Of a DNA stretch of 36,457 nt, positions 1 to 36,457 are shown piece after piece. Position 1 is the stretch's first letter, and each line of letters starts with the position of its first letter. A program made the position numbers and the translations under genes. Source of the stretch: Propionivibrio sp. (lineage in GTDB: Bacteria; Pseudomonadota; Gammaproteobacteria; Burkholderiales; Rhodocyclaceae); assembly GCA_029975435.1 (NCBI GenBank), contig JARKPC010000083.1, positions 1 to 36,457 on the forward strand. Direction: 5' to 3'. Below the pieces are notes generated by a model, which saw only the letters and a list, made by a program, of their open reading frames with translations, was not told where the DNA came from and made no database searches.

Positions 1-111
1 CGCATCAAGCAGAGCGACATCTCCGAGATTGAACCGATCGTCCGCCGCATCGTCCGTCTGGAGGAGTCGGCCAAGATCGAGGAACAGATCGAGCGTCTGA
101 ATACCTTGTAG
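1..111 (+). CDS. 3' end of an unidentified protein (partial)
   Basis: Reading frame 1 is open from the window edge to a TAG at 109-111, giving the last 36 residues of a protein. The tail is charged and probably helical (it contains EIEPIVRRIVRL and ends in IERLNTL), as in a C-terminal coiled segment. No family can be assigned from so short a piece. It runs in the same direction as metX but is separated from it by a promoter and riboswitch, so it is probably a different transcription unit. Confidence 0.55.
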   Translation, partial: RIKQSDISEIEPIVRRIVRLEESAKIEEQIERLNTL

Positions 112-167
112 CGGCAACGGATTGCGCGAGGAAGAGGGATGCCGGCGGAAACCATTCCCCACGCGGT

Positions 168-196
168 TTGACTTTTGCGGAAGGCAGCGGTAACTT
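168..196 (+). promoter_or_regulatory. sigma70-type promoter for metX-metW
   Basis: TTGACT (168-173) and TAACTT (191-196) are separated by exactly 17 bases. The start point expected about 7 bases after the -10 box would be near 203, which is the first base of the SAM-II aptamer. That coincidence supports the assignment. The box positions are read directly; the start point is inferred. Confidence 0.65.
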
Positions 197-203
197 CCAT
201 CCA

Positions 204-258
204 TAGCGCCGATTTGAACGATCAGCTTGCGGGCGCTCAACAAATACGGCTAAAGCGG
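204..258 (+). ncRNA. SAM-II riboswitch (metA element) aptamer
   Basis: The segment matches the compact SAM-II aptamer. AGCGCC (205-210) pairs with GGCGCT (232-237) to form P1. The P1 loop begins with GATTTGAAC, like the conserved GAUUUAAC. The 3' tail, an A-rich stretch followed by GGCTAAAGCGG (248-258), matches the conserved pseudoknot strand ending in GCUAAA. SAM-II elements are known in alpha- and betaproteobacteria upstream of methionine genes such as metX, which is the next gene here. Binding of S-adenosylmethionine would close the pseudoknot and lower metX-metW expression. Confidence 0.85.
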
Positions 259-262
259 AGTC

Positions 263-305
263 AGCCCAGTCCGCCATGCACAGCCGACTGGGCTCTTGTT
301 TTTTA
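263..305 (+). terminator. intrinsic terminator controlled by the SAM-II riboswitch
   Basis: AGCCCAGTC (263-271) pairs perfectly with GACTGGGCT (286-294), and a T-rich run follows (TTGTTTTTT, 296-304). The hairpin starts 5 bases after the aptamer and ends 15 bases before the metX ATG, so it is positioned as the expression platform. Two alternative pairings could act as antiterminators: GGCT (248-251) with AGCC (263-266), and GCGGA (255-259) with TCCGC (270-274). Both use bases of the aptamer tail, so ligand binding would release the terminator arm. The switching mechanism is inference. Confidence 0.8.
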
Positions 306-319
306 TCGGTACGAAAGCA

Positions 320-1447
320 ATGTCACTCGAGAATTCTGTCGGCCTCGTTGCCCCGCAACGCTTCTGTCACAACGCACCGCTGGCCCTGAAAGGCGGCGGC
401 TGCCTGCCGTCGTTCGAACTGGTTTATGAAACTTACGGAACACTCAACGCCTCCCGTTCCAATGCCGTGCTGGTCTGCCACGCGCTTTCCGGAAGCCATC
501 ACGTTGCCGGAATCCATGCCGGCAATCCTGGCAGCGTCGGCTGGTGGGACAATCTTGTCGGCCCCGGGAAACCGCTGGACACCCGCAAGTTCTTCGTCAT
601 CGGAGTCAACAATCTGGGCGGTTGCTATGGCTCGACCGGACCGCTCTCGCTGAACCCCGAAACCGGCAAGCGTTACGGTGCCGATTTTCCGCTGATCACG
701 GTGGAAGACTGGGTGGCCGCACAGTCCAAGCTGGCCGACCATCTGGGCATCGACACCTGGGCAGCCATCATCGGCGGCAGCCTGGGCGGCATGCAGGCCA
801 TCGAGTGGTCGCTGCAATTCCCGGAACGCATCCGCCACGCTGTCGCAATCGCCTCCGCCCCCAAGCTCTCGGCGCAGAACATCGCCTTCAATGAAGTGGC
901 CCGCCAGGCTATCCTGTCCGACCCGGAATTCCACGGCGGACATTACGCCGACCATGGGGTTGTTCCGACCCGCGGCCTGCGCCTAGCACGCATGATCGGC
1001 CATATCACCTACCTCTCCGACGACCAGATGGACGAGAAATTCGGACGGCAACTGCGCAACGGCGAGCACAGTTTCAGTTTCGGCGTCGACTTCGAGATCG
1101 AATCCTATCTGCGGCATCAGGGCGACAAGTTCGCCGGATTTTTCGACGCCAATACTTACCTGCTGACGACCAAGGCTCTCGATTACTTCGATCCGGCCTA
1201 TGCCTACGATGGCAACCTGTCGGCGGCGCTGGCCCGCGCCAAGGCGAGTTTCCTGGTCGCCAGCTTCACCACCGACTGGCGATTCTCCCCGGCACGCTCA
1301 CGCGAGATCGTCTTCGCGCTGACGCACAACCGCCGCCGGGTCGCCTATGCCGAGATCGATTGCGACGCCGGCCACGACTCGTTCCTGCTCGACGACCCGC
1401 ACTACCATGCGGTGCTGCGCGCCTATCTGGAGAACATTAAGGTATGA
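320..1447 (+). CDS. metX: homoserine O-acyltransferase
   Basis: A 375-residue alpha/beta-hydrolase-fold acyltransferase that activates homoserine by O-acylation, the first committed step of methionine synthesis in the cytoplasm. The nucleophile elbow GGSLGGMQ places the catalytic Ser at about residue 154. The other triad members are Asp about 319 (in TTDWRFSP) and His about 352 (in GHDSFLLD). Length is normal for MetX. Whether it uses acetyl-CoA or succinyl-CoA cannot be read from the family name alone. The start is the ATG at 320: upstream in-frame codons lie in the terminator T-tract, and the ribosome site (GAAAG) is weak. The stop overlaps metW by 4 bases (ATGA), and a SAM-II riboswitch precedes the gene. 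Confidence 0.95.
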
Positions 1448-2085
1448 CCCACGGAAAATTGCACGGGACCGGCATGAACCCGCTGACAGCCAAGGAGCGC
1501 GAACGTTTCGACTTCGCGGTAATCGCCAACTGGATCGCCGCCGGCGAACACGTGCTCGACCTCGGTTGCGGCGACGGACGACTGCTGCGCTATCTCAACG
1601 AGAACAAGGGGATCACGGGCTACGGGGTGGAAATCGATGACAACAGCGTGCTGGGATGTATCCGCAATGGCATCGATGTCATCCAGATCGACATCGAGGG
1701 CGGGCTGTCCGGCTTCGAGGACAAATCGTTCAGCCACGCCATCATCTCGCAGGCGCTGCAAGCCATGCACAGCACCGAGCGCATCCTCGGCGAGATGCTG
1801 CGCGTCGCCGGCGAAGCCATCGTCAGCTTCCCCAATTTCGCCTACCGGGTGAACCGCGAGGCGATTGCCGCCGGCCACATGCCGGTCTCGGAGGATCTGC
1901 CTTACGAGTGGTACGACACGCCGAACGTGCGCTTTTTCACCATCGTCGATTTCGAAGCCCTGTGCGACAAGCTGAACATCGAGATCCTCGAACGGCTTGC
2001 TTTCGACGTCTTTGGCCAGCCGGTCACCGACGATCCCAACCTGAACGGCAGCCTGGCGTTCTATCGACTGGCGCGCAAGGCCTGA
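1444..2085 (+). CDS. metW: methionine biosynthesis protein MetW (SAM-dependent methyltransferase fold)
   Basis: A class I methyltransferase-like protein of 213 residues. Its SAM-binding motif I is VLDLGCGDG, near residues 37-45. MetW is the usual partner of MetX in proteobacteria, and the two genes overlap here by ATGA, so they are translationally coupled. A second ATG at 1474 ([10 protein letters not shown]) lies closer to the usual MetW N-terminus and is an equally possible start, which would give about 203 residues. The exact role of MetW is not settled; family knowledge links it to MetX function in methionine synthesis. Confidence 0.92.
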
Positions 2086-3356
2086 TGCCGGACTGGCTCA
2101 AGGTGCTCCTAACCCGGAAGATGCTGATCTGCATCTTTACCGGGCTCAGCTCCGGCCTGCCTCTGTATCTGCTGCTCAACCTCCTTCCCGCATGGATGCG
2201 CAGCGAAGGGGTCGACCTCAGGACCATCGGTTTTTTTGCGCTGATCCAGTTCCCCTACACCTGGAAATTCCTCTGGTCACCCCTGCTTGACCGTTTTTCC
2301 GTCCCTATCCTCGGACGACGACGGGGTTGGACTCTGCTGATGCAGATCGGGCTTCTCCTGACGATCGGCATGCTCGGCGGACTCTCGCCGAGCACAAGCA
2401 TCGCCCCGGTGCTCTGGTTGTCCACGCTCCTGGCCTTTTTCTCGGCCACCCAGGACATCGCACTCGATGCCTACCGGCGCGAACTGCTGGCGGAAACCGA
2501 ACTCGGGCTTGGCAACGCCGTTCACGTCAATGCTTACCGCGTCGCTGGTCTGGTTCCGGGTTCGCTGTCGCTGATCCTCGCCGACGTGCTGCCCTGGGCC
2601 ACCGTTTTCTGGATCACGGCCGCGTTCATGATCCCCGGCATGATCATGATCCTGCGGGTCACGGAACCGCAGGCCTCGCGGGCTGCCCCGAAGAACCTGC
2701 GAGAAGCCGTCGTCGAGCCGTTTCACGAATTCATCAACCGCGCTGGAGTGAAGGGCGCGCTGCTGGTGCTTGCCTTCATTTTCCTCTACAAGCTGGGGGA
2801 TTCGCTGTGCACGGCACTGGCCACACCTTTCTACCTCGACATGGGCTTCTCCAAGACCGATATCGGGTTGATTGCCAAGCACGCCGGCCTGTGGCCCGCC
2901 GTGATCGGCGCCTTGCTCGGCGGCCTGTGGATGGTCAGGCTGGGCATCAACCGCGCCCTGTGGTTGTTCGGCGTCGTGCAGATGGTGTCGATCCTCGGCT
3001 TCGCATGGCTGGCCTGGCTCGGGCCGCAGAACGCGATCGGCGGTGAACAGCGCGCGGCGCTCGCCACCGTGATCGGCATCGAGGCGCTCGGCGTCGGCCT
3101 GGGCACCGCGGCGTTCGTTGCCTACATCGCCCGGACGACCCATCCTGCCTACACGGCCACACAATTTGCCTTGTTCACCAGCCTGGCCGCTGTCCCGCGC
3201 ACGTTCATCAACGCCTCGGCGGGGTGGCTGGTGGAAAGCCTGGGCTGGGTCGATTTCTTCCTGCTGTGTTTTGCCCTGGCGGTTCCCGGCATGTTGTTGT
3301 TGGCCCGCGTCGCCCCGTGGAAAGAGTACTCAACGAGAGGAACCGGAAGTGCCTGA
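2085..3356 (+). CDS. ampG: AmpG-like muropeptide permease (MFS transporter)
   Basis: A 423-residue major-facilitator protein with about 12 hydrophobic segments. It starts at the ATG overlapping the metW stop (TGATG at 2083-2087). The N-terminal stretch with FTGLSSGLPLYLL, the phrase FFSATQDIALDAYRREL, and the region around FVAYIARTT in the second half are typical of AmpG, which imports anhydromuropeptides from the periplasm for cell-wall recycling. It is co-oriented with and overlaps metW, so it probably depends on the same transcript, though SAM control of a permease would be incidental. A closely related MFS permease of another substrate is possible. Confidence 0.85.
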   Translation: MPDWLKVLLTRKMLICIFTGLSSGLPLYLLLNLLPAWMRSEGVDLRTIGFFALIQFPYTWKFLWSPLLDRFSVPILGRRRGWTLLMQIGLLLTIGMLGGLSPSTSIAPVLWLSTLLAFFSATQDIALDAYRRELLAETELGLGNAVHVNAYRVAGLVPGSLSLILADVLPWATVFWITAAFMIPGMIMILRVTEPQASRAAPKNLREAVVEPFHEFINRAGVKGALLVLAFIFLYKLGDSLCTALATPFYLDMGFSKTDIGLIAKHAGLWPAVIGALLGGLWMVRLGINRALWLFGVVQMVSILGFAWLAWLGPQNAIGGEQRAALATVIGIEALGVGLGTAAFVAYIARTTHPAYTATQFALFTSLAAVPRTFINASAGWLVESLGWVDFFLLCFALAVPGMLLLARVAPWKEYSTRGTGSA

Positions 3357-4083
3357 AGAAGACATGAATATTGCGGAAACACTGGTCCATTCCGCCCAGG
3401 AACTGGCGGACAGGGTCGACCAACTTGTTTTCTCGCCTCCCGTCTCGCACTTGTACAACCCGTTGCGCTACGCCTGGGCGCCGCACGAACGGTACCTGCG
3501 GCGCTTCGGCGCCAATCGCAAGAAGATCGTCTTCATTGGCATGAACCCCGGGCCTTTCGGTATGGTGCAGTGCGGCATTCCGTTCGGCGAAATCGCTGCC
3601 GCGCGCGACTGGATGGGCATCGACGCCCCGGTCGAAAAGCCCGCACAGGAAAACCCCAAGCGCCCCATCGAAGGCTTTGCCTGCCAGCGTTCCGAGGTCA
3701 GCGGACGTCGGCTATGGGGGCTTTTCCAGCAGCGTTTCGGCAGCGCCGAGTCGTTCTTCGCCGAGCATTTCGTGGCCAATTACTGTCCGCTGGCCTTCTT
3801 CGACCAGGGGCGCAACCTGACCCCCGACAAACTGCCCACTGCCGAAACCGAACCGCTCTACGCCGCCTGTGACGAGCACCTGCGCAGGCTGGTGAATGCG
3901 CTGCAGCCGCAATGGGTCATCGGGATCGGCGGTTTCGCCGAGGCCCGCGCTGCAGACGCCCTGGCGGGAATGGACGTGCGTATCGGCAAGGTGCTGCATC
4001 CCAGCCCGGCCAGCCCGGCAGCCAACCGCGGCTGGGCCGAAGCGGCAACCCGGCAGCTTGCCGCTCAAGGCATCTGGGGATGA
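3349..4083 (+). CDS. SMUG1-type (family 3) uracil-DNA glycosylase
   Basis: The protein carries both signature motifs of bacterial SMUG1-like glycosylases: GMNPGPFGMVQCGIPFG (motif 1, about residues 64-80) and HPSPASPAANRGW (motif 2, near the C-terminus). These enzymes remove uracil and some oxidised pyrimidines from DNA at the start of base excision repair. The GTG at 3349 has a good ribosome site (AGAGGA, 3336-3341) and overlaps the ampG end; the ATG at 3364 (MNIAETL) is the alternative start, shorter by 5 residues. About 239-244 residues is a normal length for the bacterial group. Confidence 0.88.
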   Translation: MPEEDMNIAETLVHSAQELADRVDQLVFSPPVSHLYNPLRYAWAPHERYLRRFGANRKKIVFIGMNPGPFGMVQCGIPFGEIAAARDWMGIDAPVEKPAQENPKRPIEGFACQRSEVSGRRLWGLFQQRFGSAESFFAEHFVANYCPLAFFDQGRNLTPDKLPTAETEPLYAACDEHLRRLVNALQPQWVIGIGGFAEARAADALAGMDVRIGKVLHPSPASPAANRGWAEAATRQLAAQGIWG

Positions 4084-4099
4084 ACAGGCAATTTCGGCT

Positions 4100-4435
4100 T
4101 CAGGCCTGCCCGTCGCCAGTCTTGCCGCGCGGCGCGCGGCGTCGGTCGAGCCACCAGGCATAGACCGGAAGCAATAGCGCCGAGCCGGGCAACAGCAGGA
4201 GCAGCAGCGTCGGCGACACCCGCGACAGGATGCGCAACTGCATCAGCAACTCAGCCCGTTCCTCGACCGTCCAACTCCCGCCGTTACGGTGCTTCATCAG
4301 CAAAGGCATCAGACCGCGCATGCGCACCACGTCGCAAACGAGATCGCGCGCCTGGCGCTTCTGGGTGGTCACCAGACGCGCGAGCAGGTTATCGTCTGCT
4401 TTCTCGACCTCCGGACCGGGATTGGGTTGGCTCAC
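4100..4435 (-). CDS. small LETM1-like membrane-associated protein
   Basis: A 111-residue protein starting at a GTG that overlaps the stop of the upstream gene as GTGA (4435-4432). The first half is charged. The segment MQLRILSRVSPTLLLLLLPGS followed by ALLLPVYAWWLDRR resembles the membrane-proximal motif of LETM1-like proteins and could form one or two membrane helices. It is the last gene of the YqjD-YqjE-YqjK cluster. An upstream in-frame ATG at 4486 would add 17 residues but would overlap the preceding gene more deeply. The function is unknown. Confidence 0.65.
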   Translation of the reverse strand: MSQPNPGPEVEKADDNLLARLVTTQKRQARDLVCDVVRMRGLMPLLMKHRNGGSWTVEERAELLMQLRILSRVSPTLLLLLLPGSALLLPVYAWWLDRRRAPRGKTGDGQA

Positions 4436-4752
4436 AAACGGACACGGCCTCCCAGTTCGTGCAGCGTTCCCCGCACTGCTCGCCATGTCTGCCAGAGCGA
4501 GAAGCCACGCCGTGCCCAGCGCAAAACCGCCTTGCCCTTGAAGATCAGAACGGCGGCGGCAAGCACCGACGTCACCACGGGGTGGTGGCGGATGGTGCCG
4601 ACAAACGACCGGACGCTGGCTACGGCAGAATCCGCCTTTCCCAGCGCCGCCGACACCGGAACGAAGTCGTGGCGCAACGCCTCGCGCTGACCGGCGATAC
4701 GCTCGATCAGCCGGCCGCGCCGGAGGAGCAGGTCATCGAGCCGGCGGTTCAT
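4432..4752 (-). CDS. YqjK-like small protein
   Basis: A 106-residue basic protein that opens with MNRRLDDLLLRRGRLIERIA, the usual style of YqjK-family proteins. It has one weak hydrophobic segment in the middle (about residues 59-72). The start overlaps the 3' end of the yqjE-like gene by about 20 bases, and the stop overlaps the next gene by 4, indicating one translationally coupled transcript. The family occurs with yqjD and yqjE in many proteobacteria; its role is not established. Confidence 0.68.
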   Translation of the reverse strand: MNRRLDDLLLRRGRLIERIAGQREALRHDFVPVSAALGKADSAVASVRSFVGTIRHHPVVTSVLAAAVLIFKGKAVLRWARRGFSLWQTWRAVRGTLHELGGRVRL

Positions 4753-5143
4753 GTCCGGCCATCGATTTCAACTGCCGCAGATCCTCTTCCAGCTCGGCCA
4801 GGCTGGCGGCAAAGATCTTCTCGGGACGGGACCAAGCCTGCCTCAACCGCGCCAGGAAATAGCCGCCGAGCGCCAGGAACACCGCCGAGAATATTCCCAG
4901 GATGGCCAGTCGCTGGTCCCAGAACAGCGCCACGAGCAAGGCGACGACCAGCACGATGCCGATCCCGAAGCAGAACAACGCGCCACCAGCCAGCATGCCC
5001 AGTTGAATGGCGCGCAGCTTGCCCTCCTCGATTTCGTTGGAGAGGAGCTCCAGGCGCGTCCGGCCGCTGGCCAGCAGCGTGGCGGCGATGTTTTTCAGGG
5101 CGGAGAGCAGACCGCCGGTCTCCCCGCCATGCGTTTCTCCCAT
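4733..5143 (-). CDS. YqjE/phage-holin-superfamily inner-membrane protein
   Basis: A 136-residue protein with a soluble N-terminus (LLASGRTRLELLSNEIEEGK), two adjacent hydrophobic helices (about residues 47-73 and 76-98), and a charged C-terminal tail (LAELEEDLRQL). This pattern is typical of the YqjE/Actinobacterial phage holin family. It follows a DUF883/YqjD gene by 12 bases, the same order as yqjD-yqjE in E. coli. YqjD-type proteins are membrane-anchored and ribosome-associated in E. coli; YqjE's role is not defined. Confidence 0.75.
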   Translation of the reverse strand: MGETHGGETGGLLSALKNIAATLLASGRTRLELLSNEIEEGKLRAIQLGMLAGGALFCFGIGIVLVVALLVALFWDQRLAILGIFSAVFLALGGYFLARLRQAWSRPEKIFAASLAELEEDLRQLKSMAGHEPPAR

Positions 5144-5155
5144 GCCCGGAACCGC

Positions 5156-5476
5156 TTACCGGCGACCGATGATGATGCCGAGCAGCAGGCCGATACCGGC
5201 GGCAATGCCGACGGCCCGCCAGGGATTGTCATTCACATAGTCGTCGGTCGCGCGTGCCGCGGCCTTGGTCCGATCGACCAGCATTTCCTCGGCGTCCGCG
5301 ATGCGAACCTTGGCATCACGCAACCTGTCGATGATGCGTTCGCGCAATTCGCCGACCTTCTCGCCTGCCACGCCGGCAGTCGCCCGCAGGATTTCTTCAG
5401 CATCCGACACGACAACCTTCATGTCGGATACGAGTTTTTCTTTGTTGCTGGTGGAGAAATCGGTCACTTCGGACAT
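5156..5476 (-). CDS. DUF883 / ElaB-YqjD-type membrane-anchored protein
   Basis: A 106-residue protein with a long amphipathic helical body (DAEEILRATAGVAGEK and onwards), the segment YVNDNPWRAVGIAAGIGLLL, and a short C-terminal membrane anchor ending in GRR. This matches the ElaB/YqjD/YgaM family, whose E. coli members anchor to the inner membrane by the C-terminus and bind ribosomes in stationary phase. The start at 5476 (MSEVTDF) is chosen because it has a clear ribosome site, GAGGTG, 6 bases upstream; the ATG 5 codons earlier lacks one. It is first gene of the four-gene cluster. Confidence 0.85.
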   Translation of the reverse strand: MSEVTDFSTSNKEKLVSDMKVVVSDAEEILRATAGVAGEKVGELRERIIDRLRDAKVRIADAEEMLVDRTKAAARATDDYVNDNPWRAVGIAAGIGLLLGIIIGRR

Positions 5477-5645
5477 AGCACACCTCTTCACAATTTGATG
5501 GATTTGACACAGAACGGGCCACCTATGGCAACCCTCATGCTCAGAGTATCCAATTCAGAGAGATGAATCAATGACAAGATTCAATGCGCATGTCGGGAGT
5601 CACCGTGACTGGGCAGAAACGCCGTGCCGTGCGGATCAGCGCACG

Positions 5646-6434
5646 TCAAGCGATTGCACTCCATTCGTAATCGATGACCAGCGGCGCATGATCCGAAAAC
5701 CGTCGTTCCTTATACACGCTCGCGGCAACCGCTTTTCTCGCCAACGACGGGGTCGCCAGCTGATAGTCGAGGCGCCACCCGACATTCTTGGCCCACGCCT
5801 GCCCACGATTCGACCACCAGGTGTAGCTCTCGTCCGTCGCATCGGGGTGCAGGCGGCGATATGCATCGACCCAGCCGGCCTCGGCCAGAACCCGACCAAT
5901 CCAGGCACGCTCCTCCGGCAGGAATCCCGAATTCTTCTGGTTGGACTTCCAGTTTTTCAGATCAATTTCGCGCTGGGCGATATTCCAGTCGGCGCAGATG
6001 ACGACCTCGCGTCCGCATCTGGCCAGCTCGACGAGCTGCGGATAGAAAATGTCGAGAAAACGGAACTTGGCTTCCTGCCGCTCGGGTGAACTCGAACCCG
6101 AAGGAACGTAAAGTGAAATAACCGAAAGACTGCCGAAATCGGCGCGCAGGTAGCGGCCTTCGGCATCGAATTCGGCGTTGCCGATCCCCTCGATCACCGC
6201 GTCGGGCTTCTCCCGGCACCACAGGCCCACACCGCTATAACCCTTCTTTTCGGCGCAGTGGTAGAAGGCGTGGAACCCCTGCGGCGCCAGCATTTCGTCC
6301 GCAAGATCGGGCAGTTGGGCCTTGAGCTCCTGCAGGCAGATGACGTCCGCCCCCTGGCTGGACGCCCACGCGGGAAAGCCTTTGCTCCACGCGGAACGGA
6401 TGCCATTGAGGTTTAGGGTAATGATGCGTAACAT
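5646..6434 (-). CDS. xth: exodeoxyribonuclease III
   Basis: A 262-residue exonuclease III/AP endonuclease of the EEP fold, which cuts at abasic sites during base excision repair. The motifs are in order: N-terminal LRIITLNLNGIRSA, the metal-binding Glu in LQELKAQ (about residue 34), the DWN of ADWNIAQREID, RLDYQL, and the catalytic SDHAPLVIDYE near the C-terminus. The family usually has D-x-N, so DWN is normal. The start at MLRIITL fits the family; the ATG at 6488 would add an unrelated 18-residue extension and overlap pyrE. The gene is divergent from pyrE across 53 bases. Confidence 0.93.
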   Translation of the reverse strand: MLRIITLNLNGIRSAWSKGFPAWASSQGADVICLQELKAQLPDLADEMLAPQGFHAFYHCAEKKGYSGVGLWCREKPDAVIEGIGNAEFDAEGRYLRADFGSLSVISLYVPSGSSSPERQEAKFRFLDIFYPQLVELARCGREVVICADWNIAQREIDLKNWKSNQKNSGFLPEERAWIGRVLAEAGWVDAYRRLHPDATDESYTWWSNRGQAWAKNVGWRLDYQLATPSLARKAVAASVYKERRFSDHAPLVIDYEWSAIA

Positions 6435-6487
6435 AGCCACTCCGGGCCGGTTCCGGCCCCGACAGTCAGAAATAAGGCAGTGTATCA

Positions 6488-7126
6488 ATGGACTTTCGTC
6501 AGGAATTCATAGAATTCGCCCTCGCCCAGAACGTACTTCGGTTCGGCGAATTCAAGACCAAGGCCGGACGGCTTTCTCCCTACTTCTTCAACGCCGGGCT
6601 GTTCAACGACGGCGCCTCCCTCGACCGACTCTCGCAATTCTACGCCAAGGCCATTCTGGAAAGCGGCATCGCCATCGACATGCTGTACGGACCGGCCTAC
6701 AAGGGCATTCCGTTGGTTTCAGTCACCGCCCTGGCCCTGGCACGTGCCGGACGCAACCTGCCCTTCGCCTTCAACCGCAAGGAAACCAAGGACCATGGCG
6801 AGGGCGGCAACATCATCGGTACACCGCTCGCCGGCCGTATCCTGATCATCGACGACGTCATCTCGGCCGGCACCTCGGTGCGCGAATCGGTCGAAATCAT
6901 CCGTAACGCCGGCGCTACGCCCTGCGGTGTGGTCATTGCGCTGGATCGCATGGAACGCGGAACTGGAAAACTGTCGGCAGTGCAGGAAGTTGCTCAGGAC
7001 TACGGCATTCCCGTCGTCGCTGTGGCCACGCTCGCCGATCTGATGGCATTCCTCAAACAGCGACCCGAGTTCGCGGCATACGAACAGGCCGTCGCACGTT
7101 ACCGCCAGGAATACGGTGTTGCGTAG
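6488..7126 (+). CDS. pyrE: orotate phosphoribosyltransferase
   Basis: A 212-residue enzyme converting orotate and PRPP to orotidine 5'-phosphate, step five of pyrimidine synthesis. The PRPP-binding motif ILIIDDVISAGTSVRES lies at about residues 118-134, and the substrate-loop region NRKETKDHGEGG at about 97-108. The length is normal. It overlaps the next gene by 11 bases, implying cotranscription with a secreted protein of unrelated function. Confidence 0.95.
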   Translation: MDFRQEFIEFALAQNVLRFGEFKTKAGRLSPYFFNAGLFNDGASLDRLSQFYAKAILESGIAIDMLYGPAYKGIPLVSVTALALARAGRNLPFAFNRKETKDHGEGGNIIGTPLAGRILIIDDVISAGTSVRESVEIIRNAGATPCGVVIALDRMERGTGKLSAVQEVAQDYGIPVVAVATLADLMAFLKQRPEFAAYEQAVARYRQEYGVA

Positions 7127-7763
7127 CGCTGCAGGATTTTTGGCGTTGTCCCTGGTGCTCGGCCTTTCGGGAGCCGCAGGTGCTGCAGGTCCGGCCGCAT
7201 CGGCCAACAAGTTCTATTGCTGCGCCGATTCGACCGGCAAACAGGTGTGCGGCGACATCCTGCCCCAGGCGTGCTTCGGACGCGCCTACCGCGAGCTGGG
7301 CGCGGACGGGCGGACAGTACGCGAGGTCGAGGCTCCGCTGACCGCCGAACAGCGCGCCCACAAGGCGGCCGAAGAAGAGCGTCGCAAGGAAGAGGAAGCC
7401 CGGCAGAAGGAACAGCAGCGCAAGGATCAGGCGCTGACGGACACCTACGCCAACGTGGATGACATCGAGTCGATGCGCAAGCGTTCGCTCGAGGAGATCA
7501 ACAAATCCATCAAGAATGCCGAGGCGAGGATTGCGGAAATCCGGACCCTGCGCAAGAAATACGAGAACGAGGCCGAGTTCTACAAGAAAAAGAAGATGCC
7601 GGCCGAGATTCAGAAAGGTCTGAGCGACACCGAATTCGAGATCAAGGGCCAGGAGGCGATCATCGAATCCAAGAAGAAGGAAATCGATGCCGTCCAGGCC
7701 AAGTATGACGACGATCGCAAGCGCTATCTCGACCTGATGCGCCGCAAGGGGACGTTGAAGTAA
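7116..7763 (+). CDS. secreted coiled-coil protein of unknown function
   Basis: A 215-residue protein starting at a GTG inside the end of pyrE. A signal peptide (LALSLVLGLSGAAGAA) precedes a small cysteine-containing region (FYCCADSTGKQVCGD and QACFGRAYRELG) that resembles the DUF4124 style of periplasmic domain. From about residue 70 to the end it is a highly charged coiled coil rich in E, K and R (AEEERRKEEEARQKEQQRK). The four clustered cysteines could form disulfides in the periplasm. No enzymatic motif is visible and the function is unknown. Confidence 0.8.
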   Translation: MLRSAAGFLALSLVLGLSGAAGAAGPAASANKFYCCADSTGKQVCGDILPQACFGRAYRELGADGRTVREVEAPLTAEQRAHKAAEEERRKEEEARQKEQQRKDQALTDTYANVDDIESMRKRSLEEINKSIKNAEARIAEIRTLRKKYENEAEFYKKKKMPAEIQKGLSDTEFEIKGQEAIIESKKKEIDAVQAKYDDDRKRYLDLMRRKGTLK

Positions 7764-7794
7764 CGTCCGCGCTTGCCGCAGTCCACAAGATTCA

Positions 7795-7826
7795 ACGCAC
7801 TGGACCCCGGCTTTCGCCGGAGCGAC
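7795..7826. repeat. REP-like palindrome between convergent genes
   Basis: CCGGC (7807-7811) and GCCGG (7816-7820) form a short stem with a TTTC loop, inside a sequence of the GGACCCCGGCTTTCGCCGGAGCGAC type. Such units are often dispersed in genomes of this kind. It lies in the 81-base gap between the convergent 7116-7763 gene and gatB. Only one copy is seen in the window, so its repeat status is inferred from its form. Confidence 0.35.
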
Positions 7827-7844
7827 CGATCGACTGCTGTTTTC

Positions 7845-9296
<1,452 letters not shown>

Positions 9297-9313
9297 CGCC
9301 TCTTACCCATTCA

Positions 9314-9856
9314 TCATGCGCAGCGGCCGCTGCGCGTATCGACCAGGATCGGCCAGAGATAGCTGAATGCATCTCCGCTGCATTTCGCCTGGCAACTGTT
9401 AAACGCCACCGTGACGCCCTTTTCCTGTTCCCACATGCGCACGGTGCAGGCACTTTCCCGGTCGGTGAGCACCACGTTGGGCATCCTGGCGGTCTGCTCG
9501 AATTGCTTCATGTCGAAACGGCACAATCCCTGTTTCGGGATCGTCACCTCCGCCACGAAGCGCTTCACTTCAGCCTTCGTGACCTGCAGATCCATGCTGC
9601 CGCGACCGCCCTGGACATCCTTGAAGCTGCAGCGTGTACGCACGTCGAGCTCCTTGTCCGGAATCGGCTTGAGCTTGCGCCCGACCAGATGTTTGAGCGG
9701 CTGTGACTCTATCTGGTTGTCCTGCCGCGGCTTCTTCTCGGAGCTCGCGACAGGTTTCTCCGGCTCCACGGCCTTTCCCTGCGCCGGCGGCGCCGGTTCC
9801 CGCGTAGCGCAGGAGGCCAGCAGAACAGGCAGAGCGAGGAGAACGACCACTCTCAT
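9314..9856 (-). CDS. predicted lipoprotein of unknown function, inside the gat operon
   Basis: A 180-residue protein with a lipoprotein signal peptide (MRVVVLLALPVLLASC, lipobox LLAS-C at Cys16), a Pro/Lys/Glu-rich linker to about residue 50, and a C-terminal domain with four cysteines (RCSFKD, GLCRFD, SACTVRMW, SCQAKC). The start is the ATG at 9856, 8 bases after the gatA stop; the next gene gatB starts 17 bases after its stop. The position suggests cotranscription with gatCAB, but a lipoprotein has no obvious part in tRNA amidation. No family is recognised. Confidence 0.75.
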   Translation of the reverse strand: MRVVVLLALPVLLASCATREPAPPAQGKAVEPEKPVASSEKKPRQDNQIESQPLKHLVGRKLKPIPDKELDVRTRCSFKDVQGGRGSMDLQVTKAEVKRFVAEVTIPKQGLCRFDMKQFEQTARMPNVVLTDRESACTVRMWEQEKGVTVAFNSCQAKCSGDAFSYLWPILVDTRSGRCA

Positions 9857-9863
9857 GGCAGTC

Positions 9864-11318
9864 TCAGTCAAGGCCTGACGGATGCTGCAGGTGCCAGTCG
9901 GTCACCTGCTGGTAGCGGTGCGCAACGTTGAGCAGCCTGGCTTCGCTGAAATAGTTGCCGATCAGTTGCAGCCCGACCGGCAGTCCACCGACGAATCCCG
10001 CCGGGACAGCCATTCCGGGCAGGCCTGCGAGGTTGACGGCGATCGTATAAATGTCCGATAGGTACATTTGCACCGGATCGGAAGCTTTTTCACCAATCCT
10101 GAAGGCGGTGGTCGGACTGGTCGGCCCCATGATCACATCGCACTGTTTGAACGCCTCGACGAAGTCGTTGGCAATCAGGCGCCGGATACGCTGCGCCTGC
10201 AGGTAGTAAGCGTCGTAGTAGCCGTGCGAAAGCACGTAGGTGCCGATCAGGATACGGCGTTTGACTTCCTCGCCTAAGCCCTGCGCCCGCGTCTTGCTGT
10301 ACATGTCGTTGAGGTCGGCATATTCCGGCGCCCGGTAGCCGTAACGCACGCCGTCGAAGCGCGACAGGTTCGAGCTGGCCTCGGCCGGAGCGATCACGTA
10401 GTACGCCGGCACCGCCAGCTTCATGTTCGGCAAGCTGACCGCAACGGTCTCGGCGCCGAGCTTGCGATACTCCGCGATTGCCTCCTCGACCCGTTGCATC
10501 ACTCCGGCGTCGCAGCCCTCGCCGAAGAACTCCCTGGGCAGGCCGATCTTCAGGCCGGCCAGCGGCTTCTCGAGGTCGCGCGCGTAGTTTTCGACCGGAC
10601 GGTCGAGGCTGGTCGAATCGCGCTCATCGAAACCGGCCATGGTGTTGAGCAGCAACGCGCAGTCTTCTGCCGACCGGGCCATCGGCCCGCCCTGGTCGAG
10701 CGACGAGGCGAAGGCGTTCATGCCGTAGCGCGAAACGACTCCGTAGGTCGGCTTCAGGCCCGTCAGGCCGCACATCGAGGCCGGCTGGCGTATGGAGCCG
10801 CCGGTATCGGTGCCGGTCGCCGCCGGAGCGAGCAGCGCCGCCACCGCCGCCGCCGAGCCGCCGGACGATCCACCCGGAACGCATTCGGTGTTCCACGGAT
10901 TGCGTACCGCGCCGAAATGCGAGGTTTCGTTCGACGAGCCCATGGCGAACTCGTCCATGTTGGTCTTGCCGAGGATGACGGTACCGGCGGCGTTGAAGCG
11001 CTCGATTACGGTAGCATCGTAAGGGCTGACGAAGTTGCCGAGCATCTTCGAGCCACAGGTCGTCAGCCAGCCCTTGGCGCAGAAGATGTCCTTCTGCGCC
11101 AGAGGTATTCCGGTCAGCGGACCGGCCTGGCCCGCCGCCAGCATGTCGTCGGCAACTCGTGCCTGCGCCAGGCTTTTTTCCGCGTCGACGGAAATGTAGG
11201 CGTTGAACTTGGGATTGAGGCGCGCAATGCGTTCAAGATAGAGCCCGGTCAGTTCGACACTGGAGATTTCCCGGGCTGCCAGCGCCCGCGCCAGGGCAGA
11301 AAGGCTGCGTGTTATCAT
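9864..11318 (-). CDS. gatA: Asp-tRNA(Asn)/Glu-tRNA(Gln) amidotransferase subunit A
   Basis: A 484-residue amidase-signature enzyme that releases ammonia from glutamine for GatB. The Ser-cisSer-Lys triad is complete: Lys76 (in LAQKDIF), Ser151 (in GGSSGGSA) and Ser175 (in [10 protein letters not shown]). These match the numbering pattern of characterised GatA proteins within a few residues. The start overlaps the gatC stop by 4 bases, indicating coupled translation. Confidence 0.96.
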
Positions 11319-11602
11319 TCGATCACCTTCGGCACGAGGTACAAGCCGGCTTCAGTTTCCGGAGCGACGGCCTGGTAGGCGTCCCGCCGGTTCACCTCGG
11401 TCACCTCATCCACGCGCAGGCGCTGAGCGAGATCCTGGGCATGCGCCATCGGCTCGACCCCGCGCGTATCGACGGCCTGCATTTCTTCGATCAGGGAAAA
11501 TATTCCATTCAGGTGGCCGAGCGTGCTTTCCGCCTCGGCGTCGCTGATGTCGATCCGGGCGAGCTGGGCGACCCTCCGGACTTGTTCCAGGGTAAGCGAC
11601 AT
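11315..11602 (-). CDS. gatC: Asp-tRNA(Asn)/Glu-tRNA(Gln) amidotransferase subunit C
   Basis: A 95-residue protein starting [20 protein letters not shown], the standard GatC N-terminus. GatC is the small subunit that wraps around GatA and stabilises the GatAB assembly. It is the first gene of the unit, divergent from mreB across about 100 bases, and its stop overlaps gatA. Confidence 0.94.
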
Positions 11603-11696
11603 GGCTGATAAATCAGTAAGATGTGAAATCGGGAAGCCTTATAAGGTATCATAAATGCTTTGCAGTCCGCAGCCTCTGCGGAGCTTTAACGGATAG

Positions 11697-12746
<1,050 letters not shown>

Positions 12747-12778
12747 CGTCCTTTGACCCAACCGAAGCAGGAAGGAGC

Positions 12779-12847
12779 ATGAGACTGTGGGATAATCCCC
12801 ACCGTCTCGCTGCCCTTTTCTCTTGCTTGCCCGCCATCCTTCCTTGA
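12779..12847 (+). CDS. possible 22-codon leader ORF before mreC
   Basis: ATG at 12779 opens a 22-codon frame (MRLWDNPHRLAALFS and so on) ending with TGA at 12845-12847, five bases before the mreC ATG. A purine-rich ribosome site (CAGGAAGGAG, 12768-12777) lies just upstream, whereas mreC has no visible ribosome site. The arrangement would allow translational coupling of mreC to this ORF. It is short, so chance cannot be excluded. Confidence 0.3.
   Translation: MRLWDNPHRLAALFSCLPAILP
12781..12820 (+). terminator. terminator-like hairpin between mreB and mreC
   Basis: GAGAC-t-GTGGG (12781-12791) pairs with CCCAC-c-GTCTC (12798-12808) around a 6-base loop, and a TTTTCTCTT stretch follows from 12815. 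The T-tract starts 7 bases after the stem, so this is a weak or partial terminator at best. It could lower mreCD expression relative to mreB, which other bacteria need in larger amounts. Confidence 0.4.
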
Positions 12848-12852
12848 ATCGC

Positions 12853-13773
12853 ATGGACCATCAGCCGCCACCGTTCTTCAAGCGCGGACCGGCGCCGCTG
12901 GCGCAGTTGTCGTTCTACGCCATGCTTTCGATCGCCCTGCTTTTCGTCGACTCGCGCTTCCAGACCCTGGAATTGCTGCGCCAGGGCGTATCGCTGTTCA
13001 CTCACCCCGCGCAGCAGGCGGCGCATGCCCCGGTCGATTTCCTGAAAAACTCGGCCGACTATTTTTCCAGCCTGTCGCGCCTGGAAGATGAAAATACGCG
13101 CCTCAGGCGCGCCCAGCTGTCGAATGCCGAGACCATCCTGCGCACGCAGCAGCTCGAAGCCGAAAACGAGCGTTTGCGCAAACTGCTCGACGTCAGGAAT
13201 CGGCAGAAGGTCAACGGCCGCGTGGCGCAGATCATCTACGCGGCGCGCGACCCGTTCTCGCGGCGAGTCATTGTCGACAAAGGACAGCAAGACAAGATCT
13301 CGGCCGGACAACCGGTAGTCGATGATGCCGGAATCATCGGCCAGGTAACGCGCGTCTTTCCGTTCGTCTCCGAAATCACGCTGATCACCGACAAGGATCA
13401 GGCCGTTCCGGTGCAGATCCTGCGCACCGGCCAGCGTTCCGTCGTTTTCGGCCTGGGCAACGGCCAGCTCGAACTGCGCTACCTGCCGGCAAATGCCGAC
13501 GTGCAGAATGGCGATACGCTGGTCACCTCGGGGCTCGACGGCATTTTCCCGCGCGGCCTGCCGGTCGCCCGCGTCGTGCATATCGAACGCGACACGTCGT
13601 ATTCTTTCGCCCGCATCTTCTGCGCCCCCATGGCGGGGGTGGAGAATTTCGGCGAAATCATGGTGCTCGATCGCCACGAGGCCATGCAAATACCCGAGCA
13701 ACTGAAGACCCCGGCGGCAACGGGAAATCCGGTTGCCAAACCGGGCGCCAAGCGGCGCCTCAAGAAGGATTAA
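12853..13773 (+). CDS. mreC: rod-shape-determining protein MreC
   Basis: A 306-residue elongasome scaffold with a short cytoplasmic N-terminus (MDHQPPPFFKRGPAP), one membrane helix (about residues 20-36), a coiled coil (about 70-115, LEDENTRLRRAQLS and LEAENERLRKLLD), then the periplasmic beta-domain (VDDAGIIGQVTRVFPF) and a basic Lys/Arg-rich C-terminus. It links MreB filaments to PBP2 in the periplasm. The ATG at 12853 is used because the in-frame TTG at 12823 has no support. No ribosome site is seen before either; see the leader ORF. Confidence 0.94.
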   Translation: MDHQPPPFFKRGPAPLAQLSFYAMLSIALLFVDSRFQTLELLRQGVSLFTHPAQQAAHAPVDFLKNSADYFSSLSRLEDENTRLRRAQLSNAETILRTQQLEAENERLRKLLDVRNRQKVNGRVAQIIYAARDPFSRRVIVDKGQQDKISAGQPVVDDAGIIGQVTRVFPFVSEITLITDKDQAVPVQILRTGQRSVVFGLGNGQLELRYLPANADVQNGDTLVTSGLDGIFPRGLPVARVVHIERDTSYSFARIFCAPMAGVENFGEIMVLDRHEAMQIPEQLKTPAATGNPVAKPGAKRRLKKD

Positions 13774-13777
13774 GCGG

Positions 13778-14299
13778 ATGCAGCCGACTTTCTATTCTTC
13801 GCGCATCCTCCTTCCGGTACGCCCGTGGTTCATCGCCGTGAGCCTGTTCGTCGCTCTGCTGCTCAACTTCCTGCCCACTTCGGCGTGGCCCTGGATGCCC
13901 GACTGGGTCGCACTGGTCCTGATTTTCTGGAGCATCCGGGAACCGCGCCGTGTCGGCATGGGGATCGCTTTCCTGCTCGGACTGATCATGGACGTCGCCG
14001 ATGCCAGCCTGCTGGGACAGCACACGCTGGCCTACGTCCTCGTGTCGTATGCCGCAGCCTCGATCTCGCGCCGCATCCTGTGGTTCCCACTTGGTCAGCA
14101 GGCGCTGCATGTCCTCCCCTTGCTGCTCATCGTGCAGGCCGTGCAATTCATCGTCCGCGCCATGCCCGGAATCGTGCTGCCCGGCTTGAGCTATTTCATC
14201 GGCCCATTCGTCGGAGCGGCCCTGTGGGTGCCGTTGACCTTCGCGCTGCTGCTGCCGCAGTACCAGCCGGTCGAGCGCGACGACAACCGGCCCATCTGA
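13778..14299 (+). CDS. mreD: rod-shape-determining membrane protein MreD
   Basis: A 173-residue integral membrane protein with five to six hydrophobic segments, containing PDWVALVLIFWSI and GIAFLLGLIMDV, which are typical of MreD. It starts 4 bases after the mreC stop. MreD works with MreC and MreB in cell elongation. Confidence 0.92.
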   Translation: MQPTFYSSRILLPVRPWFIAVSLFVALLLNFLPTSAWPWMPDWVALVLIFWSIREPRRVGMGIAFLLGLIMDVADASLLGQHTLAYVLVSYAAASISRRILWFPLGQQALHVLPLLLIVQAVQFIVRAMPGIVLPGLSYFIGPFVGAALWVPLTFALLLPQYQPVERDDNRPI

Positions 14300-14309
14300 G
14301 AATACGGCC

Positions 14310-16214
14310 GTGCTGATCCGCACCACCTCGCAGCAATCCCAGGACGGCGAACTCAACCGGTTTCGCTTCCGCATCGCATTTGCCGCTGGCACCGTGGTCC
14401 TGGCCTTTGCCATCGTGGTCGGGCGCTTCGTCTTCCTCCAGGTCTTCCAGCACGAGTACTACACGACACGTGCCGAAGACAACCGCATCTCGCTGGTGCC
14501 AATCCCGCCCAACCGTGGGGTCATCACCGATCGCAACGGGGTGGTCCTGGCCCGCAACTACTCCGCGTTCACCCTGGAACTTACGCCATCAAAGATTGAA
14601 AGCCTCGACCAGACCATCGAGAGTCTTGGCGAACTGATCGAAATCCTGCCCAAGGACAAGCGGCGTTTTCGCAAGTTGCTCGAAGAGAGCAAATCCTTTG
14701 AAAGCCTGCCCATACGCACGCGCCTCTCCGACGAGGAAGTCGCCCGTTTCGCGGCCAATCGCTATCGCTTCCCCGGCGTCGAGGTCAAGGCGCGGCTATT
14801 CCGCCAGTACCCGCTCGGACCGATCGCCTCGCACGCCATCGGCTATATCAACCGCATCAACAAGGCCGACCTCGAAGCCATCGAGGAAAAGGAGCAGGGC
14901 CCCAACTACAAGGGTACCGAACACATCGGCAAGACCGGCCTGGAGAAATCCTACGAGTTCCATCTGCACGGCGAGACGGGTTACGAAAAAGTGGAGATCG
15001 ACGCGGGTGGCCGGGCCGTCCGCAACCTGTCGCGGACCGCTCCGGTACCCGGCAACAACCTGACCCTGACTCTCGATACCAAGCTGCAGGAAATGGCTGA
15101 AAAGGCCTTCGGCGAACGGCGCGGCGCACTGGTGGCCATCGAACCGTCGACCGGCGGCATCCTGGCGCTCGTCTCCACGCCGACCTTCGACCCGAATCTT
15201 TTCGTCGACGGCATCCGCTCCGAGGACTGGGAGCAGCTCAACAACTCTCCCGACCGGCCAATGGTCAACCGCGCGCTGAACGGCGCCTATCCGCCCGGAT
15301 CGACATTCAAACCGTTCATGGCGCTGGCCGCTCTGGAACTCGGCAAGCGCACTCCCGCGCAAGCCATTTCCGACCCCGGTTACTTCACCTTTGGCGGACA
15401 TACCTTCCGGGATGACAAGAAGGGAGGTCACGGCATGGTCGACATGTACAAGTCGATCGTGCATTCGTGCGACACCTACTATTACATGCTGGCCAACGAC
15501 ATGGGCATCGACAACATCGCCCGGTTCATGGGTCCGCTCGGTCTCGGCAGCAAGACCGGCATCGATATCGACGGCGAGTCGGAAGGCGTCCTGCCTTCGC
15601 CGGAATGGAAGAAGCGACGTTTCAAGCGGCCCGAGCAACAGAAATGGTTCGCCGGGGAAACCATTTCCATCGGCATCGGCCAGGGTTACAACGCCTACAC
15701 CCCGATCCAACTGGCCCAGGCCACAGCCGCCGTGGCCAACAACGGCGTGATATTCCGCCCTCACCTCGTCAAGCACATCACCAACAGCAAGACCGGAGAA
15801 AAAACCCTGATCGAGCCGGAGCCGCTGCGCACTCTCCCCTGGAAGCCACAGAACATCGAGACCATCAAGAAAGCCATGGTCGGCGTCAATAAGGAGGGCA
15901 CCGGCGCCCGCGCCTTCGCCGGCGCCGAGTACGTCTCGGGAGGCAAGACCGGAACGGCCCAGGTGTTCAGCCTGAAGGGCGCCGACTACAAGGGACACAA
16001 GTTGAAGCAGGAATTGCGCGACCATGCCCTGTTCATCGCATTCGCCCCGGCCGACCAGCCGAAGATCGCGCTGGCCGTGCTCGTGGAAAACGGCGGCTTC
16101 GGCGCTCAGTCGGCGGCGCCGATCGCCCGCATGGTCATGGACTACTATCTGCTCGGCAAGCAACCCAAAGGCCCGGCCAAGGAAGACGAAGCCGCGATCG
16201 AGGACGAGGAATAG
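14310..16214 (+). CDS. mrdA: penicillin-binding protein 2 (elongation-specific peptidoglycan transpeptidase)
   Basis: A 634-residue class B PBP that crosslinks peptidoglycan during elongation. It starts at a GTG and has a membrane anchor near residues 24-48, the PBP dimer domain (NRGVITDRNGVVLARN), and the transpeptidase domain with its three motifs in order: STFK (in PPGSTFKPF), SCD (in SIVHSCDTYYY) and KTGT (in SGGKTGTAQV). The C-terminus is an acidic tail. It sits between mreD and rodA, its glycosyltransferase partner. Confidence 0.96.
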   Translation: MLIRTTSQQSQDGELNRFRFRIAFAAGTVVLAFAIVVGRFVFLQVFQHEYYTTRAEDNRISLVPIPPNRGVITDRNGVVLARNYSAFTLELTPSKIESLDQTIESLGELIEILPKDKRRFRKLLEESKSFESLPIRTRLSDEEVARFAANRYRFPGVEVKARLFRQYPLGPIASHAIGYINRINKADLEAIEEKEQGPNYKGTEHIGKTGLEKSYEFHLHGETGYEKVEIDAGGRAVRNLSRTAPVPGNNLTLTLDTKLQEMAEKAFGERRGALVAIEPSTGGILALVSTPTFDPNLFVDGIRSEDWEQLNNSPDRPMVNRALNGAYPPGSTFKPFMALAALELGKRTPAQAISDPGYFTFGGHTFRDDKKGGHGMVDMYKSIVHSCDTYYYMLANDMGIDNIARFMGPLGLGSKTGIDIDGESEGVLPSPEWKKRRFKRPEQQKWFAGETISIGIGQGYNAYTPIQLAQATAAVANNGVIFRPHLVKHITNSKTGEKTLIEPEPLRTLPWKPQNIETIKKAMVGVNKEGTGARAFAGAEYVSGGKTGTAQVFSLKGADYKGHKLKQELRDHALFIAFAPADQPKIALAVLVENGGFGAQSAAPIARMVMDYYLLGKQPKGPAKEDEAAIEDEE

Positions 16215-16216
16215 CC

Positions 16217-17323
16217 ATGCCCCCCCAAATCCTCCAACGTCTGCGCAAGCGCCTGGTCGAAAATATTGACGGCCCCCTGCTGACCATCGCCCTGGTGATC
16301 ATGGCCTTCGGACTGGCGACCATCTACAGCGCCACCGTCTACGCCAGCAACCGGGCTGTCAGCCAACTCTTGAACATGGGCGTCGGGATGCTGGTCATGT
16401 GGCTCATCGCCCAGTTGCCGCCGCAAAAGCTGATGCGTTTTGCGGTGCCGCTCTACGTCATCGGCGTGATATTGCTGATTCTGGTCTATGTAATCGGCGT
16501 CAAGGTTAATGGAGCACGCCGCTGGCTGCCGATCGGAATCACCCGCATCCAGCCATCGGAAATCCTCAAGATCGCCACGCCGCTGATGCTGGCCTGGTAT
16601 TTCCACAAGTACGAGGCCGTCCTCAGGCTGCGTCATTACGCCATCGCCGGCTTGCTGCTGCTCGTCCCCTTCGCCCTGATCGCCAAGCAGCCGGATCTCG
16701 GCACGGCGATCCTGGTGGGCGCGGCGGGTTTCTACGTGATCTTCTTCGCCGGTCTGCCGTGGAAGATCATTGTCGGCATGATCGCCGCGGCGGCTGGTTC
16801 CGCGCCCTTCATCTGGAGCATGCTCCACGACTACCAGCGCAAGCGTATCCTGACCCTGATCGATCCGACCACGGACCCGCTCGGCTCCGGCTACCACATC
16901 ATCCAGTCGACCATTGCCATCGGCTCCGGCGGCCCATTCGGCAAAGGCTGGCTGCAGGGCACGCAAACCCACCTGGAGTTCATCCCGGAACGGCATACTG
17001 ACTTCATTTTCGCCGTCTTTTCCGAAGAGCGCGGCCTGGTCGGCAACTGCATCCTGGTCGTCCTTTACCTGCTGCTCATCGCCCGTGGCCTGATGATCAC
17101 CGCCAACGCCTCGACGCTGTTCGCCCGCACCCTGGCCGGCTCGATCACCCTCAGCTTCTTCACCTACGCCTTCGTCAATATGGGCATGGTCAGCGGCATC
17201 CTGCCGGTGGTCGGCGTACCGCTCCCGTTCATGAGCTACGGCGGCACGGCCCTGGTGACGCTGTTCCTCGGTCTCGGCATCCTGATGAGCATCCAGACTC
17301 ACCGGATGCTTGTGAAACAGTGA
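16217..17323 (+). CDS. rodA: peptidoglycan glycosyltransferase RodA (SEDS family)
   Basis: A 368-residue polytopic SEDS protein that polymerises lipid II and pairs with PBP2. The conserved segments KVNGARRWLPIG, QPSEILKI, KQPDLGTAIL, DPTTDPLGSGYHIIQS, ERHTDFIF and the C-terminal PFMSYGGTALV are all present. It begins 2 bases after the mrdA stop. Confidence 0.96.
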   Translation: MPPQILQRLRKRLVENIDGPLLTIALVIMAFGLATIYSATVYASNRAVSQLLNMGVGMLVMWLIAQLPPQKLMRFAVPLYVIGVILLILVYVIGVKVNGARRWLPIGITRIQPSEILKIATPLMLAWYFHKYEAVLRLRHYAIAGLLLLVPFALIAKQPDLGTAILVGAAGFYVIFFAGLPWKIIVGMIAAAAGSAPFIWSMLHDYQRKRILTLIDPTTDPLGSGYHIIQSTIAIGSGGPFGKGWLQGTQTHLEFIPERHTDFIFAVFSEERGLVGNCILVVLYLLLIARGLMITANASTLFARTLAGSITLSFFTYAFVNMGMVSGILPVVGVPLPFMSYGGTALVTLFLGLGILMSIQTHRMLVKQ

Positions 17324-17333
17324 GGAGCGAGGA

Positions 17334-18353
17334 GTGAGGCGAGAAGAGAGTTGGCTGCGACTTGGCACGGTGGCCGTACTGCTGGCGCTGGCGGGTTGCG
17401 GCGGACAGCCGGCACGCGTCCCTGACTCGGCTCCCGGTGCCGAACCGCTCACTCCCGGCGCTCCGTCGCGCAAACCGTCGCCCGTCGTGCAGAAACGCGG
17501 CGGCGGCTACTATAAGGACGACGGCCCGGCCGACGACATCCCCGACAACCTCGACGCGATCCCCGACGCGCAGCCGCGTCTGGAGCCATTGCACCGCTTC
17601 GCCAACAACCCATATGTCGTGCTCGGCAAGTCGTATGTGCCGAACACCACGCTCAAGCCAGTCCGGCAGCGCGGCATCGCCAGCTGGTACGGCAAGAAAT
17701 TCCATGGCCAGAAGACCTCGATCGGCGAACCCTACGACATGTTCGCCATGACGGCCGCACACCCGACCCTGGCCATTCCGTCCTACGTACGCGTGACCAA
17801 CGTCGGCAGCGGGAAATCGGTGGTCGTGCGCGTCACGGATCGCGGCCCCTTCCACGCCGACCGCATCATCGACCTCTCCTATGCTGCCGCGCATCGTCTC
17901 GGCTACGTCAACACCGGCAGCACGCTGGTTGAGGTCGAAGCCTTGCTGCCCACCGAGTCCACTTCGCCCCTCTACGCCGAAGCCCGTACGCCGGTATTGC
18001 CCGTGAGGCCGGTAGCCGCAAAGGCCGAACGCGACGAATTCGAACTGTTGATGAAGCAACTGGCAACGGACAACGGATCCATGGCGAAATCCCCAGAACC
18101 ATCGCCCGCCGCCGGCGAAACGAAAGGGCTGTTCCTTCAGCTTGGCGCCTTCTCCAGCGCGGACAACGCCGAAAGTCTGCGCTCACATCTGTCGCGCGAA
18201 CTGGAATGGCTGACCGAGGGAATCCAGATCCAGTCGGCGGGGAATATCCATCGCGTCCATCTCGGCCCTTACGCCACGCGCGCCGAGGCTGAAAAAGTGG
18301 CCGAGCGGATTCGTCTGGCGCTCGGTTACAAGCCGACTTTCGTTACGCGCTGA
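17334..18353 (+). CDS. rlpA: RlpA, septal-ring lytic transglycosylase lipoprotein with SPOR domain
   Basis: A 339-residue lipoprotein starting at a GTG with ribosome site GGAGCGAGGA. The signal peptide ends at the lipobox LAGC (Cys22). The double-psi beta-barrel domain, about residues 110-205, contains GIASWYGKKFHGQKT, the His of TAAHPTLAIPS and the Asp of VTDRGPFHADR, the residues implicated in catalysis in P. aeruginosa RlpA. The C-terminal SPOR domain (about 260-336, LQLGAFSSADNAE and VHLGPYATRAEAE) binds denuded glycan at the septum. Its 3' end overlaps the convergent hypF by 11 bases. Confidence 0.93.
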   Translation: MRREESWLRLGTVAVLLALAGCGGQPARVPDSAPGAEPLTPGAPSRKPSPVVQKRGGGYYKDDGPADDIPDNLDAIPDAQPRLEPLHRFANNPYVVLGKSYVPNTTLKPVRQRGIASWYGKKFHGQKTSIGEPYDMFAMTAAHPTLAIPSYVRVTNVGSGKSVVVRVTDRGPFHADRIIDLSYAAAHRLGYVNTGSTLVEVEALLPTESTSPLYAEARTPVLPVRPVAAKAERDEFELLMKQLATDNGSMAKSPEPSPAAGETKGLFLQLGAFSSADNAESLRSHLSRELEWLTEGIQIQSAGNIHRVHLGPYATRAEAEKVAERIRLALGYKPTFVTR

Positions 18354-20637
18354 TTCCCAGCAGATGGTGCTGGGCAATCCATGCCTGGCCGAGGGCGATG
18401 CCGCCGTCGTTGGGCGGGATGCGCCGCGCTTCGATCAGATGGAAGCCGGCGTCCGTCAGCCGGCTGCGCAGGCCACGCCCGAGGACCTGATTCTGCAAAC
18501 AGCCGCCTCCGGCGACCACCGCAGCCTCCGCGGGCGCTGCGGAAACCAGCCAGTCGGACAGCGCGGCGGCGAGCGTCGCGTGGAAAAGGGCGGCGCCATA
18601 CTGGGCATTCTTCTCGTCGGCCAACGCCGAGAACATCGGGAGCAGGTTGAGGCAGCCATTCTCGATCGTCCATCCGGCCGGTAGCGGAGCCACCTCGCCG
18701 TGACGCTCGGCCAGTCCTTCGAGCAGCAATCCCGCCTGACCCCGGAAGCGGGTTACGAAACAGATGCCGAGCAGCCCGGCGGCCGCGTCGAGCAGACGCC
18801 CCATGCTGGTCGTATTCAGTCCTCCGTAGCCGGAAGCCAGCCGTTCCGCGAGAACGCTCGCCTCTGACTGGTTTGCGAATCGCCGTACGATCTCATGGCC
18901 TCGCCCGAGGGCCTGCAGGACTGCCGCCGCCAGACGCCAGGGTTCGCCCGCTTCATGGTCGCCCTCGGTCAGCCGTAGCGGTGCCAGGTGCCCGAGGCGG
19001 GCGAAGTGCGCTCCTTCCACCCGCAGCAACTCCCCGCCCCAGGCATTGCCGTCATCGCCCATGCCGTAACCGTCGAGCGCCAGCGCATAAACCGGCTCGT
19101 CGCGATGATGTTCGGCGAGAACGGCCGCAACGTGCGCGTGATGATGCTGCACGCGGAGCGCGGGAACACCGCGCTGTGCGGCAATCATCATGGCCAGGCG
19201 GGAGGCCGGGCTTTCCGTGTCCAGATCGTGAGCGACCACGGCGGGCGCCACGTCCAGAACACGCAGCAGGTGATCCGCCACCTCCGCCATGGCATCGACG
19301 GCCGAGGAATCGGAAAGGTTGCCAAGGTGGGGAGAGAGAAACGCCTCGTTGCCGCGCGTAACGCATATCGTGCTCTTGTCGTGGGCGCCGAGGGCCAGAA
19401 TCGCCGGCGTCGCAAACGGCAACTTGACCGAACGCGGGGCATACCCCCGCGAACGCCGCACGAGCTGCAGGCCGCCGGGACCGGAACAGGCGATGCTGTC
19501 TTCCACGCCGGTGACCAACGTCAGGTCGTGCATCAGGAAGGCATCCGCCAATCCGGCGAGGCGATCCAGCGCTTCGTCATTGTCAATGACCGGAGGTTCT
19601 CCGCTCAGGTTGCCGCTGGTCACCGTCAACGCCAGTTCCTCGGCCCTGTCCAGCCACGCCGTGCCCTCGGGCCGCCCCGCTGCTTCGTGGAACAGCAGAT
19701 AATGCAGCGGTGAGACCGGAAGCATGACTCCCAGCCAACCCAGGTCAGGCGCCACGCCGGCAAGTGCCGCATCGCAGCGGCTGCGCTTGCGCAACAGGAT
19801 GATCGGTCGCTCCGGCAGGTTCAGCAGCCCCGGTTCGCCAACGCTGACGTGCACGACAGCCGTTGCCGAAAGCGCGTTGGCGAACATGACCGGGAACGGC
19901 CTGGCCGGCTGGCGCTTGCGCATCCGCAACAAGGCCACGGCTTCGACGTTGCGCGCATCGCAGACCAGTTGAAAACCGCCCGGCCCCTTGATCGCCAGGA
20001 TCTTCCCCGCCTTGAGCAATTGCACCGCACCGGCGATCGCATCGCCTTGGAATGCCGTACCGGTGGGATCGACAAGCGACAAGCGCGGACCGCATTTCGG
20101 GCAGCAAATGCCGGCGGTGTGCAGCCGCCGATCGTGCGGCCGCTGGAACTCGCCCTGGCACTTGCTGCAGGGAACGAAATCCTTGAAGGTGGTGCGCTCG
20201 CGGTCGAAGGGCAAGGTCTGGCAGACGGTGTAACGCGGCCCGCAATGCGCGCAGCTGGTAAAGGCGTAGCGCCAGCGCCGTCCCTTCGGATCGAACATGT
20301 CATGCAGGCAGTTGCGGCAGACCGCCGTGTCCGGACCGATCATCGTGGACGCCCGCCCGCCGAGACTGTCGAGAATGGCAAAGTCCTCGGTTGCGCCGTT
20401 CGCCTCGACCGGACGTCGATGCACGGAATCGATGCGCGAAAAAGGCGGGGCCTCCTTTTGCAGCCGGTCTACCAGCAGATCAATCTTCTGGTCCTGGCCG
20501 CGAACCTCGATTTCCAGGCCCTTGGCGTCGGTACGCACCCAGCCGGTCAGACGGAGCTCCTTGGCCAGGCGCCACACCAGAGGGCGGAAGCCAACGCCCT
20601 GGACGACACCTGTCAGGCGAATGCGGTGACAGAGCAC
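18343..20637 (-). CDS. hypF: carbamoyltransferase HypF ([NiFe]-hydrogenase maturation)
   Basis: A 764-residue HypF that makes the thiocarbamate on HypE from carbamoyl phosphate, the source of cyanide ligands of [NiFe] hydrogenases. Domains in order: acylphosphatase (VVQGVGFRPLVWRL), two zinc fingers (CRNCLHDMFD, CAHCGPRYT, CSKCQGEF, CPKCGPRL), the YrdC-like domain (LAIKGPGGFQLVCDA), and the Kae1-like domain with HHHAHVAAVLAEH. The start is probably the GTG at 20637; an ATG at 20757 would add an atypical 40-residue leader. Neither start has a strong ribosome site. No other hyp or hydrogenase structural gene is in the window, so the genes it serves must be elsewhere. Confidence 0.93.
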   Translation of the reverse strand: MLCHRIRLTGVVQGVGFRPLVWRLAKELRLTGWVRTDAKGLEIEVRGQDQKIDLLVDRLQKEAPPFSRIDSVHRRPVEANGATEDFAILDSLGGRASTMIGPDTAVCRNCLHDMFDPKGRRWRYAFTSCAHCGPRYTVCQTLPFDRERTTFKDFVPCSKCQGEFQRPHDRRLHTAGICCPKCGPRLSLVDPTGTAFQGDAIAGAVQLLKAGKILAIKGPGGFQLVCDARNVEAVALLRMRKRQPARPFPVMFANALSATAVVHVSVGEPGLLNLPERPIILLRKRSRCDAALAGVAPDLGWLGVMLPVSPLHYLLFHEAAGRPEGTAWLDRAEELALTVTSGNLSGEPPVIDNDEALDRLAGLADAFLMHDLTLVTGVEDSIACSGPGGLQLVRRSRGYAPRSVKLPFATPAILALGAHDKSTICVTRGNEAFLSPHLGNLSDSSAVDAMAEVADHLLRVLDVAPAVVAHDLDTESPASRLAMMIAAQRGVPALRVQHHHAHVAAVLAEHHRDEPVYALALDGYGMGDDGNAWGGELLRVEGAHFARLGHLAPLRLTEGDHEAGEPWRLAAAVLQALGRGHEIVRRFANQSEASVLAERLASGYGGLNTTSMGRLLDAAAGLLGICFVTRFRGQAGLLLEGLAERHGEVAPLPAGWTIENGCLNLLPMFSALADEKNAQYGAALFHATLAAALSDWLVSAAPAEAAVVAGGGCLQNQVLGRGLRSRLTDAGFHLIEARRIPPNDGGIALGQAWIAQHHLLGISA

Positions 20638-20818
20638 ATTGCTTTGGGTTTCGTAAGTCGGCACAGGATTTTTCGGTCGGATTGATCGGCGCGGTTTTTT
20701 TGCAGGGGCGGATTCTAGCGCATGACGTTGGCGAGGTGAATCCGTGATATCCCTCATACGACACCCCGGTGCCACTTGCCAGCGGCGATTTCGTTCTGCG
20801 CAGACGGAACCAATGACC

Positions 20819-20851
20819 AAAAAAAACGGCCACGGTTCATGCCGGGGCCGT
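20819..20851 (-). terminator. intrinsic terminator of the cytochrome operon
   Basis: On the minus strand ACGGCC pairs with GGCCGT (20846-20851 with 20826-20831), with an inner CGG/CCG pairing around a TTCATG-type loop, followed by eight T residues (20826-20819). It lies 20 bases after the stop of the monoheme cytochrome gene and separates the operon from hypF. Confidence 0.85.
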
Positions 20852-20870
20852 CTGTCGGAAAACAGCGCGC

Positions 20871-21212
20871 TTACTTCAACGACAGTATCCACTGGATCAT
20901 GTTGGTCACTTCGGCCTTGTCCTTGGTCTTGATGACCTTGTGCTCCTCCTCGGTGCCGTCCTCGAGCTTGACCTTCTGGCCGGTGGTAATCTGGGCCAGG
21001 ATCTTGGTTTCGCCGTCCGGCTTGCCGGCATACTTCTTGGCCACCTCCTTCAACGAGATGGCGTCCTTCTTCTTATCCACGGCATGGCACTTCAGGCAGC
21101 CTTCCTTCTTGGCCAAGGCTTCAGCGGCTGCCGCATCGGCGGCCTGGGCAACGGGAACGCCGAGAACGGCGGCCATGAGGCCGGTGGTGGCAAGTATCAG
21201 GGGTGTTTTCAT
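20871..21212 (-). CDS. small periplasmic monoheme cytochrome c
   Basis: A 113-residue class I-type cytochrome with a signal peptide (MKTPLILATTGLMAAV, cleavage after AQA), one heme site CLKCH at about residues 39-43, and a distal region with TGQKV and helices ending IQWILSLK. There is a strong ribosome site AAGGAG 7 bases before the ATG. It would shuttle electrons in the periplasm, comparable in position and size to MtoD in Sideroxydans. It is the last gene of the five-gene cytochrome operon; the sixth-ligand Met is not certain. Confidence 0.88.
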   Translation of the reverse strand: MKTPLILATTGLMAAVLGVPVAQAADAAAAEALAKKEGCLKCHAVDKKKDAISLKEVAKKYAGKPDGETKILAQITTGQKVKLEDGTEEEHKVIKTKDKAEVTNMIQWILSLK

Positions 21213-21260
21213 GTGGAATCTCCTTGGGGTCAGGGATAAGTTGGACAGCGCAGGAACGCC

Positions 21261-21875
21261 TCAGTGCTCGTGCCAGCCGGTGATCATCATCTTGAACATC
21301 TGCCCGACCGTCTTGCCGGTGGTGCCGAGGTAGATGTGCGAGAGCAGGAAGAGCAGGAGAGCCACCGCCGCCAGGTAGTGCGTCAGGGCGACCGGCAGCA
21401 GGCCGTCGAAACCGAACAGCGTGTCGGGCGCGAACTCGGGGTACAGGTAGATCAGGCCGCTGACCAGGATGACCGGCAACAGCAGGTACATCACGCTCCA
21501 GTACGTCACCGCCTGCAGGGCGTTGAAGTGCTCTTCCTTGCTCGGTTCGTGCGGGTGCGGTTCGCCGCGGAAGACGCCGATGCCGTACCACATGGCCTGC
21601 TTGATGATCCGTTGCAGGATGCCGGGAGGCTTCGGCACGAATTGCCACCAGTTGCCGGTGACGATGTTGGCGATGACGAAGAACAGGTAGGCGCCGATGA
21701 GCAGGACGCCGGCGGTGTTGTGGATGCGCACGGCGAGGGCAAAGTTGACCAGCGGCAAGGCCGGGTCGGCAAAGTGCACGCTCAGGCCGGTGACGCCGAG
21801 GGTGACGATGAGGGCGGCGTTGGTCCAGTGCCAGATGCGGATCCACAGGGCAACGAGGTATTCGCGCTCAGCCAT
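21261..21875 (-). CDS. b-type di-heme membrane cytochrome (cytochrome b561 / HydC-like)
   Basis: A 204-residue integral membrane protein with four helices and the His pattern of the PF01292 family: WIRIWHWTNAALI, AVRIHNTAGVLL, and LTHYLAAVALLLFLLSHIYL. Such subunits hold two b hemes and exchange electrons with quinone. The start MAEREYLV has GGAGAG 5 bases upstream; the earlier ATG at 21905 would overlap the preceding gene more deeply. It overlaps the heptaheme cytochrome gene by 8 bases, so the two are probably translated together and form one complex. It could be mistaken for a hydrogenase b subunit, but no hydrogenase genes are adjacent. Confidence 0.85.
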   Translation of the reverse strand: MAEREYLVALWIRIWHWTNAALIVTLGVTGLSVHFADPALPLVNFALAVRIHNTAGVLLIGAYLFFVIANIVTGNWWQFVPKPPGILQRIIKQAMWYGIGVFRGEPHPHEPSKEEHFNALQAVTYWSVMYLLLPVILVSGLIYLYPEFAPDTLFGFDGLLPVALTHYLAAVALLLFLLSHIYLGTTGKTVGQMFKMMITGWHEH

Positions 21876-22881
21876 GGTGCTCTCCGTTCTTGCCGTCGTC
21901 GGCATCGTGCTGCTGAGCTTCCTTCGAACGCCTGCCGCGGGTCAGGAAGCGGCCGAGGCCGTGGGCCAGCAGGCCGAGGAGCATGGCGGCGAAGGCACCG
22001 AGAACGAGGGTGTCGAGCAGGGGGTGGCGGGTGGCGCCCGGGACGTAGGAGGTGGCCAGGATGACGCTGTTGGCAAAGCCGAGGCGTTGCTGTTCTTCCT
22101 TGACGAGGTGGCGGTAGAGCCGGGTCTTCAGGGCACTGCTGGCGCTGTGGCAGGTGAGGCAGTCTTTTTCGGCCTTGTCCTTGGCGAGGATCTGGTGCGA
22201 GAGCATCTCGCCGGCAGCGACTTCGGGGGTGTGGCATTCGACGCAGCGGACGGCTTTCCAGTGCAGGCGCGTGTTGGGCAGCCAGGCGTGGATGTCGTCG
22301 ATGGGCGGGCGGGTCTTCTTTTCCGGGGCGAACTTGGCGAACTGCTCGTCGGAGTCGTGGCAGCCGAGGCAGACGCGGTTGTCCTGGGCGACGATGCGCG
22401 CGGGGTCGCTCTGCTTGTCGGCGATACGCATCAGGTGCGGGTTGTGGCAGGTGGGGCAGGTGATCTTGTCGGCCAGCTCGGCATGCACCGACTTTTCGAA
22501 CTGGGCTTCGATCAGGGTGGCTTTCTTGGAGTGGCAGTCGGTGCAGGTGCTGGTCGATTCCCTGGCGTCGGCCGCATGCGGGTGCTCGTCATAGCCTTCG
22601 TTGTGGCACTTGGTGCACAACAGCTTCTGGTGGTCGGACTGATAGAAGGTTTCGGGGTGCTGCAACAGCCCGCGCAGTTTCCGGAGATCGAGGCCTTCCT
22701 TCGGCGGGGCCTTCAATCCTTCCGCGGAGTGGCAGGAAAAACACTCGGCGTTGGCCGCGCGCTGCTTCTGTTGCTGCTCGGGGGTGAGCGGGCGCTCCTG
22801 CGCCATCACAGCGGGAGCAATCGCCGCGGCAAGCATCAGCCACCCGAATGCGGCGAAATTTCTGACAAAAGAAAGTGGCAT
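21868..22881 (-). CDS. membrane-anchored heptaheme c-type cytochrome
   Basis: A 337-residue protein with a signal peptide (FGWLMLAAAIAPAVMA), seven CXXCH sites in order (CFSCH, CTKCH, CTDCH, CPTCH, CLGCH, CVECH, CLTCH), and one C-terminal membrane helix (TLVLGAFAAMLLGLLAHGL) followed by a basic/His-rich cytoplasmic tail. It is not a NapC/CymA-type protein: those are four-heme and N-terminally anchored. The paired membrane cytochrome b immediately downstream suggests a quinone-linked complex similar in idea to the Geobacter CbcL fusion, but with the c- and b-parts as separate chains. The ATG at 22881 follows GGGAGAGG closely; a GTG at 22914 is an alternative. Confidence 0.88.
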   Translation of the reverse strand: MPLSFVRNFAAFGWLMLAAAIAPAVMAQERPLTPEQQQKQRAANAECFSCHSAEGLKAPPKEGLDLRKLRGLLQHPETFYQSDHQKLLCTKCHNEGYDEHPHAADARESTSTCTDCHSKKATLIEAQFEKSVHAELADKITCPTCHNPHLMRIADKQSDPARIVAQDNRVCLGCHDSDEQFAKFAPEKKTRPPIDDIHAWLPNTRLHWKAVRCVECHTPEVAAGEMLSHQILAKDKAEKDCLTCHSASSALKTRLYRHLVKEEQQRLGFANSVILATSYVPGATRHPLLDTLVLGAFAAMLLGLLAHGLGRFLTRGRRSKEAQQHDADDGKNGEHHG

Positions 22882-22960
22882 CGCCTCTCCCAATTCCTCC
22901 GGAAGCTCAATCACTTAAAGGGCTGCCGACCTGCTCCAACCGACGGGGCGACTATACAGT

Positions 22961-25126
22961 TTATTGGAATCTGTAGATATAGCGAACCCCGACAAAGGTG
23001 TTGTTCTGCGTTTGGTCGGCGGTCACCGTGGTCCCGTCCTGCACGTTGACGTTTGCGCTGGGCGAACAACCGGTGCAGGTAATGTTGCCGCTGTAATAGG
23101 CAAACGGTGAACCGTTGGCGAAGTTCCACGTCCAGTCGTTCGACTTCCAACGCTCATGGATGAGATCGAAGCGAACCTCCGAACTCTTGTCCACGATGTA
23201 TTTCCCATCCAGTTTCAGGCGCAGCAACTTGTTCTTGACATCGGCGACCGGCCCGGTCGTGCCAGTCACATAGTTGGCTCCAGATCCGGAGAGAATCAAC
23301 TCCTGCGGATAGCTGCTGGTGTTTCTGAACCAATCGAAGCCGGCACCGACTTCGACTTTGGGGTTCAGCTTGCCACGCAGGTTGAGCCCGAAGGAATCAC
23401 CGACGTCCTTGAGCCGGGTGTCCTTCACCGCATTGGCCGCTCCGGTACCCGAAGCCCGGTAGCTCACGTCGCGCGCCTCGGTGACGTCGTAGGAATACCA
23501 GGCCGACAGCACCCAGTCTTCCGAAAACGCATAGCTTCCGTCGACGGCATAGACTTCCGAACTGCCATCGCGCAGACCGTAGGGGCGACCATCCTGTGGA
23601 TACTTGTCGCGCGCACTATCGACACGGAACTGCAGCGACATGCTCTCCACAGGTTCCCAATCGAAAGCCATGCGCCACTTGTCCCTGCTGCGGTCGGCAA
23701 TGTGCATTGGGTTGATCTGGTTTGACCAAGGATTCGTGCCATTCGCCGCTTGATACGACGAGCCATCTCGTTCGCTATGCAGGAAAGCAAGCGATCCGTT
23801 CAGGTTATCGGCCAACGAACGCTTCATCTGAACCTTGTACGTGGTCTCGCTGACGTTTGTCCGGTAGGGCACATAAACCGTGCCGAGATTTGGGCTGGAG
23901 CGGTCCTGATCCGAGTACTCCAATCCTCCGGTGAGGCTGAAATTGAGCGGCAGGCGGTAGGTTGCTTCGAGCTTGCCGGAAGTGGTGGTATACGAATGCG
24001 GCGTGTTGTACACGGTGGCCACGCCCGTGGTGTTGTTGCCGACGAATCCTCTGACCGGCGTCTTGTCGTTAACATCGTAATAGCGCAGGCTGCCTGTTAT
24101 GGACAGCTTGGGCATGGGCCGGGAACTCAGCCCCAACTGTACCAGCGTGGTGTCGATGCGCCCGTTGAGACTCGACGGCGCATTGACAAACGGCGCATTG
24201 GCGCCGGTCAATCCATAGGATGGCAGATTCTCATCCTGGGTCGCTCTCGTGTAGGCGAGCTTGAAGGTACCGCGAGTGGTCGGCGTAAATGCGTATCCAC
24301 CATCCACAAACGCCTGATGCGCCTGGTTGCTGAGCGGTTGCGACATTGGGGTGACGGAATTGAAGCTGGCACTGGTGCCACCGGTCACACCGTTCAGCCG
24401 CTCAAGCACAAGATTTTCGTGGTTGTCGTACCAACTCCCATAATAACCACCCGACAGCTGCAATTTCGCATCTGTGTACTGCAGGACGGCTTCCAGTTGC
24501 CGCGTCGTGCTGTCGATCGGTTCCACCGAGAATAGTGCGGCACTTCCCCAGCCCGACTGACGCGTTCCCGTCTTTTCTTCGTTCTTGAAGTCGAGCTTCA
24601 GCTCAAGACCGGGAGCCAGGCTCTTGAAGCCCCCCAATCGCGTCAACTCACGCGTGGTTCCGAGTTCGACTTCGCGTTTGGCGAACGACCCCAATCCCGT
24701 TCCTACCGTCAGATTCGACGAGCCGATCCCCTGCAACCCGGTGTTGAAAGTGTACGGATTGTCCCGAGTCGATCTGTTGTACTCGATGAAACCGCCAAAA
24801 TCGCCCTGGCGGATGTAGTCGCCTCGAATTTCCCGGGCACCATCCAGCCCAAGATCGGTCGCCCTGAGTTTCAGCCAGGTGCCTGTCGAGTCATCGCGTT
24901 TGTTGATATCGGCATCGAACAGACCGTACGCTCCGCTATCCCGCATGCCATCGTAAATGCCTTGCTGATGACGATCACCCGACCAGTTGCCGATGCCTAC
25001 CGAAATCGAGCTATCCGGTTTCGTCAGCCCCGCGACGTCAGGATCTTCCGCAAAGGCCGGCCCGAATCCCATCATCAGTGCTGCCGGCAACCCGGCCAGC
25101 CTGAACGAACATTTAAGTGTTCTCAT
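22961..25126 (-). CDS. MtrB/PioB/MtoB-family outer-membrane beta-barrel
   Basis: A 721-residue protein with a signal peptide ending AFA, then repeated amphipathic beta strands with aromatic ends along the whole length, finishing VRYIYRFQ. The N-terminal part (SISVGIGNWSGD, GDFGGFIEYNRS) is typical of decaheme-associated outer-membrane proteins of the MtrB/PioB family, which sheathe a periplasmic MtrA/DmsE-type decaheme cytochrome and let it cross the outer membrane. The family is about 650-750 residues. The N-terminal CXXC of Shewanella MtrB is not present; the only cysteines in the mature chain are the CTGC pair near residue 690. The ATG has a strong ribosome site (GAGGAGGGGG). It follows the decaheme gene by 24 bases. 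Confidence 0.9.
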   Translation of the reverse strand: MRTLKCSFRLAGLPAALMMGFGPAFAEDPDVAGLTKPDSSISVGIGNWSGDRHQQGIYDGMRDSGAYGLFDADINKRDDSTGTWLKLRATDLGLDGAREIRGDYIRQGDFGGFIEYNRSTRDNPYTFNTGLQGIGSSNLTVGTGLGSFAKREVELGTTRELTRLGGFKSLAPGLELKLDFKNEEKTGTRQSGWGSAALFSVEPIDSTTRQLEAVLQYTDAKLQLSGGYYGSWYDNHENLVLERLNGVTGGTSASFNSVTPMSQPLSNQAHQAFVDGGYAFTPTTRGTFKLAYTRATQDENLPSYGLTGANAPFVNAPSSLNGRIDTTLVQLGLSSRPMPKLSITGSLRYYDVNDKTPVRGFVGNNTTGVATVYNTPHSYTTTSGKLEATYRLPLNFSLTGGLEYSDQDRSSPNLGTVYVPYRTNVSETTYKVQMKRSLADNLNGSLAFLHSERDGSSYQAANGTNPWSNQINPMHIADRSRDKWRMAFDWEPVESMSLQFRVDSARDKYPQDGRPYGLRDGSSEVYAVDGSYAFSEDWVLSAWYSYDVTEARDVSYRASGTGAANAVKDTRLKDVGDSFGLNLRGKLNPKVEVGAGFDWFRNTSSYPQELILSGSGANYVTGTTGPVADVKNKLLRLKLDGKYIVDKSSEVRFDLIHERWKSNDWTWNFANGSPFAYYSGNITCTGCSPSANVNVQDGTTVTADQTQNNTFVGVRYIYRFQ

Positions 25127-25150
25127 GACCCCCTCCTCTCGTCCCCTCGG

Positions 25151-26107
25151 TCAGCGGCGGAAGCGCCCGGCGGTTGCACTATTCACCGTGCTGTTGCCAC
25201 CATGGATGTTCGTGTGGCAATTCATGCACGCCCGCCCGACCGTCCCCGTCAGGGAAGTACTGTTGCTCGCGGCATTCGGCAGGGCCATCGCCTGGCCCGG
25301 GTGGCTGTCATGCGAGTGGCATTCCTGGCAAAGAACAGGAGCGCGCGCCTTGAGCAGGCCTGCGACGTTCGTGCCGTGCGGCTGGTGGCAGATCCCGCAG
25401 TCTTCCGACACCGGCTGATGGTTATGGACGAACGGACCGCGTTTCTCCATGTGGCAGGTGTAGCAGGTGTCGTTCGTGCTGGCCTTGACGAGTTGCTTGG
25501 GATTGTCCCCGTGGACGTTGTGGCAAGACGAGCAGGTCATCTTGCCTTCGACAATCGGATGGTGCGACGGCTTGTTGACCTGTGCGCGCTGCTCCTTGTG
25601 GCACGTGAAGCAGACTTCAGGCTGGGTCCGCTTGGCCATCACCTTGTCGTTCCGGGAATGAACCTGATGGCAGGAAGTGCAGGCGACATCCTGCGAACCG
25701 TGCGAGCTGGTCTCCCAGGCGATGCGGTTGCCGCCCTGATGGCAGCCGGTGCACGCCATGTTGCGTTCCTCCGCGGGTGTCTTGGTCTTTTTGCGGAAAT
25801 CGCGGTCGGTCAGCGGCGGCGTTCCCCCGCCGCGGTACTTGAGGTGCTTCTCGCTCTCGCCGTGGCAATCGATGCACGTCGGGGTTCGGCCATCGGCTCG
25901 CGTTCCATGCTTCGTCTTACCGATCGACAGGACCGACGGATGCAGTTCGAGCATGGTCGGCGCAGCGTCATCGACTTCGTCGTGGCAGCCGGTGCATTTC
26001 GCGTCGCCCTTGAGTACCAGATCCTCGGCTGCCAAGCACGCGCCAGACCACGATACGGCGGCAGCCAGCCAGGCTGCCAGAACCAACAACCGTCGGATAC
26101 CCTTCAT
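25151..26107 (-). CDS. DmsE/MtrA/MtoA-family decaheme c-type cytochrome
   Basis: A 318-residue periplasmic cytochrome with a signal peptide (RRLLVLAAWLAAAVSWSGA) and ten heme sites: CTGCH, CIDCH, CTGCH, CTSCH, CFTCH, CSSCH, CYTCH, CGICH, CQECH and CMNCH. Number, spacing and length match the MtrA/MtoA/PioA/DmsE group. In Shewanella, MtrA with MtrB carries electrons outward to metals; in Sideroxydans, MtoA-MtoB is proposed to carry electrons inward from Fe(II). The ATG at 26107 has GGGGGAG 5 bases upstream. It is the first gene of the operon, 123 bases from the end of an IS element. Confidence 0.93.
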   Translation of the reverse strand: MKGIRRLLVLAAWLAAAVSWSGACLAAEDLVLKGDAKCTGCHDEVDDAAPTMLELHPSVLSIGKTKHGTRADGRTPTCIDCHGESEKHLKYRGGGTPPLTDRDFRKKTKTPAEERNMACTGCHQGGNRIAWETSSHGSQDVACTSCHQVHSRNDKVMAKRTQPEVCFTCHKEQRAQVNKPSHHPIVEGKMTCSSCHNVHGDNPKQLVKASTNDTCYTCHMEKRGPFVHNHQPVSEDCGICHQPHGTNVAGLLKARAPVLCQECHSHDSHPGQAMALPNAASNSTSLTGTVGRACMNCHTNIHGGNSTVNSATAGRFRR

Positions 26108-26139
26108 GACACTCCCCCTGTCAGACCACCCCTGGCCGC

Positions 26140-26173
26140 GCGCCGGAACGTCTCTCGCCGGCCCTTCCGGCGC
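26140..26173 (-). other. hairpin in the leader of the decaheme cytochrome gene
   Basis: GCGCCGGAA (26140-26148) and TTCCGGCGC (26165-26173) form a 9-bp stem with a 16-base loop, 33 bases before the decaheme ATG and inside the only 123 bases left between the IS end and the gene. It could be a leader structure or an operator; no T-tract follows on the minus strand. Confidence 0.5.
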
Positions 26174-26230
26174 AACAGCCGCTTCTTGCTTGCGGCAGAA
26201 TTGGTAAAGGAGTGTAAAGGAAGGGCTGAT

Positions 26231-26243
26231 ATGTATTGACCTG
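26231..26243. repeat. terminal inverted repeat of the IS element (transposase-distal end)
   Basis: ATGTATTGACCTG is the exact reverse complement of 27681-27693. Confidence 0.8.
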
Positions 26244-26275
26244 TCAAATTGTTGAACGGTTTTTTGTATATTCAT

Positions 26276-26469
26276 GCAGTGTGTTGGTAGCAGAACGGAC
26301 GGCATGCCGACGGTTGATCAGTCTGATATGCGCGGGTTGGTTACCGCATGACAACCGATTCGTCGAGGAGCTGCCTCGCTCTAAAGTCGAGGATCATTCC
26401 ATTGCTGGACGCCTCCTAGTCCCATTGAGGGTTCTCCCACCGTTGTCCATTCTGCTACCAACACACTGC
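26276..26469 (-). ncRNA. candidate bridge RNA/seekRNA region of the IS element
   Basis: This segment begins 20 bases after the transposase stop. A 24-base inverted repeat (26276-26299 with 26446-26469) closes a 146-base interior. On the minus strand all 24 positions can pair, with one G-U wobble; on the plus strand the same position is a C-A mismatch, favouring an RNA made in the transposase direction. The interior folds further: CGGTTG (26311-26316) with CAACCG, ATGCG with CGCAT inside it, and CGAGG with CCTCG. IS110-family recombinases use a guide RNA encoded in the non-coding end, downstream in the IS1111 group. A nested MITE is the alternative. Confidence 0.5.
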
Positions 26470-26488
26470 TGACGCATTCTGGTTTCTC

Positions 26489-27604
26489 CTATGCGTGTGC
26501 GATTGGCGGTGGCACTGTCTGACCGATCGCCCAAACGAATCCTGCCAGTTCTCTCGCAATTGCTGTGGTAACTTGCACCTTGAGTTTTCCTCGTGACTGT
26601 AGCAACTGATAACGGCCGCACATGCGCTTTTGTGCTTTCCACGCGATCTCCTGGACAGCCTCCGAGGTCCGTTCGGCTCGGCGCTGTAGTGTCACTGTCT
26701 TGCGCGCGGGATAACGGTAGCTCCACGCGGCCTCGACCAAGACGCGCCGTACATGGCCATTGCCAGTCTTGGTGATGCTGCCGCGGGATTTACTGCTGCC
26801 ACTGGAGTGTTCGCTGGGCACGACGCCAAGATAGGCCATCAGTTGTGGGGCACTGGCGAAGCGTCTGAGGTCACCGATTTCAGCTACGATTGTCGTCGCC
26901 GTGATCAAACTGATGCCACGCAACGCCATCAGACCTTCGATTACCGGCCAGAACACCGATTCGGCGGCAGAACCTTGGATCTGCTGGTCCAACGAATCAA
27001 TACGTCGGTTCATCGCCTTCACGGTGTCGAGGTATTCCTGGAAGACGATCTGCTGTAACGGTTGATCGAATTTCGTCTGCTCCAACCAGCGGTAGTGTTT
27101 TTGCGTCCAGTTGTCTTGACCGCCGTAGCGCTTACCATGTCGCAGCAAGAAGGCCAGCAAACGTTGCTTAGCTTGTTTCTGTAGATGCTTCATATCTTCC
27201 CGTGCCCGCATCAAATCGCGCAGCGCTTCTTGCGCGCCGTCAGGGACCCAGACGGCAGTCAGTTCGCCGGCCCGGTGCAGGCGTGCCAGAGCCAGACTAT
27301 CGCGCCGGTCCGTCTTGACCCGATCCCCCGCTTTCTTCGGAATCAGCGACGGTGCGACGACCAGACACTCCCAACCCAGATCCCGTAACTGCCGATGGAT
27401 TCCGTATCCACAGGGGCCGGCTTCATAACAGAACGACAAGTTCGCGCCACCTTTCCGCAGTTGCCTGATTAATTTCTCCAAGGCTTCCGGGGTATTGGCA
27501 ACTTCGCCAACGTAGCGAACCTCGCCACCATTGCCTTCGGCCACCGACACCGCAATCGTTTCTTTATGAACATCCAGCCCAACGTACTTGTTAAACTCAT
27601 TCAT
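26489..27604 (-). CDS. IS110-family DEDD transposase/recombinase
   Basis: A 371-residue transposase. The RuvC-like DEDD tetrad is readable: Asp11 (GLDVHKE), Glu61 (CYEAGPCG), Asp99 and Asp102 (KTDRRDSLALARL). The C-terminal Tnp domain carries the serine-rich segment SSGSSKSRGSITKTGNG that contains the catalytic Ser of this family, preceded by the helix-hairpin-helix-like LRGISLITATTIVAEIG. Full length, with no frameshift, so it is probably active. The start MNEFNKYVGLD is preferred over the upstream codon at 27619 because it matches the family N-terminus. Confidence 0.94.
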   Translation of the reverse strand: MNEFNKYVGLDVHKETIAVSVAEGNGGEVRYVGEVANTPEALEKLIRQLRKGGANLSFCYEAGPCGYGIHRQLRDLGWECLVVAPSLIPKKAGDRVKTDRRDSLALARLHRAGELTAVWVPDGAQEALRDLMRAREDMKHLQKQAKQRLLAFLLRHGKRYGGQDNWTQKHYRWLEQTKFDQPLQQIVFQEYLDTVKAMNRRIDSLDQQIQGSAAESVFWPVIEGLMALRGISLITATTIVAEIGDLRRFASAPQLMAYLGVVPSEHSSGSSKSRGSITKTGNGHVRRVLVEAAWSYRYPARKTVTLQRRAERTSEAVQEIAWKAQKRMCGRYQLLQSRGKLKVQVTTAIARELAGFVWAIGQTVPPPIAHA

Positions 27605-27647
27605 GGCCTGCCCCCTCAATTTCGGCTCTGCGCCTCAGGTTGAAAAG

Positions 27648-27675
27648 CCTCAAGCGTAATCCGCGCTGCTTGAGG
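27648..27675. other. 8-bp hairpin in the transposase-proximal end of the IS
   Basis: CCTCAAGC (27648-27655) pairs with GCTTGAGG (27668-27675) around a 12-base loop, in the short non-coding stretch upstream of the transposase. It may take part in end recognition or in shielding the transposase start. Confidence 0.45.
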
Positions 27676-27680
27676 TGCGG

Positions 27681-27693
27681 CAGGTCAATACAT
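27681..27693. repeat. terminal inverted repeat of the IS element (transposase-proximal end)
   Basis: CAGGTCAATACAT is the exact reverse complement of 26231-26243. Confidence 0.8.
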
Positions 27694-28322
27694 GATGTCT
27701 ATCGCTAAAGCCGGATGAATACATGCAAGTGGTCGGCCTCAACGTCGAGGAATCGGACGCGGTTCTGGCCGCCCTGCTGGGCGATCCGGGAATGCTGGAC
27801 CGGGTTCGTCGCTCGGTTCGCGAACGGCTCGCCGGCTCGGTGGCCTACCCCCTCAAGCGAGGAGCGATGGAATTGCTGACCGTGCTTCGGGAGCAAGGCG
27901 TTCCTTGCGCCGTAGCCTCCTCCTCGTCGGCACGGGAGATCGAGGAACGCCTGACGCGTGTCGGCGTACTGCACTTTTTCGAGACGATCGCCGGCGGCGA
28001 TGAGGTCGACCGCGGCAAGCCCGACCCGGCGGTTTACCAGCTGGCCGCCGCGCGTCTGGGCGTCTCTCCGATCCAGTGCCTGGCGTTCGAGGACAGCCCG
28101 CACGGCGTGGCTTCCGCTTCGGCCGCCGGCACCACGGTAGTGCTCGTTCCGGATCTGCAGGAGGCAACACCGGAGCTGGGAAGGTCGGTTTCGCTGGTAC
28201 TCGCCTCGCTCACCGACGCCGTGCCACGAGTCTCCGGCTGGTTCGGGTCGCGTTCGGATTCCTTGCGGTCGGCGTCGAGGGGCACGCGCGCATCATGGCC
28301 GAATCGGGCCGGCACTCGATAA
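27694..28322 (+). pseudogene. HAD-family hydrolase (beta-phosphoglucomutase-like), 5' part lost at the IS
   Basis: The frame reads from the IS boundary through LKPDEYMQVVGLNVEESDA and keeps the cap domain end, motif II (CAVASSSSAREIEERL), motif III Lys (GKPDPAVYQLAAARLGV) and motif IV (CLAFEDSPHGVASASAAG). The N-terminal motif I (DxDG, nucleophile Asp) and the first 40 to 45 residues are missing, so the product cannot be catalytic. The ATG at 27723 permits a 199-residue fragment but without motif I. The left flank of the IS does not supply the missing 5' part. The C-terminal 35 residues after AVPRVS are unlike the family and may be a second frameshifted end. Its stop faces gltA. Confidence 0.85.
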
Positions 28323-28331
28323 GGCGTTGAC

Positions 28332-29621
28332 TCAGCGCCTTCCCATCGGCACGTAGTCCCGCACTTCCGGTCCGGTGTAAATCTGCCGCGGGCGTGAGAT
28401 CTTCTGCTCGTTGTCGGTCAGCAGTTCGAGCCAGTGCGCCACCCAGCCGCAGGTGCGCGGCACGGCGAACATCACCGTGAACATCGACGCCGGGAGATTC
28501 ATCGCACGGTAGATCAGGCCGGAGTAGAAATCCACGTTGGGGTAGAGCTTGCGCGAGACGAAGTAGTCGTCCTGCAGCGCGATGCGCTCGAGTTCGAGTG
28601 CGACGTCGAGCAGCTTGTTGTGCCCGGTGACCTTGAACACTTCCTCGGCGGTGGCCTTGATGATGCGGCAACGCGGATCGTAATTCTTGTACACGCGGTG
28701 GCCGAAACCCATCAGGCGCTCACCGTCGCCCTTCTTGACCCGTTCGATGAAGGCAGGAACATTCTCCGGGCTGCCGATTTCCTCCAGCATGCGCAGCACG
28801 GCTTCGTTGGCGGCCCCATGCAGCGGTCCGTAGAGCGCCGCCGCCGCGCCAGCCAGGGCCGAGTACGGATCCGCCTGCGATGAACCGATCACCCGCATGG
28901 CGTTGGTGCCGCAGTTCTGCTCGTGGTCCGCATGCAGGATGAACAGGATGTTCAGGGCACGCTCGAGCACGGGGTCCGGCTCGTACTTGACCTCGGTCAT
29001 GCGGAACATCATCTTCAGGAAGTTGCCGATGAAGCTCAGGCCGTCGTCAGGCAAGTTAACCGGCCAGCCGTGGTTATGGCGATACGTGAAGGCCGCGATG
29101 GTGGCGGCCTTGGCGACCATGCGCTCCACCTGCAGGCGCCGGTTGGCCGGATCGGTGACGCGCCGTGCATCGGGATACAGCGTGGACAATGAGGCGATGG
29201 CGCTGATGAACACGCTCATCGGGTGCGCGTTGAAGCGGAAGGTCTGGATCAGGTTCTGGATGTTGGTGTGCAACAGCGTGTGGCGGCTGATGTCGTGTTC
29301 CCACTTCGCCAGCTGCTCCGGCGTCGGCAACTCCCCGAAGATGATCAGATAGGCCGTCTCCAGATAAGTGCTCTGAGCCGCCAATTGCTCGATGGGATAA
29401 CCCCGATAGCGCAGAATGCCCTGGTCACCGTCGATGTAGGTAATGGCGCTGCGCGTCGACGCGGTATTGGTCAGCCCCGGATCGTAGGTCATCAGGCCGA
29501 AGTCCTCCTGATTGAGCCTGATCTGTCGCAGATCCATGGCTTTCACGGCCCCATCGACGATGGGAATTTCGTAGATTGCTCCGGTACGATTGTCGGTCAC
29601 GGAAAGTGTATTTTTTGACAT
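28332..29621 (-). CDS. gltA: citrate synthase
   Basis: A 429-residue type II (hexameric, Gram-negative) citrate synthase condensing acetyl-CoA and oxaloacetate. The signature GFGHRVYKNYDPR and the catalytic histidine regions (HADHEQNCGTNAMR and GPLHGAANEAVL) are present. The N-terminal small domain found in the Gram-negative, NADH-sensitive type is also there (TDNRTGAIYEIPIVDGAV). It is full length. A tandem 12-bp direct repeat is in the upstream region (29712-29744). It is divergent from a small unknown gene. Confidence 0.96.
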   Translation of the reverse strand: MSKNTLSVTDNRTGAIYEIPIVDGAVKAMDLRQIRLNQEDFGLMTYDPGLTNTASTRSAITYIDGDQGILRYRGYPIEQLAAQSTYLETAYLIIFGELPTPEQLAKWEHDISRHTLLHTNIQNLIQTFRFNAHPMSVFISAIASLSTLYPDARRVTDPANRRLQVERMVAKAATIAAFTYRHNHGWPVNLPDDGLSFIGNFLKMMFRMTEVKYEPDPVLERALNILFILHADHEQNCGTNAMRVIGSSQADPYSALAGAAAALYGPLHGAANEAVLRMLEEIGSPENVPAFIERVKKGDGERLMGFGHRVYKNYDPRCRIIKATAEEVFKVTGHNKLLDVALELERIALQDDYFVSRKLYPNVDFYSGLIYRAMNLPASMFTVMFAVPRTCGWVAHWLELLTDNEQKISRPRQIYTGPEVRDYVPMGRR

Positions 29622-29711
29622 AGGGATAGTTGAGCAGGTGGAGAAGGGAAATCGTGGCCGGAACCGGAACGCAGGGACCGCACAAGCGACTCATTATTGC
29701 AGAAAAATTTT

Positions 29712-29744
29712 TGTTGTGCGTATCTTGCATTATGTTGTGCGTAT
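29712..29744. promoter_or_regulatory. tandem 12-bp direct repeats upstream of gltA, period 21
   Basis: TGTTGTGCGTAT occurs at 29712-29723 and again at 29733-29744, a centre-to-centre spacing of 21 bases, which is two turns of the helix. The pair lies in the 149-base divergent region between gltA (start 29621) and the small gene at 29771, 91 to 123 bases from gltA. Repeats on the same face of the helix are typical of an operator for a dimeric regulator. The regulator is not identified. Confidence 0.55.
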
Positions 29745-29770
29745 TTGTAACCAAGTACACTGGATTCCCT

Positions 29771-30052
29771 ATGCTGACACGTCGAATGCTGGGTATTTTC
29801 GAAGAGTTCGATGGCGACATCGATGGGTGGACGCGCATGCACCGCGACCCTGACAACTCGATCATGACGGCGGAGGACTGGAGCCTGATCGACAGGCTGG
29901 TCATGAACCTCGGCATTGCCGAGTCGGGCCTCGCCTCGCCTGAATTCCGGGCCGAGACAGAGAAAATTCTGCGCGAGAATACGGCTGACGAAACGACGCG
30001 CGAAGCCGTGCGCGACCTGGCCGCACGGCTGAACCGGAAGAGCCGCTCCTGA
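29771..30052 (+). CDS. small conserved-looking protein of unknown function
   Basis: A 93-residue acidic, helical protein (FEEFDGDIDGWTRMHRD, TAEDWSLIDRLVMNLG, FRAETEKILREN). No signal peptide or catalytic motif is visible. The ATG at 29771 (MLTRRMLGIFEEF) is chosen over 29786; neither has a strong ribosome site. An upstream extension to 29630 would run through the gltA control region, so it is rejected. Codon use matches its neighbours. It is convergent with, and adjacent to, the aminotransferase gene (stops abut at 30052/30053). Confidence 0.55.
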   Translation: MLTRRMLGIFEEFDGDIDGWTRMHRDPDNSIMTAEDWSLIDRLVMNLGIAESGLASPEFRAETEKILRENTADETTREAVRDLAARLNRKSRS

Positions 30053-31219
30053 TCAGCGCCCGGACAGGTACCTGCCGATGCGTTCGATCGCTTCGGCAAG
30101 CCGGTCAACGCCGGTCGTATAGGCAAAACGCAGGTGCGATTTCGGTGCACTTGCCCCGAAATCCAGCCCGGGCGTAACCGCAACGCCCGCCGTTTCCAGG
30201 AGGTCGCGGGCGAACGTATCGCGATCGTCCGTCAGTTGGCTGCTGTCGGCGTAGATGTAGAAAGCGCCTTCGGGCTTGGCCGTCAGACGGAAACCGAGCG
30301 ACTCCAGGGCCGGCGCCAGGAAATCGCGGCGCCGCCTGAATTCCTCACGGCGCGATTCGAGGATGGCCAGGGTCTCCGGCCTGAACGCAGCCAGCGCGGC
30401 ATGCTGCGCCGGGGTGGAGGGTGAGAGATAGAGGTTTTGCGCGAGGATTTCGACCTGCCGCGCGAACCGTTCGGGCACGATGAGCCAGCCGAGCCGCCAG
30501 CCGGTCATGTTGAAGTACTTGGAAAAACTCTGCACGACGAAGATATCGTCTCCGAACTTTAGCGCCGTGGGCACGTCGCGCTCGTAGGTCAGCCCGTGGT
30601 AGATCTCGTCGAGGATGAGTTGTCCTCCCTTTTCGCGCATCCTGCCGGCGATGCCGGCAAGCACGGCTTCGTCGAGCAGCGTGCCGGTCGGGTTGGCCGG
30701 CGAGGCGAACAGCGCCCCGCCCGTGCGCGCCGTCCAGTGGCGATCGATATCCGCTACGGTCGGCTGGAAATTGCTCCCCGCATCGACAGGAATCGCCACC
30801 GGTACGCCGTCGAAACATCGGATGAAGTTGGTATTGCATGGATAACAGGGGTCGGTCACCAGCCACTCGCTGCCCGGTTCGACCAGGCAAGCCAGTGCCA
30901 GCAGCAAGGCGGCGGATGCACCGGAAGTGACGACCACCCGTGATGACGGAACGCTGACGCCATAGCGTGCCACGTAGAATTCGGCGATGGCATAGCGCAA
31001 TTCGGGCAGTCCGAGCGCCGGGGTGTAGAAGACCCGCCCGGAGGCGATATGGGCCTGCGCCGCGGCGATAATCGGTTGCGGCGTCGGGAAATCGGGCTCG
31101 CCGACTTCCATGTGGATGATGTCACGCCCCTGCTGTTCAAGCTGCCGGGCACGTGCCAGCAGTTCCATGACGTGAAACGGGGCGATGTTGGCAAGTCGGG
31201 AGGCAGGGTCGATGGGCAT
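30053..31219 (-). CDS. PLP-dependent aminotransferase (aspartate aminotransferase superfamily, fold type I)
   Basis: A 388-residue class I/II aminotransferase. Visible motifs are the N-terminal MEVGEPDFPTP, the cofactor-binding TSGASAALLLAL, SPANPTGTLLDEA, DEIYHGLTY, and the Schiff-base Lys in SFSKYFNMTGWRLGW; the substrate carboxylate Arg is in LRFAYTT. The substrate cannot be told from motifs. The ATG at 31219 (MPIDPASRLA) is supported by family length. In-frame upstream codons extend to 31417 but encode an atypical hydrophobic leader. Confidence 0.9.
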   Translation of the reverse strand: MPIDPASRLANIAPFHVMELLARARQLEQQGRDIIHMEVGEPDFPTPQPIIAAAQAHIASGRVFYTPALGLPELRYAIAEFYVARYGVSVPSSRVVVTSGASAALLLALACLVEPGSEWLVTDPCYPCNTNFIRCFDGVPVAIPVDAGSNFQPTVADIDRHWTARTGGALFASPANPTGTLLDEAVLAGIAGRMREKGGQLILDEIYHGLTYERDVPTALKFGDDIFVVQSFSKYFNMTGWRLGWLIVPERFARQVEILAQNLYLSPSTPAQHAALAAFRPETLAILESRREEFRRRRDFLAPALESLGFRLTAKPEGAFYIYADSSQLTDDRDTFARDLLETAGVAVTPGLDFGASAPKSHLRFAYTTGVDRLAEAIERIGRYLSGR

Positions 31220-31678
31220 GATCGCAAATGTCGGTGGTAAAGGACCCAAGTCTACCCGAGAGACAAGCTCAATCAGCATTTTCGACGATTCGCATTCATC
31301 GACCAACCAGCGACCTCTGGCAAAAAACAGCGCAAAAAGTAATAATCGAGCCGGTTTGTCGCGATTCATCACGCCCCTCGCCGATTCCCCACGAAGGACA
31401 ATCGCACGCGCGGCCAACGCGAGGCGGGTTCGTCAGGACAATGACGAACTGCCAGAGTATTCGACCCAGGCATGATGGCTGGAACAGACATTCCGGCAGG
31501 ATAATACCGAGCCCGGCAAACCGAAGGACTGTTGCACCCATGCATTCCGCATTGACGCGGAAACCGCATCGCCGGATTCAATTCGCTGCGACGCCGCAAC
31601 CCGTGGCGTCACACCCGGATACGGCGATCGATCTACAATGAAAACAACAAAAACACGACAACCACGACAGGAGACATC
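31220..31678. other. 459-base intergenic region between aminotransferase and maeB
   Basis: This divergent gap holds the promoters of both genes. A possible -10 box TACAAT (31635-31640) lies 39 bases before the maeB ATG without a good -35. Small open frames exist on both strands, but none has a ribosome site or a recognisable product. No tRNA, strong terminator or long repeat was seen. Confidence 0.4.
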
Positions 31679-33958
<2,280 letters not shown>

Positions 33959-33971
33959 CGCGGCAACAGAC

Positions 33972-34004
33972 GCCGAGCCCGGGCGAACAACGCGCGGGCT
34001 CGGC
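33972..34004 (+). terminator. strong hairpin after maeB
   Basis: GCCGAGCCCG (33972-33981) pairs perfectly with CGGGCTCGGC (33995-34004) around a 13-base loop, 14 bases after the maeB stop. No T-tract follows on the plus strand, so it may act as a transcript-end stabiliser or a Rho-assisted terminator between the convergent maeB and the FapA-like gene. Confidence 0.5.
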
Positions 34005-34071
34005 ACAATCGACCATCGCCGTCCGTTTGGCCAGCGCATTTACACGCAGTCCGAACGGACGCTGCGAATCC

Positions 34072-35676
34072 TCACGACAGAGGCATCTCCCTGCCGCCCG
34101 CATCGGTGAACACAACCTGTTCGCCAGCCGTTCCCAGGCTCCCCGGACCATAGCTGCGCCGCAGACGCAGCAATCTCTTGCCAAACGTCAAATCGACAGC
34201 GCCCTCGATCCCGACGCCGATATCGACACGTGCCCCGGCCACCAGTGCCAACTGCCGCTCGAGTTCTTCCCGTTCCGGCAACAGTTTCGCCCAGCCCTGC
34301 AACGCCTGTTGCCAGGAATTCTTTGCGCGTTCGACCAGGGCTGCCTTGTCCGGCTGTTTGGACAGGTGTTTGACCAGTTTCTCCAGGTTCTGCTCGTCCT
34401 CGCGCTGCTTCTCGATCTTGCGCAGCAGTTCCTGATACTGCGCCTCCAGTACCGGATTCACCCCGAGCAGGAGCTGGGTGACGCCACCGGTCGACGATCC
34501 GAGGATGGGGGTCCGGATGAGCATCATCGCCCGGGCAGAACCTCCCGCGAGACGTCCTCGATGAGTGGATTTCAGGCCGACGATGATCTGGTTGTTCGAC
34601 TGCAGTTCGGCCTGCAGGGCCGAATCCTCGATGACGACGTTGGTGCCGGCCTGGACCTGTGCATTCTCGACGAAACGCACCGAGACGGCACCACCCGCAC
34701 GCACTCTCGACTTGGCGATGATCCCGCCGGCCACCCGGATGTCACCACCGGCATCGAGGAGTGCGTTGTCAACCACGCCGGCAACCACGATGTCGCCGCT
34801 CGCGTTCACCTTCATGCCCGGCAGCACCTCGCCATCGATGTTGACCGTTCCGTCGAAGGCGATATTGCCCGTGGCCATGTTCACACCGCGCAAATGCAGG
34901 ACGGATTCGACATTGACCCCGTTGCCGCAACGCACAGGCTGTCCGCTGACCACGGCGCGCAACAGGTTGGCATCATCCGCGGCCACACAGGCGCCGACGA
35001 GATTCTCGGCGAACGGCTCGTTCTTGCCGGGAACAGGGTCGAGCGCCTCGCCGCGGATGTTGCGTCCAGCCTTGCCCGACGTCGCCGGAATTCGCCGCAT
35101 CAGCGGTTGTCCGGCAGATACGGTCGGAATGGCTCCCTGATCACGAAAATCGATCAGCCCTCTCTCATCCAGGTGTGGGGTGCGGTCACGCGCGTCGGCG
35201 ACCAGAAGTTCAAAACGGGCGTCCTCTCCGTTTTCCGCCGGCATACCGGCAGCGACCAGCATGCGAGCAGCTTCATTGCCCTCGCAGGCGGCGCTTACCG
35301 CCGCCTCATCGATGCCGAAGGTCACCCCCGCCTCGCCGAGCGCGAGATAAACCGATTCGGGTTCGAGCCGTTTCCCCCCGTGCGATGGCTTGATGATCAC
35401 CCACGCCTGCATTGCATCCGGAGCGACTTCGAGGGCAAAGCTGGCGTCCTCGCGCTGACCAATGGTCAGTGCAGGCTCGGCGAGTCCCGCGTTGTAGCGC
35501 TCGACAAGGGCAAGCAACGCATTTTCGGAAAGACGCCATTGCCCGTAGCCGGAGAGATCGAGTTCGGCGCGCACGGAGGCGTCGTCGAGAACGGGGCGTT
35601 CATCAGGCGGAAAAACTGCCGCCACCAGAGCATCGCCTTCTTCCTGGAATACCAATCCTGGGTAGCCATCCGCCAT
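34072..35676 (-). CDS. FapA/DUF342-family protein
   Basis: A 534-residue protein with an N-terminal region (about 1-170), a central parallel beta-helix of repeated hydrophobic/glycine units (GEVLPGMKVNASGDIVVAGVV, GGDIRVAGGIIAKSRV), and a C-terminal coiled coil (about 415-490, QYQELLRKIEKQREDEQNLE). This is the layout of FapA/DUF342 proteins, often located near flagellar, pilus or chemotaxis genes. A chemotaxis receptor gene lies close by. The ATG has GGAAGG 6 bases upstream. The role is not established. Confidence 0.82.
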   Translation of the reverse strand: MADGYPGLVFQEEGDALVAAVFPPDERPVLDDASVRAELDLSGYGQWRLSENALLALVERYNAGLAEPALTIGQREDASFALEVAPDAMQAWVIIKPSHGGKRLEPESVYLALGEAGVTFGIDEAAVSAACEGNEAARMLVAAGMPAENGEDARFELLVADARDRTPHLDERGLIDFRDQGAIPTVSAGQPLMRRIPATSGKAGRNIRGEALDPVPGKNEPFAENLVGACVAADDANLLRAVVSGQPVRCGNGVNVESVLHLRGVNMATGNIAFDGTVNIDGEVLPGMKVNASGDIVVAGVVDNALLDAGGDIRVAGGIIAKSRVRAGGAVSVRFVENAQVQAGTNVVIEDSALQAELQSNNQIIVGLKSTHRGRLAGGSARAMMLIRTPILGSSTGGVTQLLLGVNPVLEAQYQELLRKIEKQREDEQNLEKLVKHLSKQPDKAALVERAKNSWQQALQGWAKLLPEREELERQLALVAGARVDIGVGIEGAVDLTFGKRLLRLRRSYGPGSLGTAGEQVVFTDAGGREMPLS

Positions 35677-35767
35677 TGCTGTTCCTTCCCGAAGAAGAAT
35701 CCACTCAATCAGCTTAGAACATTCGTGGACAGTAATAGTTTTTCCGCTGGCGTGGTCATCATCGGCA

Positions 35768-36181
35768 TTACCCGACGACGGTCACCACCACGCGTCTCAG
35801 ATGCGCCTGTGCTCGATGCTCCCAAAGATAGACGCCTTGCCAGGTCCCCAACAGCAGTTCGCCGTTGCCTACCGGGATGGTCACCGAGCATCCGGTCAGC
35901 ACACAGCGCGCATGAGCGGCCATGTCGTCATCGCCTTCGTAATCATGGCGGTAAGCTGCATCGCCATCCGGTGCCCAGCGCCGGGCCAGGGTTTCGAGAT
36001 CGTGCCGAACCGATGCGTCGGCATTCTCCGTGATGGTCAGCGAACAACTCGTATGCTGCACGAACACGTGGGCCAAACCGACCGCGATTCCGGATGCACG
36101 TACCACCTGCCCGACCTCGGCGGTGATCTCCAGCGTTGACCGACCCGGGATGCGGTATTGAAGCGTTTGCTGATACGTCAT
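35768..36181 (-). CDS. YjbQ/UPF0047-family protein
   Basis: A 137-residue protein matching the YjbQ family, which has a compact beta-sandwich fold and has been reported to carry thiamine phosphate synthase activity in E. coli. Visible family phrases are VFVQHTSCSLTITENAD, DYEGDDDMAAH, and LLLGTWQGVYLWEHR near the C-terminus. The ATG has GGAAGG 7 bases upstream. It starts 17 bases after the terminator of the receptor gene, leaving little room for a promoter. Confidence 0.85.
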   Translation of the reverse strand: MTYQQTLQYRIPGRSTLEITAEVGQVVRASGIAVGLAHVFVQHTSCSLTITENADASVRHDLETLARRWAPDGDAAYRHDYEGDDDMAAHARCVLTGCSVTIPVGNGELLLGTWQGVYLWEHRAQAHLRRVVVTVVG

Positions 36182-36197
36182 GACACGCCTTCCGCTG

Positions 36198-36231
36198 AAA
36201 AGCGAAACCCCGGCTGGTGCCGGGGTTTCGC
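36198..36231 (-). terminator. intrinsic terminator after the chemotaxis receptor gene
   Basis: GCGAAACCCCGGC (36202-36214) pairs perfectly with 36219-36231 around the loop TGGT, giving a 13-bp stem, followed on the minus strand by TTTT (36201-36198). It is 31 bases after the receptor stop codon. Confidence 0.85.
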
Positions 36232-36261
36232 ATCATGCACTTCTGCCTTGTTGCCGCTCCG

Positions 36262-36457
36262 CTACACCATGAAGCGCGCCACGGACTGGCGCAGATCCTC
36301 GGCCAGTTTCTCAAGTATCAGAACGTTGTCGTTGGCCGCATGCACCGATTGCGCCGATTCCTCGAGCATGCTGGAAATCTGCTCGACGTTGCGCGCCACG
36401 CTGCCGCTGGCCTGGCTTTGTTCGCTGGTTGCCGCCGCCACATCGCTGACGTTGTTC
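36262..36457 (-). CDS. methyl-accepting chemotaxis protein, C-terminal end (partial)
   Basis: The minus-strand frame from the window edge to a TAG at 36264-36262 gives the last 64 residues of a chemoreceptor: VAAATSEQSQASGSVARNVE, QISSMLEESAQSVHAAND, and a tail ending RQSVARFMV. The heptad pattern and the SEQ/ASGSVARNVE phrase are typical of the C-terminal side of the signalling hairpin. The ligand-binding part is outside the window. Confidence 0.9.
   Translation of the reverse strand, partial: NNVSDVAAATSEQSQASGSVARNVEQISSMLEESAQSVHAANDNVLILEKLAEDLRQSVARFMV

Follow-up and report, generated by a model that had tools for sequence, protein, structure and literature searches.

Extracellular electron-transfer pathways differ greatly in how they are linked to the quinone pool. 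The mtoABCD operons of Dechloromonas aromatica and Gallionella capsiferriformans are described as encoding an MtoAB conduit, the monoheme cytochrome MtoD, and a multiheme cytochrome plus FdnI-like cytochrome b for the reaction with quinones (PMC6295460, PMC5566968), the latter two parts being joined in a single chain, MtoC (PMC6295460). CbcL of Geobacter is likewise described as a multiheme c-type part combined with a HydC/FdnI-like cytochrome b (PMC6295460). Other MtoAB systems combine the conduit and the monoheme cytochrome with a quinone protein of the CymA/NapC type. CbcL is not known to have an MtrAB partner. A gene cluster with an MtrB/PioB barrel, a DmsE-like decaheme cytochrome, a b-type cytochrome and two c-type cytochromes, one of which has seven CXXCH motifs, is carried by a Zoogloea metagenome-assembled genome (MAG) that was enriched 720-fold on an anode, and three of the cluster's genes are reported there to be without characterised homologues (PMC8258643).

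Here, we analysed a stretch of 36,457 nucleotides (the window) from a Propionivibrio-like draft genome that is 81.9% complete, so that absences from this genome are provisional. Five genes of these kinds form one operon-like run on the minus strand, and both the positions and the families named in the original prediction were confirmed. The first gene (25151–26107) codes for an MtrA/MtoA-type decaheme cytochrome of 318 amino acids with 10 CXXCH motifs, which scores 255.6 bits against TIGR03508 (cut-off 192.2) and matches PDB entry 6r2q, presumably MtrA, at E 5.1e-61. It is followed after 24 bp by an MtrB/MtoB/PioB-type outer-membrane barrel (22961–25126, 721 amino acids; PF11854, E 2.5e-136; TIGR03509, 326.8 bits, cut-off 240.05), which is the sole PF11854 match in the draft genome. 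Judged by sequence, the two proteins are a porin-cytochrome conduit of the MtrAB/MtoAB/PioAB type, as had been proposed, and are predicted to transfer electrons across the outer membrane. After a gap of 79 bp comes the gene for a heptaheme cytochrome with a C-terminal membrane helix (21868–22881, 337 amino acids, 7 CXXCH; an alternative GTG start lies at 22914), and this gene is overlapped by 8 bp by that for a four-helix cytochrome b of the FdnI/b561 type (21261–21875, 204 amino acids). The last gene, 48 bp further on, encodes a monoheme cytochrome c (20871–21212, 113 amino acids, 1 CXXCH). An intrinsic terminator with a hairpin and a U8 tract was identified on the same strand at 20819–20853 by folding against shuffled sequences: the 59-nt stretch folds at -21.7 kcal/mol (z -2.4), and 4 of 200 shuffles were equally good. 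The hairpin was absent from the list of a scan for consensus terminators.

Besides its CXXCH motifs, the heptaheme cytochrome has seven histidines outside the membrane helix; the seven motifs and the seven further histidines are invariant in 48 sequences, and the latter are thus enough for seven bis-His haems. The single-chain model has a pTM of 0.66, with a weak stretch around 240–290, and a search of solved folds with this model gave no match under E 0.26, the value of the best PDB match. In an hhalign comparison with fused proteins encoded by genomes of the same family as the window (treated as MtoC because of their gene order and composition, and not those of D. aromatica or G. capsiferriformans), the N-terminal heme region, hemes 1–4, was aligned at a probability of 98% and E 2.7e-13, figures that are inflated by the shared CXXCH motifs.

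The cytochrome b subunit matches PF01292 at E 1.9e-22 and has four predicted membrane helices in its model, for which FdnI was the best solved fold (E 7.6e-4, TM 0.69). Residues H16, H52, H166 and H180 are invariant in 45 sequences and align with H18, H57, H155 and H169 of FdnI, which we take to be haem ligands; both the four helices and the four histidines at ligand positions of an FdnI/HydC-type diheme cytochrome b are thus present. The profile of this subunit (A2) matched cytochromes b paired with octahemes at 122–144 bits in nine loci, but had no match at 1e-4 to the fused MtoC-like proteins, and hhalign gave a weak match to the same-family fused proteins (probability 12%, E 0.0024). One of the fused proteins scores above the PF01292 cut-off (34.4 against 30.1 bits), so that fused and stand-alone cytochromes b share a superfamily. 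The operon's cytochrome b is FdnI-like and, by these profile comparisons, appears nearer to the octaheme-paired proteins than to the cytochrome b of the MtoC-like proteins. Four stop-to-stop frames of 481–605 amino acids were rejected as fusions and proved to be cytochrome b genes adjoining separate octaheme genes (L153–L156). Locus L103 was rejected as a natural fusion of heptaheme and cytochrome b, the C-terminus of the heptaheme lying in another frame, which was taken as a frameshift.

Beside an MtrAB-type conduit, the pair occupies the place of CymA, as had been suggested, or of MtoC. The further suggestion, a two-chain version of CbcL, needs correction: a simple split of CbcL or MtoC was rejected because of the weak match between the cytochrome b and the fused proteins, although the shared superfamily and the apparent resemblance of the heme region to MtoC speak against this correction. 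The multiheme and cytochrome b parts, found in one chain as a trait of mtoABCD and of CbcL, MtoC and MtrH, are here encoded by two genes, and the cytochrome b seems to belong to another branch than that of MtoC. CbcL is set apart from the pair by its description as one chain with nine CXXCH motifs. A second pair in the same genome (L163) also comprises a PF01292 cytochrome b encoded after a multiheme cytochrome with a C-terminal helix, but its heme part is an octaheme of TIGR04315 (645 bits), whereas the window heptaheme scores 21.8 bits against a cut-off of 375 and was rejected as a member of this octaheme tetrathionate reductase family. A G...H...R helix motif was found in 6 of 8 octahemes, in 17 of 17 heptahemes of A1 and in 43 of 48 of A7.

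A CymA/NapC system was also rejected. PF03264 (NapC/NirT type) was absent from the family matches of the five operon proteins, and its only match in the draft genome lies on another contig, where the neighbouring open reading frames are read as NapH and NapB. No match to OmcA/MtrC (TIGR03507) was obtained in the 81.9% complete draft, in agreement with the claim that neither MtrC nor CymA is encoded nearby. Among 30 other MtrAB loci, which we selected for comparison, a NapC-type protein adjoins MtrAB in seven. The monoheme cytochrome is homologous to PDB entry 4xxl (E 2.4e-26), which we assume to be MtoD, and the role of MtoD assigned to it is supported to that extent; that role has itself since been revised. 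In Shewanella, MtoD is reported to be capable of accepting electrons from CymA and handing them on to MtrA, and the Sideroxydans MtoD is reported to interact with neither MtoA nor ImoA.

Among 199 genomes of the family, the heptaheme protein was found in 18 (E under 1e-70) and MtrB in 65 (E 0.001). MtrB was present in 15 of the 18 heptaheme genomes (Fisher p 5e-6) and had no match in the other three, and the two genes lie within about 8 kb of each other in 12 of the 18, in several gene orders. Fifty of the 65 MtrB genomes are without the cassette. Cytochromes b of the same clade as that of the window, scoring above 360 bits, were identified in 17 of the 199 genomes, all of which have the heptaheme, and the next cytochrome b scored 146 bits; the eighteenth heptaheme genome, G171, contains a cytochrome b fragment at a contig edge. 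In G105, which is of the same genus, the cassette and MtrAB are on different contigs.

We counted the settings of the pair in 61 close named loci from the best 80 of 193, with 19 distant loci (L114–L132) left out; many of the 61 are close kin (12 are named Zoogloea) and hence not independent. The pair adjoins MtrAB in 22 of these 61 loci, while in 24 the cytochrome b gene is directly followed by EB_dh, an ethylbenzene-dehydrogenase-like haem b protein, with ArrA/ArrB-like genes in four of the 24. The two settings were never combined (0 of 61). Within the same best 80, the monoheme gene was present in 20 of the 22 MtrAB loci, the contigs of the other two ending at or before its place, and was found beside the pair in none of the 24 EB_dh loci. 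Given these EB_dh loci, the separate contigs in G105 and the three genomes without an MtrB match, the conduit is not the only system that the cassette serves.

The genome search proposed in the original prediction showed that the five-gene set recurs, for example in all 12 Zoogloea-named loci among the best 80 of 193 (L062, L065, L067–L070, L072–L074, L077, L078 and L092), but that the gene order varies. It is heptaheme-b-monoheme-decaheme-barrel in the Zoogloea loci, whereas the decaheme and barrel come first in the window, whose MtrA also belongs to another tree group. The idea of a distinct MtoAB-type architecture is retained for the inner-membrane variant; the set of five genes was already in print for Zoogloea, as described in PMC8258643. 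What is added here is the FdnI-like cytochrome b, the cassette behaviour, the single cassette clade against five MtrA groups, and the apparent exchange with MtoC.

Score and length cut-offs were fixed before rows entered the trees. Thirteen unnamed duplicates of named loci were left out, as was L037 (the second heptaheme fragment of G171). The cassette tree also omits L053, L075, L092, L093, L097, L103, L112 and L113, which are truncated or disrupted, as well as L058 and L110, which have no cytochrome b row. In the decaheme tree (57 rows, the unlinked ones being our selection), conduit-linked decahemes fall into five groups, with six label changes, five of them forced by starred branches; such changes could reflect either gain or loss. 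Linked cassettes form one clade of 29 rows in the cassette tree (56 rows; SH-aLRT 98). Fourteen cassettes of the Zoogloea type cluster in a single clade (100), yet their decahemes are split between two groups, 5 and 9. The nearest unlinked MtrA relatives of the window decaheme mostly adjoin a fused MtoC, and the inner-membrane part of the window's operon therefore looks exchanged. The chances seem even that the pair acts as an exchangeable quinone cassette of general use, the third gene of which tells the partner (MtoD-type for MtrAB; EB_dh, in some loci with ArrA-like genes, for none), and which has repeatedly, perhaps on five occasions, been joined to different MtrAB conduits within one clade. 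If this is true, swapping the inner-membrane module would give or remove extracellular electron transfer, and the pairing with different MtrAB conduits makes modularity testable by gene exchange.

Overall, it is probable that the operon encodes a trans-envelope conduit of the MtrAB/MtoAB kind, that a two-chain complex carries out the inner-membrane quinone reaction, and that respiratory operons have exchanged the pair with one another as a cassette. We infer complex formation, haem content, quinone site, carrier order, direction and substrate as follows. Quinol would be oxidised at the cytochrome b subunit, with two haems b as in FdnI, and electrons would pass to the heptaheme, the C-terminal helix of which would pack on the cytochrome b. 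Electrons would then reach the decaheme inside the outer-membrane barrel through the MtoD-like monoheme or straight from the heptaheme, and the decaheme would reduce an extracellular acceptor. The cassette would here take the position held by a fused MtoC in the majority of the closest relatives of the window's MtoA, and the path should be reversible in principle. A quinone module of this kind, additional to CymA and MtoC and present in relatives of Zoogloea, Uliginosibacterium and Propionivibrio, could explain conduits that seemingly lack an inner-membrane partner.

Outward electron flow appears somewhat more likely than inward flow because anode enrichment is described for a Zoogloea that has all five kinds of gene (PMC8258643). 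Inward flow, from extracellular Fe(II) or an electrode through MtoAB, the monoheme and the heptaheme/cytochrome b to ubiquinone, as in Mto-type uptake, is a possible but less favoured alternative. It would fit the lack of an OmcA/MtrC match in the draft genome and the many MtrAB relatives in the family that sit in monoheme-decaheme-barrel clusters. It would also fit the lack, in the draft, of a menD match over the cut-off and of a PF02621 match, as in ES-1, which is described as being without menaquinone genes; from these gene searches, the host's quinone is probably not menaquinone, which would make low-potential metal reduction harder. Besides the anode enrichment, what speaks against uptake is that in two cassette clusters the decaheme is preceded by a gene with ten CXXCH motifs, which scores as OmcA/MtrC type in L044 (453 bits) and is assigned from position and number of hemes in L039. 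It is unlikely that the heptaheme, cytochrome b and monoheme constitute a quinol dehydrogenase of their own for a periplasmic reductase and merely adjoin mtrAB: the pair is common without MtrAB, including the EB_dh and ArrA/ArrB-like loci, but its linkage to MtrAB spans five decaheme-tree groups and several gene orders, and the non-overlapping settings and the restriction of the monoheme to MtrAB loci argue for the conduit.

An IS110-type transposase gene is located just upstream of the operon (26489–27619, minus strand), with the element's right end near 27701. Contig C213 opens with 139 bp common to the end of this element, followed by a regulator and a kinase that are 79% and 58% identical to those of L036. 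The element probably separates the operon from this sensor kinase/regulator pair, and might also cut it from its promoter. That the operon is silent or decaying as a consequence is nevertheless very unlikely, since its five frames are intact, its decaheme shares 82% identity with the one in the Propionivibrio MAG L058, and an insertion sequence can also supply a promoter.

The window with the five genes is contig C190 in a 4.39-Mb draft assembly (292 contigs, 81.9% complete). As originally predicted, the genes form one run on the minus strand, from 26107 to 20871, that encodes in order a decaheme cytochrome, an MtrB/PioB-type barrel, a heptaheme cytochrome, a four-helix cytochrome b and a monoheme cytochrome c. 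The intergenic gaps are 24, 79, -8 and 48 bp, and the run is closed by a terminator at 20819-20853. In the profile searches, the decaheme and the barrel scored above the curated thresholds for TIGR03508 and TIGR03509, and the cytochrome b and the monoheme above those for PF01292 and PF00034. The closest named record is 'Candidatus Accumulibacter' UBA704, with 96% DNA identity across a 3.3-kb contig. A hypF gene (18343-20892), likewise on the minus strand, lies immediately downstream of the operon; hypF also follows the trio of heptaheme, cytochrome b and monoheme genes at locus L053, and at L055 with one gene intervening.

The suggestion that this is a distinct architecture holds only in part. 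The five-gene set has already been published for a Zoogloea MAG enriched 720-fold on an anode, with three of the genes described as lacking characterised homologues (PMC8258643). What is new here is that the quinone module, meaning the heptaheme and cytochrome b pair, is a cassette and is linked to different conduits. Other papers describe mtoABCD operons in which MtoC is a one-chain CbcL homologue (PMC6295460; PMC5566968), and a Betaproteobacteria-dominated group in which mtoC and mtoD adjoin mtrCAB (PMC8805035). No further account of a heptaheme and cytochrome b adjoining MtrAB, the decaheme and barrel conduit, was found in a literature search conducted mostly without full texts.

The cytochrome b resembles FdnI of E. 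coli. The outline of the original interpretation stands, but "two-chain CbcL" is too simple a description. The predicted model has four membrane helices (pLDDT 89) and matches FdnI (1kqf_C, E 7.6e-4, TM 0.69). H16, H52, H166 and H180, common to 45 cytochromes b, align with H18, H57, H155 and H169 of FdnI, its haem ligands, and the segment FNALQ, in which F117, N118 and Q121 are invariant in the same 45 proteins, aligns with YNAGQ, which lines the FdnI quinone pocket. In 48 heptahemes, seven histidines outside the CXXCH motifs and the membrane helix are invariant (H84, H102, H133, H149, H198, H207, H229), which is enough for seven bis-His hemes, and H307 is invariant in the membrane helix. A G...H...R helix motif near the C-terminus was identified in 17/17 heptahemes of set A1, in 43/48 of set A7 and in 6/8 octahemes that likewise precede a cytochrome b. 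It was found within the last 60 residues in 0/8 fused proteins, where it is not expected because the b part comes after. The FdnH anchor helix packs on its cytochrome b partner, and the heptaheme C-terminal helix would pack against the cytochrome b in the same manner. The window genome encodes a second multiheme and cytochrome b pair (L163, G000:C229:1949-4247), in which an octaheme that belongs to the tetrathionate reductase family (TIGR04315 at 645 bits) precedes a PF01292 cytochrome b, the two reading frames overlapping. At L051 and L052 a nonaheme cytochrome precedes a cytochrome b; this arrangement, with distant likeness to the heptaheme pair (26-31% identity), is perhaps a further variant.

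We counted the settings of the pair in 61 close loci (L053-L113), taken from the best 80 of 193 named loci. MtrAB adjoins the pair in 22 of these, and a protein of the ethylbenzene-dehydrogenase-like (EB_dh) type directly follows the cytochrome b in 24 (e.g., L080:10633-11688); PF09459 is the profile found in the EB_dh query protein. The two settings occur together in none of the 61, and 15 loci, several of them on short contigs, fall in neither. A third setting, with a 4Fe-4S protein and a TorD-like gene just upstream of the pair, was seen at L101, L102 and L107 (PF02613 in L102). Of the 22 MtrAB loci, 20 carry the monoheme gene, and in the other two (L054, L058) the contig stops at or before its position; in the 24 EB_dh loci it never adjoins the pair. 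Four EB_dh loci (L082, L084, L088, L090) continue with ArrA-like and ArrB-like genes. The two ArrA-like proteins that were scored reached 1024 and 1035 bits as compared to the ArrA cut-off of 1600, and are thus relatives rather than proven arsenate reductases. The haem b-binding EB_dh proteins may serve as the carrier in a respiratory system of their own. L055 is intermediate, with a kinase, a regulator, the pair, the monoheme gene, another, longer EB_dh protein (10951-12282) and hypF; MtrAB was absent from the stretch examined.

Among the 199 genomes of the family, the heptaheme protein had matches in 41 at E 0.001, of which 18 were strong (E < 1e-70), and the MtrB profile PF11854 in 65, of which 63 were above its cut-off. 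MtrB is present in 15 of the 18 strong-heptaheme genomes (Fisher p 5e-6), within ~8 kb of the heptaheme in 12; the heptaheme is absent from 50 of the 65 MtrB genomes. The cytochrome b of the window clade was identified in 17 genomes, all within the 18, with a fragment in the 18th, and scored above 360 bits as compared to 146 bits for the next protein. The search for the five-gene order recovered the complete window order in 4 of the 18 (G000, G099, G043, G011), and in G171, of the same genus, interrupted by a contig end. The order is heptaheme, b, monoheme, decaheme, barrel in G094, G190 and G133; in G074 a kinase and regulator separate the trio from the decaheme and barrel; in G007, G154 and G072 the two blocks are convergent; and in G105 the trio and MtrB are on separate contigs. 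A ten-CXXCH gene precedes the decaheme in G154 and G072, that of G072 being of the OmcA/MtrC type by score (TIGR03507, 453 bits). Two heptaheme gene fragments in G171, each at a contig start (L036 on C91, L037 on C41), perhaps represent two cassettes.

Trees were inferred for the cassette (heptaheme plus cytochrome b, 56 rows) and the decaheme (57 rows, the unlinked ones chosen by us), both by quick searches with SH-aLRT only and with some long branches flagged. All 24 MtrAB-linked cassettes fall within one clade of 29 (SH-aLRT 98), the other members being L064 and L084 in the EB_dh setting, L071, and L033 and L055 with the monoheme only. The 26 linked decahemes form five groups, for which 6 label changes are needed, 5 of them forced by starred branches; these could be gains or losses. 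The fourteen Zoogloea-type cassettes form one clade (SH-aLRT 100) and their decahemes split into two groups of 5 and 9, which is a clear case of exchange. The unlinked decahemes closest by score to that of the window are from L149 (G105), followed by L140, L152, L151, L147, L166 and L146. Each of the latter six has, next to the barrel, an eight-CXXCH protein of ~660-750 aa that includes a membrane part; no such protein was found there at L149. The simplest reading is that MtoC was exchanged for the cassette. Within the stretches examined of 30 other MtrAB loci, 7 have a NapC-type protein, 8 have a fused protein and 5 have an MtrC-type protein (NapC also being present in one of these five), whereas 11 have no protein of these three types.

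The monoheme protein is a homologue of MtoD. According to one study, MtoD of ES-1 interacted with neither MtoA nor ImoA, whereas PmcA did, and in Shewanella MtoD was able to carry electrons from CymA to MtrA (PMC13390432). In the draft genome, 81.9% complete, no menD was found over the cut-off and PF02621 had no match, which makes menaquinone less likely than ubiquinone or rhodoquinone; a pool of either of the latter would favour high-potential partners or electron uptake.

An IS110 element (26489-27701) places a transposase before the operon. Contig C213 of the same genome starts with 139 bp identical to 27563-27701, the right end of this element, and continues (L180, G000:C213:1-5000) with a response regulator and a sensor kinase, 79% and 58% identical to those of L036. 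A similar kinase is located near the cluster in L054, L055, L056, L057, L058 and L063. The true order is likely kinase, regulator, IS110 and operon. Beyond ~27701, the right-hand part of the window, with a HAD hydrolase and a citrate synthase, may belong to, or have been joined through, another IS copy.
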